A stretch of 64,000 nt of DNA from Rhodoferax fermentans (lineage in GTDB: Bacteria > Pseudomonadota > Gammaproteobacteria > Burkholderiales > Burkholderiaceae_C): contig NZ_MTJN01000002.1 in assembly GCF_002017865.1 (NCBI RefSeq), positions 496,001-560,000 on the forward strand, given 5' to 3'. A program made the position numbers and the translations under genes. The notes beneath the pieces are model-generated. The model was not told the DNA's origin. It was given only the letters and a program-made list of their open reading frames with translations, and searched no databases. This document shows positions 1-64,000 of the stretch, piece by piece. Positions within the stretch are counted from its first letter, which is position 1. Every line of letters starts with the position of its first letter.

Positions 1-2
1 TC

Positions 3-221
3 GGCGCGGTCATCACCTTTGTGTTTTATGGACTGCTGCCAGTTGGCCTGGTGTTATACCTGATGGGCACGCCGGGACGCAAGCGTGCCATCAAGGCCAG
101 AGAACAAGCTGAGCGGGCGGCCGCCGGCGCAGCAGCTCAGGCGCAGGCCTCAGGTGTCGCGCCAGATGCTGACCGCCAGCCGACCGCTGACCCGGTCGCG
201 CCGGTGCGAAAAGAACCATGA
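3..221 (+). CDS. Small membrane protein, C-terminal part (gene starts before window)
   Basis: The frame is already open at the window edge, so this is the 3' end of a gene. It encodes one hydrophobic segment (around VFYGLLPVGLVLYLMG), then a basic stretch (GRKRAIKAREQAERA) and an Ala/Pro-rich tail, so it is probably a small membrane protein with a cytoplasmic C-terminus. I do not recognise a characterised family. A GTG at 21 is an unlikely start because it would cut into the hydrophobic segment. The last 72 bases overlap the end of the convergent pgeF gene. Confidence 0.55.
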   Translation, partial: GAVITFVFYGLLPVGLVLYLMGTPGRKRAIKAREQAERAAAGAAAQAQASGVAPDADRQPTADPVAPVRKEP

Positions 222-947
222 GGACTGCGTTACGGTGCACCAGTCGGCACTGCCGTCATTGCCATAAACCTGGGTGATGCCCATACCTGCCAGCCGTTGA
301 CGCGCCAGCCCGGCCAAGTTGGCCAGCCATTTGCCGCCACCCAGCGGGACAAACATTTGCTCAGCCTGGGTATCTTGTTCGACAAATGCGGTGCGCACTT
401 CGTCCCCCACCTCAAAGGCTGTCGGACCAATACACGGCCCCAGCCACGCTATGACTTCTGTATCTACCTGCCCTTTTTCCATAAGGGCTAGAGCACAAAA
501 AGACTGATAAGTCTGCTCCAATACACCGACACCACCGTTCCCGGCCAGACCGCGCCAACCGGCATGCGCTGCACCCACCCAGGCACCTTTCCTGGTGGTA
601 AACAGCACCGGCAAACAGTCCGCCACCATGATGGTGCAGGCGATGCCCGGCACATCGGTGATGCAGGCGTCGCCCACGCTGGCGTTGGGGGTGGTCGCAT
701 CCAGGCGCAGCACCTCGGTGCCGTGCACCTGGGTCAGAAACACCGGCTGGGCGCCGATGGCTTGTTGCAGGATGGCCCGGTTAGCCGCCACTTGGGCCGG
801 GTCGTCGCCCACATGGTCGCCCAGGTTCAGGCTGTCATAAGGCGCGTTAGAGACACCACCCACGCGGGTGGTGCACACCGCATGCACACCGGCTGGCGCG
901 GGCCAGTCCGGTGTGAGCCAATCAGTGCGCGCCGTGGACCTTGTCAT
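150..947 (-). CDS. pgeF: Peptidoglycan editing factor PgeF (laccase-domain/YfiH family)
   Basis: Multicopper polyphenol oxidase (laccase-like, YfiH) family of about 265 residues. In E. coli the homologue removes wrongly incorporated residues from cytoplasmic peptidoglycan precursors, which is family knowledge. The zinc-ligand motifs are visible: TQVHGTEV, VADCLPVLF and AHAGWRG, followed by GPCIGP and a C-terminal SGRLAVSIW. I chose the ATG at 947 (MTRSTARTDW) over the one at 977 because it matches the usual family N-terminus and reduces the overlap with ycaO to 26 bp. It lies directly downstream of ycaO on the same strand, so co-transcription is likely. Confidence 0.9.
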   Translation of the reverse strand: MTRSTARTDWLTPDWPAPAGVHAVCTTRVGGVSNAPYDSLNLGDHVGDDPAQVAANRAILQQAIGAQPVFLTQVHGTEVLRLDATTPNASVGDACITDVPGIACTIMVADCLPVLFTTRKGAWVGAAHAGWRGLAGNGGVGVLEQTYQSFCALALMEKGQVDTEVIAWLGPCIGPTAFEVGDEVRTAFVEQDTQAEQMFVPLGGGKWLANLAGLARQRLAGMGITQVYGNDGSADWCTVTQSSWFFSHRRDRVSGRLAVSIWRDT

Positions 948-2649
948 AGGCTTTGAGTAATTGGTGGTGCATCTCACAGCCCTCCAAAGCCAGGCCGGGC
1001 GCGCTCAGACCCATGAAGCGGTCTTCCTGCATGATCAATGCGTGCGCCTGGGCCAGCGGACCGGCGCCATACAACAGTTCCAACGCGTCTAGATACGGGC
1101 CGCTGTCACCCATGTCGGCCAGGTGGATCAGGTTCTGGATACACGCGTAGATCGGTTTGCGCTGGGGGTTGAGCTGGTCAAAGTTCAGTATCCACTCACA
1201 GCCTTCGAGCGTGGCGGCTTCGTCACCCACGGCCAGGGCCAGCAGGGTTTTGAGCTCACCCAGGCGCAGATCGGCCCAGAACGAGCCTGCGTCTGCCGCC
1301 AGGCCAATCAACGCGGGCACCGGGCGATGGTCGGCCAGGTTGGACTCGTTGAGCGTCTCCAACAGGTCGGTGCACTCTTCGTCGTCGAGGTCGCTGAGGT
1401 TCAGGATGGCTTCGCGGATCGGGTTGGCGATGCTGTTGTTCTCGAACTCCAGGTCGTCGATCGGGTAAATCTCGGACAGGCCCGGCACCAGGATGCGGCA
1501 GGCGTACACGCCCAGGTGGGTGAAGTCGGCCACATAGATGTCATGGCCGTCGGCATGTAGGCGCTGCACACACCAGGCGTAGTCTTCGGCCGTGGTGCTG
1601 CTGAAGTTCCAGTCGACAAATTCATAGTCGGGCTGGTTGCCCAGGAACTTCCAGTGGATCACGCCGCTGGAGTCGACAAAGTGGATTTCGATGTTGGTGG
1701 AGCTGGCGGTCTCGTCCAGATCAAAGCCCGGTGCCGGAAAGCCCGACAAGGCATCGAGCGCACGGCCTTGCAGCAACTCGGTCAAGGCGCGTTCCAGCGC
1801 CACCTCAAAACGCGGGTGCGCGCCAAAGCTGGCAAAACAGCCCTGGTCCTGCGGGTTGAGCAGGGTCACATTCATCACCGGGTACTGGCCGCCCAAAGAG
1901 GCGTCTTTCACCAGAATGCCAAAACCAGCCTCACGCAAAGCGGCGATACCCTTGGCAATCCGTGGGTAGCGTGCTATCACTTTTTCAGGCACATCGGGCA
2001 GGCAAATGCCTTGACTGATGATGCGTGCCTTGATCGCGCGCTCAAAGATTTCGGACAGCGCCTGGGTGCGCGCTTCCATGGGGGTGTTGCCCGCCGACAT
2101 GCCGTTGCTGACATACAGGTTGCCAATGATGTTGACCGGAAAGTAGACGATGGCGCCGTCCGACTCTCGCACGTAGGGGATGGCGCAGATGCCGCGCTCC
2201 TCGTTGCCGGAGTTGAACTCCACCAGACGCTCGGCTTCGATGTCGCCTTGCGGGTTGTAGAGCGCCTGAAGCTCGGGTGTCAGCAGCGTGGTGGGCCAGC
2301 TGCCGTCTTCGGGCAGGGCAAACCAGCGCTCTTGCGGGTAGTGGACAAAGTCGCGGTTCGCCACATCCAGCCCGAGGTAAAAGTGGGTCCAGAAATAGTT
2401 GGTGGACAGGCGTTCGACAAACTCGCCCAGGGCGCTGGCCAGACAGGCCAAGCGGCTGGCACCCTTGCCATTGGTGAACAGCAGCGGGCAGTCGCGGTCA
2501 CGGATGTGGACCGACCAGATGCCCTCCACCGGGTTGAGCCAGCTGCGTTCTTCAATGTGAAAGCCCAGTTGCTGCAGCTTGCCTTGCAGCGTGCTGATGG
2601 TGGACTCGAGGGCGGCGTCTTTGCCGGTGATAAACGTGGTGTTGTGCAT
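922..2649 (-). CDS. ycaO: YcaO-domain protein (ribosomal protein S12 methylthiotransferase accessory factor type)
   Basis: A 575-residue protein close in length and N-terminal pattern to E. coli YcaO (about 586 aa), which assists RimO-dependent beta-methylthiolation of ribosomal protein S12. Visible features are the N-terminal FITGKDAALE block, a NGKGAS motif, the nucleotide-binding glutamates in ALGEFVERLS and ALSEIFERAIKARII, and a long C-terminal helical extension. YcaO proteins use ATP to activate amide backbones (family knowledge). The start at 2649 is preferred over 2721 because the family motif begins there; the extra 24 codons are His/Pro-rich and atypical. No rimO gene is visible nearby. 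Confidence 0.88.
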   Translation of the reverse strand: MHNTTFITGKDAALESTISTLQGKLQQLGFHIEERSWLNPVEGIWSVHIRDRDCPLLFTNGKGASRLACLASALGEFVERLSTNYFWTHFYLGLDVANRDFVHYPQERWFALPEDGSWPTTLLTPELQALYNPQGDIEAERLVEFNSGNEERGICAIPYVRESDGAIVYFPVNIIGNLYVSNGMSAGNTPMEARTQALSEIFERAIKARIISQGICLPDVPEKVIARYPRIAKGIAALREAGFGILVKDASLGGQYPVMNVTLLNPQDQGCFASFGAHPRFEVALERALTELLQGRALDALSGFPAPGFDLDETASSTNIEIHFVDSSGVIHWKFLGNQPDYEFVDWNFSSTTAEDYAWCVQRLHADGHDIYVADFTHLGVYACRILVPGLSEIYPIDDLEFENNSIANPIREAILNLSDLDDEECTDLLETLNESNLADHRPVPALIGLAADAGSFWADLRLGELKTLLALAVGDEAATLEGCEWILNFDQLNPQRKPIYACIQNLIHLADMGDSGPYLDALELLYGAGPLAQAHALIMQEDRFMGLSAPGLALEGCEMHHQLLKAYDKVHGAH

Positions 2650-2792
2650 GGGGTGAGGATAACAGTGGCCCGGTGGACACCGATGGGGGTGACTAGAATG
2701 GGTCTGTTCACCGAGAACCACTCACCAGATCGCCCTTCAGCCCTTATTGGGAAAGGGCCAACCGCTATCAATCTTGATTCAAAGGCAGCACC

Positions 2793-3095
2793 ATGATCCT
2801 CGAACTCGCTGACATCACGATCCACCCGCAACACAACGCCGCGTTTGAAGAGGCTATCCAGCGCGGTCTGAGCACCGTCATTGCCCATGCCAAAGGTTTT
2901 GAAGGCTTCAAGGTGAACCGCTGCATCGAGAACCCCCAGCGTTATGTGCTGCAGATCTTCTGGACCACCCTCGAAGACCACACCGTGGGCTTTCGTGAGT
3001 CGCCCGCTTTTGGTGAATGGCGCGCCATCGTCGGGCCGTTTTTTGCCAGCCCGCCGGTAGTGCAGCATTTTGATCTGGTGGCCAAATCGGCCTGA
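2793..3095 (+). CDS. Antibiotic biosynthesis monooxygenase (ABM) family protein
   Basis: A 100-residue protein with the compact ferredoxin-like ABM fold pattern: a first strand (ILELADITIHP), helix (AFEEAIQRGL), a GFEGFKV strand, the IFWTTLEDHTVGFRESPAF helix region, and a final FFASPPVVQHF strand. The family covers small cofactor-free monooxygenases and related enzymes, and this class often has no assigned substrate. It is divergent from ycaO and 45 bp upstream of the FAH-family gene, suggesting a two-gene catabolic unit. Substrate unknown. Confidence 0.8.
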   Translation: MILELADITIHPQHNAAFEEAIQRGLSTVIAHAKGFEGFKVNRCIENPQRYVLQIFWTTLEDHTVGFRESPAFGEWRAIVGPFFASPPVVQHFDLVAKSA

Positions 3096-3140
3096 AGCCC
3101 GCGTATACCAAGCACCAACTGCAACCAAAAAGAGAGCACC

Positions 3141-3836
3141 ATGAACTTTGTTTTTTCCCCGGCCGCCGCCGTGACCGTGCCGGTGACCGGCAGCGATGCC
3201 CAGTTTCCGGTGCACCGCATCTACTGCGTGGCGCGCAACTATGAAGACCACGCCAAAGAGATGGGCCAACTCAACCGCGAGCCGCCATTTTTTTTCATGA
3301 AACCCGCGGACGCTGTGCTGGTCTGCCAGCCCGGCCAGACGGCCCAACTGCCCTACCCCAGCCTGACCAGCAATCTGCACCATGAGGTCGAGCTGGTGGT
3401 GGCGATGGGCACCGGTGGCCAGGACATCCCGGTTGAGCAGGCGCTTAGCCACATCTTTGGTTACGCCGTGGGCCTGGACATGACCCGGCGCGACCTGCAA
3501 AACGACATGAAAAAGCAGGGCCGCCCCTGGTGCATCGGCAAAGGCTTCGATTTTTCGGCGCCGATCGGGTCGATCACAGCCGCCAACGCGGTCCCGGGCA
3601 TCCACAGCGCAGACATCAGCCTGCAGGTCAACGGTGTGGCGCGTCAGAGCAGCCAGATCAGCCAGATGATCTGGAACGTGGCCGAGACCATCGCACAACT
3701 CTCCACCGCCTGGACCCTGCAACCCGGCGACCTGATCTACACCGGCACCCCGGCAGGCGTGGCTGCGGTGGTGCGGGGAGACCGCTTGCAGGCCAGCATC
3801 AGCGGGCTGAGCCCCATCACGCTGCAGGTGGTGTGA
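3141..3836 (+). CDS. Fumarylacetoacetate hydrolase (FAH) family protein
   Basis: A 231-residue single-domain FAH enzyme, the size of fumarylpyruvate hydrolases and YcgM-type acylpyruvases. It shows the family landmarks in order: VARNYEDHAKEM, the substrate/metal region FFFMKPADAV, the acidic metal-binding EVELVVAMG, GYAVGLDMTRRDLQ, GKGFDFSAPIG and TPAGVAAV. These enzymes cleave carbon-carbon bonds in beta-diketone acids using a divalent metal. Gentisate-pathway fumarylpyruvate hydrolysis is a reasonable guess, but no other gentisate gene is adjacent, so the substrate is inferred only. An AGAG ribosome-binding site precedes the ATG. Confidence 0.88.
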   Translation: MNFVFSPAAAVTVPVTGSDAQFPVHRIYCVARNYEDHAKEMGQLNREPPFFFMKPADAVLVCQPGQTAQLPYPSLTSNLHHEVELVVAMGTGGQDIPVEQALSHIFGYAVGLDMTRRDLQNDMKKQGRPWCIGKGFDFSAPIGSITAANAVPGIHSADISLQVNGVARQSSQISQMIWNVAETIAQLSTAWTLQPGDLIYTGTPAGVAAVVRGDRLQASISGLSPITLQVV

Positions 3837-3909
3837 CAAAGTGGGTTGAAACCACTGGCCCATGCTGGGCTGTCACAAGGCTGGCATGGTTTCAAATTAC
3901 ACTGGCAAC

Positions 3910-4455
3910 ATGCATCGTCCCCCCCTCCAACATTGCCGAAAATGCGGCCACGCGGTGGAGTACCGCATCCCGGACGACGGCGATACCAAAATACGCGCCG
4001 TCTGCCCGGCCTGCCACACGGTGCACTACGACAACCCGCTCAACGTGGTCGGCACCATCCCCGTCTGGGACAACAAGGTGCTGCTGTGCAAACGCAACAT
4101 CGAACCCCGTTTTGGCAAGTGGACGCTGCCCGCAGGGTTCATGGAACTCAACGAAACCGTGGCCGAAGGCGCGGCCCGCGAGACGCTCGAAGAAGCCGGT
4201 GCGCAGTTCGAGATGGGCGAGTTTTTCTCGCTGGTGAACATCGCCCGGGTTGGCCAGGTCCACCTGTTTTACCGGGCGCGCTTGCTCAGCGACCAGTTTG
4301 ATCCAGGCTTTGAGACCATTGAGGCTCGCCTGTTCACCGAAGACGAGGTGCCTTGGGACGAGATCGCTTTTCGCACCGTGGGCGAAACCCTCAAGCGGTT
4401 TTTTGCCGACCAGCGTGCGGGTCAGTTCTCGATCCATGTCTTTGATATCACCTGA
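3910..4455 (+). CDS. Nudix hydrolase with N-terminal zinc ribbon
   Basis: A 181-residue protein. Two CxxC pairs (C9/C12 and C32/C35) form an N-terminal zinc ribbon, as in NudC-like and ADP-ribose-type Nudix enzymes. The Nudix box is complete at residues 76-98 (G76, E82, R90, E91, E94, E95, G97). Nudix enzymes hydrolyse nucleoside diphosphates linked to another group; the substrate cannot be told from sequence. The start at 3910 places the ribbon immediately at the N-terminus; in-frame ATGs at 3886 and 3862 would add up to 16 unlikely residues. Confidence 0.88.
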   Translation: MHRPPLQHCRKCGHAVEYRIPDDGDTKIRAVCPACHTVHYDNPLNVVGTIPVWDNKVLLCKRNIEPRFGKWTLPAGFMELNETVAEGAARETLEEAGAQFEMGEFFSLVNIARVGQVHLFYRARLLSDQFDPGFETIEARLFTEDEVPWDEIAFRTVGETLKRFFADQRAGQFSIHVFDIT

Positions 4456-4614
4456 GCTGCTCGCCAGCGCCGAGCTGTGGTTTTACCGCGCTGGCAGCTA
4501 CTTTGTCACCAGCATCCTGGACGACCCGGCCTGGCTGGCGCTGATGTTTTGTTAACGTTTTACGGCGCAATCCCTTATATAACAAGGGCTGAAAGCTATT
4601 CTTTTTAATACCCC

Positions 4615-6039
4615 ATGTTGCCTTGTTACGTCCTGCTTGACCTGGAAACCACCGGCGGCAACGCACAACGTGATCAGATCACCGAGATTGCCGCGGTGCG
4701 TGTGGAGCACGGCGTGGAAGTGGCACGCTGGAGCACCCTGGTCAACCCGGGCGTCCATATCTCCAGCTTCATCGAACAACTCACCGGCATCAGCAACGCG
4801 ATGGTGGCTGATGCACCCCGCTTTGACGAGGTGGTACCCCAACTGCTGAAACTGCTGGACGGTGCGGTGCTGGTGGCGCACAACGTGCGTTTTGACCACG
4901 GCTTCTTGCTGCACGCCCTGGCGCGTTTGGACGTGGCCCTGCGCTGCAAAACCCTGTGCACCGTGCGTCTGTCGCGGCTGCTCTACCCCGGTGTCAAAGG
5001 CCATGGGCTGGACGCCATCATGCAGCGCCACGGCATCTCCACCGAGTCGCGCCACCGCGCTTTGGGCGACGTGCTGGTGATGCAGACCTGGCTGGCGCAG
5101 GTCACCCAGCAGTTTGGCGCCGAACATCTGCAACGCCAGGCGCAGGTGCTGTTACAAGGCAGCGCCGCGCTGCCACCGCAACTTGACACCAACGTGGCCG
5201 ACATCCCCGAAGGCCCGGGTGTCTACCTGTTTTACGGCGAGAGCGCACTGCCAATCTACGTGGGCAAAAGTGTCAGGCTGCGCAGCCGTGTCATGTCGCA
5301 CTTCTCTGCCAGCAGCCGCGAGCCGCGCGAGATGCGCATTGCCCAGGAAATCCGCCGCATCGAATGGATCGAGACCGCGGGTGAAGTGGGCGCGTTGCTG
5401 CTCGAAGCCCGCTTGGTCAAACAGCACCAGCCGCTGCACAACCGCCAGTTGCGCCGTGAGAACAACCTCTGCGCCTGGCGGCTGGACGCCAACCCCAATG
5501 CCCGCCCGCTGCTGAGCCTGGTGCGCGGCGCCGAGCTGAGCCCGCAACAGTTTGGCCAGCTGTACGGCCCCTATCGCTCGAAAAACCAGGCTTTAAGCAG
5601 CCTGCGCGAACTGGCCGAGCAACACCAGCTGTGCCCACAGGCGCTGGGCCTGGAGTCCGGCAAAGGCCGCTGTTTTGCGCATCAGATCGGCCACTGCAAA
5701 GGTGTGTGCTGCGGCGAGGAAACACCTGAGCGCCACCACCTGCGCCTGCAGCTGGCGCTGAGCGCCAACAAATTGCGCGTCTGGCCGTTCGGCGGACCGG
5801 TGGGCCTGCGTGAACACAACCCACACACCGGTCAAGCTGACATCCATCTCTTTGACCAATGGTGCCACCTGGCCACGGTGCGCAGCGACGAGGAACTGAC
5901 CGATGCCCTGCAAACCCGTACCGAGGTGCTGGCCTTTGACCTGGACAGTTACCGCCTGGCGCTCAAGTACTTGACGCCACCGGGCAAATCCGGCACCACG
6001 GTGCTGGAACTCGGATCCATGAGAGAAAAAGACCTCTAG
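4615..6039 (+). CDS. DEDDh 3'-5' exonuclease fused to GIY-YIG (UvrC/Cho-like) nuclease
   Basis: A 474-residue fusion. Residues 1-170 are an exonuclease of the DNA polymerase III epsilon type with DLETTG (D9, E11), AHNVRFDHGFLL and the catalytic H147/D152 in HRALGD. From about residue 200 there is a GIY-YIG domain (PGVYLFYG then IYVGKS) followed by a Cho/UvrC-N-like region with a Cys/His-rich patch (GRCFAHQIGHCKGVCCG). Both domains are DNA-processing nucleases, so a repair role is likely; this exonuclease/Cho-like combination is common in proteobacteria. It stands alone, with an upstream gap of 160 bp. Confidence 0.88.
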   Translation: MLPCYVLLDLETTGGNAQRDQITEIAAVRVEHGVEVARWSTLVNPGVHISSFIEQLTGISNAMVADAPRFDEVVPQLLKLLDGAVLVAHNVRFDHGFLLHALARLDVALRCKTLCTVRLSRLLYPGVKGHGLDAIMQRHGISTESRHRALGDVLVMQTWLAQVTQQFGAEHLQRQAQVLLQGSAALPPQLDTNVADIPEGPGVYLFYGESALPIYVGKSVRLRSRVMSHFSASSREPREMRIAQEIRRIEWIETAGEVGALLLEARLVKQHQPLHNRQLRRENNLCAWRLDANPNARPLLSLVRGAELSPQQFGQLYGPYRSKNQALSSLRELAEQHQLCPQALGLESGKGRCFAHQIGHCKGVCCGEETPERHHLRLQLALSANKLRVWPFGGPVGLREHNPHTGQADIHLFDQWCHLATVRSDEELTDALQTRTEVLAFDLDSYRLALKYLTPPGKSGTTVLELGSMREKDL

Positions 6040-6203
6040 CCCTTTGAATACAAGGGTGAGTAGCTATGGTCTGAATAGCGTCTTGTGTGGGCAGCGTGCG
6101 CCAAGGTGGCTGATACGCGGCTGAAGCTGCGCGGTCCACGCTGATCACCAGCCCTGCCGCCAACCGTCTGGCCGTTCGAAGCACACAACAAACACCGGCC
6201 ATG

Positions 6204-6235
6204 AAAAAAGGACTTGGCATTTCTGCCGAGTCCTT
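6204..6235 (-). terminator. Rho-independent terminator after tRNA-Val
   Basis: Read on the minus strand, the stem AAGGACTCGGC/GCCAAGTCCTT closes on a short loop and runs into six Ts. It lies about 20 bp beyond the 3' end of tRNA-Val. Confidence 0.75.
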
Positions 6236-6253
6236 GATGTCTTTGGGTATTCA

Positions 6254-6328
6254 TGGTGGGCGGTGGAGGCTTCGAACCTCCGACCCCAGCAGTGTGAATG
6301 CTGTGCTCTACCCCTGAGCTAACCGCCC
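6254..6328 (-). tRNA. tRNA-Val (anticodon CAC)
   Basis: 75-nt tRNA including an encoded CCA. The acceptor stem GGGCGGT pairs with ACCGCCC in a cloverleaf with D-arm GCTCAGGGGTAGAGC, anticodon stem CAGCA/TGCTG around loop TTCACAC (anticodon CAC), and T-arm with loop TTCGAAG. It is followed by its own terminator. Confidence 0.95.
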
Positions 6329-6461
6329 TTGTCGTTGTAGACAAGCCCTGTATTATGCCATAGTCACGCGCATTCTGGCAATCAACTGCAACAAAAATCA
6401 TATTTTTTATCTGCCGCGCAGCCGGAACAGCAAAAACTTCTGTCTATAATCTACGGCTTAT

Positions 6462-6537
6462 TCCTCGATAGCTCAGTTGGTAGAGCGCCGGACTGTTAAT
6501 CCGTAGGTCCCTGGTTCGAGCCCAGGTCGAGGAGCCA
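6462..6537 (+). tRNA. tRNA-Asn (anticodon GTT)
   Basis: 76-nt tRNA with encoded CCA. The acceptor stem TCCTCGA pairs with TCGAGGA; D-arm GCTCAGTTGGTAGAGC; anticodon loop CTGTTAA gives GTT; T-loop TTCGAGC. A strong terminator follows 8 nt later. It is divergent from tRNA-Val. Confidence 0.96.
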
Positions 6538-6544
6538 AAAATTC

Positions 6545-6580
6545 AAAAAAGCCCTGCCGAGAAATCGTCAGGGCTTTTTT
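6545..6580 (+). terminator. Rho-independent terminator after tRNA-Asn
   Basis: Stem AAAAAAGCCCTG/CAGGGCTTTTTT with a 12-nt loop. The symmetrical A and T runs mean it could work in both directions. Confidence 0.85.
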
Positions 6581-6656
6581 CTTGCCCGGATAGGTCTAGT
6601 GCGGCGCCCCTGGCCCCGCATCAGTTCGGCAGCTTTGATTCTGAATATGAATTGAC

Positions 6657-6866
6657 ATGAAAACTCCGCCTGACAGTCCCTCTTTCCCATTCAGCACGTT
6701 CAAACTGGCCCTGGTCGGTAGCATCATTTTTTCCCTGCAGGGCTGTGCCGTGGTGGCTGTTGCAGATGCTGCGGTGACAGTCGTTGCCACCGGGGTCAAA
6801 GTTACTGCCAAGGCGGTCGGTGCTGTCGCCGATGCCGTGATACCGGATTCTGATGATGGCAACTAG
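6657..6866 (+). CDS. Small lipoprotein (NF038104-like family)
   Basis: A 69-residue protein with a signal peptide (hydrophobic LALVGSIIFS) ending in the lipobox SLQGC, so lipidation at Cys30 is predicted. The mature part is a short Ala/Val-rich segment (AVVAVADAAVTVVATGVKV) ending in IPDSDD. This pattern matches my recollection of a small lipoprotein family in betaproteobacteria with no known function. The stop codon overlaps the start of the following VanZ gene by 14 bp, indicating translational coupling. Confidence 0.75.
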   Translation: MKTPPDSPSFPFSTFKLALVGSIIFSLQGCAVVAVADAAVTVVATGVKVTAKAVGAVADAVIPDSDDGN

Positions 6867-7206
6867 TTTGTTCTGGAAGACGTCATTCTGGGCTCTGGTG
6901 CTAACCACCCTATGGCTGTCACTGGTTCCTTCAGAGCAAGTCCCTTCGGCCTTCCATTTCTGGGACAAGGCACAACACGCATTGGGTTTTACCGGGTTGA
7001 CATTTCTTGGCCTGATGGCTTATCCGGGACGCCTGCCGAGGGTGATGTTGGGCTTGGCTCTGTTTGGTGCTGGTATTGAGGTTGTGCAGGGATTGACCGG
7101 CTGGCGGCAAGGCGATTGGCAAGACTGGATCGCCGACTGTGCGGGATTGGTGATCGGGTATTCGGTATGGCGTATAGGAAGATTGCTGGTCAGGAATCTA
7201 ACCTGA
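6853..7206 (+). CDS. VanZ family membrane protein
   Basis: A 117-residue protein with about four hydrophobic helices and the VanZ-family signature: a first helix ending in LVPSEQ, the FWDKAQHALGFTGLTFLG motif, GIEVVQGLTGWRQGDWQDW and a final helix. VanZ-like proteins are integral membrane proteins of unclear biochemical role outside teicoplanin resistance. It is coupled to the lipoprotein gene upstream. A decayed relative lies at 8721-9059. Confidence 0.85.
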   Translation: MMATSLFWKTSFWALVLTTLWLSLVPSEQVPSAFHFWDKAQHALGFTGLTFLGLMAYPGRLPRVMLGLALFGAGIEVVQGLTGWRQGDWQDWIADCAGLVIGYSVWRIGRLLVRNLT

Positions 7207-7661
7207 ATCAACTACCAGTTCGTTGGTAGCGACGCATTGACCGTAGCAATTGCAGCCGCATCAGGTGGACCGTAGCCACAACAAAAAAGGGCTGGGCTCC
7301 TGTCGAACCCTAACCCTTTGTTGCTTCCTCATGTATGGGAAGCATCATGACGGCAAACCGTCAGTCATGTGTGAGCGTCAGTGTGGTCCTTGATCATCAG
7401 CATGTCTCCTATACCGAGGTTGGGGACTCGGTTACGAAGAAATTCTGCGCCACATTGTTCGGGTAGTCAATTGTTGAATTTCCACCCTTGGGGCATTGTG
7501 GCTACCCATGCGTAAGCCTCTGTCACGACCATCTGCATTTGATGATGCTTTGTTTACGTGAATGCCCGGGCGGATTTGCACACCCCTCCCAAAGACTTCG
7601 GAGGCGAATTTGATACGCTCCCCGTCAAGGATGGAGTCAAGAAGTGAAACAGGGGGTGAAT
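7207..7661 (+). other. Intergenic stretch, no gene seen
   Basis: About 455 bp between vanZ and the NAD(P)-binding gene. A weak imperfect hairpin near 7287-7320 (AAAGGGCTGGG...CCCTAACCCTTT) could end the lipoprotein/vanZ transcript, and a short hairpin GCTTCC/GGAAGC lies near 7322-7343. No convincing coding sequence. A strong ribosome-binding site (AGGGGG) just before 7662 decides the start of the next gene. Confidence 0.5.
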
Positions 7662-8321
7662 ATGGCGACGGATCAAGGTCGTGTGGTTTTGGTGGCTGGC
7701 GCCACGGGTCTCATTGGAAGGGAAATCGTCGCCTTGCTGCTGGCTGACCGGACCGTCGAGTCCGTTCACTGTCTCGGTCGCCGATCACTGGCACTCAGCC
7801 ACCCCAAACTCCAAAACCACGTGGTCGATTTTGCTGCGCTGCCTGCCCTTCCTAAGGTGGATGAGTGCTATATCGCACTGGGCACCACCATCAAGGTTGC
7901 CGGTAGTCAAGATGCGTTCAAAGCGGTCGACCTGGATGCTGTTGTGGCCGTCGCCAAGGCTGCAAAGATAGCAGGAGTCACCAAATTGGGGGTTGTCAGT
8001 GCCATGGGTGCTAACCCGAAGTCCCGAGTTTTCTACAACCGCGTCAAAGGCGAGATGGAATTTGCCCTTGCCAGCTTGGGGTTGAAAAGCCTGGTGATAG
8101 CTCGTCCATCCTTGCTGGATGGCAACAGGACTGCCCTGGGCCAGCCCGAGCGTGGTGGTGAGGGTCTAGGCCTGATGCTGATGCGCATACTGCGGCCTCT
8201 TGTGCCGGCAAACTACCGCGCCATCCCGGCCAAGGATGTGGCGCATGCTCTGATCCATGCGGTCCAGTCGGCCAAGCAAGGGAGCGTAAGGCTCCTGTCC
8301 GGTGACATGCAAGGTGGATGA
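7662..8321 (+). CDS. NAD(P)-binding Rossmann-fold protein (atypical SDR/TIP30-like)
   Basis: A 219-residue protein with an N-terminal dinucleotide-binding loop (VAGATGLIGREIV), a GRRS motif after the second strand that suggests NADP, an ALGTTIKVAGS segment, and a putative YxxxK-type pair in FYNRVKGEMEF. This is the pattern of atypical short-chain dehydrogenases in the HTATIP2/TIP30 group (oxidoreductase-like, often without known substrate). The ATG at 7662 follows AGGGGG at good spacing and is preferred to the GTG at 7644. It appears to be a single-gene unit. Confidence 0.82.
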   Translation: MATDQGRVVLVAGATGLIGREIVALLLADRTVESVHCLGRRSLALSHPKLQNHVVDFAALPALPKVDECYIALGTTIKVAGSQDAFKAVDLDAVVAVAKAAKIAGVTKLGVVSAMGANPKSRVFYNRVKGEMEFALASLGLKSLVIARPSLLDGNRTALGQPERGGEGLGLMLMRILRPLVPANYRAIPAKDVAHALIHAVQSAKQGSVRLLSGDMQGG

Positions 8322-8392
8322 CATAGCGCTACAGCCAACACTCTGCTTTGGCAGCACACAACCTACACTGAAGCATTCACTTAAGGAAAACG

Positions 8393-8635
8393 ATGTTTGA
8401 CAAAAGCGACCAGTGGATTCATCTTGAAACGTTCGAGGACTTTGACATCGGTCTGTCGGCCCTCATTGACCTCTGGTCAAGCACCACAACCAATGCGGTC
8501 AAAGAATCGGCACTTGCTCACTTCAAAGAGGACCTGGAGGGCGCCGTGCTCAATTGGACTGACAACCGCGCCAAGTCGAAGAAATACGCGTCCATCTGCA
8601 AGGAACTGGCTGAGTTTGAGGAGGCAATCAAGTGA
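8393..8635 (+). CDS. Conserved hypothetical protein, 80 aa
   Basis: A short acidic, apparently helical protein with no signal peptide or membrane segment. It begins after a clear ribosome-binding site (AAGGAAAA, 4 nt before ATG). The codon use and strong start support a real gene. I do not recognise a family, and the neighbours give no hint of function. Confidence 0.6.
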   Translation: MFDKSDQWIHLETFEDFDIGLSALIDLWSSTTTNAVKESALAHFKEDLEGAVLNWTDNRAKSKKYASICKELAEFEEAIK

Positions 8636-8720
8636 GTTCCGGTCTGTGCAGATAACTCCGCTATGAGAATCAATCTAGTCACACCGTTTACAGAAAAAGA
8701 CGCCGTCAAAGACAACTGAT

Positions 8721-9059
8721 TGGCTACGGAAGGCATTGTTCTGGACACTGGTGCTGGCCACACTGTGGTTATCGCTGGTGCCAGTTGAGCAGGGTCCGGC
8801 GGCCTTCAGTTTCTAGGACAAAGCCAAGCTCGCCCTTGGATTTGCCGGACTGGCATTGCTGGGTTTGATGGCTTATCACAGGCGCATACTGACGGTGTTG
8901 TTTGGCTTGATGTTGTTCGGCGCAGCTATTGAGCTTGCACAGCGGTTAACCGGCTAGCGCCAGGGCGATTGGCAGGACTGGCTGGTAGATGGCGTCGGTC
9001 TGGTCTTGGGCGCGGCATTCAGAAAGCTTGTGGTGAAGCTCAGAAACCAGCGGAGGTGA
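8721..9059 (+). pseudogene. Decayed vanZ paralogue with two amber codons
   Basis: The frame from 8721 to the TGA at 9057 reads a second VanZ protein that aligns along its whole length with the intact copy at 6853-7206 (LVLATLWLSLVP, DKAKLALGFAGLALLGLMAY, RQGDWQDW). It has lost its start region and carries in-frame TAG codons at 8814 and 8955. Both stops fall exactly where the intact copy has tryptophan (F-W-DKA and G-W-RQG), so each is a single TGG-to-TAG change. No upstream lipoprotein gene accompanies this copy. Confidence 0.85.
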
Positions 9060-9249
9060 TGCCACAGTCACACAGCCAGAAACACAACCACAGGCACTTG
9101 TGACTGCAGATCGTAGGCAGGCGCCACACAACTTTGTGTTGGCTGCGCCTGAGGGACAGATGCCAACCCCCCGTGTTTTACAAGCGAATCAAAGGTGCGA
9201 TAAACCTTGCCCTGACAGGGGCTAAGGCACCCTACAGGAAGCCTCAAAG

Positions 9250-9281
9250 AAAAAGCCTCAAGAATTGCTTCTTGAGGCTTT
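9250..9281 (-). terminator. Terminator probably left from the original tRNA-His locus
   Basis: On the minus strand the stem AAGCCTCAAG/CTTGAGGCTT (10 bp, 8-nt loop) is followed by TTTTTC. It lies just beyond the 17-bp tRNA-His 3'-end copy at 9288-9304, in the position expected for the terminator of an uninterrupted tRNA-His gene on the minus strand. Confidence 0.65.
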
Positions 9282-9287
9282 GAATAC

Positions 9288-9304
9288 TGGGGTGGCTGAT
9301 GGGG
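9288..9304. repeat. Left attachment-site core (tRNA-His 3' end, 17 bp)
   Basis: TGGGGTGGCTGATGGGG is identical to 35774-35790 and in the same orientation. On the minus strand it is the last 17 nt of tRNA-His (CCCCATCAGCCACCCCA). Inside the element, ATGCGGGTTTCAAG at 9336-9349 resembles ATGCGTGTTTCAAG at 35818-35831, at nearly the same distance from the core. I read it as the left end of the integrated element. Confidence 0.65.
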
Positions 9305-9350
9305 AGCCACTGGCCACCCCCCAGGCCCAGTATCCATGCGGGTTTCAAGC

Positions 9351-9392
9351 CGGTTGTTACACAGCTGTGTGTAACAACTAGTGTAACAAATG
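9351..9392. repeat. Possible integrase arm-site repeats, left end
   Basis: GTTGTTACAC and GTGTGTAACAAC form an inverted pair, followed by GTGTAACAA. A similar arrangement (GTGTGTAACAAGCTGTGTAACAA, in two halves) lies at about 35680-35702 upstream of the integrase. Shared motifs inside both element ends suggest integrase or excisionase binding, which is inference. Confidence 0.45.
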
Positions 9393-9492
9393 AACGGTGT
9401 TTTTGGGCTCGTTTTTGGAAAAAATGGGGCCTCAAAAAGACGAAATTGAGCCAAGCGTCTAGCACCCTGTTTTAGTCACTCAATCGTGTTGG

Positions 9493-10443
9493 TTAGGAGA
9501 TATTGGAGGCCAGCATCTTAGCCACCAGCAGCTCCTGCACGGCGTCAGCTTGCAGTGCATCACGTCTGCGTTGGGTGACTTCTCTGCTCTCCAGCCCAGA
9601 CGTCCATCGCTTGAACTCGACAAAAGTTTGAGGGTCAATCGTGCGCATGGTGGCCATCTTCCCAGTAGCCGAGATGACTGGCTGGCTAAATAATGCCGAT
9701 TGCGCAAGCACTGCCTCACTTCTGGCCTGGACATGCCGAAGGTCCCCTTCGGTGTTGGAAAATTGGAAAGGGTGAGTGTCTCCGGCCTCGCTCTCCACGC
9801 GCAAGAACTCCACTTCAAAACCCTTGGCGTTAATGGCACTTTTGTTGTTCAGTTCGTCATCTCTTCGCTGAAAGCTGGGGTCTACTCTCTGTAACAAGGC
9901 AAGGACTGAGCCGGCATCCCGCTGCGGGTCGACAAGAAACTCGACCCTTCGGCTAGCGTCCCAGAGCAAATTTACGTCTTGAGTAGCCACAGTGCTCGCA
10001 ACTATCCGCACTCCGGCAGCGCACTCGTACGCATACAGAGCGTGGGTCCCCACCACACGAAAATGCTTCTCTAGTCCAGCTTCGCGTAAGGCGTTCAGCA
10101 ACTTGACCACTATCTCAGGGGTCCGCCCGGCGCGCACAGCTTTGTTTAGTCGCTGTGCCTCATCCAGCGCGGCAGCCAGACATGACAGACGTTCCGTGGT
10201 GGTCTTTTTTCGTGCATGGAAGGCAGCATAGATGTGCTCAGACTCCAAAGAGCGAGCTCCCAGTCGCTGCTGCTTGTTGCCTGCAAGCGTCTTGACCAAA
10301 TACTCGTAGGCCCCCTCTTTTTTCCAGTACATGCCCCCGGAATAAGGCTTGGCTGCGTCCAAAGCATTGAGGTACTCCGACCAGATGTTGGCAGAATCAA
10401 TCGCCTGACGCGCCGTGTTGTCCGAAATAGGCAGGAATCTCAT
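9493..10443 (-). CDS. GSU2403-type nucleotidyltransferase-fold protein
   Basis: A 316-residue protein. The central part has a nucleotidyltransferase-like core: VVGTHALYAYECAAGVRI (a G-T/S helix-start motif) followed by ATQDVNLLWD with an acidic strand, which is the pattern of the GSU2403 family nucleotidyltransferase fold. N- and C-terminal parts are helical. Function is not established for the family; related folds include toxin-like and defence-associated enzymes. It is the leftmost gene of the island and is preceded by a large inverted repeat at 10477-10515 that may regulate it. Confidence 0.72.
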   Translation of the reverse strand: MRFLPISDNTARQAIDSANIWSEYLNALDAAKPYSGGMYWKKEGAYEYLVKTLAGNKQQRLGARSLESEHIYAAFHARKKTTTERLSCLAAALDEAQRLNKAVRAGRTPEIVVKLLNALREAGLEKHFRVVGTHALYAYECAAGVRIVASTVATQDVNLLWDASRRVEFLVDPQRDAGSVLALLQRVDPSFQRRDDELNNKSAINAKGFEVEFLRVESEAGDTHPFQFSNTEGDLRHVQARSEAVLAQSALFSQPVISATGKMATMRTIDPQTFVEFKRWTSGLESREVTQRRRDALQADAVQELLVAKMLASNIS

Positions 10444-10476
10444 TCACCGTTGCCTTTTAAAGGTGTAAATATGGCA

Positions 10477-10515
10477 GGTGAACTGTTATAAATCAATAAC
10501 TTACAACAATTCACC
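10477..10515. promoter_or_regulatory. 15-bp-arm inverted repeat upstream of the nucleotidyltransferase gene
   Basis: Arms GGTGAACTGTTATAA (10477-10491) and TTACAACAATTCACC (10501-10515) match at 13 of 15 positions around a 9-nt centre. A further CACCGTTG copy lies at 10445-10452. The arms begin about 34 bp upstream of the gene start at 10443, a typical place for an operator. Confidence 0.55.
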
Positions 10516-10955
10516 GTTGATTTCTCAAACCTCGTGTTTGACAGGCGAACCTATGCATCTAGGCCGAAGGGTACCCACATAGCCGGGCCACATGTCCAGT
10601 TTCCCAGTCTCGGGCGGCGGCGCCACACCGAACTTACGATAAAAACGCTCGAGTACTTTTACGGCGTCGTAGTGGGTACACATTGCACAAATCGCACTTT
10701 GGAATAAACTGGACGAATGTGGCTCTGTTCTCGTTATGTATTGGTTTTGACAAAAAAGGCTTCCACTTCAAGGCGGCCATTAGCCCTATCTTGTCCGAAG
10801 TGGCTAGTTCCACGGCGTCGCTGGTTTGCCGTAAGCCCAGTTCATTAGCGAGCAGCCCACGCATCGGCAGTGTGCGGCTACTCGCAGGGTAAGACACGGA
10901 GGCGCGAGGGAGTCCTAAACGGTGGGTTGCACCGGTGCCGAGGAAACTCAAGATG
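10516..10955. other. Gene-poor stretch
   Basis: About 440 bp between the nucleotidyltransferase promoter region and the terminator of the toxin-antitoxin operon. One minus-strand open frame (10634-10951, 105 codons) exists but lacks a good ribosome-binding site and any recognisable domain. I do not support a gene here. Confidence 0.4.
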
Positions 10956-10980
10956 AAAAAACGGCGTCTGGGAGACGCCG
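10956..10980 (-). terminator. Terminator of the toxin-antitoxin operon
   Basis: On the minus strand GGCGTCT/AGACGCC (7 bp, 3-nt loop) is followed by TTTTTT, 30 bp beyond the antitoxin stop codon. Confidence 0.85.
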
Positions 10981-11009
10981 CGTTGAGTCAGGTTACCAAG
11001 ACGACTGCT

Positions 11010-11342
11010 TCAGAAAAGTAACGCCTTAACACCTTTAGTTTCCACCAACTGAAGCAACCTGGCGGACGCGCCACTCGGGCGGTTGTTCGCTACAGGGGAC
11101 TCCCACTTTTGAACGGTCGACATGCTCACGTTTAAGAGTGCTGCAAATACAGCTTGACTCATCTTAGCAATAGCCGTGCGAATGGACACAATGCGCTCAG
11201 GCGTGTACTCAGGGGGTTCTTCGCAGAGAACCCTCATGCGAGCCATATCTGTCTTTGAAACAAGGCCGTAAGCGCTCAACTCCGCCGTTGTCTCGAGCAA
11301 CTCCTGAAGCACACGTGAATTTTTAGCATTTTGATTTGTCAT
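11010..11342 (-). CDS. HTH antitoxin of RelE-type toxin-antitoxin pair
   Basis: A 110-residue protein with a Cro/C1-type helix-turn-helix at about residues 61-81 (MSQAVFAALLNVSMSTVQKW). An N-terminal region with TDMARMRVLCEEPPEYTPERI is typical of antitoxins paired with RelE-like toxins. It should bind and neutralise the toxin encoded just upstream and repress the operon (family knowledge). Its start overlaps the toxin 3' end by 20 bp, so the two are translationally coupled, with toxin first. The candidate operator is the inverted repeat at 11731-11745. Confidence 0.85.
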   Translation of the reverse strand: MTNQNAKNSRVLQELLETTAELSAYGLVSKTDMARMRVLCEEPPEYTPERIVSIRTAIAKMSQAVFAALLNVSMSTVQKWESPVANNRPSGASARLLQLVETKGVKALLF

Positions 11343-11715
11343 TACATATCTCCGTCAAGGCACCGTCTGCCTTCATTTGGTCCAATCTCGCAACATCTGC
11401 TTTCTGCAAGTTACCGCCAGTAATCTTGGCAGCCTCTTCTTCTTTCGCACTAAAGTCAGTACCGGGGTCGCTCTTTGAGCGGCCCACGACAAAGAATATG
11501 GCTTGAGCATGACGCTTGGCCACAAGGGTTCTCGTAGCGCCGCTCTTACCCATTCCAGGCATGGCAATTCTTTTCTTGCATAACCCGCCACCTAAGTCGG
11601 CCTCGAATTGGCCCTTTTCGATTTCCCGTGCAGCGACACAAAGCAAAGCGTCCGTTATCAACTTCTTCGCCCATCGGTCAAACGTTCTCGTCTTGAATAC
11701 TCTTTTTGAATGCAT
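11323..11715 (-). CDS. RelE-family toxin
   Basis: A 130-residue protein of the RelE-like family with the characteristic segments FKTRTFDRWAKK, EADLGGGLCKKRIA, GKSGATRTLVA and AIFFVVGRSKSD. Members are ribosome-dependent mRNA interferases that stop translation; activity here is inferred. The start at 11715 (MHSKRVFKT) is chosen because the 8 residues encoded upstream run into the operator palindrome. Toxin-first order with an overlapping HTH antitoxin is the usual layout for this subgroup. It probably stabilises the island. Confidence 0.87.
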   Translation of the reverse strand: MHSKRVFKTRTFDRWAKKLITDALLCVAAREIEKGQFEADLGGGLCKKRIAMPGMGKSGATRTLVAKRHAQAIFFVVGRSKSDPGTDFSAKEEEAAKITGGNLQKADVARLDQMKADGALTEICNDKSKC

Positions 11716-11730
11716 TGTTGTTCCTAAGTA

Positions 11731-11745
11731 TAGCATCAAATGCTA
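11731..11745. promoter_or_regulatory. Operator candidate of the toxin-antitoxin operon
   Basis: A perfect inverted repeat TAGCAT/ATGCTA with a 3-nt centre (CAA), 16 bp upstream of the toxin start. This is where an HTH antitoxin would bind. Confidence 0.65.
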
Positions 11746-11840
11746 GAGTTTCAATCCTGCATATGTTTGAAAGCTCCCAATTGCCACCTTTTGTCTCATG
11801 GCACAGTCATCCCCTGTAGTCCGTTCGCGCCCATCCCGCG

Positions 11841-12090
11841 TTACGTATTAATGAGCTGTCTTCCAAGCGCCGATATGACGAAATATTCGGGCTTTAAGTC
11901 GCCCTTGTACCACTCGTCCAGCCTTGTCCAGGCAAGGTAATTGGGCATGTACTTGGTGGCTACGCCTCTGCGAACTCTGTTGAGCGTGGTCTTAAGGCGC
12001 TCGTGGTAGCTGTTCACGGTCTGCACGTGGTAGACACCCGAAGAGCTCACATATGCCCTAGCCTCGGCCCTCTCGTCGAAACATTTCGCG
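11841..12090 (-). pseudogene. IS1595-family transposase remnant (C-terminal fragment)
   Basis: The minus-strand frame reads VYHVQTVNSYHERLKTTL and then GVATKYMPNYLAWTRLDEW, which is the C-terminal signature of IS1595-family transposases (catalytic-domain end with the NxYH and KYLPNYL motifs). The frame is open upstream only to about 12090 and meets a stop, so the N-terminal two thirds are missing. Terminal inverted repeats are not recognisable. It overlaps the beginning of the truncated plus-strand gene that follows and marks an old insertion or deletion junction. Confidence 0.8.
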
Positions 12091-12621
12091 GAGTTCGCTC
12101 ATCTGATTGCTGAAGGAACCCTATTTTCATGGTGCCGAAATTCGTGGAACGTAGAGCGTATCGCTCCAGCTTTGGCAAAGGCAGTCAGGGATGTGCCGGA
12201 GCACCTGCCTTTGTTAATTGATTCATGTCGAAAGAATGCGTCGCCTCTCGCCGACGCGCTGCTTGGTAAAGTCCTCTACATGGTGGAAGGTGGGGTTGAG
12301 AAGCGACTGGAAATTGGCCTCGAAGCAATAGATGCTGGACGCGCTAACAATGCGGGGATGCCAGCTTATCGGATGCTCATGGACATGTTCACGCTCAAGG
12401 TCCCTATGGGAGAGAACCAATTTGAGGTGCATCCCAAGGCGTGCAATCTGCTTCGTCAAAAACTGTACGGTCGCGCAAAAGCTGGCGGGTACCCAGCCAC
12501 TGCCGCTCGAAGCATTCTCGCTTCGCTGGAGTGCGAGCGCCGGGAGCATGGACGCCCAGTCGACGAGATACGTCATCCTGACCCGAGCGATGGATTGCCA
12601 TGGACAAATGCCCTTGTCTAA
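12070..12621 (+). pseudogene. 5'-truncated gene of unknown function
   Basis: The plus-strand frame is open from 12034, inside the IS1595 fragment, to TAA at 12619-12621. From about 12076 it reads natural-looking protein (HFAEFAHLIAEGTLFSWC) with no credible start codon, only a TTG at 12172. The protein is helical and ends in a charged tail. The absence of a start next to a transposase remnant indicates a gene that lost its 5' end. I do not recognise the family. If the TTG is used it would make a 149-residue protein, which I think unlikely. Confidence 0.6.
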
Positions 12622-12654
12622 CTCCGTAAAACTTCTCTACAGCAGCCGCATCAC

Positions 12655-13041
12655 ATGAATATTGAAATCATGCCCTTTCTTAGGCAAGTTCTTGAAGTTG
12701 GCCATGACATCAGTTCAATTTGGCTGTTTGGCTCGCGAGCCAATGGAACTGATACCGAGAAATCGGATTGGGACTTCATTGCTTTCGGCAGCGAAGGCAC
12801 CCTTGAGCGACTTCAATCAGCAACCAATCTGCATCGGCAGGATATTGACTTCATGGTTGTGACCAATGGAATCGATTTTCGGAATGCTTGGGGTCCGCGA
12901 CTGAAGTCTGGCTCATTGAAGACTTGGGAATGGAAAATTCTCTCCGAAGACCTGTGCGAATACATGCAATCCAAGGAGAAAGCAGGCCATGATTTTGACG
13001 TCGAATGCACTACAAAAAAAGCCATTCGAGTGTGGCCGTGA
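12655..13041 (+). CDS. MNT-type nucleotidyltransferase
   Basis: A 128-residue polymerase-beta-type nucleotidyltransferase. The active-site motif GSRANG (26-31) followed by DWD (38-40) supplies the two metal-binding acids, and a third acid lies in QDIDFMVV. Minimal nucleotidyltransferases of this kind commonly act as antitoxins that adenylylate HEPN toxins, or have other transfer roles. No HEPN partner gene is next to it, so the role is open. It ends 4 bp from the convergent resolvase gene. Confidence 0.8.
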   Translation: MNIEIMPFLRQVLEVGHDISSIWLFGSRANGTDTEKSDWDFIAFGSEGTLERLQSATNLHRQDIDFMVVTNGIDFRNAWGPRLKSGSLKTWEWKILSEDLCEYMQSKEKAGHDFDVECTTKKAIRVWP

Positions 13042-13045
13042 CTAG

Positions 13046-13588
13046 CTATGCAATAGCCCTATACAACGTGGCCCGCGAAACTCCGAGATTCCGGGCCACA
13101 TCTTTGCTTAGCATTCCCGAGTTGAGCAGTTGCTTAGCGGATTCCACCTTTGAGAAGTCCATTTTGGGCTTGCGCCCGCCAAGGCGCCCACGGGCCCGCG
13201 CCGCATTGAGCCCGGCCCTCGTGCGCTCCTTGATGAGCTCTCGCTCCATTTCAGCCAGAGCTGCCATGACGTGAAAGAAGAACCGACCCGCAGCGGTTGA
13301 TGTGTCGATACTGTCGGTGACGCTTTTAAATTGCACACCACGGGCTTGGAAACCTTCAACCAGTTCCACCAGTCCTTTGACAGTTCGTCCGAGCCGGTCC
13401 AGTTTCCAGACAATCAGCGTGTCCCCTTCCCTCAAGTATTTGAATGCTTCGACCAGGCCCTCTTTTGTCTTGGCAGCGCCAGTGACTTTGTCAGAGAACA
13501 ATTGTTCGCATCCTGCTGCCTTCAATGCATCAAGCTGCAGGTCCAGGTTTTGGTCATCAGTGGAGACGCGGGCATAGCCAACGAGCAT
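13046..13588 (-). CDS. Serine recombinase (resolvase/invertase family)
   Basis: A 180-residue small serine recombinase. Catalytic Ser9 is in YARVSTDDQ; the other active-site arginines are in KLDRLGRTVKGL. The E-helix region (AGRFFFHVMAALAEMERELI) is followed by a C-terminal helix-turn-helix (KDVARNLGVSRATLYRAI). Resolvases of this type resolve Tn3-family cointegrates or plasmid dimers, and invertases flip DNA; no transposase gene or recognisable paired inversion sites accompany it. Here it could serve as a multimer-resolution enzyme for the plasmid-like element, which is inference. Confidence 0.9.
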   Translation of the reverse strand: MLVGYARVSTDDQNLDLQLDALKAAGCEQLFSDKVTGAAKTKEGLVEAFKYLREGDTLIVWKLDRLGRTVKGLVELVEGFQARGVQFKSVTDSIDTSTAAGRFFFHVMAALAEMERELIKERTRAGLNAARARGRLGGRKPKMDFSKVESAKQLLNSGMLSKDVARNLGVSRATLYRAIA

Positions 13589-13865
13589 AGGTCTACCTTT
13601 TTGGGTTGAGTTGTGATGCGGCCTTCCGCAGCATCTCGGTGGCTGTCGGAGTCATCACCCCGGCGCATTTCGGCCTAAGGGGCAATTTGAAAATTTTTGT
13701 CGCAAAAGTCATTGCTTCGTATAGCGATGCGAATTTGATATCCACACAGACTTTTGAGACAAGAAAAACAGTACTTTGAGCTGGTTTCCACATGGCATCA
13801 CCAAAGTCTCACAAACGAGCGTTTGAGCGACAGTGTTTACGTATCGTCGGCATGCGGGTGCCCGA

Positions 13866-14042
13866 GACCGAGGAGCTCTCATGTTTACGCTGGATGTGCT
13901 GAATCAGCGGTACGGCAAAGGAGCCGTGCACATCGCAAGCGCAGGGCTCGATGGGAACCAGTGGATGTGGTCAATGAAGCAGGAGCGCAGGACACCCGGG
14001 TACACAACACGATGGGAAGACATGCCGGTTGCGCGGGCATAA
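13866..14042 (+). pseudogene. umuC: umuC 3'-terminal remnant
   Basis: The frame reads GALMFTLDVLNQRYGKGAVH, then a segment with SAGLDG and RTPGYTTRWEDMPVA up to TAA at 14040. This is the C-terminal (DUF4113) end of a DNA polymerase V subunit UmuC. Everything upstream is missing: the sequence before about 13866 shows no UmuC homology that I can see, and no umuD is present. The ATG at 13881 could in principle start a short peptide, but a fragment is the better reading. Confidence 0.75.
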
Positions 14043-14082
14043 AGATGTTGTGGATGCCCAGGCCAGCGCTGGATTCTCCAGA

Positions 14083-14568
14083 CTATTGGCGGGGCAGCGA
14101 GTTCAGCAACCGGATGATTCGCGGATTCGCCTCGCCAAGTCCGACGTTTGCCCTATCAAGCAATTTGACTCCGAGGTACTGGCCAGCCCAACACGCCACC
14201 CCTGCAGACCGAGAGACTCCTGCTGAACAATGCACCAAAAGGTCCAGTCTATCTGTGTGCGCATGAAGTCGGTCCACGAATGAACGAATCGCATGTGCAT
14301 GCGATAAAGACGGAACAAAATTATCCGAAAGGGCGCAGTATTGGAAGTGTTGCTCAAGCGTCGGCTCATCCGACCATGCACCCGGCATCAGACCAACATG
14401 TTCTTCGCAAACATCGAGCATGTTGACTCTCAGCACATCAAAGAATCCAGAAAAGGTAGGTAGGTCCCGTGCAGTGGAAGAGTCGTGGATGGAAATTACT
14501 GCCACACCATTCGTCGGAACAACAGATTTCACAGCTTTCAAGGACATGAATTCAACAGATTTCAACAT
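14083..14568 (-). CDS. Dual-specificity/tyrosine phosphatase-like protein
   Basis: A protein of about 161 residues with the cysteine-phosphatase signature HCSAGVSRS (HCxxGxxR), which forms the phosphate-binding loop with the nucleophilic Cys and the Arg, preceded by a DLLV strand. The upstream SFVDRLHAHTDRL helix also fits the dual-specificity phosphatase fold. A general-acid Asp is probably in one of the DxxxT/S segments before it. Similar phosphatases occur in mobile elements and phage; the target is unknown. The start is uncertain (ATG at 14568 or 14547), as neither has a strong ribosome-binding site. Confidence 0.75.
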   Translation of the reverse strand: MLKSVEFMSLKAVKSVVPTNGVAVISIHDSSTARDLPTFSGFFDVLRVNMLDVCEEHVGLMPGAWSDEPTLEQHFQYCALSDNFVPSLSHAHAIRSFVDRLHAHTDRLDLLVHCSAGVSRSAGVACWAGQYLGVKLLDRANVGLGEANPRIIRLLNSLPRQ

Positions 14569-14993
14569 AGCAAAAGATGCCAAAGAATTGGTAGGTCAGA
14601 CTGAATTGTGCGTGTCATCTTCGTCGTTTCGACTGCAACTTTTTTCACAGGAGAGGAAGCCTGACAAAGTCAATGTTTCACGCGATTTTGAAAGTCCTCC
14701 ATAAACCCATGCCATCAATCAACTAATCGTGATTTTCCGCCCCAAATCGGGCAATGTTTCACGGCAAACCTCATGGACATCGGGCACTTCCATTGAATTC
14801 ATAACCGGTTACCGTAACGGTTACGGAATGTCTGGCGCTGCGATAAGCAAGCGCTCAAATCACTTGTATTCGAAGTGCCGTAAATGGCGTTGGTTCGAAT
14901 CCACAAATTCGAAAATTGTTCAAGAAAACTCAAAGCCACATTTTGGAAACCCGAAATGCCATTTGGGGTGGATAACTTCCGTGATGTGAAATG
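14569..14993. other. Intergenic region with palindrome
   Basis: No supported gene in about 425 bp. A perfect palindrome CCGTAAC-G-GTTACGG lies at 14812-14826, overlapped by a GGTTACC direct copy at 14807. Downstream, at about 14830-14920, there are small hairpins (GCGCT/AGCGC and CACTT/AAGTG) and a T-loop-like GGTTCGAATCC that recall a degenerate tRNA. Confidence 0.4.
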
Positions 14994-15018
14994 AAAAAGC
15001 TCCCCTTTCCGGGGAGCC
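14994..15018 (-). terminator. Terminator of the HTH regulator gene
   Basis: On the minus strand GGCTCCCCGG-AAA-GGGGAGCTTTTT makes a tight GC-rich hairpin with a T run, 18 bp after the regulator stop codon. Confidence 0.88.
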
Positions 15019-15035
15019 TGAATCAAAAATGGCGG

Positions 15036-15617
15036 TTAGAAAACTCTGTCACCACCCGAATTCGGGTGGGACGCCCATCCAGGAGCAGCTCGCAACATCT
15101 GCTCCCCTGTTACCGCTTGGTGCAAGGCGCTGAGCCAGGGCAGTCCCATTCCATCTTTTGCACCCTGCCCTGAAATCTGCGCATAGAGAAAAAGCACAAA
15201 AAGTTGGACGTCAGGGGCGGCATTGGATAGCCCGTCTGGCACGAAACCTCCCAATGACGCGTCCTGGCGAAGCCTTTTCAGCTCCCGAGCGACCCGGTCT
15301 GCGACCGGCGCTGTCGCCGGCCAAACGAAGTGGCTCAGGCGAATTTTCCCACCCATCACCATTACCAGCGCTGTCGGAATACCCAGGTACTTGGCCGCAC
15401 GGTCATAAACATCTGTGCCCGCACTCGAGATTTCGGCCGGTCTGCGGCGCCACTGTCCAAGGCGCTCATAGGTGACCCCCAATTCCCTGGCTAGGTCTCC
15501 CATCTTGTGCCCCCGTCGACTTGCCATTGAAACCAGCGTCGCAATCAGCGGCTGTATGTCCAATGTGCCGTCTGAGGCATGTCGTTCCCCGTCTTTCATA
15601 TCTTCCGTCTTGTCCAT
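15036..15617 (-). CDS. HTH transcriptional regulator
   Basis: A 193-residue DNA-binding protein. Residues of about 35-75 form an XRE-like helix-turn-helix (GHKMGDLARELGVTYERLGQW) followed by a helix ending in YLGIPTALVMVMGG. The C-terminal half is rich in helices and has no recognisable enzyme domain; it may mediate dimerisation or sense a ligand. A perfect palindrome immediately upstream of the start is the probable operator, so the gene is likely autoregulated and may also control the divergent operon beginning at 15790. It has its own terminator. Confidence 0.75.
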   Translation of the reverse strand: MDKTEDMKDGERHASDGTLDIQPLIATLVSMASRRGHKMGDLARELGVTYERLGQWRRRPAEISSAGTDVYDRAAKYLGIPTALVMVMGGKIRLSHFVWPATAPVADRVARELKRLRQDASLGGFVPDGLSNAAPDVQLFVLFLYAQISGQGAKDGMGLPWLSALHQAVTGEQMLRAAPGWASHPNSGGDRVF

Positions 15618-15633
15618 TCGAATGTCCTCTTGT

Positions 15634-15654
15634 TTGACAGCAAATTGCTGTCAA
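15634..15654. promoter_or_regulatory. Perfect 9-bp-arm palindrome, probable operator
   Basis: Arms TTGACAGCA and TGCTGTCAA are separated by AAT, starting 17 bp upstream of the regulator start. The left arm also contains TTGACA, a consensus -35 hexamer, so repressor binding would mask a promoter. Confidence 0.75.
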
Positions 15655-15789
15655 GACGTCTAGCCATCAGAAAAAAACCAGTTGAAGCATACGAAATGGG
15701 AGTTTGGAAAAGGGGGCTTCTCATTTCATATGCATGTGGTGCAGAGTTGTTCTTTTGCATGGCGACGCCACAAACGTGAGGAACATTCG

Positions 15790-16182
15790 ATGAATCTGAG
15801 CTGGGAAATCGAACGCATCGATGCCGCACCCCGATTTGTCTTGGAACACTGGCAAGTGCTTGAAGTTGCCCCGACGGGGCCCTGCCACACCCCTCTGCCA
15901 GGCCGTCGCTTCTTGACGTTTGCGGGGTGTACTGACCATCGCGAAATCATTCAACTCTCACCAGAAATCGTTCTTTTCGACCCAACTCGAATGCTTGGGG
16001 TCAGCGCGCAGGGGGATGCGTATGGACTCGGCTATTCGTGCGGATTCACAGTGCTGATGGTCAATCAGGCGAAAAAAAGCTTTTGGCGGAGCACGCTGCG
16101 ACCTCGGGACGTTACCTCCACGGTTATCGCAATGACTGGCAGCCAGGGAGTGCGCGTTCAAAGGGCTCCAGGAGACATATGA
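15790..16182 (+). CDS. Hypothetical protein, first gene of a three-gene operon
   Basis: A 130-residue protein of unknown family, starting at an ATG preceded by GAGGAA. It has an N-terminal beta-rich segment (SWEIERIDAAPRFVLEHWQV), an LPGRRFLTFAGC turn, and a hydrophobic GYSCGFTVLMV segment. No membrane helix or signal peptide. Its stop overlaps the next gene as ATGA, so translation is coupled. The tail after about residue 100 is Arg/Thr-rich and might be affected by sequence change. Function unknown; it is divergent from the HTH regulator and may be under its control. Confidence 0.6.
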   Translation: MNLSWEIERIDAAPRFVLEHWQVLEVAPTGPCHTPLPGRRFLTFAGCTDHREIIQLSPEIVLFDPTRMLGVSAQGDAYGLGYSCGFTVLMVNQAKKSFWRSTLRPRDVTSTVIAMTGSQGVRVQRAPGDI

Positions 16183-16388
16183 ACAACAAAACACAGCGAG
16201 CAACATTAGCAAAAATCATTCAGACATACGAAGCTGCGCCTGCCAAAGGAAACACCACTGACGAGATGATTGCACGCACGGAGTACATGCTTGCAAAGCA
16301 AATGCTGAACGCTGCACAGACGGGGGAGAAAACATGGGACAGCTTCTCCATCGATGGGCCCAGAGTTAGCGAAGATTTTGGGAAATGA
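16179..16388 (+). CDS. Small hypothetical protein, second gene of the operon
   Basis: A 69-residue, mostly helical and charged protein (TLAKIIQTYEAAPAKGNTTD, then EYMLAKQMLNAAQ). It starts within an ATGA overlap with the previous gene after a GGAGA ribosome-binding site and ends in an ATGATG overlap with the HAD gene. The tight coupling on both sides is the best evidence that it is real and works with its neighbours. No known family. Confidence 0.65.
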   Translation: MNNKTQRATLAKIIQTYEAAPAKGNTTDEMIARTEYMLAKQMLNAAQTGEKTWDSFSIDGPRVSEDFGK

Positions 16389-16900
16389 TGTCGTCATCTC
16401 GCCGCAATGCCCTCATTCTCTTTCTCGATTTTGATGGCGTGCTGCATCATGAAAACGTGCGCATCTCAAATGGGAGCGGTCCCTTTCTGGTTGCGCCTGA
16501 GCGCTACCAGCTGTTTCAGCACGCCGAGCTACTCGCTCAACTGCTTGCGCCATACCCACAGGTGCAGATAGTGCTGTCGACATCGTGGGCCGTGCACTAC
16601 GGCGTAGCCAAAGCAGCAAAGCGCCTGCCACCGGAGCTGCAGGCTCGCGTCATTGGCGGAACCTTCCATAGCCGGTATATGCGCAAAGATGATTTTCAAG
16701 CACTGCCACGGGGCAAGCAAGTCATCGCAGACGCACATCGCCGTCAACCCCGAGACTGGCTGGCACTGGATGACGCCGAAGACGGCTGGTCGGGGCCGTA
16801 CGAGCGACATTGGGTACAGACTCACCAATATGAGGGGGTCTCCGCCCCGGAAGTCCTGGCAATTTTCAAGCAAAAGCTAGAAGCGATGTGCAGGCAATAA
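16385..16900 (+). CDS. HAD-like hydrolase (Swiss-Army-Knife RNA repair HAD type)
   Basis: A 171-residue HAD-superfamily protein: motif I is FLDFDGVLHH (nucleophile D15, acid D17), motif II is VLSTSWA, and a late acidic motif is in WLALDDAEDGW. This short, cap-less form with LSTSW resembles the HAD domain found in multi-enzyme RNA-repair proteins, which act as phosphatases on RNA ends; it is also common alone in phage and mobile elements. It is the last gene of a coupled operon with two unknown genes. The exact substrate is inferred. Confidence 0.8.
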   Translation: MMSSSRRNALILFLDFDGVLHHENVRISNGSGPFLVAPERYQLFQHAELLAQLLAPYPQVQIVLSTSWAVHYGVAKAAKRLPPELQARVIGGTFHSRYMRKDDFQALPRGKQVIADAHRRQPRDWLALDDAEDGWSGPYERHWVQTHQYEGVSAPEVLAIFKQKLEAMCRQ

Positions 16901-16965
16901 TCCGTTATTGTTCATCTGACTGCCGTACATATTTCCATCTTTCGCAAACGTTTTAGACTTGAATC

Positions 16966-17196
16966 ATGAGTACGAAAATTCGCACGAACCACGACCAGAA
17001 GTCTCAAGTGACGGTTGTGAAGGATGCTGCCGTGCGCACGCTAGTCATGTGCTCCGCGGACATGTGGGAGCAAAAACGTGCAAATCAGCGCCAAGACATC
17101 GAGGGTCTGAAAGCGGGTACTGTGTCCAGCAATGAAGTGAATTGGTTTGCTGGTGGTGTTGCACGTAGGGCAAAGCTCATCGGCTCCATTTTCTAA
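16966..17196 (+). CDS. Hypothetical protein, 76 aa
   Basis: A small polar protein (STKIRTNHDQKSQVTVVKD) with a middle helix and no membrane segment. It follows the HAD gene by 65 bp on the same strand. Composition is protein-like, and an ATG with weak upstream AGACTTG gives the start. No family recognised. From 17197 to 17440 there is only a short non-coding gap. Confidence 0.45.
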   Translation: MSTKIRTNHDQKSQVTVVKDAAVRTLVMCSADMWEQKRANQRQDIEGLKAGTVSSNEVNWFAGGVARRAKLIGSIF

Positions 17197-17440
17197 GGAA
17201 CAGGCCTCTGCCTGCAATGCCGTCTTGCCTCGAGGCAAGACAAATATTTGTGCCCCACGAAGCTGTGCCATCAGTTGCAAATGACGTCGAGGGAGCGCGT
17301 ATGAAACTTGTGCACTCCTTTCATTGCAAAGGAGTTGGCGACAAAGAGGTCTTTGCGCAGCTGAAAAATCGGCTGGCCAATCTGGCCGCGTGATGCCCAA
17401 CCATTGGCCCTACAGAGTCCTCTGACCCATTTTCGTTTTC

Positions 17441-18112
17441 TCAACCCGCGACCAGCGGCGGCATGCAACCAGCATGCTTCTTGCCGAGCTTGCCAACCAT
17501 TCCCCTGAGTTGAGGATTTTGGCTGCCAATCACGATAACGTTGGTTAATTGCAGAGTGAGCAAGTTCCGATTCTGCAAGACCGAAACCAGCTTTCCAGGT
17601 GGATAGCCCCTAAGGGCATGAACGACTAGGTGAGCGCCGCCATGGACAAAAGAATGCATCACCTTCACGGTCTCGTTAAGTCGAGCGAACTCGCGGGCTG
17701 CATCCGGGGCGTACTTCTTGATTGCGTCGAGCATGGCGGGAATGGGAGGGCCCATTTGCGGCTCTGAAAAATCCCCATCAGGTACCGGCGTGCAGAATTT
17801 TGTGACCCACTCGTCGTTGGCGCCCTGCAGTACCCATGCTGCCCTTACTACAGCTTCAAAATGGAGGCGCACGAGACTGAGTGCTGTCCCGTGCAGTCCC
17901 ACCTCAATTAGAACTCTCTGGCTAATGGCGTGTTCCAGGGCCGCCTTGCAATATGCCATGCTGATTGCCAATCGCTGGGTCGATGCGTTCCAACCTGAAT
18001 TAAGCAAGGCTGACACATCCTCATCAAATTCTGCCGAAAGTGCCAGTATTCGAGCAAGGTCGGCGGGCAATCCTATCGCTGCGGATGTTTGGTCGACCGT
18101 CGAAGCATTCAT
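17441..18112 (-). CDS. DUF6988-like protein
   Basis: A 223-residue soluble, helical protein. The pattern of an N-terminal SISMAYCKAALEHA-like helix, LHFEAVVRAAWVLQGA, and HSFVHGGAHLVVHALRGYPP matches my recollection of the DUF6988 family, which contains paired helices with a conserved SFVHGG-type motif. No biochemical function is known. It is transcribed divergently from the Dnd-associated methyltransferase gene and is probably unrelated cargo. Confidence 0.6.
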   Translation of the reverse strand: MNASTVDQTSAAIGLPADLARILALSAEFDEDVSALLNSGWNASTQRLAISMAYCKAALEHAISQRVLIEVGLHGTALSLVRLHFEAVVRAAWVLQGANDEWVTKFCTPVPDGDFSEPQMGPPIPAMLDAIKKYAPDAAREFARLNETVKVMHSFVHGGAHLVVHALRGYPPGKLVSVLQNRNLLTLQLTNVIVIGSQNPQLRGMVGKLGKKHAGCMPPLVAG

Positions 18113-18601
18113 TCAATGTCCCATATATTGTTATCGTGAGCTGCTCACGACAAACGACAATCAGTTGTATGGTCAGTATCGTTCATATGATGCTTACTAA
18201 ATTTGCTCCACCACTCCGCCCATTTGCTGCTCGTCAGCATCCGATATCGGACAGCGCCGACAATCCCTTCAGATGAGGGTAACGGCTAGCTGGTACAAGT
18301 CATCGCTCAAGGACTTGCCTGGTGTTGGCATAAACCATAAAGTTGAGGAGGACCCAGGCTTTGAGTTTGATGCATTTGCCACTTGCCAAGCGCAGACCGC
18401 TCCCGCCGTGGAGCGCACGTGCAAGGTGGAAATGGCGAGTAATGAGGACTCGCCAAATTCCCACTTTGATGCCGGCAATTTTCAGCATCTACTGAAGTTA
18501 GCGGCAGGTGATGCACACCTGAAAAGACGAAAGCCTGGGTTGCGCGCTCCCTGCAGCCGACAATAGTCACACGCATTGCATGGAATTGTGAGGTGCTTGA
18601 A
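18113..18601. other. Divergent intergenic region
   Basis: About 490 bp between two divergent genes. A plus-strand open frame of 97 codons (18273-18566) exists but has no good ribosome-binding site or recognisable features, so I do not call it. The region should contain the promoters of both flanking genes; no clear consensus elements stood out. GAGG at 18590-18593 serves the methyltransferase start. Confidence 0.4.
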
Positions 18602-21154
18602 ATGGCTGGCATTGGTAAGGAGGTTGGCGATAACCTCTATGTCCACTTGACTAACGTAGCTGGGTTGGGGGAAGCTGGTCTGGCGCTCGTCTGCCGAGCC
18701 CTGGCCTTGCTACCCCCTGATGTGCGAGAAAGACCAAACGTTGTAAAGGTCAATAAGCGCACACAGCGAGTCTCGCTGCTTGAGTACACCGAGTTCGAGG
18801 ATGAGCCATTCCCCTTGCTAAAAAGCAGTTGGTCAATGGCGACCCCAGACGCATCAGTTCTCAACTTTCGGTCCTATGTGCAGTCGGCCAACCCGCCCAT
18901 CTTGCACCGCAAGGAACTTCTTGTGTCAAGCGACCATCCACGATACCCGGACTGGGCCAAGACCACGGAGACCTGCGAGGCGCTCGGGCTGTTCGAGCAC
19001 CCAAAAACCATTGGGTTTCTTCTGAACTGGGAGCGAACCATTTCTCTCAAAGGTTATCGATTGGTTGGCTCCGATTTCTTGCCGTTGGGAAATGTGGAGG
19101 CAACTGACGAGACCGACGTGCGGCCCCAAGATGCGTCACCTACCATTCAACGGCATCTAACCGCTATGGCCAGGAGTTCTATTTCGGCGCCGGTACAAAT
19201 GCTGGTGCGCCATGGGCTAATAGATAAGGATGACCTGTTCTTTGACTATGGCTGCGGACGGGGTGACGACCTGAAAGCATTGGCCGACAGCGGTTACGTC
19301 ACGTCAGGTTGGGACCCTTACTATGCCCCAGCAAACGAATTGCCGAATAAGGCCCACGCCGTAAATCTGGGCTTTGTAATCAATGTGATTGACGACCCGG
19401 CTGAACGGGTTGAGGCAATATCCAAGGCGTTTCAGCTCACTAGTGGCGTGCTTTCCGTCGGGGTCATGCTTTATGGCCCAGAGCGGGGTGGGAAGGCGTA
19501 TGGTGACGGCGTTGTTACGTCCAGAGGCACCTTTCAGAAGTACTTTAGCCAAGAAGAACTCAAAGACTATCTTGAGCAGGTTCTGCAACAAGAGGCATTC
19601 CTAGTGGCTCCTGGCATCGCCTTTGTCTTCGCAGACAAAGTGCTGGAGCAACGCTTTCTTACAGCCAAGTACAGGTCGAGAAATGTGGACTCACGCCTTA
19701 TTTTGCAAAGTCGCCGAATTGTTGCTCGACGCGAAGTCCTCCGAGCACATCGAACCACAGCGAACGAACGACGCTTAGAGGCAGCGAGGCCTGTTTTGGA
19801 CTTGTATTGGCAAACCGCCCTTGCGTTGGGCAGATATCCCGGCATTGAAGAGCTACCAGCGGGCTTCAGTTTCAACGGCGCAGTACCCTCGTTACGCAGA
19901 GCATGGCGCCTAATTCACGCCCACTATCCTTTGGAATTACTGGAGACGGCCTGCCAAGCTCGAAAAGACGACTTGCGACTGTACTTTGCAGTTCAGCAGT
20001 TCTCCAAACGCCCCAGGTACCGGCAATTGGAACCTAGGCTACAAAAGGACGTCGCTGAGTTCTTTGGTGACTATTTGTCTGCTCAAGCCGCTGGTCTGCA
20101 GTTGCTCCAAGGAGCCTCCGTCTCTGAAAGAATTCTTGAGGCTTGCAAGCAAGCCGCAGAATCAGGGCTGGGTGCTCTTGAAGAGGGGCACTCATTGCAG
20201 CTACACGTGGAGCTGGTAGACCGATTGCCGGTACTACTCAGGGCGTATATCGCTTGTGCAATGGTGCTTACGCAAGGCCTGAGCGATGCCAAACTTTTGA
20301 AGGTGCACATCACGTCCAGAAAGTTGTCGCTCATGGAGTTTGACGACTTTGAAGCGAACCCATTGCCCTTAATGGCACGGCGTATCAAGGTCAACCTGAG
20401 AAAGTTGACGTATGACCTATTTGAGTACGGTGGTGAGTTTCCAAAACCCATTCTGTATTGGAAAAGCTGTTACCTCAATGAAGACTCCCCGCACTATGCA
20501 GAGCAGTTGGCGTTTGACGAGGCACTTGATGCATCGGGCGTCCTAGGTGACGAAAAATATGGGCCCCGGCCCGAAGAACTGGCGGAACGACTGGAACATA
20601 CACGAATGAGGGTGAAGGGCTGGGAATTGGTGCCCAGCAATACCGTACCCTCACTGGATTCGCCGTGCGGCGTTAACTTCAGCTACCGCGATTTTGTGGA
20701 GTGTGGGGAAACCCAATTGAGACTGGGATGCCGCAACATTCCCAAAAGGCCTGAAACCTACAACGCACTGCACGGTCTGGCTACCAAAATACTGGACCCG
20801 CTTATCGAGTACTTTGGCGCAATAAATCTCACCTACGGGTTCTGCTCGCATGACCTCAGCAAACACATCAAAGAGCGCGTAGCTCCGACCTTGGACCAAC
20901 ACGCTGGAGAAGAGCGCCTGGCCACCGGTGCATTGATATGCAAACGGGGCGGCGCTGCCTGTGATTTCTTGGTTGAATACGAGGATATGCGCGAAGTTGC
21001 TGACTGGACTGTAAAAAACTTGCCATTCGACCGGCTTTATTTTTACGGCTCAGACCGCCCCGTACATATCAGTTGGTCATCAGCTCCTGCGTTCTTAGCC
21101 TACGAGATGCTTCCTAACAAATCCGGAAGACGCATACCTCGGCCATTCAAATAA
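18602..21154 (+). CDS. DNA phosphorothioation-associated putative methyltransferase
   Basis: An 850-residue protein with an S-adenosylmethionine-binding motif I at about residues 213-222 (FFDYGCGRGDDLKAL) followed by a second-strand acidic residue in GWDPYY. The long flanks, with AMARSSISAPVQMLVRHGLI before it and KPILYWKSCYLNEDSPHY later, match the uncharacterised methyltransferase family found next to dnd genes. Target is unknown; it may modify DNA in connection with phosphorothioation. I chose the ATG at 18602 (GAGG 8 nt upstream) over the GTG at 18593. It converges on the DndE-FtsK gene with a 17-bp gap. Confidence 0.78.
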   Translation: MAGIGKEVGDNLYVHLTNVAGLGEAGLALVCRALALLPPDVRERPNVVKVNKRTQRVSLLEYTEFEDEPFPLLKSSWSMATPDASVLNFRSYVQSANPPILHRKELLVSSDHPRYPDWAKTTETCEALGLFEHPKTIGFLLNWERTISLKGYRLVGSDFLPLGNVEATDETDVRPQDASPTIQRHLTAMARSSISAPVQMLVRHGLIDKDDLFFDYGCGRGDDLKALADSGYVTSGWDPYYAPANELPNKAHAVNLGFVINVIDDPAERVEAISKAFQLTSGVLSVGVMLYGPERGGKAYGDGVVTSRGTFQKYFSQEELKDYLEQVLQQEAFLVAPGIAFVFADKVLEQRFLTAKYRSRNVDSRLILQSRRIVARREVLRAHRTTANERRLEAARPVLDLYWQTALALGRYPGIEELPAGFSFNGAVPSLRRAWRLIHAHYPLELLETACQARKDDLRLYFAVQQFSKRPRYRQLEPRLQKDVAEFFGDYLSAQAAGLQLLQGASVSERILEACKQAAESGLGALEEGHSLQLHVELVDRLPVLLRAYIACAMVLTQGLSDAKLLKVHITSRKLSLMEFDDFEANPLPLMARRIKVNLRKLTYDLFEYGGEFPKPILYWKSCYLNEDSPHYAEQLAFDEALDASGVLGDEKYGPRPEELAERLEHTRMRVKGWELVPSNTVPSLDSPCGVNFSYRDFVECGETQLRLGCRNIPKRPETYNALHGLATKILDPLIEYFGAINLTYGFCSHDLSKHIKERVAPTLDQHAGEERLATGALICKRGGAACDFLVEYEDMREVADWTVKNLPFDRLYFYGSDRPVHISWSSAPAFLAYEMLPNKSGRRIPRPFK

Positions 21155-21171
21155 CCGCAAACGTCCCCGCG

Positions 21172-22722
21172 TTACTTTCCGACGCCGCTAACAATATTGA
21201 CGACGTTTTCAAGTCGAACAAACACGCCATGCGCACGCTTAGCGGGCTCTCCTGGCAAGCGTAAAAGCATATCGCCAGAACCTAGCAGGTTGTCAGCACC
21301 AGTTTCATCCAGAATAATTCGGGACTCAGAGCCCGTTCTTACTGTTAGAGCGACGCGTGCTGGAATATTGCTGCGAATCAAGCCGGAGAACGTCTTCGCG
21401 TCAGGCCGCTGAGTAGCCAGTACCAAATGAATTCCTGCAGCCCGCGCTTTCTGCGCCAAGCGCGCAATCAACGGTTCAATGTTTTCGTCCTGCATTAGCA
21501 GGTCGGCTAACTCTTCAATAAACACAACGATGTAAGGAAGGTTTTGCCCCTTCTTGCGGGCGTCGCCAATACTTGACACCCCCAACTTGTTGAACGCCGA
21601 GTACCGCGTATCCATCTCAATTACGAGCTCAGTCAGCATCTCTCGAGACTGCGGGATTTCTGTGGCAATTTCTCCCCGGTACAGGTTGGGTAACTTTGCG
21701 TAAGCTGCAAATTCAACTTGCTTAGGGTCAATCAACGCCAGTTGCAATGTCTCTGGCTTGTGGCGCATCAACAGCGAAAGAATGAACGAGTGCAGGCATA
21801 CGCTCTTGCCGGACCCCGTAGTTCCACCCACTAGCAAGTGGGGAGCCGCTGCAAGGTCCAACGTGACATCGTTTCCGGTGACGTCAACGCCCGCATACAG
21901 TGCCAGTTGATTGACGTCTTTGGTGCCGCCATAGGCCCATTCTTGAAGCCGTTCAATTCCAACGGCCGTCCAGGTGGACTTGGGCCGTGGCACGTCAATG
22001 AATATTGTCTTGGATTCGTCACCGTTGGACACCGCGACTACGTTCGCGCCGAGGTTCAGTGCCAGGCTCAGCTGAGAAACACTGCGGTTGAGCTTGCCCA
22101 GGTCCGCCAAATTCATCAAAAGCACGCGATAGCGCGTTAGGCGAGGGCCCACCAGCGAGTTCTTAACCTGAACCTTGATGCCCAATTCGTCCAAAGCCTT
22201 AGTCAGCGTAGCGGACAGGTCTTGGGCTTCTTCGACCTGGACGGGCGACTTGCCTTGACCGTCGACATTCGCAGGGTCATCCGCCGTGCCGGCGAAATCG
22301 GGCATCTCGGAGCGCCGAATGAGGGCTTCAATGAATTTCTCGTAATTCTCATCACTGGACTTCCATTCCTCCCAAAGCGCAATCGCGCCTCGGTGCCAGT
22401 GCGCACGAATGGCATTGCGAAGTCCGTCCATATTGTCAAAAATAGGGCCCTCAGTAGAAATGGCCTGGGTCAGCAGTAGGCCCACCCATGCCCCTATGTT
22501 TTCGGACGAAAACAGGGAAGTAGCGGGGATGGCCATACCGGATGAATCAATTTTGATGTCAGGCAGTTTGCCCATGGCCAAGGACCTGCCAATTGCCAGG
22601 CGTGCAACCTGAGCTTTGGTGTCGAGTCCGAGGTTCTGCCGAAGTTGGTCCGTGTGTTTGTCGGCTTCCTGGCTTGTCACGTAGCGAGCGCTCAGTACCT
22701 GTTGAATGTCTAATTGGCTCAT
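21172..22722 (-). CDS. DndE-like domain fused to FtsK/SpoIIIE-type DNA translocase
   Basis: A 516-residue protein. Residues of about 10-120 resemble DndE, the small subunit of the DNA-sulfur modification complex: a LGLDTKAQVARLAIGRSLAMG segment after a basic helix, SSGMAIPATSLF, and RAHWHRGAIAL. Residues of about 240-510 are an FtsK/SpoIIIE motor with Walker A GGTTGSGKS (299-307), DPKQVEF, Walker B region YIVVFIEELADLL, LATQRPDAKTFSGLI and a LLGSGDMLL end. FtsK proteins usually have IDEL, so IEEL is a mild deviation. Its ATG overlaps the dndD stop codon (ATGA). It has no membrane segments, unlike cell-division FtsK. No separate dndE gene exists here. Confidence 0.75.
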   Translation of the reverse strand: MSQLDIQQVLSARYVTSQEADKHTDQLRQNLGLDTKAQVARLAIGRSLAMGKLPDIKIDSSGMAIPATSLFSSENIGAWVGLLLTQAISTEGPIFDNMDGLRNAIRAHWHRGAIALWEEWKSSDENYEKFIEALIRRSEMPDFAGTADDPANVDGQGKSPVQVEEAQDLSATLTKALDELGIKVQVKNSLVGPRLTRYRVLLMNLADLGKLNRSVSQLSLALNLGANVVAVSNGDESKTIFIDVPRPKSTWTAVGIERLQEWAYGGTKDVNQLALYAGVDVTGNDVTLDLAAAPHLLVGGTTGSGKSVCLHSFILSLLMRHKPETLQLALIDPKQVEFAAYAKLPNLYRGEIATEIPQSREMLTELVIEMDTRYSAFNKLGVSSIGDARKKGQNLPYIVVFIEELADLLMQDENIEPLIARLAQKARAAGIHLVLATQRPDAKTFSGLIRSNIPARVALTVRTGSESRIILDETGADNLLGSGDMLLRLPGEPAKRAHGVFVRLENVVNIVSGVGK

Positions 22723-23831
22723 GCTGCGACTCCAAAGTACTCACCTGCTACCACCATGGTGCGTCCGATACCGTCGCCCACGTCCGAGTGCTTCAGCAGG
22801 TAGGTCGCACAAACGTGCTTCTCAATTCGGGCGTAGAAATCGCCATCGATTTCCTTGTCTTGCGACAGCAAGATAACTTGGCGATTGGGTGTGCCAATCC
22901 AGAACTTGAAGATGTTTTCCCGGTGTGCACTATCGAGGCGCCCCAACGGGGTGTCGACCACCAACGGTGCATTGATTTCTGAAACCTCTGCAAGACCCGC
23001 GATGAGCGCCGTAGCGAAAATTTGATTCTCGCCGGCAGACCTGTCAAACGTCATCTCCTTACCAGTCTTGCCCAAGATGCGGGTGGTTCCATCGTCATCA
23101 ATTTCAATCTTGGCAACTTGGTCCTTATGAGCCAGCTGCTTATAAACTTTGGTCATGGCCGTGGCGAGCGCCTTGACCTTCAAGGGGAACAGCAGCGGGA
23201 CAACTTCGTCAATGACAGCGCGCACCCGTTCAGACTTGCCCAGCAGGCTACGCACAGGACTGGTCTCGTCAAGACGAGACTTCTCATGGGAATAACTGGC
23301 CTTGGTGTTGCCCACGGTCACTTCAAGGCTGTACTCTTCGCGCTCTTTGTCCTTGATAGCTTGTTCAACGATTTCCATCTCTGAACTGATTCTGTTCAGG
23401 TTTGCAGTAAGGTCGTTCAAGGTGCCATCACGGTCAATGCCCTCGACCCGTGCAATCTTTCGATTGAGCTCCCCAATCTGTTCTTCCAACGCTTTTTGCC
23501 GCGCAAGCAAGTCATGCACTTCTTGCTGTCCGACTTGGATTGTCCCAAGGAAGTTCAGCGCTCTCTCGCGCAGGCCTTCGTGGAGGTAACCATGAACTAC
23601 GTTTTCGGCGCAATTTGTAGGGGCCGGATGAAAGAGCGAGGCCCAGGCCGTTTCAATCCTGGCTTTCACGACGCTGAGTTGCTCGGCCGTCAGCTCTGGG
23701 CTGAAGCCCGGGCCCGAGTCTCCGAGAAACGAGTGCTCAAACTTGTCTCTTTTGGGTTGCAGCGTACGGCACTCGGCCTGCCATTCCGCCAGCGCGATTT
23801 CGCCCTTGAGCTGCGCCTTGAAGTCCGTTAG
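22719..23831 (-). pseudogene. dndD: dndD, 3' part (C-terminal ATPase half), separated by IS
   Basis: This part encodes the C-terminal coiled coil and ATPase half of DndD, with the ABC-type signature SAGENQIFATALIAGLAEV and the Walker B/D-loop VVDTPLGRLDSAHR. In the split state the frame can be entered from a TTG inside the IS end (6 foreign residues, then TDFKAQLK). With the IS and one TTAG removed, it joins the 5' part in frame as PKQLL-TDFKAQLK, giving about 690 residues. DndD is an SMC-like ATPase proposed to open or nick DNA for sulfur insertion. In the present state the protein is probably non-functional unless the halves associate. Confidence 0.9.
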
Positions 23832-25007
23832 GGCAACGCTGAACAAGTAGAGTCAAAGCAGGCCCCAGCGGTATCGAGAAACCGAAGTTGTCGAAATTGC
23901 GACCAGCTGAGCTCGCTTTTGCCCCCTTTGAGGCTGTTTCAGGGGGAATTCACCCCCTATTGCGCCCTCATGGACGCACCTGTGCCATCAGCCTTTGTCG
24001 GCAGAGATAGATGTTGGCCAGCGCCAAAGCAGTAAACGCCCGCGTGGCGTTCTTCTGCAACCCACGGTAACGCACCTTGCCAAAGCCCCACAGGCGCTTG
24101 ACCACAGCAAATACATGCTCCACGCGTGAGCGGATCTTGGATTTGTTGCGGTTCTTGGCGCGAATGCCTTCATCGACCACACCAGAGCGGCGACTGCGCT
24201 GGTTGGTGAAGTCTTTGGCCTTGGGTGCTGCACTGCGGATCAGCTCCTTCTGGCTGGCGTAGGCACTGTCGCCATAGACGCGTTGCTCCTTGCCATGCAA
24301 CAAACTGGGCAGTGGGTGTTTGTCATGCACGTTGGCTGCTGTGACCACCGCATGGTGGGCCAGACCACTTTGGCTGTCCACACCGATGTGCAACTTCATG
24401 CCAAAGTACCACTGTTGGCCCTTGCGGGTTTGGTGCATGTCCGGGTCGCGCGCCTTATTCGCATTCTTGGTGGAACTCGGTGCACCAATGATGGTGGCGT
24501 CCACAATGGTGCCGGTGTTGAGCTTGAAGCCCTTGCTTTGCAAGACAGCGCCTACTTGGGCAAACAGGGCTTGGCCAAGTTTGTGCTTGTTGAGGAGTTT
24601 GCGAAAGTTCAACACCGTGGTGGCGTCCGGCACAGATTCACGCCCCAGGTCAATGCCCACGAAGCGACGCAGGCTCACGCTGTCGTACAGAGCTTCTTCA
24701 CAGGCCAGGTCTGCCAGGTTGAACCAGTGCTGGATGAAGTGGATGCGCAGCATACGCTCAAGCCCGATGGGGGGACGCCCATTACCGGCCTTGGGGTAAA
24801 ACGGCTCGATGACTTCGCACAGAGCGGCCCAGGGAACGATGACTTCCATGGTCTTCAAGAACTCATCGCGCCGCGTGGGCTTGCGGTAGGTCTCAAAGCT
24901 TTGTTGTTCGGCCATGGCCAGAGTTTGTTGTTTCATCTGCATCTCCTGCTTGGGATGCCACGAACCATGCAAGTCATGGGCCAACTGGGGACTTGATCAG
25001 TGTTGCC
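23832..25007 (-). mobile_element. IS5-family insertion sequence, 1176 bp, inside dndD
   Basis: The ends are imperfect inverted repeats: GGCAACGCTGAACAAGT on the left and, read inward from the right, GGCAACACTGATCAAGT (15 of 17 match). The 4-bp target duplication TTAG flanks it at 23828-23831 and 25008-25011; on the other strand it is CTAA, fitting the YTAR target of IS5-group elements. It contains one intact transposase gene. The intact ends, intact duplication and full transposase indicate a recent insertion. Confidence 0.92.
23968..24936 (-). CDS. IS5-family DDE transposase
   Basis: A 322-residue transposase. The N-terminal part has the IS5 helical region (RRDEFLKTMEVIVPWAAL, LERMLRIHFIQHWFNLAD). 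The DDE catalytic core is visible: first Asp in TIVDATIIGAPSS, second in RVYGDSAYAS, Glu in IRSRVEHVFAVVKRLWGF. The start at 24936 (MKQQTLAMAEQQSFE) is chosen because the 16 codons upstream are atypical. The frame is uninterrupted, so the element may still be active. Confidence 0.95.
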   Translation of the reverse strand: MKQQTLAMAEQQSFETYRKPTRRDEFLKTMEVIVPWAALCEVIEPFYPKAGNGRPPIGLERMLRIHFIQHWFNLADLACEEALYDSVSLRRFVGIDLGRESVPDATTVLNFRKLLNKHKLGQALFAQVGAVLQSKGFKLNTGTIVDATIIGAPSSTKNANKARDPDMHQTRKGQQWYFGMKLHIGVDSQSGLAHHAVVTAANVHDKHPLPSLLHGKEQRVYGDSAYASQKELIRSAAPKAKDFTNQRSRRSGVVDEGIRAKNRNKSKIRSRVEHVFAVVKRLWGFGKVRYRGLQKNATRAFTALALANIYLCRQRLMAQVRP

Positions 25008-25971
25008 TTAGCAACTGTTTGGGCATGAGGTGGAAGGGGAGCTTGTCTGCCAGGATGCGCTCCAATTGCTTTTGCGCATCACCCATCTGTGAGCGCAAGC
25101 CTTGGCGCTCTTCTGCGAGGTCTTTAACAGTTGCGATGTCACCGCGGCCGCCGCCGGCACTGGTAATGCGCTGAAACAGCGATTCACGCTCGGCCTTCAG
25201 CATACTCAACCGTTCGCCTTGTGTTGACAACTCCGCGCGTACACCCGCCAGCCGTTCTTCATCTGCAGTAAGGGACTCCAGCAACCGCGAGATGTTGCTC
25301 TCGTCCACATTGCTGACGTCCGAACGTTTACCGTTCTCAAAGCTACGCAGCCGCTCCGCTAATTGACGCAGCAACACGACGCCAAGTAAGCCTTCAAGGC
25401 CGACCTTCACTTGTTCTATCCGCTGCTGGTCCGCAAGCTTCTTCACTTCTTCGCCATCGAAGAAGAAAAACGGCGCGATGTGCGCTGGGACAAAGTTGTC
25501 GTCCAATAGTTCTGCCAACTGAAAGCCGTTGGCACCATCTCGCCGTGGGGTCCCGCGAACATTGCGAGTCAGTTCGTAGACCAGGGCTTCTTCTTCGTTG
25601 GTCCAAATGCCACTGTTGGTGCGGAAGTACCAGCGCCGGTTAATTTCAAAGGCCTTGGCGCGGCTTTTGTTGAACACTATGCGGACCGACATGGAGTTCT
25701 GTCCGTCGCGCTTGGCCTCACCGTTGAACGCCTTTTCGAGAAAGGTTGGATAGCCCCGCGCGTCGTCCATTTTGAGGCCCGCGCGCGCTAGGTGAATGAT
25801 GGCGTCTTTGCCGTACAGGCAGAGGTACAAGGCCTCCAAAACCGATGTTTTCCCGTACCCGTTCATGCCACCTATCAGCACGATGTTTTCACCGTTGACA
25901 GGCTCAGGAAATTCGAATTCTGCGTGGCTGTAACTCTTGAAGTTGGTCAGCTCTATTTTTGAAATCCACAA
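25008..25971 (-). pseudogene. dndD: dndD, 5' part (N-terminal ATPase half), separated by IS
   Basis: The N-terminal half of DndD: an SMC/RecN-like head with a Walker A loop GGMNGYGKTS (residues 34-43), LYGKDA, FFFFDGEEVKKLADQQR, and the first arm of a coiled coil. The frame runs 321 native residues to PKQLL, then three codons into the IS before a stop. The start is a TTG preceded by GGGAG at good spacing, with an in-frame stop just above, so a TTG start is likely. It lies 12 bp downstream of the small gene and in the same operon as dndC. Confidence 0.9.
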
Positions 25972-25983
25972 GATAGCTCTCCC

Positions 25984-26214
25984 TTAATCCATCCGACCGA
26001 GGATTTCCTCAAATCGCATGAAGATTCCGCGCGCTCGCTCCTGGTGCTGCCGTTCTCGCTGCAGAGTCACCAATTCAGTCAAAACGTCTATCGGGACGTT
26101 GTGCCGCTCACAGACTTGTTGCAATTTGGTATGTGCATCAGTATCCGTCCAAAGAGGAAGGTCCGCGAGGGACCTCTGTTCTTCCAGTACGTTGTCTTCT
26201 TGAATATCAGGCAT
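25984..26214 (-). CDS. DNA modification system-associated small protein
   Basis: A 76-residue acidic helical protein (ERHNVPIDVLTELVTLQRER) whose start overlaps the dndC stop by 8 bp and whose stop is 12 bp before dndD. It corresponds to the small protein often encoded between dndC and dndD in variant systems, of unknown role. It is too short and different to be DndE. Tight spacing suggests a structural or chaperone partner of DndC or DndD, which is inference. Confidence 0.7.
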   Translation of the reverse strand: MPDIQEDNVLEEQRSLADLPLWTDTDAHTKLQQVCERHNVPIDVLTELVTLQRERQHQERARGIFMRFEEILGRMD

Positions 26215-27331
26215 GTGCGAGACTCTCCTCCGTTTGTAGGTCGGTAGCCCATACTTTGTGTATGAGGTCGATTTCTTCTGTTGTTATCAGCGTGGCGCCG
26301 AACTCCTCTTGAACCTTCAGGAGCCCATCCAAGATTTCTCGTCGGGCCTGTATCGTGAAGGGGCCCGGTATGTGCTTACCAGTCAGGTCAAACGTAAGAC
26401 GTCCGTTTCTTCGCACCGCGCTGCGCCGTGCGGGGTCATTTCGGATGTCCACAAGCCAGTCCCTAAAGGCAACCAACGGCTTGTACGCGTGCTTTCCGGA
26501 GTCGATGAAGCCTTGCAGGCTCTTGTCCTTCTCGACAACGGTGCAGGTCCAGCATCCGAAACGACTGTTTTTTGTGCCGCAGCCAGGTGCTTCTTCCTTG
26601 CTGAGCACGACGGGGCATTCCCCGCCTTCGGCGTCCCGATATAGCTGAAACAGCTTCTGGTGCGTACCACCCCATGGCGCCTGGAAGCTGCCCAGGATTT
26701 CCCAAACGTCGTCCGTCGTGAGGTCAACGATGGGTCGGTAAATCAGGGCGCCGGGAATAGAGGTGTGCTCAGTGAGTTGCGTGCCACGAACATTTTCATA
26801 CTTATTGATGGTGTTCATCCGCTGAATGCTCTCCGAGCGGCGAACGCCGAGCACCACAATCGCAGCCCCGTGCTTGGACACGTTTTCCTTGATGTAGGTA
26901 CTGGTTGGCTGAATTTTCAGTCGGTCAGTACACCAACGCATGGACGAATTTGGACTTGGGTAACCTTTGCCAATTAACAAAACCCAAAATGTCTTATCCG
27001 GGTCTGGCTTCGTGCGAGCTACCGTAATAGGCAAATCCAAACCACGCCCAGCCTCATCAATCAGGTAAGTGACTTCGTCCAAATGGGCCATGACAAGGGG
27101 ACTTTCCACCATGGTGTCATTGGACACCACGTGAACTGGACGGGTTCGCTGTGACGGCGCCATGGTCATCAGCGCTTCGAAAACTGCGTGAGCGACCAAG
27201 GTAGAGTCTTTGCCACCCGAAAATCCAATAATCCAAGGATAGTTCTGCGTCGTAGAGAGGTACTCCTCCCTCACGTTGTTGACGATTTCATGCCACTGGT
27301 CGAGCACGCTCAAAGATGTTGTTTCTGACAC
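26207..27331 (-). CDS. dndC: DNA phosphorothioation sulfurtransferase DndC
   Basis: A 374-residue PAPS-reductase/ATP-sulfurylase-like protein. The PP-loop SGGKDST is at residues 38-44; downstream motifs include a GVRRSES segment, and a Cys cluster (CPV, PGCG, GCWTC at about residues 240-263) suited to an iron-sulfur cluster. DndC uses ATP to activate the DNA backbone and carries sulfur from a cysteine desulfurase (family knowledge). The start is GTG (MSETTSLS). It heads the operon dndC, small protein, dndD, dndE-ftsK; no dndA or dndB is present, so a chromosomal IscS-like desulfurase would be needed. Confidence 0.92.
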   Translation of the reverse strand: MSETTSLSVLDQWHEIVNNVREEYLSTTQNYPWIIGFSGGKDSTLVAHAVFEALMTMAPSQRTRPVHVVSNDTMVESPLVMAHLDEVTYLIDEAGRGLDLPITVARTKPDPDKTFWVLLIGKGYPSPNSSMRWCTDRLKIQPTSTYIKENVSKHGAAIVVLGVRRSESIQRMNTINKYENVRGTQLTEHTSIPGALIYRPIVDLTTDDVWEILGSFQAPWGGTHQKLFQLYRDAEGGECPVVLSKEEAPGCGTKNSRFGCWTCTVVEKDKSLQGFIDSGKHAYKPLVAFRDWLVDIRNDPARRSAVRRNGRLTFDLTGKHIPGPFTIQARREILDGLLKVQEEFGATLITTEEIDLIHKVWATDLQTEESLAHA

Positions 27332-27592
27332 GGTTGCCTAGGTACGAAGCTTCGGTAAAACAGGAAATGCCGGGCAAACGCCCAGAGAAGCGTCCCCATA
27401 CAGCCGAAGCTTATAAAAATTTATTAACCAACGTATCGTACCGCAACTCACAGGGCGTTAGGGGTACCATTGGCATCCGCCGAAATTCGTGGCGGGCTCT
27501 GATGAACGCGCGAAGTGGCAATGCAACGGTTGGTTAAGGCGCTGCTCGCAGAGGTCTTCGGCCAGCAGCAACCCAAAAATCCGTCATCATGG

Positions 27593-27618
27593 AAAAAGCC
27601 CCCCTTTCGGGAGGCTTC
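27593..27618 (-). terminator. Orphan terminator-like hairpin
   Basis: On the minus strand AAGCCTCCC-GAAA-GGGGGGCTTTTT gives a GC-rich stem with a T run. No annotated minus-strand gene lies upstream, so its transcript is unknown. Confidence 0.55.
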
Positions 27619-28683
27619 CTCGTTTGCGCCGTAGTTCAATTGCGCCGTCAAATAGACCCCGGAGCTGTGCCCCGGGGTTCGAATCAAACGAATTACGCAA
27701 TCAGGGATATCTCCCTTACCTTGTCCATCCGCCGTGGTTCACCTGAAGCCAAGCCTCAAATTTCCACGCACCCCGCAAACGCTCGGGCTCACCAAACCGC
27801 CAAGTTTGACTCACCGAATTAAAGCGTCCACACGGCTCGCAAGATGCCCGCCAAGACATCTTCTGCCGGAACCCCACCCGCCAAGGCGGGGTCCGTTCAC
27901 TTCAAAATCATCATCTTTTCAACCGACTCGGCTTTCGCCGGCCACTCAACCGCATAGGCAGACTCATGTCTTGGGATGTTGTCCAGGGATTGCTCCCTGC
28001 CCTTAGCCCCAGCAGTTGGCTTATAGCCCCCGGTTTGCGTGGTAGTTACTTCCCCGCACCTCGGGCCATTTTGTGTTGGTTCGATATGCAAGTCTTAACA
28101 AGTAGAACGCAAGTTGCTCACGAACAGCAGTGCTTTCTGGCGCATCCCCAGATTTCCCTCACCCCGAAACCATTAAGCGGGTGGGTACTCATCGCACTGT
28201 TCTCTGCTCATTTCCACAATTTCCAGGCACTTCAGGCCCTAGCTTGCTCACACTCATCCGACAGCCCTCGCGGGCCGTTACATGCTTTTGCTCCCAGTGA
28301 TGCTGACGGCTTGATGGTGCGAACCATCTCACCCCCTGCTACCACCCATGCCCCTTGCCAAGTTCGTACCTTGGTTCGTGCATGGTCGCGGACTTCGACA
28401 CCGAATCGGTGCCTCGCCTCGCCCAGCTGGACTGCATGTCGGTAATCGTCTCGCCTCTGCCCTTATTCAGGGGGCAGGGTAGCGGGCCGACAGACTTTAA
28501 AAAATCATCTCGCATATCAGGCGCTCGTCCCGGATGACAAATCCGAGGGTCACAGGCTACAAAGCCCTTGGACAGGTTATTACCCCTGGCCAGCCCTTCC
28601 CCAATCGCACGGTCTCGGCAAAGGGTGCATTCAACGCAACCATGCCCGACACCCCGGGTGGCAACCCGGGCGTATGAAGTAGA

Positions 28684-28731
28684 GGCGGGGGATTACTCCG
28701 GCAGCTTACGCTGCCGGGATTACTCCCCGCC
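28684..28731. repeat. Long hairpin with repeated internal GATTACT
   Basis: Arms GGCGGGG/CCCCGCC (outer, 7 bp) and CCGGCAGC/GCTGCCGG (inner, 8 bp) with loop TTAC. Both sides of the stem are interrupted by the same sequence GATTACT, so the internal loop is a symmetrical 7-nt direct repeat. All 15 arm base pairs are perfect. Confidence 0.75.
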
Positions 28732-28828
28732 CCCCTTCCGGCACCCGACGGGCCCCCGTTTGAGGAGGCATCGGGCGCTGTGGCACTCGGGAACTACCCA
28801 AGCTCACGCCGGAAGAAAAGATGATGAT

Positions 28829-28889
28829 GAAGTTCAGGGCGTTGGCGCGCCCCTATGAACTTCGAGAAGTTTGAGGGTGTTGGCGCACC
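28829..28889. repeat. Two imperfect direct repeats, about 24 bp
   Basis: The units at 28829-28851 and 28866-28889 both begin GAAGTT, share AGGG then GTTGGCGC and end in CC; start-to-start spacing is 37 bp. They precede the palindrome and iteron-like repeats. Confidence 0.55.
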
Positions 28890-28949
28890 TGGCCCTGTTC
28901 AATGCGTTTGGCACGCACATCACAAGTCCTATGAAGCGTATAGACACCA

Positions 28950-28970
28950 TTTTTTGACCTGGTCAAAAAA
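28950..28970. promoter_or_regulatory. Perfect 10-bp-arm palindrome
   Basis: Arms TTTTTTGACC and GGTCAAAAAA around a single T. It is about 155 bp upstream of the gene at 29127. It could be an operator or a hairpin terminator (T run follows directly). Confidence 0.6.
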
Positions 28971-29009
28971 TTTTTATGGCTTCATTGTCTTCCCTCAATC
29001 GAACGTCTA

Positions 29010-29074
29010 CAGACGTCCCATTTCGGAAAACGGCAGTGGCAGACAACCCATTGACGTCGGCAGACGGCCCATTT
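29010..29074. repeat. Three iteron-like direct repeats upstream of 29127
   Basis: CAGACGTCCCATTT (29010), CAGACAACCCATTG (29040) and CAGACGGCCCATTT (29061), spaced 30 and 21 bp. The helical-turn-like spacing and position just before a gene suggest protein binding sites. Confidence 0.5.
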
Positions 29075-29126
29075 TCAGGCGCTGTCGCTACAGGTATGAC
29101 CGTCTACCTACAAAAGCGACATCCAT

Positions 29127-29993
29127 ATGAAAAACACACATGACATTCTTGACCTGCGCGTCCCCAGCGGCAAAACCGTCCTCATGCAGCACTTACAAAC
29201 GCTTGTCCTAAGGGGCAATCCGCACTGGATTGGCGGCGTCATATCACCTGCCAAGCTCCCTGCGCTGGCCGCCAAATTGGCTGCGCGCTACCCCGTTCAG
29301 CGAGACGAGCGGGGCCGAACCTATGACCGGTCTAAAGGCTTGGCCTCCGCTCACTTCGTGGCATTTCCTGCCGCAGACGGCGCAATCGCCTGGTGGGTGC
29401 TGACCAGTGATGGGCTCGGAGGCCTCGCTGACAACAAATCGCCTGATGCCCATGTTGCCAAACATGCGCTACGGGCCAACGGCCACATCGAGTTTGACGA
29501 CTACGTGCTCCTCTACGCCCACAAGAAGGACGCCCGCACTGTTCGCGATGCAAAAACTGGCCGTGAAAAGAAAATCATCAAGGACTGCTCGACTTGGACT
29601 TGGAAGATGACCAACCGGGCCTATGGCCAGGTTATGGCGGCCATCGAAAACGACGTCAATGCGTTGAACTTCGGACGCGACGACGCCAAGTTGGAAGGCC
29701 TCCGCGGCACATTGGCTTATCAGCGTCGCCGGCCTTTGTTCTCCGGCGTCCGGAGTCAGGTTCTACAGCTCCATAGGGAGGCAGACAGCCAATGGGGGCT
29801 CGTCCGAAAGGCTTGGCTGGCCCGCTACACCCAGTTCGCCCTCAAATATGGCGACAACGCCGGGCGTCTACGGTCGCTGAAAGAAATCACCAGCCAACAC
29901 TTGCCAAAGATGGGCCGTTTTAAGGTATTTGGCGACATCACCTTGGGCCATCTCGTTCGCGGCGACGTCCCGCGTGGCAGCGCAGGCAACTGA
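29127..29993 (+). CDS. Hypothetical protein of plasmid-like element, 288 aa
   Basis: A soluble basic protein with no membrane segments. Visible parts are a GNPHWIGGVISPAKLPALAA segment, a DGAIAWWVLTSDGLGG strand region, a KDCSTWTWKMT segment, and a basic C-terminus (RPLFSGVRSQVLQLHREA). I do not recognise the family. Its position ahead of the TrfA gene and behind iteron-like repeats suggests a role in replication, copy control or partition of the element, which is inference. Start is the ATG at 29127. Confidence 0.6.
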   Translation: MKNTHDILDLRVPSGKTVLMQHLQTLVLRGNPHWIGGVISPAKLPALAAKLAARYPVQRDERGRTYDRSKGLASAHFVAFPAADGAIAWWVLTSDGLGGLADNKSPDAHVAKHALRANGHIEFDDYVLLYAHKKDARTVRDAKTGREKKIIKDCSTWTWKMTNRAYGQVMAAIENDVNALNFGRDDAKLEGLRGTLAYQRRRPLFSGVRSQVLQLHREADSQWGLVRKAWLARYTQFALKYGDNAGRLRSLKEITSQHLPKMGRFKVFGDITLGHLVRGDVPRGSAGN

Positions 29994-30155
29994 GTCCACG
30001 CCGCGCAGTCGCAATCTAGCCGTCCGCGCCGCGACCAGTCGCATGGAAGCAAAGCGATTTAACAGGTTGACGCGCGGTGCCTACACAACTTGCCCGCGCG
30101 GTGACAAGGCTGTTGTCGCGCGGCAACTTCACAACCAACCGCGAGATTCCCATTC

Positions 30156-30761
30156 ATGAAATCATTTCTCATCAAAGCCCCAGCGAAGGGAAAAACCACC
30201 TGCACACTGGTACGCCAGTTCTACGACAAGGCGTCACGACGCACCAAGACGCAGTACCTTGGCAGCTTCAACGTCGCCATTGACCCGTCAATATTGCCAG
30301 CAGGCGTGCGCCTGCGCCCGAACGTCGAAATCGATGCCGAGCAGCTTGCAGAGGTTGCAAGCTGGCTCAAGCAAAACGGCACCTTCGGCCAAACCCCTAT
30401 GCTCTCAGCCGCCGTGCTTGAGCAAGCCCGTCGGCACTTGATGGAGGTCATGCACGACGAGCGCATGCAAGTTCATCAGCAATCGGACCTCGACCTTGCG
30501 GCCAGCATTTTGAATGGCGCCGCCATGGACCTCCAACATGCGTCCGCACAACTCCGCTTGCAAGGCATTGAACTCTCCTCCGGCATGCTCATCTATACCG
30601 GGACTGACATGGCCAAGTGCATCAATGACATGGACCGCCTAAAAGTGCAAAGCAATCAAATTCGCGCGGCTGCAACTCAGTTTGAAGAAGCGCTTAAAGA
30701 AGCCAAGCTGATGAAGCGGCTCAACAAGATTGCAAAGGCGGGCAACCATGCCACGCACTGA
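30156..30761 (+). CDS. Hypothetical protein preceding the replication initiator, 201 aa
   Basis: A mostly helical protein. The N-terminus (SFLIKAPAKGKTTCTLVRQF, YDKASRRTKTQYLGSFN) resembles short basic strands of DNA-binding proteins; the C-terminus has coiled-coil-like charged helices ending in KLMKRLNKIAK. It overlaps the start of the TrfA-like gene by 14 bp, so the two are translationally coupled. Unknown function; possibly an initiator accessory or copy-number protein. Confidence 0.6.
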   Translation: MKSFLIKAPAKGKTTCTLVRQFYDKASRRTKTQYLGSFNVAIDPSILPAGVRLRPNVEIDAEQLAEVASWLKQNGTFGQTPMLSAAVLEQARRHLMEVMHDERMQVHQQSDLDLAASILNGAAMDLQHASAQLRLQGIELSSGMLIYTGTDMAKCINDMDRLKVQSNQIRAAATQFEEALKEAKLMKRLNKIAKAGNHATH

Positions 30762-31902
30762 CCCTCTGCACCCGTCCCAAAATGACCGCCAAACAGGCAT
30801 CGACGCCGTGCCATCCAATGTTGAACAGCGCCCTCCCCTCGCGACGAATCCACGACGTTTCCATTCTTCCGCAGATAGAGAGGCACAGGAGAGAACCCCG
30901 TCACCGAACGAGCAACCTGCTTCTGAAAATGGGAGTGTCAGCGAAAGCCTATTGCCGCCTGCCATAGTTGATGAATCAGACTGCCATGGCAGACCGTTGA
31001 TTCGACGCGCAGTCATTGCTTCGAAACTGAAGTTGCAAGAGCAGCGTGCAATTGCATCACAACAGGCCGGTGGGTTGAAGTACGGTGCCGAAAAACACAG
31101 CTTGCACAAGCATGTTCAAGATTGCTATGCGGACGAACAAGCCCTCGAAAGTCGACTGGAAGATAACTTCATCCCTGGCCACGGTCCAAATCAATTTTTG
31201 AGTCCAAGGTCATTTTTTCAAACTCAACTGTTTGGAGCAGGTAACCACGCAATTCAGCGAATTCACCACGTTGAAATCGTGGTTGCAGAAAAGAATGAGA
31301 AGCCCATCATTACCTACCGCGGCCCGGAGCTTCGCCAATCTGATGCCAAGGTTTTTCTGGCGCTTCTGCACATGCTTCGAGATGTACAAGTAGGCACCCA
31401 GGTGCACCTGGAACCAGAGCCAGTATGCAAAGCGCTGTTTGGCCGATACGACGGCCACAGCCGCAAGCAACTGCGCGAACACATACAGAGATTGCAGACC
31501 GGCCTCATCATCACCGAAAAGTGCAGTATTCAACTCTGCCAAGCATTTGAGCATCCGAATGCTGGGCTTTGGTCAGTGGCACTTCACAGCAACATTGTTG
31601 AGCTTTTCAGACTGTCACAGCGTGTTTGGCTCTCTTTGCCCATGCGACTTAGCCTGCCAGATGGGCTTACGTCTTGGCTCTATGCGTACATCGAGAGCCA
31701 ATCTCGCCTCATACCCACCAACGTTTCCACCTTGCTGGAAAAATGTGGGTCAACATCTAAACCGCGTGGTTTCCTGAACTCACTGCGCCGCTCACTCAGG
31801 GAATTGGCGAACAGGGGCATCATTGAACCGGGCTGGTCCATTCGAAAGGGACTTTTACGCTGGATGAAAAAATCCGGCGGCCCAAATCGGTGGGAACAGT
31901 AG
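30748..31902 (+). CDS. trfA: TrfA-like plasmid replication initiator
   Basis: A 384-residue protein. After a disordered N-terminal third, residues of about 150-380 follow the pattern of TrfA of IncP plasmids: NQFLSPRSFFQTQLFGAGN, IHHVEIVVAEKNEKPIITYR, GPELRQSDAKVFLALLHMLR, GTQVHLEPEPVCKALFGR and, later, LPDGLTSWLYAYIESQSR with two winged-helix regions. TrfA binds iterons at oriV and recruits the host helicase. The ATG at 30748 is chosen over 30730. The iteron array directly downstream (31913-32212) is the expected target. This gives the island a plasmid-like replicon. Confidence 0.85.
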   Translation: MPRTDPLHPSQNDRQTGIDAVPSNVEQRPPLATNPRRFHSSADREAQERTPSPNEQPASENGSVSESLLPPAIVDESDCHGRPLIRRAVIASKLKLQEQRAIASQQAGGLKYGAEKHSLHKHVQDCYADEQALESRLEDNFIPGHGPNQFLSPRSFFQTQLFGAGNHAIQRIHHVEIVVAEKNEKPIITYRGPELRQSDAKVFLALLHMLRDVQVGTQVHLEPEPVCKALFGRYDGHSRKQLREHIQRLQTGLIITEKCSIQLCQAFEHPNAGLWSVALHSNIVELFRLSQRVWLSLPMRLSLPDGLTSWLYAYIESQSRLIPTNVSTLLEKCGSTSKPRGFLNSLRRSLRELANRGIIEPGWSIRKGLLRWMKKSGGPNRWEQ

Positions 31903-31912
31903 GCACTATCTC

Positions 31913-32212
31913 ATGGTGTTTGCGATGCAAACATGGTATTTGCGATGCAACTGTGCCATGCAAGACGACACCATCACATATTCTGGCCCTGAAGAACATC
32001 AGGTCCATGGTAATTGCGATGCTGTTGGTGGTGTTTGCGATGTTGCAAAACCCTGCAAACCCGCGCCAGGCTTGGCTTGCGAGACTCCCGTCTCTTTACC
32101 TTAATATGCTCACGCATTTGACAGCCGCAAAGCGCCCGTTTTCATAGGCCGGCTGCTCAATCGAGGTATCTAGGCAGGTCGGATACCGAAAAGACCGCAT
32201 CGCAAAAACCAT
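31913..32212. other. Iteron array, probable vegetative origin (oriV)
   Basis: Four direct iterons: ATGGTGTTTGCGATGCAA (31913-31930), ATGGTATTTGCGATGCAA (31933-31950), ATGGTAATTGCGATGCTG (32007-32024) and GTGGTGTTTGCGATGTTG (32029-32046), spaced 20 and 22 bp within pairs. A fifth copy is inverted at 32197-32212 (ATGGTTTTTGCGATGC on the minus strand). They lie immediately after trfA. Spacing of about two helical turns is typical of initiator binding sites. No clear DnaA box was seen. Confidence 0.8.
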
Positions 32213-32320
32213 GTGCCAGTGCACGAATACACGTGTGCCGTCACCTTATGAGTCAGCTTGACCCCCGACCAGTGCATCCACGAACGCCACTACAGCAGTG
32301 CGTTCGAAGATTCAAAGGGC

Positions 32321-32794
32321 CTAGATAGGGCTATCGGACAGCACGGAACAACCTACCAGCGCGTTGAAAATTCCATTGAGCATCGTCAGCCGCGCACGGA
32401 TGGACTGACGTGTTAGGCCTCTAGACTCCAATTCACTCAGGAACTCCTCCATAACCTGCGGTGTCAATTGCTGTGGCTTGACCAATCCCATTTCATTGGC
32501 CTTACAGAACAACTCACACCAGACGGTCGAGGCTAAATGAGACCTTGCAGCTGTACGCTCTGGTACAGATGCTTTCCAACGGAAGAATGCATTCACCCAA
32601 TGCGCCCATGCGAGTTCCGTGGTGGGCCTGATGACTATAGGGGCGTCTTCATAAGTACTGGGTGGGGCAATGTTGGGTTGCTCATGATGCCCTTTATTCC
32701 TATCCGCAGTTGGGTTGCTTTGGCCAAATTTAAGTGCGATACGGTCGGACCTTGGTTCGCGCAGAGTGCAGAGGAGATAGTGAAGATTTTGCAT
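32321..32794 (-). CDS. Integrase core-binding-domain-like protein without catalytic domain (copy B)
   Basis: A 157-residue protein. The C-terminal 100 residues resemble the SAM-like core-binding domain of tyrosine integrases (AHWVNAFFRWKASVPERTAA, TPQVMEEFLSELESRGLTRQ, RARLTMLNGIFNALV) and are paralogous to the protein at 33193-33669. The integrase next door has the same domain pattern (TPDLMRLFVDQMAARGLAVV). No catalytic R/H/Y motifs are present. Its 5' leader is nearly identical to that of the paralogue. It might modulate integration or excision as a competitor or partner of the integrase, which is inference. Confidence 0.65.
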   Translation of the reverse strand: MQNLHYLLCTLREPRSDRIALKFGQSNPTADRNKGHHEQPNIAPPSTYEDAPIVIRPTTELAWAHWVNAFFRWKASVPERTAARSHLASTVWCELFCKANEMGLVKPQQLTPQVMEEFLSELESRGLTRQSIRARLTMLNGIFNALVGCSVLSDSPI

Positions 32795-32902
32795 TTTGAA
32801 ATTCCTAATTGATAGTGGAATCCAGTGTAAAAACGCCGGTTCTTTAAGCTCCGAAATGCGCCTTTAGATTGCGCCGCTAAAGGCGACGCGACCAGCACGA
32901 CC

Positions 32903-32939
32903 AAAAAAAAGGCCCGGCCGCGAAATGACGACCGAGCCC
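32903..32939 (-). terminator. Terminator downstream of copy A
   Basis: On the minus strand GGGCTCGG...CCGGGCC is followed by eight Ts. The sequence resembles the terminator at 33778-33812, part of the duplicated leader. Confidence 0.7.
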
Positions 32940-33192
32940 TATGGTCTGCAGTACTCGTTGTACGGCATCCTTATCCGACTGCTGGTACCCGACGCGTCTT
33001 CTGTTCTGCCTTCTTGGCCGACGCTCTGATGGGGCAATCATTTTTGCGAGTGCCCCATCAGCACGCCAAAGAGTGAGCAAGTGATTGCCGGCGAGCCCAA
33101 ACAGCCTACGCAAAGGATTCAGTTGGATGGGGCTCACCGAGATGGGTACACCTTCGATTTACATCGGTAGTTGTGGACGTCCTTTGTCTAAA

Positions 33193-33669
33193 TCAAACTC
33201 TGGATAATTTTTTCATCACACCCAACTTCACAAGCGTGCTGAAAATTTCCCGGAGTACAGCCATCCGTATGCGTATGGATTCGTGACCCAAGTCTCGTTG
33301 GTGCAGATACCATGAAAATCGCTTCAAGACCTTTCGATTGACTTGGCGCAGCGATTCAATACCATCCAATCGAGCCAAGCCGTAGAACTCGCCCCAAACA
33401 GTGGTGGCGATGTGTTCGCTCTCATCTGAACGCGCGGTCGCCAATGTCTGCCACAACAGTAATGCCGTCGTCCATTCGGCCCGCATTGAGTCAGTACCAA
33501 CCCAATCGAGCAACTCTTGATGGTCAGCGTCGCCCGCTTGCGCAAAGGCATGAGCCTCTCCAGGCGCATTCGAATCATGCTGGTCGCGAGTTGACACCTC
33601 ATCTTTGCTGGTGGCCGCGAATGGGGTGGAATGGTGCTGGGCGGTAGAAGAAGACTGAATACTGTGCAT
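33193..33669 (-). CDS. Integrase core-binding-domain-like protein without catalytic domain (copy A)
   Basis: A 158-residue paralogue of the protein at 32321-32794: shared positions include AEWTTALLLW/AHWVNAFFRW, HIATTVWGEF/HLASTVWCEL, RIRMAVLREIFSTLV/RARLTMLNGIFNALV. The N-terminal 50 residues are low-complexity and differ. The core-binding-like fold without catalytic residues suggests a DNA-binding accessory to recombination. The start (ATGCACAGTATTC) follows TTAGGAATTTCAAA, the same leader as copy B. Located between the integrase terminator and copy B on the same strand. Confidence 0.65.
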   Translation of the reverse strand: MHSIQSSSTAQHHSTPFAATSKDEVSTRDQHDSNAPGEAHAFAQAGDADHQELLDWVGTDSMRAEWTTALLLWQTLATARSDESEHIATTVWGEFYGLARLDGIESLRQVNRKVLKRFSWYLHQRDLGHESIRIRMAVLREIFSTLVKLGVMKKLSRV

Positions 33670-33777
33670 TTTGAAATTCCTAAGTTAGTGGAATTCCGTG
33701 TAAGGACCCAGTTTCTTTAAGGTCCAAAATCCGACTTTAGATTGCACCGTTGACGTTCGCGCGACCCGCACCGGCGT

Positions 33778-33812
33778 AAAAAAGGCCCAGTCGCACAATG
33801 GCAACCGGGCCC
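33778..33812 (-). terminator. Terminator of the integrase gene
   Basis: On the minus strand GGGCCCGGTTGC pairs with GCGACTGGGCC and is followed by TTTTTT; it starts about 22 bp beyond the integrase stop codon. Confidence 0.8.
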
Positions 33813-33833
33813 ACAGCTCATCAGAGCAAAGCG

Positions 33834-35660
33834 TTAGCCTTGCGCCTTTTCGGCTTTTTTGGCCTTCTTGGCCTTCCTGGGGTACCTGACATTACCCTTG
33901 CCCGGCAACCACGGTTGAGCGGGAATGGGGTAAAACTTGATTTTCGCGAACTCCGTGGTCAACACGTCCAAGGGAACGTCTTCAATTCCGTAACCGTCAG
34001 TGACGGTTCCCAGACCGCTTGCGTGACCCAACACGCGTTGCAGGTACATTGCATCGACATTCGCCCGGGTCATGGCATCCTTCATCGTGTGGCGGAACGA
34101 ATAAAGCACTTTCTTTGGGTTGTTAATGCCGAGCATGTCTCTTTTGTAACGACCAAAAAATTTAGAGAACGCACCCGACAATTTGTCATGCCAGTCGTGT
34201 GTCAGGCTTGGGAATAGAGACTGCTGACCGCTGCGTCGGACGTGCTCAATGTATCGCAGGAGCCCCAGCTGCATCAGTTCGGGGGCAACCGGCACACGGC
34301 GGATGGAATCTCCGTTTTTGAGCAATCGACTGTGGGACTGGGTCTCATCGCCTTGAGTCGGTTTGGACTTATGCGTGGGTTTGGATTTCGGCTTTTCTTT
34401 GGATATGACGTTTTCTTCATCATCAAACAAGTCATCGTCCTCTGACGGGCGGTCAATCAAATTCATATACCAGCCGTACTTTGGGTCCTGGACCACATCG
34501 GACAATGCAAGACCGGCAATTTCTTCCGTCCGTGCTCCGGTGTAGTACATCAGAATAGGAATCCAATAACTCGCCTCCTTTGACTGCCCTTGCGAGCGCA
34601 GCTGTTGTTCATTGAAGACGCAAGAAGAGAAGATGTTGGTCAGGTCATCCTGGTCAAACGGCTGGCGCTTGTCGCGTCGCTTCACGAAGCTGTTTTCTTT
34701 CAATCCGAGGGTGTCCGCTGCCGGGTTGTGAGACATGATGCCTTTGCCCTTGAGCACTTTAAAAAGCGCTTTGACCTTTGCCAAGCGCTCGTTGAGCGTC
34801 ACAACGGCCAGGCCACGAGCCGCCATTTGGTCGACAAACAGACGCATCAGGTCGGGAGTGACCTCCTCGGGACATTGAATGCCATGCTCGGCGCCCAGGC
34901 GTTTGACCTCCAAATAGGGGGTTTGCGTGGCGATGGCGGTGCTTTTCGGTCGCCCTGGCACGTAGTCCCGCCAGACCACAAATGCTGCATCCCAGCTGAT
35001 TTTCTTGGCCTCGACTGCGGCCTGAGCTTCGACCAAGTCTCGCGGAGCCAAAGTTTCAGGCGCAACTTTGTCGGTCTGGACCACATCACCGCGTTGACGC
35101 TGCAGTTGAAAATCCAGCGCAGTGCAGACAGCCGTCAGAAACACGCCGCCGGCGCGTTTGGACTCCTCGGGCGACATTTCGACTTCCAGCCCGCAGAGGT
35201 GGATAAACGAATGCATGGCCGGCAGAATTTTGTCCGAACGCCGCATGGCCAGCATGCGCCCGAGCTCGGCGCGCTGCTCAGTCATGTTGAAGCCCTTCTC
35301 CTCGAATTCCTCCTCGGAGTCGTGCTCGCGGTAATGCTCATCGGTAGCAAGAACCTGATGGACCCAGTAATCCGCCAGCGACTTGAGCATCTCATCAGAC
35401 ATCTTGTCGAAACGTTTGACCGAGCGCTCGTCTCTTTTTTTCTTGAGGTCTTTGCGGTGCTGCTCAAATTCAGCCTTGATGCGTGTGCGCGCAATGTCTT
35501 TAAGGTCATTGGCGATACGAAGGTCGCAGGTACCTAGACATACCACTTCGTGGGTCTTTTTGGGCGGATAGGCCGACAGGATGTCTTTGGGGATGCGGAG
35601 ACGCAGATAAATGCTGCCGAATTTGCCTCGCGAATAGAGGTTTGGAGAGATTTGTTTCAT
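33834..35660 (-). CDS. Tyrosine-type site-specific integrase
   Basis: A 608-residue integrase. The N-terminus (LYSRGKFGSIYLRLRIPKDI) is the DUF6538-like domain of large integrases; the core-binding domain lies at about residues 230-320 and the catalytic domain at about 340-580. Catalytic residues: Arg in TGARTEEIAGL (about 374), the RHT box in YSFRHTMKDA (about 521), HASGLG, and Tyr in DGYGIE (about 557). An acidic, low-complexity insert (EDDDLFDDEENV, KPKSKPTHKSKP) lies between the Arg and the second box, and the C-terminus is Lys/Ala-rich. It lies about 110 bp from the att core, the usual integrase position, so it probably integrated the island into tRNA-His. Confidence 0.92.
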   Translation of the reverse strand: MKQISPNLYSRGKFGSIYLRLRIPKDILSAYPPKKTHEVVCLGTCDLRIANDLKDIARTRIKAEFEQHRKDLKKKRDERSVKRFDKMSDEMLKSLADYWVHQVLATDEHYREHDSEEEFEEKGFNMTEQRAELGRMLAMRRSDKILPAMHSFIHLCGLEVEMSPEESKRAGGVFLTAVCTALDFQLQRQRGDVVQTDKVAPETLAPRDLVEAQAAVEAKKISWDAAFVVWRDYVPGRPKSTAIATQTPYLEVKRLGAEHGIQCPEEVTPDLMRLFVDQMAARGLAVVTLNERLAKVKALFKVLKGKGIMSHNPAADTLGLKENSFVKRRDKRQPFDQDDLTNIFSSCVFNEQQLRSQGQSKEASYWIPILMYYTGARTEEIAGLALSDVVQDPKYGWYMNLIDRPSEDDDLFDDEENVISKEKPKSKPTHKSKPTQGDETQSHSRLLKNGDSIRRVPVAPELMQLGLLRYIEHVRRSGQQSLFPSLTHDWHDKLSGAFSKFFGRYKRDMLGINNPKKVLYSFRHTMKDAMTRANVDAMYLQRVLGHASGLGTVTDGYGIEDVPLDVLTTEFAKIKFYPIPAQPWLPGKGNVRYPRKAKKAKKAEKAQG

Positions 35661-35980
35661 GTAGCTTGTATCACTGTTGTGTGTAACAAGCTGTGTAACA
35701 ACCAGACTTTAAATCTGGCCCGAAACCCTTGATTTATAAGGAAATCAAGGACTTACGGCATGAAAATGAAAGATGGGGTGGCTGATGGGGCTCGAACCCA
35801 CGACAACAGGAATCACAATGCGTGTTTCAAGTCAATCAAATCAACGACTTACGCAGCTTTCTGCTACAAAACATACTCTAATACTATCTGAGACTGTCTA
35901 ATAGTCTCGTTCTAACGTAGCTTCATTCTGTGCGGCACGCACTCTCACGTTATCGAGCCTTTGGCCATGCAGCTGGATTT
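35661..35980. other. Right-end attachment region
   Basis: Contains GTGTAACAA-type repeats (about 35680-35702), a tRNA-His 3' fragment (35774-35819), ATGCGTGTTTCAAG (35818-35831), and an inverted repeat GAGACT/AGTCTC at 35890-35908. No gene is seen. The inverted repeat, read on the minus strand after the prophage late genes, might slow transcription, but no T run follows it. Confidence 0.55.
35774..35819 (-). repeat. tRNA-His 3' fragment (attachment site)
   Basis: On the minus strand the 46 nt from the anticodon loop to the CCA end match tRNA-His as I know it (ATTGTGATTCC, then GTTGTCGTGGGTTCGAGC and CCCATCAGCCACCCCA) with one mismatch in the anticodon stem. The 5' half of the tRNA is absent, so it is not a functional gene. 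The first 17 bp repeat the left att core at 9288-9304. Confidence 0.8.
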
Positions 35981-36346
35981 TCAGGACAGGAACCTCAGCT
36001 TGTAGATCGTCGCATCGCACAAATGCAGCACCTCGTCGATCAGATTCTGCAGCTCACTGGCCTCGCCACAGTCCTTGCGGTGCGCGTCAACCCAGGCCCG
36101 CAGCTCCGTCGGCACGCTGACCGGCTTGCTACGGTCGCCGACACGAACCGGTGCCACCGGATACTTCAGGATGCCGTAGCGACCCTGCGCCGCCTCGGCG
36201 TAGTCATCGGCCAGACCAAGGATCTCGTCATAGAAGTCGTTGAGCGCCTTGTGCTCAGCGTATGAGTTCGTCATCAGATGCGCGAAGTGCGCCTCCGTAC
36301 GGGCCTGGAAACAACGAGCTACCAGCTCGGCACATTTTTCACTCAT
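35981..36346 (-). CDS. DUF5856-like phage protein
   Basis: A 121-residue helical protein with the segments NSYAEHKALNDFYDEILGLADDYAEAAQGRYG, shown here as a long helix (shortened: NSYAEHKALNDFYDEI), and a Cys/His-containing end (LIDEVLHLCDATIYKL). This matches DUF5856 of phages, function unknown. Its ATG shares one base with the stop of the giant gene (TGATG), so it is the last gene of the late transcript. It sits at the prophage end closest to the attachment site. Confidence 0.7.
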   Translation of the reverse strand: MSEKCAELVARCFQARTEAHFAHLMTNSYAEHKALNDFYDEILGLADDYAEAAQGRYGILKYPVAPVRVGDRSKPVSVPTELRAWVDAHRKDCGEASELQNLIDEVLHLCDATIYKLRFLS

Positions 36347-39300
36347 CAGTCTTCTCCTTGCATTTCAACCATTGCGCCACCCTTCATCGTGTTCCACACG
36401 TTGGCCCCGGGCAGCGCGTTGATGGCACTGTCCAGCGGGCTCTTGTCGAACATCTGCGTGAGCTGCTCGACTGCCGGGCCACCGAGGCCCAGGAACGAGC
36501 GGTTCGGGCCGAGCACGTCGGCACCCGGCTGGAACTTGCCCATCAGCCCGGCACGCATGGCGCCGTGCTCAATCTCGCTGCCAAGCCCTGCGCGCATCCA
36601 GCCCGGTTCGTCACCACCCGTCAGCAGCACACCCTTGAGTGCGTCCGTGGCGATCATCACCGGGGTGTAGGCCATCAGCAGCGTGCCCACCGGACCCATG
36701 TCGCCGTACTTTTTGTAGTCGTGCACAGCCCGCTTCATGATCACGTCGTGGAACGTGTACGCGAACTGTTTCATGTGCCAGAACACCATGTAGTGCGGGT
36801 CTGAGCCCCAGGCCGGGCGCTGCGCCGCGTTGGGCCGCATGATCGCACCGTTGACCCACTGGTGGATCGCCTGCTGAATCTTCGGGTCGGTGTAGTCCAG
36901 CTCGCCGGTCTTGGCATCAACCACCACGTCCTTGGCCGTCAGATTCAACTCCTTGAGGAACGACACGCTGTTGTCGTTGGGCTGCGTGGCGTGGCGCTTG
37001 ATGAAGTTGATCGCAGCCCGCGTGGCGCTGACCTGCATGCCCCGGTTGAACCCCTCCATGCCGTTGTACTTGAACAGCACGTCGTTGGCCTTGCGGAACT
37101 TGTCGCCCATGTACTGGCTGCTGTAGAGCTGCCCGAACGCGGCCAGAAAGCCGTTGGCGTCGGTCGTGCCCACTTGGTCTGCGATCTGGGCGTCGAGGTC
37201 TTTGATCGGGTCGCCCTTGATGCTGGCGATCACCTCGCGGATGCCGCGCTTGTAGCTCGTCCAGGCGTCGGCCATCGTGCCGCCGCGCACCACGATGCCC
37301 AGCGGGTCGATGAACTGGCTGAACAGGCTCGTCGACAGCAGCCGCATGTTCTCGTACACCAGCAGGCTGTTCTGGAACCGGCGCATGCCGGGCTTGATGT
37401 CGTAGCCCAGCGTACCTTCGAGCGCCATCACGTCGGTGGCTGCACCCTTGGCTACCTTGAGTGCTTTGGCCTTCGCCTCGTCGGACGACATGCCTTTGGC
37501 GACGAGCCGCTTGACGTTGTTGTCGTGCGCGTCCTTGAGCATGGTCTGCAGCTTCTCGCCACCGTTGCCGAACCGGCGCACGTACTCCGCGCGCTTGATG
37601 CCCTGCGCGATGTAGCTGGTCATGACCTTGGCCACATCCTTCTCACCCCACTTCTCCAGCACCTCGGGCGCCAGCCAATGCAGCGTACGCCGGTTCACCG
37701 CCTGCATGACCGGGCTGAAGCCAACGGCACTGCTGTTCTCGTCCAGCTCCGAGCCGAAGCTGTTGATCAGCCGGTTCGTGATGCCGCGTGCGATGTCGTC
37801 CGGGGTGGTGGGTGTGAAGTCCGTGGCGCCGCTCTTGGTCAGCAGCTCGTTCTGCTCAGCTGCGATCTTGCTCAGCTCGGCGTTGTTGTGGGTCAGCAGG
37901 TCGGCCACGAAGGCATCGGGGTTCGTCACCATCGCAGCCGTGTTGTAGGCGCGCGGGAAATACTTCTCGTCGATCTTGCCCATCGGCACCCACTCGCCTT
38001 TTCCCGGCACCACCGGGTCAGCTTCCCAGCGCATCACACCGGCGTCCTTGAGGTACTGGTGCATGCGTGGCAGGATGCCGTCAGGACCAGTGAGCTTGGC
38101 CACGATGTCTTTGACCACCGGGTCGGTGGGCTTCTTGCCGGTGTGCAGGTACTTCGCAGCCAGCGCCAGGTCGGCAGGCTTGTAGTCCTCACCGTTGGCA
38201 TCTTGGAACGCCTTGAACAGCTCGTTGCTCTTCTGCTTCATCAGGTGGTCCTTGGCGTCGAGGTAACCCTGTGCGCCGTCCTCACCCACACTGCGTTTGA
38301 ACAGGCGACGGATGTCGTGGTACTCCTTGATGCCCTGGCGCTCAAGGTTCGTCTCGGCGGTGTTGACCAGGCGGCTTGCCTTCTCCAGCACCGGCTTGAA
38401 CGCGGTGTTGACACTCTCGTACATGTGCTGGCGCGCCGTCACGCTGTTGGCCAGCACGCGGGCCGCAGCGTCGGCGTCCTGCATGTGGCCAGCGTCGAAC
38501 GAGCGCAGCAGCAGGTCGGCACGTTCGTCGTCGTTCATGAGCCCTGCGACACGACGCAGCACGCGGGCGATCTTCTGGAACACGGTCTCAGTCTCAGGGC
38601 CGATCTTGAGCAGACCTGCCTGATGGAACTGGAACATGTAGGCCATGCGTTCTTCAGCTGCATGTGGTGCGCCGTCCTTGATCTGGGCCAATGCGCGGGT
38701 CTCGCCGTCCAGCAGACGCTGGAGCTGGCGCAGCACCGGCTGGCTGCTGGCGGCGCGGTCCAGAATCTTCACAGCAGCCTCGGCCTGCGGCTGGTCACGC
38801 AGACGGCTGAATAGCTCGTGGAAGGACTCATGTGCGCCGATCTGGCCGAGGTTGCGGGCGTACACCGAGGCTTGGATCAGCCCTTTCGTCCACTGACCGC
38901 TGATCGGCACCTGCTTGCCGCTCTTGGTCTTGCCCCACAGCTCTTCTTCCAGCACCGCTTTCATCTGCGGGCCGAGGCGTCGCAGGATGTCGGCGTGGAA
39001 CTTGGCCTGTTCCTCCGCGCTCGGTGCTGGGGCTGTGCCGAAGGCACCGTGGGCGGGGTCGGCAGCCTGCTTGTTGAAGTGCACGTAGTTCGTGGTGATC
39101 TTGGCGTCGTCGTAGATCACGTAGTTCGGGTGCGTGTCGTTCTTGCCCCCGGCTGCGGCGTACTTGTGGCCCAGGATGCCGCGGCTCTGGAGGTAGTCGG
39201 ACACCTCGCCCGGATCACCGCCAGAAATGTCTTCGATGTAGTGATACAGCTTCTCACCAGTCGGGTCTTTGTATTCGTCGTACCCCTTCAGACGGGCCAT

Positions 39301-42300
39301 TACTTCTGACAACGCCTTCTGCACCAGCGCACTCTGCTCACTCAGTGGCTTGTTCCAGTCCAGCAGTTGCTCGGGCTTGATGTCCACAGAAACTTCGTAG
39401 GTGGGGGATTTTGTGTCGTCGGTGCGAGCCTCTGCGATTGTCTTCAGGTGTGCGTCGCTTTTGCCAGATTTGATCCTCTGCACAATCTCATGCGAAATTT
39501 CATCGTCCACACTTGAGAGAAGACCTTTGATAGCGGCAGCTCGAACAGCTTCTATGCTCGCCCCTTTTGGAAGCCCGCGCACCGCCTCCACAATTTCCAT
39601 CTCCCCTGAATACCCCGAGGTAATTTTAAAGGCCGCATCCGTCACGGCTTCTTCACCCCTGATCTTCGCCGTGAACTGACTCTTGTACCCCTTGTGAACA
39701 CCGTCGCTCGTCGAGAGATACGTCCCTGCACCGAAGGATGCGTGGCCCTCACCCTTGCCGATGTGGCTGCGCCAGTCGAACTTGCCCTCGTGGCGGATCG
39801 GGCTGTCGTGCGTCGCAGCGAAGCCCTCGCGTCCGAGGTCAGTGTGGATGCGTGTCGCCATGGCGTTGTACCTCGGCCCGCCATGCTCGGCGTGGTGGGC
39901 CTCCACCACAGCTTCGTTGGCTATCGCCTTGACGGCCTCGGCCTTGAGCAGCACAGCCTCGAAGCGCATGTCGTCGAGCTTGTCGAAGCGGTCTGAGTCG
40001 CTGTGTTCCACCTTGGCGGCTTCTTCCTTGAGCCGGGCTTCCTGCTTTGTGGCCCAGTCACGGATGGCTTCGAGCTGCTTGACGTTGTAGTCGTCAGGTG
40101 GGTTCTTGATGTAGTTCATCATCTTCTTGACCACATCACCGAACTTCTGCGTCGGCGCAGCTACGGGCTTCGGAGCCTCGGGCTTTGCCGCAGCTTTCGT
40201 CACCTTCGTCGCTGCCTGCATGGCGCCCAGCGACACAAGCGCTGCACGAGCCCGCTTGGCGAACGCCTCGATGTCTTTTGGCGCGCGGCCTGCGCCGCCC
40301 CAGATCGGGTTGTCAGCGGTCTTGGCCTCGACCATCACCTTGAGGTGGTCGAGTAGCGCTGCGCGGCGTTCGGGGCTGAGCTTGTGGGCCATCTCGTTGA
40401 ACGCCGGTATGCCCTTGCGCAGAGCGTCGAGCAAAAATGCTGTGCGCTGAGCACGGGTCTCCTTGACAGCCGCAGCAGCGTCGGCCTTGGCAGCCAGTGC
40501 GTCGCGGTCGCTCTTGGCCGCTGCGGTCTCACGCTTGTCGGTATGCAGGGCCTCGCCCGTCAGCTCGTCGACGTTGCGCGGCTTGTTGTCGTGGCCGTCT
40601 TCGGCGCGGCTGCGCACGTTGGTGGTCTTGCCCATCTCGGAGATTTCCGTGGGCAGGCCGGTGTTCTTTGTTTCGGAGTAAGGCAGAGTCCGCTCGATGA
40701 TCCAGTGGCCCGCGCGCTTCACGACGCGGTCGCCTTTGTCCCGTGCATACTCCAGGGCGTCTTTCTTGGTGGCGAACTTCTCACCACGGTTGTTCGTGTC
40801 GATGGCCGTGGTGAGCGTCGCACGCTGGGTTTCTTTCGTGTCAGCACCGACGGGTTTGCGGCTCTCGCGCTCTTTCTCCTTGCGGTAGTCGCCCTCGCGG
40901 CGCAGCTGGTCAAGCTCGTCGAGGTCGGGCTTCTTGAGCGCCTGCTGCATGCGCTGCAGGTCCATCATGGCCCCCTTGTAGCCACGGTCGCTGCTGTCAG
41001 CCACACGCCCCTTGAGCTTCTCCAGCTGGCGCTTGGCCCAGGCCACCAGTTCGTCGTCACGCTGGGTCTTGGCCGCAGCCTTGGCCTGGGCGTAGGTCTG
41101 GCCAGTGCTGCTGTGCATGCGCAGGTTGTCGGGGAAGTCGTCGCCCTCGGCCAGCCAGACAATGTCGCTGTCTGCTGTGGGCTTGTACCCCACGCGCCCG
41201 GTCAGCACGGGCTCGCCCTTGCCGCTCTTGCCACTGAGGCTCTTGCCGTACTTGCCTGGGCCGGGTGCGTTGTACGACGCACTCAGCAGCGAGGCCAGGC
41301 CCTGGCGCAGCAGCGTGACCTGCCCGGCCAGCCCGTTGCTCTCGTCGACCTTGCCATCACCCTTGCGCGCCGTGGCCATGCGGCTCACGATGCGCCCGGT
41401 GCTGGTGGCGAAGGCCACCGTGCGTCCGTCGCTCAGCTCGCGCTCCAGCCAGATTCGCCCTTCCTTGACCGTGCCGTGCTCGCCGTCACTGCGCTCGGCC
41501 CACTCGTTGCCCATGATCTTGCCACCGGCTGACTCGCGGCCCAGGCTGGCCACCGTGGCGTCGGTGCCCTCACCCTTGCGGCCTGCAGTCTCCTTGAGCA
41601 TGTACCAGTTCTTGTTGACGACGTCCTCAGCACGCGGGGCTTTCTTGCCCTCGGCGATGTACTTGTCGGTGAGGGTGCGTATCTCTTTCTCGTGGCTCTG
41701 CAGGAAGCCAATGGCGTCGCCAATCAGGGCCTGGCTGTCGTTGCCGTGTTTCTCGCGCAGGTAGTCCATGTAGCCTATGCGCTTGACCTCACCGCCGCTC
41801 TTGGCCTGCAGGTCGGCGATGCGCAGCGGCGCCTTCTCGTCGTGGTAGCCCAGCACCTCACCGGTCTCGGGGCTGGTCGAGAAGCCACCCACCTTGAACG
41901 GCTCCTTGGTGCGCGGGTTGTAGGCGTGGTAGCGCGTGTCGGCCTTGTCCTGGCTCGGGTCACGCGCGTTGGTCATCTGGTCGAGTTCCTCGAAGCTGTC
42001 GCCAGAGCCGTCGTCCTCACCGTCAAGCACGCTGTCACCCTCGTCGTAGCCGGTGCGTGTGGCAGTGCCGCCCTGCTCGGTCTCTACCTCGGCGTCCTTC
42101 GGACGGGCCGCGTTGATCTTGGCCCACAGCGCGTCGATCGCCACACGGGCGCGCGGGCCGAACAACGCCTTGGCTTCAGCGGTGCTGACCTTGTCGCGCT
42201 GCAGCCGGTCCATCAGGTCTTCTGCGATGAGGTCGTGGTCCACGGCAGTCAGGCCCTTTGCCTTGGTGGGCACCAGCATGTCGTCGATGATCATGCCCGC

Positions 42301-44109
42301 TTGCTGGCGCGCCAGCTGTTTGACCTGGAGCTGCTCCAGCACGCGGTCGCGCAGCGGCAGGAGGCTGTCGTCGACGAGCCCCTGGCGGTGCAGCAGATCC
42401 ACCGTGGCTTGCACCGCCTTTGCCGGGTCGGTGAACATGTTGAGCAGCGCGTTGGGCACCACAGGTTCACCGTCCTTCTTCATGCTGAAGTTGTTCTCGA
42501 CCCAGGTGCGCAGCGCGTAGTTCAGCGAGGGCAGCACGTTGTCCAGCGCGTCCTGGCTCTTGAGGCCGGTGAGCGGGGCCAGCGCCTCGTCGAGCAGCGG
42601 GCTGAGGTCGTCGCGTGCGGCCTCGATGTCGAACTGCATGTCTGGCGTCTGGGCGTTGGCGCGCCCGTCTGCAGCACGCTTGCCGCTATACGCCGCCAGT
42701 GCGTTGTCCTTGGAGTTCATCAGCTTGGCTGAGCCTTCACCGAGCTTGAGCGCAGCTTCGTCGGTGAAGCGCTTGTAGGCTTCGCCGATACCCTGCGCCC
42801 GGTGCATATCGTTGACCGCGTCGGCCAGCGGCTCCCAGCCGAACGGACCCTGCGGCTTCGCTGCGTAGTCCGCCATCGCTGCCTGAACGTACTCCGGCAG
42901 AGCCCCCGTATTAGCTTGGTTCTTTGCTATGAAGTTCGTAGCGGCCTGGTGCTTGGCCAAGTCGTCGGCGCGCATGGCGCTCTCGCTCTTGTCGGTGCGC
43001 TTGGTCAGCAGCACGTCGACATCCGGGTCTTTGCCGCGCTGGGCAAGGCGCGTGACAGCGTCCTCAGCCTGGTTGTGCAGCTTGGCAGCACCCTCGCCCA
43101 CCGCCACCGCCGCTTCGTCCATCGTCTTGGGCCGGTTGTCCCACAGCTCTTTGGCCTTGGCAGCACCGGCTGCACCACCTTGTTCTGCCAGCCGGGCGGC
43201 ATAGGCCCCGCCCTTACCTGCCGCGTCCAGCGTACCCCCGAGCGCACCATGTGCCACGTCGCCCGCATGACCGAGTGCACCGTAACCCACACCGGGCACC
43301 GCCTCGCTGGCGGCGGCGTCGATGTAGCGCATGGTGTCCCCGCTGGTGTCGCGGTTCGCGTCGCGCCCGGTCTCGAAGTTCATGGCCACGCCTTCGGACA
43401 CGGCAGCTGCACCTGAGTCCAGCGCCACGTCGCGGCCTACGCGCGTCGCTGCTGCGCGCAGTGGGTGCGTCAGCGCGGCCCGCGTGCCTGCGCCGACAAG
43501 GCTGCGCGCAGCCAGGCCGGGCACCAGCGACTCGACACCCGCCTGCGCCCACCCCTGGCTGTTCGTGTCGTCGAGCACCTGCTGCGCGGGCAGCTGCGGT
43601 GCACCCTGCTGCTCAGCCTGCATCTGCTGCAGCCGGGCCGCGTCGCGCATGTCTGGCTGCATGCCAGCGGCTGCGCCCCCGAGGCCACCAAGGGCTGCGC
43701 CACCTGGACCGACGCGCGCACCAGCCATAGCGCCTGCGAGACCACCAGCGAGCGGCTTGACCATGCTGACCGGTGCTCCGCCCATCACGCCTGCACCCCA
43801 GTCCGCGAAGTCTGCGCCACCGTGGATGTCGCCTACGCTCTGCACGCGGGGTGCTGCACGGGCGGCTTCCTCGGCCAATTGCTGGGCGCGCAGCCCGTTG
43901 GCCTTGGCACGCGGGGCGTCGCCTTTGGCCAGGGCCTTGTAATACGCAGATGTCGCCGCTCCGGCGTCCACATTGAGCAGCGCGCCTTTGAGCCCGCGCA
44001 CGACGTTCGTCGCTGCGCCGGTAGGGCTGTTCTGCACTGGGTAGTCGGGTGGCAGCTCTTGGCCTGGGTACAGTGTGACAGGCGCAGTGCTCGGGTACAG
44101 GGTCGCCAT
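36346..44109 (-). CDS. Giant polyvalent virion protein (2587 aa)
   Basis: A very large multidomain phage protein. Seen in order: a Gly/Ala-rich segment (about 120-170; GGLAGAMAGARVGPGGAALG), long helical regions, an ADP-ribosyltransferase-like domain near residue 1440 (KFDWRSHIGKGEGHASFGAG, TYLST), a zincin-type HExxH (HESFH, residues 1760-1764) with a later EERMAYMFQ that could supply the third ligand, and a C-terminal part (about 2230-2560; PNAAQRPAWGSDPHYMVFWH) typical of the LPD38 domain. Such polyvalent proteins are packaged and injected with the genome to act early in the host cell (family knowledge). The ART and protease activities are inferred from motifs. Confidence 0.82.
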   Translation of the reverse strand: MATLYPSTAPVTLYPGQELPPDYPVQNSPTGAATNVVRGLKGALLNVDAGAATSAYYKALAKGDAPRAKANGLRAQQLAEEAARAAPRVQSVGDIHGGADFADWGAGVMGGAPVSMVKPLAGGLAGAMAGARVGPGGAALGGLGGAAAGMQPDMRDAARLQQMQAEQQGAPQLPAQQVLDDTNSQGWAQAGVESLVPGLAARSLVGAGTRAALTHPLRAAATRVGRDVALDSGAAAVSEGVAMNFETGRDANRDTSGDTMRYIDAAASEAVPGVGYGALGHAGDVAHGALGGTLDAAGKGGAYAARLAEQGGAAGAAKAKELWDNRPKTMDEAAVAVGEGAAKLHNQAEDAVTRLAQRGKDPDVDVLLTKRTDKSESAMRADDLAKHQAATNFIAKNQANTGALPEYVQAAMADYAAKPQGPFGWEPLADAVNDMHRAQGIGEAYKRFTDEAALKLGEGSAKLMNSKDNALAAYSGKRAADGRANAQTPDMQFDIEAARDDLSPLLDEALAPLTGLKSQDALDNVLPSLNYALRTWVENNFSMKKDGEPVVPNALLNMFTDPAKAVQATVDLLHRQGLVDDSLLPLRDRVLEQLQVKQLARQQAGMIIDDMLVPTKAKGLTAVDHDLIAEDLMDRLQRDKVSTAEAKALFGPRARVAIDALWAKINAARPKDAEVETEQGGTATRTGYDEGDSVLDGEDDGSGDSFEELDQMTNARDPSQDKADTRYHAYNPRTKEPFKVGGFSTSPETGEVLGYHDEKAPLRIADLQAKSGGEVKRIGYMDYLREKHGNDSQALIGDAIGFLQSHEKEIRTLTDKYIAEGKKAPRAEDVVNKNWYMLKETAGRKGEGTDATVASLGRESAGGKIMGNEWAERSDGEHGTVKEGRIWLERELSDGRTVAFATSTGRIVSRMATARKGDGKVDESNGLAGQVTLLRQGLASLLSASYNAPGPGKYGKSLSGKSGKGEPVLTGRVGYKPTADSDIVWLAEGDDFPDNLRMHSSTGQTYAQAKAAAKTQRDDELVAWAKRQLEKLKGRVADSSDRGYKGAMMDLQRMQQALKKPDLDELDQLRREGDYRKEKERESRKPVGADTKETQRATLTTAIDTNNRGEKFATKKDALEYARDKGDRVVKRAGHWIIERTLPYSETKNTGLPTEISEMGKTTNVRSRAEDGHDNKPRNVDELTGEALHTDKRETAAAKSDRDALAAKADAAAAVKETRAQRTAFLLDALRKGIPAFNEMAHKLSPERRAALLDHLKVMVEAKTADNPIWGGAGRAPKDIEAFAKRARAALVSLGAMQAATKVTKAAAKPEAPKPVAAPTQKFGDVVKKMMNYIKNPPDDYNVKQLEAIRDWATKQEARLKEEAAKVEHSDSDRFDKLDDMRFEAVLLKAEAVKAIANEAVVEAHHAEHGGPRYNAMATRIHTDLGREGFAATHDSPIRHEGKFDWRSHIGKGEGHASFGAGTYLSTSDGVHKGYKSQFTAKIRGEEAVTDAAFKITSGYSGEMEIVEAVRGLPKGASIEAVRAAAIKGLLSSVDDEISHEIVQRIKSGKSDAHLKTIAEARTDDTKSPTYEVSVDIKPEQLLDWNKPLSEQSALVQKALSEVMARLKGYDEYKDPTGEKLYHYIEDISGGDPGEVSDYLQSRGILGHKYAAAGGKNDTHPNYVIYDDAKITTNYVHFNKQAADPAHGAFGTAPAPSAEEQAKFHADILRRLGPQMKAVLEEELWGKTKSGKQVPISGQWTKGLIQASVYARNLGQIGAHESFHELFSRLRDQPQAEAAVKILDRAASSQPVLRQLQRLLDGETRALAQIKDGAPHAAEERMAYMFQFHQAGLLKIGPETETVFQKIARVLRRVAGLMNDDERADLLLRSFDAGHMQDADAAARVLANSVTARQHMYESVNTAFKPVLEKASRLVNTAETNLERQGIKEYHDIRRLFKRSVGEDGAQGYLDAKDHLMKQKSNELFKAFQDANGEDYKPADLALAAKYLHTGKKPTDPVVKDIVAKLTGPDGILPRMHQYLKDAGVMRWEADPVVPGKGEWVPMGKIDEKYFPRAYNTAAMVTNPDAFVADLLTHNNAELSKIAAEQNELLTKSGATDFTPTTPDDIARGITNRLINSFGSELDENSSAVGFSPVMQAVNRRTLHWLAPEVLEKWGEKDVAKVMTSYIAQGIKRAEYVRRFGNGGEKLQTMLKDAHDNNVKRLVAKGMSSDEAKAKALKVAKGAATDVMALEGTLGYDIKPGMRRFQNSLLVYENMRLLSTSLFSQFIDPLGIVVRGGTMADAWTSYKRGIREVIASIKGDPIKDLDAQIADQVGTTDANGFLAAFGQLYSSQYMGDKFRKANDVLFKYNGMEGFNRGMQVSATRAAINFIKRHATQPNDNSVSFLKELNLTAKDVVVDAKTGELDYTDPKIQQAIHQWVNGAIMRPNAAQRPAWGSDPHYMVFWHMKQFAYTFHDVIMKRAVHDYKKYGDMGPVGTLLMAYTPVMIATDALKGVLLTGGDEPGWMRAGLGSEIEHGAMRAGLMGKFQPGADVLGPNRSFLGLGGPAVEQLTQMFDKSPLDSAINALPGANVWNTMKGGAMVEMQGED

Positions 44110-44112
44110 TGG

Positions 44113-46191
44113 TTATTCTCCAGTTGCCATGTTGCCGAGCTGACCTTTGCCGTTGGCCGCGAGCCACTGGTTGAGCAGCCCCCGGTACTGCCCGCCGTTC
44201 TGATCGCTCAGGAACTCGCCCATCGGCACGATCTGCTTGCGCCCACCGAGGTCGACCTCGACGCCCTGGCTGTAGTAGCCAGGCTTGAGTGCGGCAAGCG
44301 CAGCGTCTGTGAGCTTGGAGCCCTTGAGCCAGTCGCTCGGCCCCATCTCACGAACGTCGCTGATCTTTGGTGCGCCCCAGCCGGTCTCTGCACCGAAGGT
44401 CGTGCCCTTGGCGTATTTATTGATCAGCTGGCCAAGGCCGAACTGGGTCTCGGCGGCAGTACGCATGCGCTGGTACTCACCAGGATTCGACGCACGCAGT
44501 TGCTCCAGGTTGACCGGCTTGCCGTCGGGGGTCGTCATGTTGCCTGCACTGGCGCGCAGGAACTGGCCCAGCTCGTTGGCTTTGGCCTGATTGACCTGCG
44601 GCACCCCTTTGTCGTCGACCACTGTGGCGAAGGGCGACTTCATGTTGTCGTCGTCGACACCCTTGGCGGCTGTCTGCCCCATCTCGTAGGACAGCTTGGC
44701 GCGGTCCAGACCCAGACGGTTCTGCGTCCCTTGGTACTGCAGCTCGTCACCACGCGCTTGCACCTGGTGACCCTCACGCGAGTTGGTCCGGCTGATGTCG
44801 TGACCAGCCATCGTCGAGCGGTAGTTCTTGTCAGTGGTGTTGAGGTTCTGCAGTGCCGCCACACCGGCTGCTGTCAGCGTCTGGCCCGAGCCGAGCCCAC
44901 GCTGAATCTGGCCCATGAGCAGGCCCTGCGGGTCGTTGGCCGGTGTGCGTGCCTGCGACGTGCCGCGCTGCAGATCAACGCCGTCACGCAGGTTGGCGCG
45001 CATGACGGCCAGGTCGGCGTCCGATGGTGCCCCGGCGTTGTTGCCACCGTTGAACGCAGGCATGACGTTCATGTTGCCACGCCGTAGGCCCGCCGCACCT
45101 GGGCCGGTGTAGTTGTTCTGCCCAGTGTCCGCCGTATTGCTGAAGGACATCACGCCGTTGGGCTGGCGCTCCACATTGATGCTGGGTGCCTGCGGTGCGG
45201 CGTTGGCGGCTGCGAGCTTGGCGGCGTTGGGCGCAGCGAAGGGGTCGTTGTTCACCGTGGGCGCAGTAGCTGCTGGTGCCGCAGGGGCTGGCGTCGTCGG
45301 CTGTCCGGCACGAAGTTCGGCTGCTTTTTCACTGGGGAGTACGTCTGTCCGATTGTTGGCCCAATTCGACAATGCTTGTGCAGCCTTCGGCAGATACTTC
45401 TGGCCAAAGTATCCCCCGGCCAAACCGCCGAGTGCCGTGCCAACTACCGGGACCACAGACCCGATGGTCGCACCAGCCGCCGCACCGAGCGTGCCTCCCG
45501 CGACTCGGTTTGCACCTTCGGCGACACGTGTTGCACTGTCGATACCGTCCATGCCCGGCGTAGTCATGTCGTGTGCAGCCATAGCACCTTCAGCTAGTGC
45601 GCCTAAGCGTGCAACATTCTTGGCACCACTGTCGACTGCCCATGACTTTGCGTTTTTGGCTGTGCCGCCGAGGGTGTCGCCCACTTTCCCCGCGTAACTC
45701 TTGGCCTGGTTCCACAGCCCGGTGGGCTTTGGTGCCTCGGCCACCGGTATTGGGCTAGGTGTGGGAGATGCTGAGAAAGTGTTGCCAATGGACGGCTTCG
45801 GCTGGGCCTGCACTCGCGCACGAGCCTCATCGAGCGTCGGCACGCGGGGGTCGTCAAAGTGCTCGGTCACATCCATGCCGGGGATCACCCCACTTGCGTG
45901 GTGCCCGCCCGAGCGCAGCCCGCGTGCAGGAGCTTTGCCCGTGGTGGCCTTGATGGCGCGTGCGATGTTCTCAGGACCGAGGGCTGCTGTCGTCTTGGCG
46001 GGTAGCACGGACTCCCCTTTGGAGAGATGTGCAGGGATCGAGTCTGAGGTTGTCGTACCCGGCCCCTTGAGGTTGACCGCGCCACGGCGCAGACTGAGCA
46101 GCGGGCTTGGCCCCATGGGCACCATGCCGTCAGCGAAGTGGTTCGCGGCACGGGCCTTATGGAGTCCGCGTAGTATCTGTGTTTCTCTCAT
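44113..46191 (-). CDS. Phage virion-associated protein, 692 aa (unknown function)
   Basis: N-terminal basic segment (HKARAANHFADGMVPMGPSP) followed by SIPAHLSKGESVLPAK, a pattern seen in phage internal and tail-tip proteins. A glycine-zipper membrane-like segment (VAGGTLGAAAGATIGSVVPV, VVGTALGGLAGGYFGQ) lies near residues 235-275, then an Ala/Pro linker, then a long helical C-terminus. Together with the giant protein immediately downstream (3-bp gap) it could form part of the internal ejection machinery; the glycine zipper may cross the host membrane. This is inference from context and composition. Confidence 0.6.
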   Translation of the reverse strand: MRETQILRGLHKARAANHFADGMVPMGPSPLLSLRRGAVNLKGPGTTTSDSIPAHLSKGESVLPAKTTAALGPENIARAIKATTGKAPARGLRSGGHHASGVIPGMDVTEHFDDPRVPTLDEARARVQAQPKPSIGNTFSASPTPSPIPVAEAPKPTGLWNQAKSYAGKVGDTLGGTAKNAKSWAVDSGAKNVARLGALAEGAMAAHDMTTPGMDGIDSATRVAEGANRVAGGTLGAAAGATIGSVVPVVGTALGGLAGGYFGQKYLPKAAQALSNWANNRTDVLPSEKAAELRAGQPTTPAPAAPAATAPTVNNDPFAAPNAAKLAAANAAPQAPSINVERQPNGVMSFSNTADTGQNNYTGPGAAGLRRGNMNVMPAFNGGNNAGAPSDADLAVMRANLRDGVDLQRGTSQARTPANDPQGLLMGQIQRGLGSGQTLTAAGVAALQNLNTTDKNYRSTMAGHDISRTNSREGHQVQARGDELQYQGTQNRLGLDRAKLSYEMGQTAAKGVDDDNMKSPFATVVDDKGVPQVNQAKANELGQFLRASAGNMTTPDGKPVNLEQLRASNPGEYQRMRTAAETQFGLGQLINKYAKGTTFGAETGWGAPKISDVREMGPSDWLKGSKLTDAALAALKPGYYSQGVEVDLGGRKQIVPMGEFLSDQNGGQYRGLLNQWLAANGKGQLGNMATGE

Positions 46192-46243
46192 ATCAGACTC
46201 CGTTAGAGTTTAGGGTATTGTAAAAGCGCCCGAAGACGCTGTC

Positions 46244-46696
46244 TTATTTGAGTTGCATGTCGCGGCTACGGCTGAGGTCGACGACCTTCAGCTTGGCACG
46301 TTCACGTCGAGCGTGCACCGACCTACGGATGTTGAACACGAGGGCAAAAACGATGAAACCGTAGCCCAGATAGTCAAGCCAGACATTTTTGACATCTTTG
46401 AGCACCCCGCTGAGGCCGTAGATCGCTCCAACGTAGATCGCACCTAGCAGCATGCCGACTATAGAGATGACAACCGCTTGGCTCCGGCTCTTCCCCTCTA
46501 GGTTGCGCAGTACCAAATAGTCCGCCACGGGGCCAAGCACCAAGGTCACCGCTACTACGGTCAGAACCCCTGCACCAATTGCAGCGCCTGCCGCCCACAG
46601 CCAAGTCGCCCCCGCACCGAGCGCATAGGCACCCACCAGCAGCCCGAACAATGCAGCCCAAAGCAACTTGTCTGTATAGATGATTTCTTTGTTCAT
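46244..46696 (-). CDS. Phage membrane protein, four predicted helices
   Basis: A 150-residue integral membrane protein with hydrophobic segments LLWAALFGLLVGAYALGAGA, GAGVLTVVAVTLVLGPVADY, VVISIVGMLLGAIYVGAIYG and LDYLGYGFIVFALVF, ending in a basic tail (RRSVHARRERAKLKVV). The start at 46696 (MNKEIIYTDK) is preferred over 46840, as the longer form adds 48 hydrophilic residues overlapping the neighbour. No family recognised. Possibly a superinfection or membrane-modifying protein; unproven. Confidence 0.55.
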   Translation of the reverse strand: MNKEIIYTDKLLWAALFGLLVGAYALGAGATWLWAAGAAIGAGVLTVVAVTLVLGPVADYLVLRNLEGKSRSQAVVISIVGMLLGAIYVGAIYGLSGVLKDVKNVWLDYLGYGFIVFALVFNIRRSVHARRERAKLKVVDLSRSRDMQLK

Positions 46697-46709
46697 AGTC
46701 CTGTACCAA

Positions 46710-47324
46710 TTAAAACTTGCGCAAGCCGCCGTACGGGCGGGCGTCAGGACCACCCATTTCACTAACATCAGCCATGTAATGCGGCGAGCACCAGAATGCG
46801 CTAGATTTGACTCCCCGCTTGCGGTCCGACGCAATATCACTTTGCCACTGAACTGCGTAGCGATTGCCTGTGGCAGCTAGCGCGGTAAAATCCGTGTACG
46901 TGCTTTTGAGGCTTTGTGAGTGCGAAGAAATCAAAAAAGCGCACCACGCGTGCAATTCGCTCAGTTGGATGTCTCTTTGTGCGGCTGCTTCCTCAAGTAT
47001 GCGCACAGTCTCTCGCAACCTAGAAGTTGTGTACCGCTCGTCGTCTAGCTCCGACTTACATGCCTCAATTGTGCGGGCTTGATCCAAGCTCACACTCTCA
47101 GGAACGGCTGTATGCTGCTCGCTGAATCGCCGCCATTCAATTTCCATAGCACTACAGGGTCTGACTTCACCACGGGCTATTTGCATGAAACGCGTTTGGA
47201 CGCCATCTACGGGCTCACGCAGGCCGTTTAGCAGATCATGCATACGCGACACAGACAGCATACCCGAGCCCTCCCAAGTTCCTGCCATTCTAGGCTTCAG
47301 CGCGAGCGCGGGCAAGATGCTCAT
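46710..47324 (-). CDS. Phage hypothetical protein, 204 aa
   Basis: A soluble protein with a long central helix (coiled-coil-like: LDQARTIEACKSELDDERYT, TSRLRETVRILEEAAAQRDI). The start at 47324 shares a base with the stop of the HNH gene (TGATG), so the reading frame probably begins there with MSILPALALKP. No family recognised. It is the gene into whose neighbourhood the HNH endonuclease gene inserted. Confidence 0.5.
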   Translation of the reverse strand: MSILPALALKPRMAGTWEGSGMLSVSRMHDLLNGLREPVDGVQTRFMQIARGEVRPCSAMEIEWRRFSEQHTAVPESVSLDQARTIEACKSELDDERYTTSRLRETVRILEEAAAQRDIQLSELHAWCAFLISSHSQSLKSTYTDFTALAATGNRYAVQWQSDIASDRKRGVKSSAFWCSPHYMADVSEMGGPDARPYGGLRKF

Positions 47325-47845
47325 CACGACGTCAGCGCCATAGGGTTGTGCGTGTGCACCTTCGCTGCCAGCGCAGCATAGGCCGCAGCCGCGTCGCGCA
47401 GCCTCGCGTGAAACCCAGCGCAATGATGACGCCCGTCGTGATAGACCCGTGCGTGCCAAAGGCTGGCTCGCTTGTCAAAGTAAACGCCCTTGACGCCGCT
47501 CGTATTCCGTTTTGGTAGCCTGATATTCTGGCAGTTCTGCGAGCGGTTCACGTCGCGCAGGTTGGCAATGCGGTTGTCGCTTTTATTCTCGTTGATGTGG
47601 TCGAGTTCTTTCGACGGCCAAGCACCGTAAACATAGAGCCACGCCAGCCTGTGCGCGAGGTAGAGCTTTCCACCCACACCCAGGTTCACATACCCACTCT
47701 TTCTGACAGAACCGGCGACGTCGCCAGGGCGTAGTCGGTTGTTCGCGGTCTCGCGCCAAGTAAAAACGCCTGTCAGCGGGTCGTAGTTCAGCAGTTCGCG
47801 CAGTTTGGCCTGCGTCATCTCGATGGGATTGTTTCTGAGGGTCAT
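47324..47845 (-). CDS. HNH homing endonuclease (HNH_3/AP2-type)
   Basis: A 173-residue protein of the phage homing endonuclease type. An N-terminal region (YDPLTGVFTWRETANNRLRP) precedes the HNH core: HRLAWLYVYG, then ELDHINENKSDNRIANLRDV with the D-H and two N residues, then the AP2-like DNA-binding domain (NTSGVKGVYFDKRASLWHAR). Such free-standing HNH genes spread between phage genomes by cleaving alleles that lack them. It is wedged between structural genes with a 1-bp overlap downstream and a 5-bp gap upstream. Confidence 0.88.
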   Translation of the reverse strand: MTLRNNPIEMTQAKLRELLNYDPLTGVFTWRETANNRLRPGDVAGSVRKSGYVNLGVGGKLYLAHRLAWLYVYGAWPSKELDHINENKSDNRIANLRDVNRSQNCQNIRLPKRNTSGVKGVYFDKRASLWHARVYHDGRHHCAGFHARLRDAAAAYAALAAKVHTHNPMALTS

Positions 47846-47850
47846 GGTAA

Positions 47851-49737
47851 TTAGGATGTAGTTGTTTGGGCCAAGAGTGTGTTCATGCCTGCCACCGCCG
47901 CCCCAGCCAGCCCGCTGTAGACCTGGGCGCTGGACACCGCCACGTTGGCCACCGACTCACCGTACTTGCGCATGTTCTCGGCCCCTGCCAGCAGGCTCTG
48001 CACGCTCAGGCGGGCATTCTCGATGCCGATCTGCGCCGTCGCCTTGTAATACTCGCTGCGGACCTGGAAGTTCGCCACCTGGGCGCTGGTCTCTGCCTGG
48101 AAGGCCAGGATGCTCTGGCGCTGGTTCTCCAGCCGGGTGCGGGCCACCTCGCCCTTGGCGCTGACGACAGCCTGGTACGCACCCACCTGGGACGTGTACT
48201 GCTTGGCCCGAGCGTCGTTGGTCAGCGCCTGGGCGCGTACCACCTCGGTCTTGGCAGCGATGGTTGCCGCGTAGCCCTGTACCTGGGCGCTGTACGCCTG
48301 CACCTGGGTGCCGAACATGCGGGCCTTGGCGTCCTCACCGTTGACCGCCGCGATGTAGCCCTGCCACTCGGAGTTTTTGGCCTGCACCTGGGCACCATAC
48401 GCCTGCACCTGGGCCTGGAACAAGTCGATCTTGAGCTTCTCCAGACTGGCCTTGCTGACCATCGCATCGACCTGGGTCTTGTACATGCTGGTCATCGAGG
48501 TCATCGCGTCGATACGGGCGCGGTAAATGGCCACCCGCGCTTGGTCCACATTGGTCATGGCCTGCAGCGCGTCGACCTCAGCCTTGTAAATCTCGATGGT
48601 GGCCATGGCCGCGCGGCGCAGGGTCTCGTAGACCGACGCCTCAGCTTTGTAGGCGTCGAGCTTGGCCTCGAACACACGCACCTGGGTGTTGTAGGTCTCG
48701 ACCAGCGCACTCAGGATGCTCTTGGCGTAGTCCAGCGCCTGCCCGTTGATCGTGGTCAGGTTCTGCATGTAGCTCAGCGTGGCACTGACCATCGCCGTGC
48801 GCAGCCCGGTGCTCGTGGTCACGGCGAACTGCAGGTTCCTCTGCTCCATCTCGGCCTGCATCACGACAATCTCACGGGCGGCGGCTGCGTTGTTGTCGGC
48901 ACCGGCCTGACGTGCCTGCTGGGTAGCTGACAGCAATGCGCCACCAGGCATGGTGAAGCCATTCGTCGCCGCATCGGCCAGCGCCTGGTCGCGCACGCGG
49001 CGGGCCTCGGCGTCCTGCTTGCTACGCGAGCGGGCGTAGATGGCGTCCTCCACCGCTGCGTTGAGCCCTGTGCCACCGGCCAGGTACTTGCTCAGCTGGG
49101 CCTCAATAGCTGCCATCTGGGCGTTGAACTGGGGATTGAGCTTGAGCAGCTCGGCGTCCACCAGACCATTGACCATCGCCATGAACTGCGGCGCAGCGTC
49201 GGCGTACGCCGCCCGCACGTTGACCGTCAGGTCAGTCGGAGCGTTTGGCACGTCGGTGGGTGCTGAGGCGTCGAACGACGGCAGCGAGATCGTCGGCTTA
49301 TCGGGCTCGGCCCGTGTCGGCATCGTCGGTTCCAGCGGCTGAATCAGGCTCGGCGCGTCTGGGAACGTGACACTGAGGTCGATGTCGGGTAACTTGGATG
49401 CGAAGTCGCTCAGGCCCGAGGGTTTGTTGGGCATGGTCAGCGTCGGAACAGAGACACTCAACGTCGGCGCGGCGCCTGCTTCAACCGCCGAGATGTCCTG
49501 GAAGGCGTAGGTCGTCGACGGCGCATCCGGTAGGTCAAAGGCGATGTCAGTCAGCGTGGGTACGGTGATTGCGGCACCGAGGCTGGGCGCGGCGGGCATG
49601 GCGATGTTGCCCGGCGTAACGATGGTATAGCCAATGGACGTGATGGCATCAGACGCATTCTGCAGCGCCGTGATAGCTTGGCTCAGCACGTTGCTGGAGT
49701 AGCCTCGGGCGTCGGCAACAAGGGCTTCGACAGTCAT
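47851..49737 (-). CDS. Phage structural protein, 628 aa, coiled-coil rich
   Basis: N-terminal third rich in Pro, Ser and Thr with repeated PxAPS/PDxP motifs (MPAAPSLGAAITVPTL), the rest an almost continuous alpha helix of Ala/Gln heptads (VQAYGAQVQAKNSEWQGYIA, QVQAYSAQVQGYAATIAAK). This suggests an elongated fibre, whisker or internal stalk. No family recognised. Its ATG is preceded by GGAGAA. It lies between the HNH gene and two tail-like proteins, so a tail or adsorption function is likely. Confidence 0.55.
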   Translation of the reverse strand: MTVEALVADARGYSSNVLSQAITALQNASDAITSIGYTIVTPGNIAMPAAPSLGAAITVPTLTDIAFDLPDAPSTTYAFQDISAVEAGAAPTLSVSVPTLTMPNKPSGLSDFASKLPDIDLSVTFPDAPSLIQPLEPTMPTRAEPDKPTISLPSFDASAPTDVPNAPTDLTVNVRAAYADAAPQFMAMVNGLVDAELLKLNPQFNAQMAAIEAQLSKYLAGGTGLNAAVEDAIYARSRSKQDAEARRVRDQALADAATNGFTMPGGALLSATQQARQAGADNNAAAAREIVVMQAEMEQRNLQFAVTTSTGLRTAMVSATLSYMQNLTTINGQALDYAKSILSALVETYNTQVRVFEAKLDAYKAEASVYETLRRAAMATIEIYKAEVDALQAMTNVDQARVAIYRARIDAMTSMTSMYKTQVDAMVSKASLEKLKIDLFQAQVQAYGAQVQAKNSEWQGYIAAVNGEDAKARMFGTQVQAYSAQVQGYAATIAAKTEVVRAQALTNDARAKQYTSQVGAYQAVVSAKGEVARTRLENQRQSILAFQAETSAQVANFQVRSEYYKATAQIGIENARLSVQSLLAGAENMRKYGESVANVAVSSAQVYSGLAGAAVAGMNTLLAQTTTS

Positions 49738-49739
49738 GA

Positions 49740-51638
49740 TCAGATTCTCCGTTTGGTGGTGCCGACACTGAGGTCGACGGTATCAAGCTCAAACTCTTTT
49801 TCGCCGCTGATGCCCAGCGCGAAGTACCTCGCCTTGAGTCCTCGCGCGAAGCCCTGGCGGTGGTTTTGTGGCTTTGTGCTGCGCGGCGTAACGAACGCCT
49901 GGGTGACCGTCGTTTCCTCGCGTGCCGTCAAGGTGACGGTGGCTGCGCTACCGAGCCGCCCAGCCAGGTACGCCGACTCGACGGTCTTGTGCTCAGGCGC
50001 ACCGAAGTCGGTCTCACAGGTCTTCACGTCGAAGGGGATGGGCGCCCCATCATCCGTCGTGCCTTCAAGCAAATAGAGCCCTGTACTGTTGGCGCCGTAG
50101 TAGCTGTTTTTGTAGCGCACCACGTGCGTGAACGGGAAGTTCGTGTAGTGCGTGGCTGCGGGCACCTTGGCGTCGTACTGGTTGCTTGGGCTACTGTCCA
50201 GAGGCTGGAGCAGGTTGATGGCATAGGCTTCGTAGGTGGCCGTGATGACCGCCGATCCAATGGCGACAAGCTCCAGGCCGGGTAGCGTGATGGCTGCACC
50301 ATTCCCGCCACTGTGCAAGCTCAGCGATGGCAGCGTCAGGTGCGCAGATCCGTGGTTCTGCGCGCTGGCAAAGGATGCCACCTCAAACAGCGGTAGGCTG
50401 ATCGAAGCACCACCAACCGCACCAGTGGTGCCAATGGACTCCATGGTGACAGTGCCGATGGTCACGCTGCACAGCGCTCCGGCGTAGCTCTTTCCGCTCA
50501 TGGATGGCAAGGTTATGGCTGCGTTGCCAGTTGATGCAACTGTTGCCCCTGCGGCTGCGCTCAGGCTGGGTAGCGTCAGTTCTGCGTTGGAGACGGATGT
50601 CACGGTGCCTGCGACCTGATTACTCAAGCCTGGCAGAGAGATATTTGCATTAGCCCCAGCACGCGAAGACACCGAAAGACCGGGCAACTCCAAGGCTGCT
50701 GCACGTTCCCTTGTGCTGTCGTGCCCTTGGGCGGCGACTGTGAGTGATGGAAGTTGCATATTGGCCTCGCTGTATGGACCTCCGACCGGATAACTGATTG
50801 CGTAGGTGCTCAAGGATGGCAGCGTCATGCTGGCGTTACCAGTCGCTTGAACCGTTCCAGCAGCCGCAGCCAAAGGTCTTGGCAATGTCAGTGCAGCCCT
50901 TCCTCCGCTGTGCGCCTTGCTTGACAGACTAGGTAAGCTCAATGCAACATCAGCAACCCCCAGAGAAGGCACAGAGAATCTGGCAGTCGGAACGGTGAAT
51001 GTTGATCCGGTGTAAAGTGCCTCGCCTTTTATGGCGATCAGTTCATCAATATAAGCAGTGTTGGCTGTGCAGTGGCCTATCTTGATAAACGGTGTTGCCG
51101 GAAGTTTGATGGCTGCAGTGCCGATGGCGAATGGTGTTCCCATAGCACCATCCATTCCAAGCGTCAGATTTCCACCAGACCGAACTAGCACGATGTACTG
51201 CCAAACCCATACATCCGTCGCAGATGGGCCAACAATGTGATGATACGTTTGCCCCCCGATAGCAGTCGTCGTCTGAAAGTCGCACGACAGCACACCATAT
51301 TGCTGGGCGATATTCAAGCAATTGTCATACGACGCATTTGTCAGGTTGTACGGGATGAATATCTCATCGTCGCTTGTGCGCTTGTTCGATCGGATAATCA
51401 GCGTGAAGTCAGCCGAACCAAAGTTCAGATTCGCACTGACCTCTGCTCGAATGTAAGGAGCAATGCTTCCGCTAGGTCTGCAGTTGATGGCAGTCGCCCC
51501 AAATGCAGCAAACCCAATATCTTCGACAAACGGAACAACTCCATTGTTCGAAATCGGCGTAATAGTGATATGAGCTGGACCGCCATCTGAAATTGAAGAT
51601 CCAGAAGCCCCTGACTGAATGGCAAGCGCAAGCGTCAT
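49740..51638 (-). CDS. Phage tail protein with LPSLS repeats and lectin-like N-terminus
   Basis: A 632-residue protein. Residues of about 1-220 read like a LamG/concanavalin-type jelly roll (YIRAEVSANLNFGSADFTLI, WVWQYIVLVRSGGNLTLGMD, FIKIGHCTANTAYIDELIAI). The middle consists of about ten short repeats with the core LTLPSLS/ISLPGLS spaced roughly 20-40 residues, and the C-terminus is a compact domain (HVVRYKNSYYGANSTGLYLL) similar to phage tail modules. The ATG overlaps the previous gene's stop (ATGA), which fixes the start at 51638. Probably binds a host-surface glycan; inferred. Confidence 0.6.
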   Translation of the reverse strand: MTLALAIQSGASGSSISDGGPAHITITPISNNGVVPFVEDIGFAAFGATAINCRPSGSIAPYIRAEVSANLNFGSADFTLIIRSNKRTSDDEIFIPYNLTNASYDNCLNIAQQYGVLSCDFQTTTAIGGQTYHHIVGPSATDVWVWQYIVLVRSGGNLTLGMDGAMGTPFAIGTAAIKLPATPFIKIGHCTANTAYIDELIAIKGEALYTGSTFTVPTARFSVPSLGVADVALSLPSLSSKAHSGGRAALTLPRPLAAAAGTVQATGNASMTLPSLSTYAISYPVGGPYSEANMQLPSLTVAAQGHDSTRERAAALELPGLSVSSRAGANANISLPGLSNQVAGTVTSVSNAELTLPSLSAAAGATVASTGNAAITLPSMSGKSYAGALCSVTIGTVTMESIGTTGAVGGASISLPLFEVASFASAQNHGSAHLTLPSLSLHSGGNGAAITLPGLELVAIGSAVITATYEAYAINLLQPLDSSPSNQYDAKVPAATHYTNFPFTHVVRYKNSYYGANSTGLYLLEGTTDDGAPIPFDVKTCETDFGAPEHKTVESAYLAGRLGSAATVTLTAREETTVTQAFVTPRSTKPQNHRQGFARGLKARYFALGISGEKEFELDTVDLSVGTTKRRI

Positions 51639-53083
51639 GGCATCTCCGATGCATAAGGCGTCATTGACGCAATGTCGGGGCCAACAATGTACGGCCTCAC
51701 TGGAACAAACCACGGGTGCGATGGCCTCGTCTCAAGATCGAGCACCCCAAACACCTGATCTTGTGTTTTGATGGTCTGCATGTAGCTGTTTCCGTGGGCA
51801 ACGGCGCCGAACATCGCATCACCTCCGAGCCCAATCCACTCATACACGGTTGAGTTTTTCCCGACATTCATCCAGCGCCTGTACTCCTTGCGAAACTGGG
51901 CAATCGTCGCAGGGTTCTGAATTGACGGAGGCATTAGCCTGTCATTCCAAACTGGGTAATCTGGCGCATGGATTACGGGGCCGTTCTCAATCAGAGTGCC
52001 GTCATAGGAGTATGTTTTTGCGATCCTGCGACCAAGATCATTCTCAAAAGCAAAGTAGTAATCTTTGAACATGCGCAAAACATACTTACCAGTTACCGGG
52101 TTTATGGAACTCAATGCATCTGGAATGTAATAACCATAACTGAATTCAGATTCAGTAGTGCCACCTTTTCCGTTGCCGAACCAAATATCAGAGTTGATTG
52201 TCCCGGGCTGCAACTCGGTGAGAATTGCTCCAGGCGTAACTGGGTATACGACTGGCGCAATCGACAAAACACCCTCTGGGGTTCCGCCAACAACTGGCGG
52301 CGCTGAGTTGGCCCATATATTAAGAAACGACGGCGGTATTGGCACCATCAGCGCCCCAAGAGAATGGGTTGTTGGCGGATATGTGTAGGTCTGCGACTTC
52401 AGCGCACCGCCGTAATATGAAAAGGTTGGAGGGTTGACGCCGACACCTGAGTAATTGGTGATTTTGTGAACAAAATCTGCGTAAGCTGTCGAACTTCCAC
52501 TAAAGCCTGGCTCATCTCCCCTGTGCCTGATGGCTTCATACTTGGCCGAACTTGAGTATCCGGCAGCAAAGGTACTGGAGACGACTGTACTTGTGTCACC
52601 GGCGACCGTGGCGTCTGCGCTAAGCGTTACCAGTTCCCCGCTGGTATTTTGACCAAATACCTCCATGCCAGTGATTGTTTTTGGAGGTTCCGTTGTGGAT
52701 ACGGACTTGTAGCTCCCAACAACCCCATTGGCAACCCAAGCCGTCGTCGTTCCTTTTATATTCTCAGTGCTTGATGACGCTGTTCCAGGGTGAAGTTGAA
52801 ACATTGCCATCCGCTTGGCCGTCAAACTCATGGACTTCAAGGAATAGACACAAAGCATGGGTGTGTTGTCAACCCACTCTTTTGACAGGCACCACATATC
52901 CACCTTCAAGTTTCGGCTGAGCCTGATGTATTCGTGCCCGGGCTCAATGCGGACCCTGATGGAAACACCGTCAACCTCAAACGACTGGTTCGCGTAGGTC
53001 AGCCCCAGCGCTTTGAGCGACTTGATGCGACTACGGGCGAACGGTAGATACTGTTCGCCTCCTTGGATCAGTCGATGCTCCAT
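51635..53083 (-). CDS. Phage hypothetical tail protein, 482 aa
   Basis: A beta-rich protein with no membrane segment: repeated aromatic strands (TFSYYGGALKSQTYTYPPTT, FSYGYYIPDALSSINPVTGK, YVLRMFKDYYFAFEND). A Cys near the N-terminus and a C-terminal GPDIASMTPYASEMP. No family recognised. Its stop overlaps the next gene's start. The neighbours are tail genes, so it is probably a tail component. It starts 3 bp after the GIY-YIG gene. Confidence 0.5.
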   Translation of the reverse strand: MEHRLIQGGEQYLPFARSRIKSLKALGLTYANQSFEVDGVSIRVRIEPGHEYIRLSRNLKVDMWCLSKEWVDNTPMLCVYSLKSMSLTAKRMAMFQLHPGTASSSTENIKGTTTAWVANGVVGSYKSVSTTEPPKTITGMEVFGQNTSGELVTLSADATVAGDTSTVVSSTFAAGYSSSAKYEAIRHRGDEPGFSGSSTAYADFVHKITNYSGVGVNPPTFSYYGGALKSQTYTYPPTTHSLGALMVPIPPSFLNIWANSAPPVVGGTPEGVLSIAPVVYPVTPGAILTELQPGTINSDIWFGNGKGGTTESEFSYGYYIPDALSSINPVTGKYVLRMFKDYYFAFENDLGRRIAKTYSYDGTLIENGPVIHAPDYPVWNDRLMPPSIQNPATIAQFRKEYRRWMNVGKNSTVYEWIGLGGDAMFGAVAHGNSYMQTIKTQDQVFGVLDLETRPSHPWFVPVRPYIVGPDIASMTPYASEMP

Positions 53084-53086
53084 GGC

Positions 53087-53854
53087 TTATGCCCAAGCCT
53101 TTCCGTCGAGCACATTGCGAATTGCCCGCCTAGACACCTGCATCATCACCGCGATTTTGTCTTGCGACAAACCACCCCCAGCGTACAGCCTACGGACTTC
53201 ATCGGCTTTTGCGAAGCTGAGTTTTGCGCCTTGCTCTCGCCGTTCCTTGGTGTGTTTTTTCCCGAGCCAGCACCCGGTCATATTTTTCTTTTGTTCGTCG
53301 GTGTACTTGACGCCTTTTTTTGCTGCACTGATCTTTGCGCCAAATCCAGCAGGCTTCTTTTTTCCGTGCAAAGTACGCGATATTTTTTCCCGCTGCTCAT
53401 CGGGCATCGGTTTACCGCGCTTCAAGTCAGCGGCGACTTCATACGCTTTGTCGCAGAGCCGTTTGCCATAGTACTGATGAGCCTCGCCACGCGGGACTGC
53501 GGCTGCAATCTTGGCTTTGTGCTCGTCTGTCAGCTTCATGCCCGCACATGTTTCCACCACGATGCGTTTGTTGTAGCCAAACTCTTTCTGGTTCGACTTG
53601 AAGCCGTCCATGATGCGCTGCTCGTAAAACAGAACGTCCTTTTTGTCGCAGACAATCAGCTGCTTGAATTCAAACGCAGACTCTCCACACTTATCCCATG
53701 CAGACTGCAAATGCGCAGTGGCGTGCTCACCTCTGCGCAGATGCTGCCGATGAGCAGCAAGTCTGCGCTTGACGTTTACCGATGACCCGATATACACCTT
53801 GTTGCTCAATGTGTTTCGGATTTCGTAAACACCCGCAACGGTGATACGCGCCAC
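53087..53854 (-). CDS. GIY-YIG homing endonuclease with NUMOD3 repeats
   Basis: A 255-residue protein. The GIY-YIG nuclease domain (residues 1-95) shows AGVYEIRNTLSNKVYIGSS with catalytic-type arginines in VKRRLAAHRQHLRRG and a Glu in FYEQRIMDGF. The linker carries NUMOD3-like DNA-binding repeats (LTDEHKAKIAAA, PDEQREKISRTLHGKKKP, YTDEQKKNMTGCWLGKKH) and the C-terminus has a helix-turn-helix (SQDKIAVMMQVSRRAIRNVL). This is the architecture of I-TevI-type phage homing endonucleases. It lies between two tail genes with 3-bp gaps on both sides. Confidence 0.92.
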   Translation of the reverse strand: MARITVAGVYEIRNTLSNKVYIGSSVNVKRRLAAHRQHLRRGEHATAHLQSAWDKCGESAFEFKQLIVCDKKDVLFYEQRIMDGFKSNQKEFGYNKRIVVETCAGMKLTDEHKAKIAAAVPRGEAHQYYGKRLCDKAYEVAADLKRGKPMPDEQREKISRTLHGKKKPAGFGAKISAAKKGVKYTDEQKKNMTGCWLGKKHTKERREQGAKLSFAKADEVRRLYAGGGLSQDKIAVMMQVSRRAIRNVLDGKAWA

Positions 53855-53857
53855 GAC

Positions 53858-54607
53858 TTAAGATGCCGGACAAGTTACTGTAAACGAGTCGATTGTGGTC
53901 GGCGCACCCACAGCGATGGTCAAGTTACTCAGGTTCATCTCTGCGCCGCTGGTGGCAATGGAGCCATCCAAGCGCACAGCAGTGGTTGATACGCCATCAG
54001 CATCAAGGAAGCTTGCCTTGAATCGGAACCAGCCCGCAGTGCCTGCGGCCAACCCGTTGAAGCTCCAGGTGCCGAGCTTGCTCACAGAGCCGCCAGATGC
54101 TGCCGAGAACTGCAGGCCAGCAGTTGCGTCAACGCCGCCCGTGATATTGCCGCTCGATGTGGCTGTCATCGTTGTCACAGTCGCCGCCAGAGCCAGGCCG
54201 TTGTGAGCATCGCCAGTCCCTGCCGGGGCTTTGACGGTCACCACCGCACCGGATGCGGTTGCCGTGTAAATGCCGTTGCGGTTGATTGCATCGGCCAGTG
54301 CTTGAGCGGTCGTTGCCAAATCGGTGATAAAGGCAACAGGCCCAAGTGGGATGATGTTGAATGACCCGATGTTTACGGTGTTGACAGAGCCCGAAGAACC
54401 AGCCAGCGTCAGCGTGGCAGATGCAGCCGTTTCTGCCACATAGGTGGTCGAGGCAATAGTCACGCGGCCCAACAGCGTGCCAGTCACAGCGCTGTCCGCC
54501 GTGGCGGGCTGTGAACCAGAGTAGATGTCAATGACGCCACCGGCAAAGCTGGCGGCAAATGCGGCAGCAAGGGCATCACGCAATTTGGTGGATAAGCGAA
54601 GTGTCAT
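53858..54607 (-). CDS. Phage structural protein, 249 aa
   Basis: A Ser/Thr/Ala-rich beta protein typical of phage tail or decoration proteins: N-terminal helix (LRLSTKLRDALAAAFAASFA), GGVIDIYSGSQPATADSAVT, and a C-terminal beta domain (LGTWSFNGLAAGTAGWFRFK, FTVTCPAS). The N-terminal pattern is common in phages of betaproteobacteria but has no assigned function. Start supported by GGAGAAACC upstream. Confidence 0.6.
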   Translation of the reverse strand: MTLRLSTKLRDALAAAFAASFAGGVIDIYSGSQPATADSAVTGTLLGRVTIASTTYVAETAASATLTLAGSSGSVNTVNIGSFNIIPLGPVAFITDLATTAQALADAINRNGIYTATASGAVVTVKAPAGTGDAHNGLALAATVTTMTATSSGNITGGVDATAGLQFSAASGGSVSKLGTWSFNGLAAGTAGWFRFKASFLDADGVSTTAVRLDGSIATSGAEMNLSNLTIAVGAPTTIDSFTVTCPAS

Positions 54608-54619
54608 GGTGGTTTCTCC

Positions 54620-55762
54620 TTAAAGAGCGTTGAAGGGCTCGCCGCCCTGTTGAAGAACTGCGAGATACCGTTTCTGGCCCCCGCTTTTCACAATGCAGCC
54701 CCCGGCGCGAAGGCCAGGCGCTACGCTGATCTGTCGTTCGGTGAGGTTCTGGAATGGCAGCGCGCTACACAGGCCGCGTGTCGTCCAGAAGTACACCTTG
54801 CCGTCGGCGTCCTTGTCGTCGTGCCAGCCTGGGACCACGCCGTAGTCCGCGAGCTGTACGAGCTTTGTGCCGTCGCAGGCATAGACGCGCGTCTCAGTAC
54901 CGATGACCAGTGCCTCGTCGTGCGCGGCCAGCATCTGGACGTGGCCTGGCACAAGAATGAAGTTGCTGTTGAGGTTGAACAGATGGAACGCCAGCGGCTG
55001 GCTGAACCACACGACCGTCTGGTCTTCACTCGGCATGTACATGGCGGCGTACACCCTGCCCTTCCACACCTGAATCACATCGGCGCCAAGCGGCAGCGGG
55101 TCGAGGAACGCATTGAGCAGATCGCGGCCAAGGTTGTCGGGCGAACTGTTCCAGACGAAGGCTGAGGTGGTGGCGCGCCCAGCAAGCTGGTACACGTCAC
55201 TGTTGGCGGGGGCGATGTAGACGTTCGAGCCTGGCGTCACGCCACTGATCTGCAACGCCTGACCGTCAGTCAGCGTGATCTCGGCAGGTTCACTGGTGCC
55301 GGTCTCACGCCCGTCAGCCAAGAACGTCGTGCAGCGCACTTGGTACATGCCTGCCGGAAGCCTGCCGGTAACCGCCGCGACGGTCGGTGCTGCGGGCGTC
55401 TGCCAGCGCCACGGCAGCACCGTGTTGTCTGGCAGGATGACCCCGGCATCCAGCCCATTGTTGAAGAACACCTGGTCGTTGACCTCGGCCCAGAACATAG
55501 GGTCAGGCGAGCTGAGCGGTATCAAGCGGTTGCCGTCATAGTCCGTCAGATAACCGTCGACCGCCGCGTAGAAACGGCTGTAGTCGAAGGTTGTGAACAC
55601 CCCCACGTAGTCGCCCGCACTCACCAGCGAGTACCCTGCACGCTTGGTCAACGCCCCTGTATCGGTCACATTCACGTTGTCCGCAGTTGCCAGCCAGCCG
55701 AGACCCAACCTCAGCGAATCGCTGACGTTGTTGAGTCCTTTGAAGCGCTTGATCTGTGGCAT
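54620..55762 (-). CDS. Phage tail/neck protein with propeller-like repeats, 380 aa
   Basis: Starts MPQIKRFKGLNNVSDSLRLG, a pattern of phage structural proteins, and contains repeated strand pairs (VFTTFDYSRFYAAVDGYLTD, WAEVNDQVFFNNGLDAGVIL, VIQVWKGRVYAAMYMPSEDQ, VYFWTTRGLCSALPFQNLTE) like a beta propeller. Phage neck stabilisation proteins have similar folds, but I cannot assign it to one. A conserved upstream element (TCCGTTAGAGT) also occurs before the gene at 44113-46191. Confidence 0.6.
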   Translation of the reverse strand: MPQIKRFKGLNNVSDSLRLGLGWLATADNVNVTDTGALTKRAGYSLVSAGDYVGVFTTFDYSRFYAAVDGYLTDYDGNRLIPLSSPDPMFWAEVNDQVFFNNGLDAGVILPDNTVLPWRWQTPAAPTVAAVTGRLPAGMYQVRCTTFLADGRETGTSEPAEITLTDGQALQISGVTPGSNVYIAPANSDVYQLAGRATTSAFVWNSSPDNLGRDLLNAFLDPLPLGADVIQVWKGRVYAAMYMPSEDQTVVWFSQPLAFHLFNLNSNFILVPGHVQMLAAHDEALVIGTETRVYACDGTKLVQLADYGVVPGWHDDKDADGKVYFWTTRGLCSALPFQNLTERQISVAPGLRAGGCIVKSGGQKRYLAVLQQGGEPFNAL

Positions 55763-55803
55763 GGTCTCGTGATTTTACGTGAGAGTCCGTTAGAGTGCTG
55801 GAC

Positions 55804-56319
55804 TTAGTTTTGGGCGGCGTCGTGCTGGTTCACGGCTTCTCGGTACTCGTTGTACTGAGCTTGACATTGGCCGAGGTCAAGGCGTAACTTATCGGCTCGG
55901 GCAGACTCCCCAATAAGAAATTCTGCATCCGGTCGATAAAGCTGGGCACCTGTGCAACTGGCACTTGTTCCAGTGCTGGCATCCGTGGGCAGACCAGTTC
56001 CACTTTCGTTGGGGCGGGCTGGACGGTTCCGCAGGCTTGCAAGAACAGCAGAGACAGCAGAATTAAGTAGTCTGATTTTTTCATCTTTGTCTTTCAGAAT
56101 TGCGTCAGCTTGGGTTTGGAGAACGCCGGACTCATGAGAAACTTGACGGCGCTTCTCAAGAGACTGCATGACGACTTGGGCCTTGTCAGCATCCCAGAGC
56201 GCCTGAACCTCAGATTTGCCGCCCAGGTAGCCGTCGTGGTGCCACCAGTACAGCCCGTAGGACAGCGCTGCTGCAATGACGAGGCCAATCCACAGCCTGG
56301 GGTTGAGAAGCGCCCTCAT
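55804..56319 (-). CDS. Rz: Rz-like i-spanin
   Basis: A 171-residue protein with an N-terminal membrane anchor (LWIGLVIAAALSYGLYWW) followed by a long periplasmic helical region (ALWDADKAQVVMQSLEKRRQ, DAILKDKDEKIRLLNSAV). This is the topology of Rz inner-membrane spanins, which with Rz1 fuse the inner and outer membranes at the end of lysis. The start at 56319 (MRALLNPRLW) is chosen as it gives the signal anchor at the N-terminus. A second gene (Rz1) is fully nested in another frame inside it, which strongly supports the call. Confidence 0.85.
   Translation of the reverse strand: MRALLNPRLWIGLVIAAALSYGLYWWHHDGYLGGKSEVQALWDADKAQVVMQSLEKRRQVSHESGVLQTQADAILKDKDEKIRLLNSAVSAVLASLRNRPARPNESGTGLPTDASTGTSASCTGAQLYRPDAEFLIGESARADKLRLDLGQCQAQYNEYREAVNQHDAAQN
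55830..56084 (-). CDS. Rz1: Rz1-like o-spanin lipoprotein, nested inside Rz
   Basis: An 84-residue protein wholly inside the Rz gene in a different frame. It has a lipoprotein signal (LILLSLLFLQAC, Cys18) and a short Pro-containing mature part (GTVQPAPTKVELVCPRMP, LPEPISY). Rz1 is the outer-membrane lipoprotein partner of Rz. The nested arrangement is the classic spanin layout. Confidence 0.85.
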   Translation of the reverse strand: MKKSDYLILLSLLFLQACGTVQPAPTKVELVCPRMPALEQVPVAQVPSFIDRMQNFLLGSLPEPISYALTSANVKLSTTSTEKP

Positions 56320-56684
56320 ATCGCCCGTACCTTTCTGAAGTGGTCCCATCGGCGCTTGATGTACCAGACCGTCAGCGCGATGAATAAAGCAAAAACACCC
56401 CGATACATCAGACCGACGGGCATAGGGCGCCTGAACTCAGAATCTCCCACAACGACAGAACCTTCAAAACCGAAGAACGAGTTCCAGTGGCGCGGTAAGT
56501 CGCCGGGCGGCACAAACGACTTGAATTCGTGTCGCAGGTTGTCATAGTTGCCAAGGTGCTGCCAGGGCCAGGGGTGGCCGTCTTTGTCCCGTGCACTCAT
56601 CCCTATGCAGAGATACCCACCAAGCTCGTGCACGCAGTCAAATGCGTACATGAAGCAGTTGGTCGTGGTTGGGTTCGGGTTCAT
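56316..56684 (-). CDS. Phage hypothetical protein with C-terminal membrane helix
   Basis: A 122-residue protein; the N-terminus is polar with Cys and Trp (NCFMYAFDCVHELGGYLCIG, PWPWQHLGNYDNL), and residues of about 90-110 form one membrane helix (GLMYRGVFALFIALTVWYI) with a basic end. It overlaps the Rz start by 4 bp, so it belongs to the lysis cluster. A role in lysis (e.g. antiholin or accessory) is possible but not shown. Confidence 0.55.
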   Translation of the reverse strand: MNPNPTTTNCFMYAFDCVHELGGYLCIGMSARDKDGHPWPWQHLGNYDNLRHEFKSFVPPGDLPRHWNSFFGFEGSVVVGDSEFRRPMPVGLMYRGVFALFIALTVWYIKRRWDHFRKVRAI

Positions 56685-56875
56685 ATCGAGTCCGTCTCGG
56701 TATCGTTGTCTTCCCAGCCCTTGCGCTGTGGGTTCAGGCCACGGCGCTCCTTCGCAACCGGGATGCTGTGTTTGCGGCGATCTGTTTGAGGTATGCGCAG
56801 TTTTGCTGCAAGCTGATCTTGCAGAGTGTGTGCGGCACCGAGACGTTCGCGGGTGCGCTGTTCAATGATGCTCAT
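56681..56875 (-). CDS. Small phage protein in lysis cluster, 64 aa
   Basis: A basic, polar protein (EQRTRERLGAAHTLQDQLAA) with no hydrophobic segment. It overlaps both neighbours by 4 bp, which supports translation. No family recognised. Confidence 0.5.
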   Translation of the reverse strand: MSIIEQRTRERLGAAHTLQDQLAAKLRIPQTDRRKHSIPVAKERRGLNPQRKGWEDNDTETDSI

Positions 56876-57504
56876 GCCAGCACCTCGTCAGCCACACGGA
56901 ACAGCGCCAGGCGCTCCTTGAAGCCGTTGGCATCGCCTTTGATCTCCGTCTTTTTGCCACGGTTGATCACATCGCTGACGCCATCCACATCGCCGAGGTC
57001 AGCCCAGTAGTTCAGGTTGTGCGCTTCCCAAAAGTCACAGGCGCTCAGAACGGCCCACAGCGGCAAGGCCAAGGCCTCCGGGTCTTGCTCAAAGTCGGGA
57101 ACATTGTGGTTTGGCAGGCGGGCGCGCAGCCTGTCTCGGGCCTTTGCGTGGTTGTAGCGCCCGGTGCTTTGCAGCAGGCCGTGGCCGCGATACCGCTTGC
57201 CGTCACCGGGCTGTGAATTGCCCAGGTTGAATGCTTTGTAGTTCCTGTCGCCGCGTTGCAGGCCAGGACCCCATGACTGCGAGAAGTCGCGCTCATAGGT
57301 GCTTTGCGCAGCGGTTGGCTCAGCACCCCACAGTTCCGTGGTGCACCTGAGCATCATTGACTCGTGCAACACCTGGGGCAGAAACATTTTCTTGCGCAGT
57401 AGTGTGTCTATGCCAAATTCAGGCATGGCCATGGCCAGCAATGGTGCGTAGGTGGCGGCGCGGTCGGCGCGGACGCCCATGTGTATCAGCTCTGATGGTG
57501 TCAT
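56872..57504 (-). CDS. Endolysin, GH19 chitinase-like (lysozyme-like fold)
   Basis: A 210-residue protein with the glycoside hydrolase 19 pattern found in many phage endolysins: LPQVLHESMMLRCTTELWG with the catalytic acid pair E48 and E57, then KRYRGHGLLQSTGRYNHAKA and a C-terminal SDVINRGKKTEIKGDANGF region. These enzymes cut peptidoglycan glycan strands. No signal peptide, so it depends on the holin. Its ATG is within the end of the holin gene; the tail of the protein overlaps the small gene that follows. Confidence 0.88.
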   Translation of the reverse strand: MTPSELIHMGVRADRAATYAPLLAMAMPEFGIDTLLRKKMFLPQVLHESMMLRCTTELWGAEPTAAQSTYERDFSQSWGPGLQRGDRNYKAFNLGNSQPGDGKRYRGHGLLQSTGRYNHAKARDRLRARLPNHNVPDFEQDPEALALPLWAVLSACDFWEAHNLNYWADLGDVDGVSDVINRGKKTEIKGDANGFKERLALFRVADEVLA

Positions 57505-57692
57505 TTGGCTGCTCCTTCATTCTGTTTTTGCTTGACATTCCCGGCGATATAGGCGCCAACAGTGAGCGCAACCGCACCACCCCAAGCCAGTCCAGCAAGG
57601 TCCATCTTCCCGAACCACTGCAGTACATCTGCGCTGATCAATGAGCCCCAACAAAGAAGGTATCTACGGCCTCCATATTTTTCAAAGTTCAT
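57501..57692 (-). CDS. Putative holin
   Basis: A 63-residue protein with two hydrophobic segments (LLCWGSLISADVLQW and LAGLAWGGAVALTVGAYIAG) joined by a short turn and a charged C-terminus (KQKQNEG). Size, topology and position directly before the endolysin gene (4-bp overlap) fit a small holin. No specific holin family identified. Confidence 0.7.
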   Translation of the reverse strand: MNFEKYGGRRYLLCWGSLISADVLQWFGKMDLAGLAWGGAVALTVGAYIAGNVKQKQNEGAAK

Positions 57693-58009
57693 GTTTCTTT
57701 CACCTTCACGCAGATTTCTTGTTCCTCAATCCACCCATTGGCACAAGTCACCTTGATCGTGTACTTGTACTTGGCAAGATGCTCGCCGCCAACCGACCAG
57801 ACCCTCACAACACCATCAACAATGGTTGCAATCTCCTTCTGTGTCATGGCCACAGTCGAACTCGTTCCATCGGAAAAAACACCGGTGCCAACGGTGACAT
57901 CAGGCGCCCCAACAACATCCGTTTCAAGATCAGCCAAAAAGTCCTCGAAGTGAACGTCAAAGAACTTGGCTTCACTTGGCTGCTTTGTAAAAGTTGCAAG
58001 AATGCTCAT
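57689..58009 (-). CDS. Phage fiber-tail adaptor-like protein, 106 aa
   Basis: A small beta protein: MSILATFTKQPSEAKFFDVH then FLADLETDVVGAPDVTVG and IKVTCANGWIEEQEICVKV at the end. The start KQPxE..DxD..dfl..GD-like pattern resembles the adaptor protein family that links fibres to tails in phages of this group; the match is from memory. The start at 58009 (MSILATF) is better than the upstream 35-codon extension, which is basic and Cys-rich. It overlaps the holin by 4 bp. Confidence 0.6.
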   Translation of the reverse strand: MSILATFTKQPSEAKFFDVHFEDFLADLETDVVGAPDVTVGTGVFSDGTSSTVAMTQKEIATIVDGVVRVWSVGGEHLAKYKYTIKVTCANGWIEEQEICVKVKET

Positions 58010-58011
58010 AG

Positions 58012-59616
58012 TTACCCCTGGTAGGCGAGTCTGGTGTTTCTTGACGCCACGGGTACGCGAACTTTGTTTTGAGCAAGCGGCACATAAGCGCGGCGTACAG
58101 CCATAGAAACCCATGCATTAAAAATGCTTGGTCCATAGGTGTTTGAGTTGGTAACTCGAAGTGACGCACTACCGGTGGCCACTGCTGATCCATTTGCCTG
58201 CAAGCTTATTGCTGCTGGAAAACTGGCGCCACTGGAGGCTTGAGCCAGCGCACTAGCCTCCAGCGTCACAGACAAGCTAAGCGCACCACCCGCTGATGCT
58301 TGCACCAATGCATCGGCACCCAGAGGGATGTCTAGCCAAAGCATTGCACTTCCACTGGCTTGGCCCTGGCCAGCGGCTGCAATGGGTTTGCCCACCGACA
58401 GTGCGGCGCTGGCCTGTGCGTTGGCAATGGCTTGCGTGGCCAAAGTGGCAGCACCACCAAATGCCGCAGAGCTGGCGGCCTGGGCCAGGGCCACAGCGGA
58501 AAAGTTGACCGCCAGGGCCAGCGTGGCCGTGCCAGTGGCCTGGGCAGCACCAGCAGCGGCCAGGTTCACCGCGCCGCCTGCAGCGGCCACGTTCAGCGCC
58601 GCACCCCCGGTGACCTGCCCGGCGCCTGCAGCTGCCAGTGGCTTGCCCACCGCTGCCTGACCAGTGGCCAAGGCCTGGGCCAGCGCACCCGCTGCAAATC
58701 TGATTGACAGTTTGACTTGCCCGGTGCTACTGGCCGTGCCGGTGGCAGCAGCAGCTAGGGGCACAGAGTGCGACATGCTGGCCGAGCTGCTGGCCACACT
58801 GAGCGCAGCGCCTGCCAGGTTCACGCCATGCAACAGGGTGGCCGAGGCGCTGGCCTGGCCAGCAGCGTCAGCCCCCAGCAGCACATCCGAGCTGCTGACC
58901 GTGGGCACCCAGATCGTGATTTCTTCGGGCTCGAAGATTTGCCAGGGGTTGTCAGAGAGGGACTTTACCTCGGCATCAGATTTTGCAGTGTTAAAGCAAA
59001 GTGAAATATACCGCCGCCCCTTAAAGTGCCACGGACTTGGGCGCGGGGTGTGTGCACTATTGATGTCCCCAAAAGATACCTCGCCTTTACCCGATGCGCC
59101 GACGAGCGTAAATCCAGCAACATCCAAAGACCCATTTAAAAATAGTCGTGTCTCAGATTCTTTAAACGTGGCAGCTATCGTGTAAGGGTGCGTCGTAGGA
59201 ACGGACAGAAGCCCGTCAAGTACAACCATGTCGCGTGTGTAAGCCGAGGGCTTGCCATTGAATACGCGCAGCCCACGGGTACTACCAGCATAGCCGGAAC
59301 CGTCTCCGCCAAACTCCAACGCAATACACTCTTGTGGGTACCCGCCATCTACCAGGCAAAGCAGCGTCGCGTCTGCGTTTGCGCGCCCTGTTACGACGCT
59401 CTGAACTTGACCAGACGACGATGCATCAACATTCTTGCCTGGCTCTCCGACGCCACTTATCAAAAAACTATTCTGGTAGTTTGGGGATTGAGATATAACC
59501 CTGCCGTTGGCAAACTCACAAGCAACAAATCCAAGCGCCAGCGGGTTATCCAAATCAATCCCGCACGCATCCTGCGGCTGGCTGGTGCGCGGGATTCTGA
59601 CTTTGACAAACGGCAC
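58012..59616 (-). CDS. Phage tail fibre-like protein, LamG-type N-terminus and Ala-rich repeats
   Basis: A 534-residue protein. Residues of about 1-240 form a LamG-like jelly roll (CIALEFGGDGSGYAGSTRGL, YTIAATFKESETRLFLNGSL, RYISLCFNTAKSDAEVKSLS, NPWQIFEPEEITIWVPT). From about 245 to 490 there are at least ten imperfect repeats rich in Ala, each with a short GxAxA... core (GAALSVASSSASMSHSVPLA, AAAGAGQVTGGAALNVAAAG), like stacked beta turns. The C-terminal 45 residues (SNTYGPSIFNAWVSMAVRRA) end in a common tail motif. Likely a receptor-binding fibre; specificity cannot be read from sequence. Confidence 0.65.
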   Translation of the reverse strand: MPFVKVRIPRTSQPQDACGIDLDNPLALGFVACEFANGRVISQSPNYQNSFLISGVGEPGKNVDASSSGQVQSVVTGRANADATLLCLVDGGYPQECIALEFGGDGSGYAGSTRGLRVFNGKPSAYTRDMVVLDGLLSVPTTHPYTIAATFKESETRLFLNGSLDVAGFTLVGASGKGEVSFGDINSAHTPRPSPWHFKGRRYISLCFNTAKSDAEVKSLSDNPWQIFEPEEITIWVPTVSSSDVLLGADAAGQASASATLLHGVNLAGAALSVASSSASMSHSVPLAAAATGTASSTGQVKLSIRFAAGALAQALATGQAAVGKPLAAAGAGQVTGGAALNVAAAGGAVNLAAAGAAQATGTATLALAVNFSAVALAQAASSAAFGGAATLATQAIANAQASAALSVGKPIAAAGQGQASGSAMLWLDIPLGADALVQASAGGALSLSVTLEASALAQASSGASFPAAISLQANGSAVATGSASLRVTNSNTYGPSIFNAWVSMAVRRAYVPLAQNKVRVPVASRNTRLAYQG

Positions 59617-59628
59617 GTCGAGCCCCCG

Positions 59629-60048
59629 TTACTGCGCGCGGTGCGTGGTCATCCGCGCCCGCACGGTGATGCTGCGGGTGGCCGCTTGGGGGCACTGCAC
59701 ACCCAGGCGGTAGCCAGTGGCTCCAGTGCGTACCGGTGCCGACTTGCGGGCCGGGTCCTCACCATTGGTGGAGTAAGTGTCCAGCTGCATCAAGAACTGG
59801 GCGTGTTTGTCGGTGTCGAAATCGGCGCCGCTGTCGCCCAGGATGTCGCCGCTGTGGTAAGCCACGAACACATTGCACACGTCGCCGCTGGCGGGAGTGC
59901 CCGTGTTGTCGGCGCTGACTTGCACGCTGGCTTCAAAATCTTCCACATTGAATGCAACCGGGTCGCTCCAGACGATGCTGGCCGATGCCACTGTGGCGGA
60001 CGCTGCGGCGCTCCAGGTGAGCTGTGTTTCTGGTTTTGTAGAGGCCAT
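59629..60048 (-). CDS. Phage hypothetical structural protein, 139 aa
   Basis: A small beta protein (TWSAAASATVASASIVWSDP, YHSGDILGDSGADFDTDKHA, SITVRARMTTH). Start at 60048 (MASTKPET), since the 13 codons above are out of register with family-like sequence. It sits 12 bp after the tail fibre-like gene. No family recognised; likely a tail component. Confidence 0.55.
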   Translation of the reverse strand: MASTKPETQLTWSAAASATVASASIVWSDPVAFNVEDFEASVQVSADNTGTPASGDVCNVFVAYHSGDILGDSGADFDTDKHAQFLMQLDTYSTNGEDPARKSAPVRTGATGYRLGVQCPQAATRSITVRARMTTHRAQ

Positions 60049-60052
60049 GGCA

Positions 60053-60532
60053 TCAATCCCAAGGTCCGCGCACCGCGCGGGATACATCGGCGGCGGTGAT
60101 CTTGGGCGCGGGCTGCATGGGCAGGTTCAGCACGGCGTCAAGCTCCGCTTGCGTAAATACGTCGGCCTGGGTCCATTGTGCAAACTGGGCACGCAAACCG
60201 ACGTCGCCAAAGTTCACACCTTTGGCATCGTTTTCCAAACGGTTCATCAGTGCCCGGGTGGACCGCGACGATGCGGCCAAGGTGTCAAGCTTGGTCAGGA
60301 TGGCGTCAGGCATGGCCGTGTTGCCAGTGGCCGCCACCAGGTCACTCACAAGGCCCCGGTCTGTCAGCCAGCACTCACCCACAACCGTGCGGCCGGTGTT
60401 GAGGATGTCGGCGATGGCCTGGTCTTTGACCAGCACCTCGGCCGCGCTGATCTTGGGCGCGGCGCTGTTGTGGATGTAGGGCGCACAGTCAGCGCTGGCC
60501 AGGATCTCGGTCAGCAAATCTCGGTAGTTCAT
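60053..60532 (-). CDS. Phage hypothetical protein, 159 aa
   Basis: A helical protein (TEILASADCAPYIHNSAAPK, TRALMNRLENDAKGVNFGDV, QADVFTQAELDAVLNLPM) with no membrane segment. No family recognised. Located between two structural genes in the same operon, so it may be a tail completion or assembly factor. Confidence 0.5.
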   Translation of the reverse strand: MNYRDLLTEILASADCAPYIHNSAAPKISAAEVLVKDQAIADILNTGRTVVGECWLTDRGLVSDLVAATGNTAMPDAILTKLDTLAASSRSTRALMNRLENDAKGVNFGDVGLRAQFAQWTQADVFTQAELDAVLNLPMQPAPKITAADVSRAVRGPWD

Positions 60533-60544
60533 GACGATGTCCGA

Positions 60545-61060
60545 TCAGTTGTCCATCTGAATCGTGAGCGATGCAGCCGGGAAGCTGACGGTGTCACCGG
60601 TGTTGATCGTCTTGCCGATGCTCAACGCGGTGCAAACCAGCATGTTGCCGCTGGACACCGAATCCATCAAACCGATGTGGGTGACCGTGCCCCAGCCTGC
60701 GCTGGGTGTGGCAAAGGTGATGGCGGCATTGTTGGACGTGGTGCCGCTGGTGCCCGAGCTGGCCGTGGTGCTGGCCGCTGCCTGGGTGCCTGCCCAGTTG
60801 ACCAAGCTGGTGGCCAGCCCAGGCCGGGCATACGAGCCGCCCGACACCTCGGTGCCAATAGCCGAGTCGCTGCAGGCTGATGTGAAGAGTGCCACATAGA
60901 CAGTTGTCGGCGCGGTGTAGGCCTGGGCCCGGAACACATGGTCAACCAGCTTGTTTTCCAGGTAATCGGATAAAGCACCGGCCTGCACCACCGGAACCGC
61001 AGCCAGTACCAACGCCAGGCCCAACAGGGCCGAACCAATCCATTTTTTAAACATCTTCAC
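60545..61060 (-). CDS. Phage tail fibre protein with N-terminal signal peptide
   Basis: A 171-residue protein. The first 28 residues (KWIGSALLGLALVLAAVPVV then AxA) look like a Sec signal peptide with cleavage after QA. The rest is the phage tail fibre/knob-like family seen in many podoviruses: LSDYLENKLVDHVFRAQAYT, VYVALFTSACSDSAIGTEVS, GGSYARPGLATSLVNWAG, WGTVTHIGLMDSVSSGNMLV, INTGDTVSFPAASLTIQM. A secreted tail protein is unusual. The start is the ATG at 61060. Confidence 0.7.
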   Translation of the reverse strand: MKMFKKWIGSALLGLALVLAAVPVVQAGALSDYLENKLVDHVFRAQAYTAPTTVYVALFTSACSDSAIGTEVSGGSYARPGLATSLVNWAGTQAAASTTASSGTSGTTSNNAAITFATPSAGWGTVTHIGLMDSVSSGNMLVCTALSIGKTINTGDTVSFPAASLTIQMDN

Positions 61061-61097
61061 AGCTATCTCCTTCAGTAAAAATAAGCTTTTCGCTCAA

Positions 61098-61334
61098 CTA
61101 CAGATCACTCGGCCTTGTGGCGTTGGCAAGCATTTCCCGCCGGGCTGCTCTCGCCTGGGCCTTTTGAATTGGCCTTGTGTACTTGAACCAGCCGTAGACC
61201 TGAATCCCTATCCAGAGTCCAGAAAGAACACCGACAACGATGTTTACGAGACCGGCAAATGTCCCTATGCCAAGCAGTGCAGCAAGCCAGTCAAGGGCGA
61301 CTTTGATCCATGATGTATGCTGGTCGTTGGTCAC
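61098..61334 (-). CDS. Small phage membrane protein, 78 aa
   Basis: Starts from a GTG (MTNDQHTSWIK in practice) just after the adaptor stop (1-bp gap) with hydrophobic segments DWLAALLGIGTFAGLVNIVV and GVLSGLWIGIQVYGWF and a basic tail. The two adjacent hydrophobic stretches could make a holin-like hairpin or a single long helix pair. A longer upstream reading exists but would overlap the adaptor gene by 130 bp. Function unknown. Confidence 0.5.
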   Translation of the reverse strand: MTNDQHTSWIKVALDWLAALLGIGTFAGLVNIVVGVLSGLWIGIQVYGWFKYTRPIQKAQARAARREMLANATRPSDL

Positions 61335-61335
61335 T

Positions 61336-62025
61336 TCACAGCCCTCCGTACGCCACAGACATGCTGTGGCTCTTGTATCTGTTCCACTCGGCCTTGGCCT
61401 GTGCGCAGTAGGCGTTGAACTGCTGCGTGTACTCATCGCGGCGACCCCGGTCAAAGCACTCAGCATCCTGCTTGCCGTAGGCCCGTGCCTTCATCCACAG
61501 CATCAAGTGCTCGTGGTGCTCTTCACCGATCTCGCCAAACTCAAAGCCGGGCTCGACGGTGTCCAGCGGCAGGCGCTGTACGCTGAGCTGTACGGTGTCG
61601 GCGCGGTCTGGGATGCGGACCCAGCGCACCAGGCCACGCGCCGCGTTGCGGTCCATGCCGGTCACCATGTGCGTGACCTTGCCTTGCAGCAAGCTGCGCC
61701 GCTGCGTGTTGAGCTGGCCGTAGTCACTGGTCGTCAGCGTCGGCAAGCCCGCCTCGTTGACGATCTTGAGTTCGGTGCCGTCAGACAGCAGGTATGCGCT
61801 ACGGAACCGGAGAATGAGGGGGCTGACCGCGCTGGTTGGCTGGCCGGGGGCCAGGACCAGGCGGGTCAGCGCTGAGCTGGTGTCGGGAATACCCCCAATA
61901 CGCCGAACGAACATCCTGTACGCATCGTTCATGTAGCCCCAGACCTCGGTGTCGCTCCAGAGGTACGGAGCTGCCGTATCGACCACGTCGCTACGGAACA
62001 GTGCGAGCAGATCGTCGGCGAGCAT
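61336..62025 (-). CDS. Phage head-to-tail adaptor-like protein
   Basis: A 229-residue protein with the sequence pattern of phage adaptor proteins (SU10-type): MLADDLLALFRSDVVDTAAP, YLWSDTEVWGYMNDAYRMFV, LTTSDYGQLNTQRRSLLQG, HEHLMLWMKARAYGKQDAEC. Such proteins join the portal ring to the tail. The start at 62025 (MLADDLL) is chosen because it begins the conserved helix. Ends one base before the GTG of the small membrane protein. Confidence 0.65.
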   Translation of the reverse strand: MLADDLLALFRSDVVDTAAPYLWSDTEVWGYMNDAYRMFVRRIGGIPDTSSALTRLVLAPGQPTSAVSPLILRFRSAYLLSDGTELKIVNEAGLPTLTTSDYGQLNTQRRSLLQGKVTHMVTGMDRNAARGLVRWVRIPDRADTVQLSVQRLPLDTVEPGFEFGEIGEEHHEHLMLWMKARAYGKQDAECFDRGRRDEYTQQFNAYCAQAKAEWNRYKSHSMSVAYGGL

Positions 62026-62027
62026 GG

Positions 62028-62411
62028 CTAGCCAGCCTTCGCCTTGAGGTACTCTTCCCAAAGCTCGTCGCGCTCTTTACCGATCACCTCGTAGCCGAGC
62101 AGCTCTTTCAGGATGCTCAGGTTCGGACGACCGCTGCCGGTGAAGTCACCGCGCTCGTTGCGCGCTTCGAGCTGTGCGAATACCGCCAGTACCTGAGCCG
62201 CGCGTTCTTGGCCAGAAGGGGCCAGCGGCAGCGCCGGTTTGTCAGGGTCCAGCACGTCCTGCTTGGGGCCATCGACGGGCTCAGCACCCAGCGCTGTGAC
62301 CTCCTTCTCCAGCGCCGGGGGCACCCAGGTGGGCATCCCTTTGACGAAGTTGACGATGTGGCCCAAGGTAGAGCGGTGGGTGTAGGTGCGGTTGAGCACG
62401 TAGTCCGGCAT
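62028..62411 (-). CDS. Phage hypothetical protein, 127 aa
   Basis: A 127-residue protein (DYVLNRTYTHRSTLGHIVNF, KGMPTWVPPALEKEVTALGA, ERAAQVLAVFAQLEARNE, SILKELLGYEVIGKERDELW). The C-terminal helix-loop is similar to head-completion or capsid-associated proteins, but I cannot name it. Start at 62411 (MPDYVLN), with the 19 codons above being basic and unlikely. It lies between the adaptor and the decoration-like gene. Confidence 0.5.
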   Translation of the reverse strand: MPDYVLNRTYTHRSTLGHIVNFVKGMPTWVPPALEKEVTALGAEPVDGPKQDVLDPDKPALPLAPSGQERAAQVLAVFAQLEARNERGDFTGSGRPNLSILKELLGYEVIGKERDELWEEYLKAKAG

Positions 62412-62468
62412 GATGGTCTCCAGGAAGGTAAAAAAGAAGCGGGCCGAAGCCCGCTTCAAGGGCGGCAC

Positions 62469-63020
62469 TTAGGAGGCGCTGACCTCGTTGATACGACCGT
62501 CAATCGTGTACATGACACGGACGCGGACGCGGCCAGCAGTGGCGTTACCGGCACCCAGCACCAGGGCCATGCGCAGGTCAAGGCCAGTGGCCGCGTGCGT
62601 GGGCGAGTTGTCGGTGTCTTCCAGCGGCAAGGTCAGCGCAGTGCGAGCTGCGGTCTTGGCGTCGATGGCAGCGGAGTACCAGGAGCCGGTTACCGCGTCA
62701 CCGAACTGCACGGTGGCTGTGGCCGGGCCGACGTAGGCGTTCTCGACGTGGACGTCGCCGCCGATCACCTGGGCGTTGATGGGCAGGGCCAGCACTTCAA
62801 AGTAGCTGGTCTTGCCGCCACCGCCGGTGACGTAGGTGACACCCGACAGCATGCCGTCAGGTTGCACGCCGGAACCAAAGTCAGTCACGTTGGACTTGGG
62901 GTTCTGGTCGACGCTGGCGCCGTTGAGAGCCGACAGGAAGGCTTGCCCGTCGTTGAAGTTGAAGACGTACTCAGCTACCAGGGGGTACTGAGCACCACGG
63001 GTGCGGTTTTTGACTGCCAT
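62469..63020 (-). CDS. Phage virion protein next to capsid, 183 aa
   Basis: A beta-rich protein (PLVAEYVFNFNDGQAFLSAL, TYVTGGGGKTSYFEVLALPI, ATVQFGDAVTGSWYSAAIDA, RVRVMYTIDGRINEVSAS). It follows the major capsid gene by 22 bp. In this position it may be a capsid decoration or stabilisation protein; the family is not recognised. The start at 63020 (MAVKNRTRG) fits a GGAGAA ribosome-binding site. Confidence 0.55.
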   Translation of the reverse strand: MAVKNRTRGAQYPLVAEYVFNFNDGQAFLSALNGASVDQNPKSNVTDFGSGVQPDGMLSGVTYVTGGGGKTSYFEVLALPINAQVIGGDVHVENAYVGPATATVQFGDAVTGSWYSAAIDAKTAARTALTLPLEDTDNSPTHAATGLDLRMALVLGAGNATAGRVRVRVMYTIDGRINEVSAS

Positions 63021-63042
63021 GATGTGTTCTCCTTGAAGCAGA

Positions 63043-64000
63043 TTACTGAGCCGTGTACAAAGAGAGCACACCGAAGTCTTCGGTGGTGCCGCCGCTGTAC
63101 TGGGTGTAGAACTGAGGCTTGAGGAAGCCCAGAATCTTGGCGACCGAGATACCTTGTTGGTTCTCGTAGTCGAAGCCTTCTTCGGTCCAGCTGGGAGCGC
63201 CGAGGTCGGCCATACCCAGCGCTTGGGCACCGCAGAACAGCACCTGGCAACCGTCGATCAAGCCACCGGCACCGTACTTCTGGCCGGAAGGGGTCAGGCG
63301 GGTGTTGGGGATGTGGCGGTACTCATGCAGGTACATGCCGTCGACACGCACCACGTCGCCAGTGAACAGCGGGTTGTCCTCGCCGCGTTGACGCGCCCAG
63401 CGCAAGTTCGACAGGTACTCGGGGTCCAGCTTCAGCTTGGCCATGGCCTGCGGGCTGAGGAAGACGTGATAGACCTCTTCGCCACCCTTGTCCTTGCAAC
63501 CGCGCACGTAGTTGTCCTTGGCGTATGCCTTGGCCTGCACCAGCATGTTGTAGGACGGGGTGTCTGCGACAGCCACCGAGCCGTTGCCGGTGCCCCACTC
63601 CATCAGCTTGGAGGTGCCGTTCCAGCGACCGAAGCGCTTGGAGCTGGGCGCGACCACGTCCTGGGCGAATTCCAGATACGGCAGATCGGAGCCGATGCGA
63701 CCCACGGTGGCGCCCACGGCGCTGAGCTTGGTGCTGTAGGACAGCCCGGCCATCGTCAGGATCGCCAGCTGGTCGACGCGGTCAGACGCCCAGTAGGACA
63801 GCTTGTCGCGGCTGTTTTCGCGGAACTGCACCACGGTCTTCTGATCGGCCATGCGGCCTTCGTTGATGTTGGCGTTACGGATCTGGTCGATCCGAATCAC
63901 CTTGTCGAAGCTGCGCAGCTGCTCTTCATTGCCGCGCAGGGTGCGATCCCCTGCGATACCGTCACCTTCGAGGTCGGTCAGCAAGGTCATCACGGCGCGC
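63043..64000 (-). CDS. Major capsid protein, N4-gp56 family (5' end outside window)
   Basis: The coding frame is open up to the window edge, so the N-terminus is missing; at least 316 residues are seen. The sequence fits the N4-gp56-type capsid family: TDLEGDGIAGDRTLRGNEEQ, QKTVVQFRENSRDKLSYWAS, VYHVFLSPQAMAKLKLDPEY, VRVDGMYLHEYRHIPNTRLT, FCGAQALGMADLGAPSWTEE. HK97-fold capsid proteins of this class assemble the icosahedral head. The ATG at 63993 is an internal Met, not the start. It is the most upstream late gene visible and marks the head module. Confidence 0.85.
   Translation of the reverse strand, partial: RAVMTLLTDLEGDGIAGDRTLRGNEEQLRSFDKVIRIDQIRNANINEGRMADQKTVVQFRENSRDKLSYWASDRVDQLAILTMAGLSYSTKLSAVGATVGRIGSDLPYLEFAQDVVAPSSKRFGRWNGTSKLMEWGTGNGSVAVADTPSYNMLVQAKAYAKDNYVRGCKDKGGEEVYHVFLSPQAMAKLKLDPEYLSNLRWARQRGEDNPLFTGDVVRVDGMYLHEYRHIPNTRLTPSGQKYGAGGLIDGCQVLFCGAQALGMADLGAPSWTEEGFDYENQQGISVAKILGFLKPQFYTQYSGGTTEDFGVLSLYTAQ

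Follow-up and report, generated by a model that had tools for sequence, protein, structure and literature searches.

Does a Dnd-type gene cluster that shows neither DndB nor DndFGH represent a modification-only or alternative-effector system, or a design that is already known? This question is raised by a Rhodoferax fermentans locus in the 64,000-nucleotide stretch of DNA that we analyzed (hereafter, the window), where dndC, a small protein gene (SP), dndD and dndE-ftsK are met by a convergent methyltransferase (MTase) gene of the TIGR04096 family. We consider it quite likely that the locus, carried on a probable mobile island, belongs to a known subtype of phosphorothioate (PT) modification and is an inactivated copy. 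Read in this way the window copy is a relic, and its comparison with related loci yields three testable points, which concern the MTase, the effectors of fuller loci and the SP.

Gene content and relation to described systems

The operon lies on the minus strand. Its dndC gene (26207–27331, 374 aa) matches TIGR03183 at 366.9 bits against a cutoff of 290.4, and its product is a DndC sulfurtransferase of short form, with a PAPS-reductase domain, that stops where long DndCs run on into a tail. The SP gene follows (25984–26214, 76 aa; PF20306, 59.3 bits), then dndD in two pieces, and finally the dndE-ftsK fusion (21172–22722, 516 aa), in which an N-terminal DndE domain (PF08870, 28.5 bits against a cutoff of 25) precedes FtsK_alpha and an FtsK_SpoIIIE motor with the motif GGTTGSGKS. 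The open frame of the fusion is intact, and DndE and FtsK form one polypeptide adjoining a DndD-like ATPase. The DndE domain is divergent (25.1 bits with TIGR03184, under the cutoff of 71.85), and the weakness of this match counts against the explanation that we favor. No DndA or cysteine desulfurase gene was noticed beside the operon. At the DNA level, dndC had no match in the E. coli genomes searched.

The first-pass annotation had listed these genes, and its list stands except that an IS5-family element divides dndD into two pieces. Its description of a Dnd-type module is borne out by the profile matches, and neither DndB nor DndFGH was seen in searches that covered DndB, DptF and DptH, the controls for the last two being silent. 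The label of a poorly described system does not fit the literature: in the parts covered here, Rakesh, Aravind and Krishnan (2024; PMC10853773) describe both a DndE-FtsK fusion that neighbors a DndD-like ATPase and the common decoupling of Dnd modification genes from DndFGH. The design of the locus is already known, and the window holds a degenerate copy of it. With the subset of DndE and clade-3 HerA/FtsK (clade 3 being the label of that paper), as presented in those parts, the window shares a one-polypeptide fusion adjoining a DndD-related ABC ATPase in a PT system, as well as the lack of any DndFGH seen in the window; it differs in its IS-split dndD and in the adjacent TIGR04096 MTase. The same parts of the paper do not treat TIGR04096 and do not link SP to DndC.

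The canonical DndBCDE system of a Pseudoalteromonas shioyasakiensis megaplasmid (L075) likewise has DndC, DndD and DndE modules, with a TIGR04096 MTase upstream, but its DndC is long with a built-in tail, its DndE is standalone and DndB is present. SspABCD-like single-strand PT systems, so named by gene order and similarity, occur in Azospirillum (L024) and in the window's own genus (G346); the TIGR04096 family stands alongside them as in the window, whereas a different ATPase and a DUF4007 protein replace DndD and DndE.

Disruption of dndD by an IS5-family element

Both dndD ORFs on the minus strand, 24997–25971 (N-terminal piece) and 22719–23846 (C-terminal piece), match TIGR03185 in profile searches. 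Against the intact DndD of the locus G332, they align with residues 1–322 and 320–689, respectively, and the last codons of the former and the first codons of the latter are IS sequence. The intervening element (about 23832–25007, minus strand, 1176 bp) has imperfect terminal inverted repeats and a transposase ORF (23968–24984) that matches NF033581 at 335.3 bits, and a 4-bp target duplication, TTAG, flanks it at 23828–23831 and 25008–25011. The genome holds at least 11 further copies, each covering at least 1161 of the 1191 queried bases at ~100% identity. They are among 18 matches listed after 40 of the 56 candidates had been scored; the window copy itself and six matches that are shorter or diverged make up the rest. 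The family is thus matched, but the gene, being IS-split, does not encode an intact DndD ABC ATPase. An intact IS5-family element, flanked by its target duplication, cuts dndD in two, so the window copy is probably dead: PT modification by the locus has probably been abolished, and some function could remain in the truncated DndD.

A methyltransferase family shared by different phosphorothioation systems

The MTase gene (18593–21154, plus strand, 853 aa) matches TIGR04096, the "DNA phosphorothioation-associated putative methyltransferase", at 508.1 bits against a cutoff of 150. Its product contains the SAM-type motif FDYGCGRGDD, and its Methyltransf_23 match lies below the cutoff (18.5 against 27). 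No NPPY/DPPY motif was noticed by eye in this protein. The N-terminus (about aa 4–157) is a copy of the domain at model positions 320–470, and an extra C-terminal domain spans about aa 680–853; the latter gave a weak M15-peptidase-like lead (PF08291, E 0.074, in one of four fragments), and a PDB search with it returned nothing meaningful.

TIGR04096 was found beside Dnd (DndBCDE-type), Ssp-like and DndE-FtsK systems alike, and the MTase tree is not sorted by partner system. Since the family accompanies all three, it is not a special effector of the window system, and the defense role once proposed for this methyltransferase loses its footing. The nearest row to the window in the tree is G332, and a single origin of these two operon-linked MTases is possible. 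No relatives were confirmed in viral contigs. TIGR04096 would then be a general accessory of PT systems that can be exchanged among them, one that deserves a biochemical role.

Related loci, regulators and effectors

G332 is the closest syntenic locus, with the same operon and MTase and with identities to the window of 78% for DndC, 68% for the DndD pieces, 69% for DndE-FtsK and 55% for the MTase. Between its MTase and operon sit DGQHR and HNH genes that are both missing from the window. The DGQHR protein is DndB-like (PF14072 DndB, 44.4 bits), and the HNH protein matches ScoMcrA (5zmm) across both its SBD and its HNH portion at E 1.9e-9, which makes it a homologue of the ScoMcrA-type SBD-HNH PT-dependent endonuclease (PMC6224610). 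A tblastn search of the window with the G332 protein found no SBD-HNH gene at E 1e-3. In the HNH protein of Methylibium (L021), an SBD was sought by sequence and not found.

G332 is the sole relative whose MTase and operon are arranged as in the window. Since that locus is IS-disturbed too, it does not settle which genes the ancestor had, and SBD-HNH and DGQHR genes may at no time have been part of the window locus. From the gene comparison, decay or rearrangement is the better reading of their absence, though one such relative does not prove it. Given these two G332 genes, absent from the window, and the IS-split dndD, a system that is modification-only by design, or one with an alternative effector, as the first-pass annotation had it, is unsupported. 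In fuller DndE-FtsK loci, an SBD-HNH nuclease together with a DndB-like gene may take the place of DndFGH.

The same operon occurs intact on plasmids of Burkholderia glumae, Aureimonas and Rhizobium phaseoli and on one IMG/VR contig. A check of the neighborhoods of homologues for DndB or DndFGH gave a DGQHR gene near four of the 11 related loci scanned, while the annotations of the four plasmid relatives examined include no DptFGH, an outcome that goes half-way toward refuting the first-pass reading. In the whole Rhodoferax genome, neither DndB (TIGR03233; controls matched in 2 of 14, in no case above the cutoff) nor DGQHR (TIGR03187; controls matched in two) gave a match, and tblastn with four DGQHR proteins found none in the window. 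SspE and DndI carry the GmrSD_N domain (PF03235, DUF262), for which the genome gave no match while controls matched in 8 of 14. DptH (TIGR03237) and DptF (TIGR03238) had no genome match either, an absence that is weaker because no control matched. The upstream ORFs 30156–30761 and 30730–31902 were considered, by analogy with Rhizobium, as a hypothetical protein and DGQHR pair, and were rejected on negative profile and tblastn searches.

In an unlikely alternative, the operon would be complete in itself, with the FtsK motor or the methyltransferase standing in for DndFGH as effector and the motor stripping or pumping unmodified invader DNA with no need of a nuclease. The open frame of the fused ATPase would suit this, as would the copies on the B. 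glumae plasmid and on the viral contig L038, where no DGQHR gene was seen, the blank PADLOC result on four L038 neighbors, and the HerA/FtsK motor that DndH itself carries at its C-terminus (PMC10853773, in the parts covered). However, profile searches found no nuclease domain in the fusion, the MTase also accompanies operons of other types, G332 encodes an SBD-HNH nuclease and the window dndD is disrupted.

The small protein as a probable detached DndC tail

In hhalign comparisons, SP aligned with the DndC tail at 95.8% (score 49.4), against scores of 14.3 for the DndC core and at most 17.3 for 100 column shuffles; whole DndC against untrimmed SP gave 89.1% (score 39.1). The long-DndC profile was built without L083, which has no SP match, and L116, a near-copy of L112. 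Single-profile searches matched SP at E<=0.05 in seven of 20 long DndCs, and at E 0.5 found no match in L111–L118 (eight Burkholderiales), L083, L089, L090 or L092. As judged from these alignments, SP is a homologue of the C-terminal part with which long DndCs dock onto DndD (PMC12193691, section 2.3), and DndC is therefore split into two genes here. We found no statement of SP as a detached DndC tail in the literature searched; that the SP of this operon type is such a docking tail is a testable proposal.

Among the 40 DndC-like loci compared, a tail of 89 aa or more marks 20 as long, and the other 20 are short. The ORF search found no SP after any long DndC (0 of 20), while SP follows the short DndCs of the window operon type. 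Six of the 20 short forms are in SP-bearing loci (window, G332, L038/L046, L047, L048 and L052), the SPs of G332 and L046 having been missed by the ORF filter and shown by separate inspection. Another 13 (L050, L051, L053–L060 and L094–L096) were left out of consideration, as the available DNA showed no DndD; for L094–L096 this DNA is ~1.5 kb of flank on each side, so that a more distant DndD would go unseen. The short DndC of L091, its frame interrupted, has a DndD-like gene beside it and no adjacent SP; in Mesorhizobium, a short DndC beside a DndD-like gene also has no adjacent SP, and SP adjoins a second ATPase.

SP could instead be a negative regulator or a sensor of viral triggers, roles proposed for the rapidly evolving SP of CxC systems (PMC10853773, in the parts covered), but we regard this as unlikely for the window, given the DndC-tail homology with its clear controls and the finding of SP after the short DndCs of this operon type but after none of the 20 long ones; the CxC small protein may also not be the same protein as this one. 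That the locus is a PbeABCD/CxC system is most improbable: SP is present, as described for CxC systems, and PbeC (PDLC02733) is the top PADLOC match of both dndD pieces (415.1 and 441.7 bits), a label rejected since the CxC motif is absent from both and from five of five relatives (G332, B. glumae, Aureimonas, R. phaseoli and the viral contig), while the window ORFs scanned with Pfam include no HKD nuclease/helicase and the operon includes dndC, with whose tail SP is homologous.

Proposed mechanism

In the intact relatives, the short DndC would activate and transfer sulfur, SP would dock it onto the DndD ABC ATPase, and the FtsK-fused DndE would read and pump DNA so that the DndD-DndC assembly could sulfurate its sites. 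Some relatives also have a DndB-family DGQHR gene, and G332 in addition encodes an SBD-HNH nuclease, a probable reader of PT. We tentatively propose that PT writing has been reassembled in this lineage from distinct units (a catalytic DndC of short form, a free docking tail and a pump-bearing DndE), with motor-driven deposition at a non-canonical motif and a PT-linked methyltransferase common to otherwise unrelated PT systems. The suggestion of a non-canonical motif draws on the DndC loop, which reads N-[SQM]-[SQT] and not RPK; in the window DndC, the residues N-S-S precede MRWCTDRLK.

Gene content and interruption of dndD

The locus comprises, on the reverse strand, dndC (26207-27331, above its curated family cutoff), a 76-aa small protein (SP, PF20306; 25984-26214, above the Pfam cutoff), two pieces of dndD and a dndE-ftsK fusion of 516 aa (21172-22722) whose DndE domain exceeds its Pfam cutoff. 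A putative TIGR04096 methyltransferase (MTase; 18593-21154, forward strand, above its curated cutoff) is convergent with dndE-ftsK, the stop codons lying 17 bases apart. The N-terminal dndD piece (24997-25971) aligns with residues 1-322 and the C-terminal piece (22719-23846) with residues 320-689 of an intact 689-aa homologue. The ORF separating them matches an IS5-family transposase profile. Judged against seven other genomic copies, this element occupies about 23832-25007 (1176 bp); it is flanked by TTAG at each end, and its inverted ends are imperfect. Among the 18 matches listed, from the best 40 of 56 candidates scored, at least 11 further copies are about 100% identical to the query over at least 1161 of its 1191 bases. 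In the window, dndD is broken by an IS5-family insertion.

Relatives of the operon and a published subtype

Intact dndC-SP-dndD-dndE-ftsK sets were found on plasmids of Burkholderia glumae, Aureimonas and Rhizobium phaseoli, in one IMG/VR viral contig (L038) and in G332, the nearest syntenic locus, from a genome of the same family as the window; in Mesorhizobium, a related SP-ATPase-DndE-FtsK set adjoins a separate dndC-ATPase-dndE set. Passages of PMC10853773 describe DndE fused to a clade-3 HerA/FtsK beside a DndD-like ATPase, and the window shares this fusion beside dndD, but its copy is degenerate; we therefore regard it as a degenerate member of that subtype. Both dndD pieces carry the PADLOC label PbeC. 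A CxC/PbeABCD identity was rejected, as neither piece nor any of five intact relatives contains the CxC motif.

The same passages present DndFGH as commonly decoupled from phosphorothioate (PT) loci, where other nucleases, including HNH proteins with a sulfur-binding domain (SBD), are the likely effectors (PMC10853773). Genome-wide searches returned no match to DndB (controls responded in 2 of 14 cases, none above cutoff), to the DndB-like DGQHR family (2 of 14) or to GmrSD_N (8 of 14); DptH and DptF also gave zero matches in the genome, a weaker absence because no control responded. G332 reads MTase, HNH protein and IS3-type ORF, facing DGQHR, a hypothetical gene, dndE-ftsK, dndD, SP and dndC. 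Its HNH protein matches ScoMcrA (5zmm; E 1.9e-9) over the sulfur-binding domain and HNH part, with H/K and YP at the positions of the sulfur contacts given in PMC6224610 (H116/R117 and Y164/P165). Its DGQHR protein matches the DndB model PF14072 (44.4 bits). With four DGQHR queries, tblastn detected this family in 4 of 11 loci (G332, Aureimonas, R. phaseoli, Mesorhizobium) and not in the window, B. glumae, four viral contigs or the genome locus G560, some of these seven being short DNA or ending near the operon. PADLOC at E 0.01 returned nothing among the six G332 and four L038 neighbours submitted.

In intact relatives, a cysteine desulfurase would feed DndC, the SP would tether DndC to DndD, DndE-FtsK would read and pump DNA, and PT would be written at sites of a motif, a mark that an SBD-HNH enzyme or another nuclease would use; in the window this chain would be cut at DndD. 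The DndC loop, for which excerpts of PMC12193691 give a loop-to-motif code, is N-S-S in the window, N-Q-Q, N-M-T or N-S-T in relatives and R-P-K in several long DndCs.

The small protein as a probable DndC tail

Long DndCs, with a C-terminal tail of at least 89 aa, make up 20 of the 40 DndC-like loci compared. The SP aligns with the last part of TIGR03183, the DndC model (387-444 of 447, E 1.5e-4), and in the genome locus G747 the PF20306 match falls inside the DndC reading frame. Against long DndC tails, the SP profile reached E 4e-5 in G747 and 4e-4 in Pseudoalteromonas, where the best of 2800 shuffled decoys scored 0.75. In the comparison of the 20 long DndCs it reached 3e-9 in the IMG/VR contig L049, with 7 of 20 at E 0.05 or better. 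When well-filled columns of 10 SPs were compared with 21 long DndCs profile to profile, the tail gave 95.8% (score 49.4) and the core 0.3% (score 14.3), column-shuffled controls (n=100) reaching at most 17.3; the untrimmed SP profile against whole DndC gave 89.1% (score 39.1).

Loci in which an SP follows a short dndC are the window, G332, those of B. glumae, Aureimonas and R. phaseoli, and four viral contigs (L038/L046, L047, L048 and L052, the last with no DndD found in the contig); the search for an SP ORF downstream of the 20 long DndCs found none. The exceptions are Mesorhizobium, where an ATPase gene follows short dndC and the SP adjoins a second ATPase, and locus L091, where no SP was found by an interrupted DndC adjoining a DndD. 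From these comparisons, the SP is homologous to the tail of long DndCs and is best read as a piece of DndC.

According to PMC12193691, residues 433-482 of E. coli B7A DndC bind DndD, and L458D/E462A/R471A abolishes binding. Pseudoalteromonas DndC has L469/E473 and arginine 482 at the same spacing within its SP-like segment; the window SP retains the leucine, has Q in place of the glutamate and carries the arginine one place earlier. We infer that the docking residues map from B7A onto Pseudoalteromonas DndC and the SP.

Rakesh et al. propose a regulatory role for the SPs of CxC systems (PMC10853773). The literature searched, which lacked Krishnan et al. 2020, contained no statement of SP/DndC-tail homology. 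Nor did it mention PF20306 or Sp-DndD. Krishnan et al. is the earlier source behind Rakesh et al. L049 carries a DndC with a fused SP-like tail, and L047, L048 and L052 a separate SP; PT genes may be carried by mobile elements or phages.

Partners of the TIGR04096 methyltransferase

Of 399 genomes from the bacterial family, 5, including the window's own, hold a TIGR04096 match above cutoff; the name of this protein family appears in a single paper of the literature searched. Among 39 matching plasmid records, full-domain neighbourhoods were examined for ten (H1-H5, H7, H9, H12, H15, H20), an eleventh was reached via H45, and genome loci were added. The MTase accompanies Ssp-like genes, named by gene order and similarity, in L021 with its chromosomal twin L032 and in L005, L024, L030, L074, L076, L077 and L078; dndB-dndC-dndD-dndE, as annotated, in L075, with which L001 and L004 were grouped on matched DndC and DndD, their DndB and DndE being assumed from neighbour size; the DndE-FtsK operon in the window and G332; a cysteine desulfurase in L079; and decayed dnd genes in L080. 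No recognised partner genes were seen around it in L002, L003, L022 and L023.

In a tree of 18 MTases (L080 left out), the window protein falls in a fully supported clade of eight whose partners include Dnd, Ssp-like and DndE-FtsK systems; partner labels require 5 changes on the tree, where shuffled labels average 4.7. Two points count against the mixed-partner reading: G332 is the nearest row to the window, and both operon-linked MTases may have a single origin, as in 19% of bootstrap trees. Within the window's genus, genome G346 pairs an MTase with Ssp-like genes, and the DndC of genome G284 is of the long form.

The N-terminal part of the MTase (about aa 4-157) duplicates a domain of TIGR04096 positions 320-470, the stretches compared in the window being 18602-19063 and 19145-20632. 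The long form, as in the window (18593-21154), bears an extra C-terminal domain (aa 680-853) that also matches by itself in records from Aeromonas, Nostoc and Geminocystis; in the last of these it lies near dndB and a cysteine desulfurase gene. Of four fragments compared, one shows a weak similarity to Peptidase_M15_3 (E 0.074).

A probable surrounding island

A low-GC stretch (about 6500-36000; 52-58% when taken in steps of 2 kb, compared with 61-62% on its left side) adjoins tRNA-Asn (6462-6537) and contains a 608-aa tyrosine recombinase (33834-35660). Imperfect direct repeats (9281-9389 and 35654-35790) may mark element ends. A 390-aa protein (30730-31902), which by eye resembles a TrfA-like plasmid replication initiator, had no match in profile searches. 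A DUF6988 protein (17441-18112) matches PDC-S52, a candidate defence family of PADLOC, at 147.6 bits, and its resolvase, HAD_SAK_2 and nucleotidyltransferase neighbours, together with this gene, suggest a defence or mobile island.
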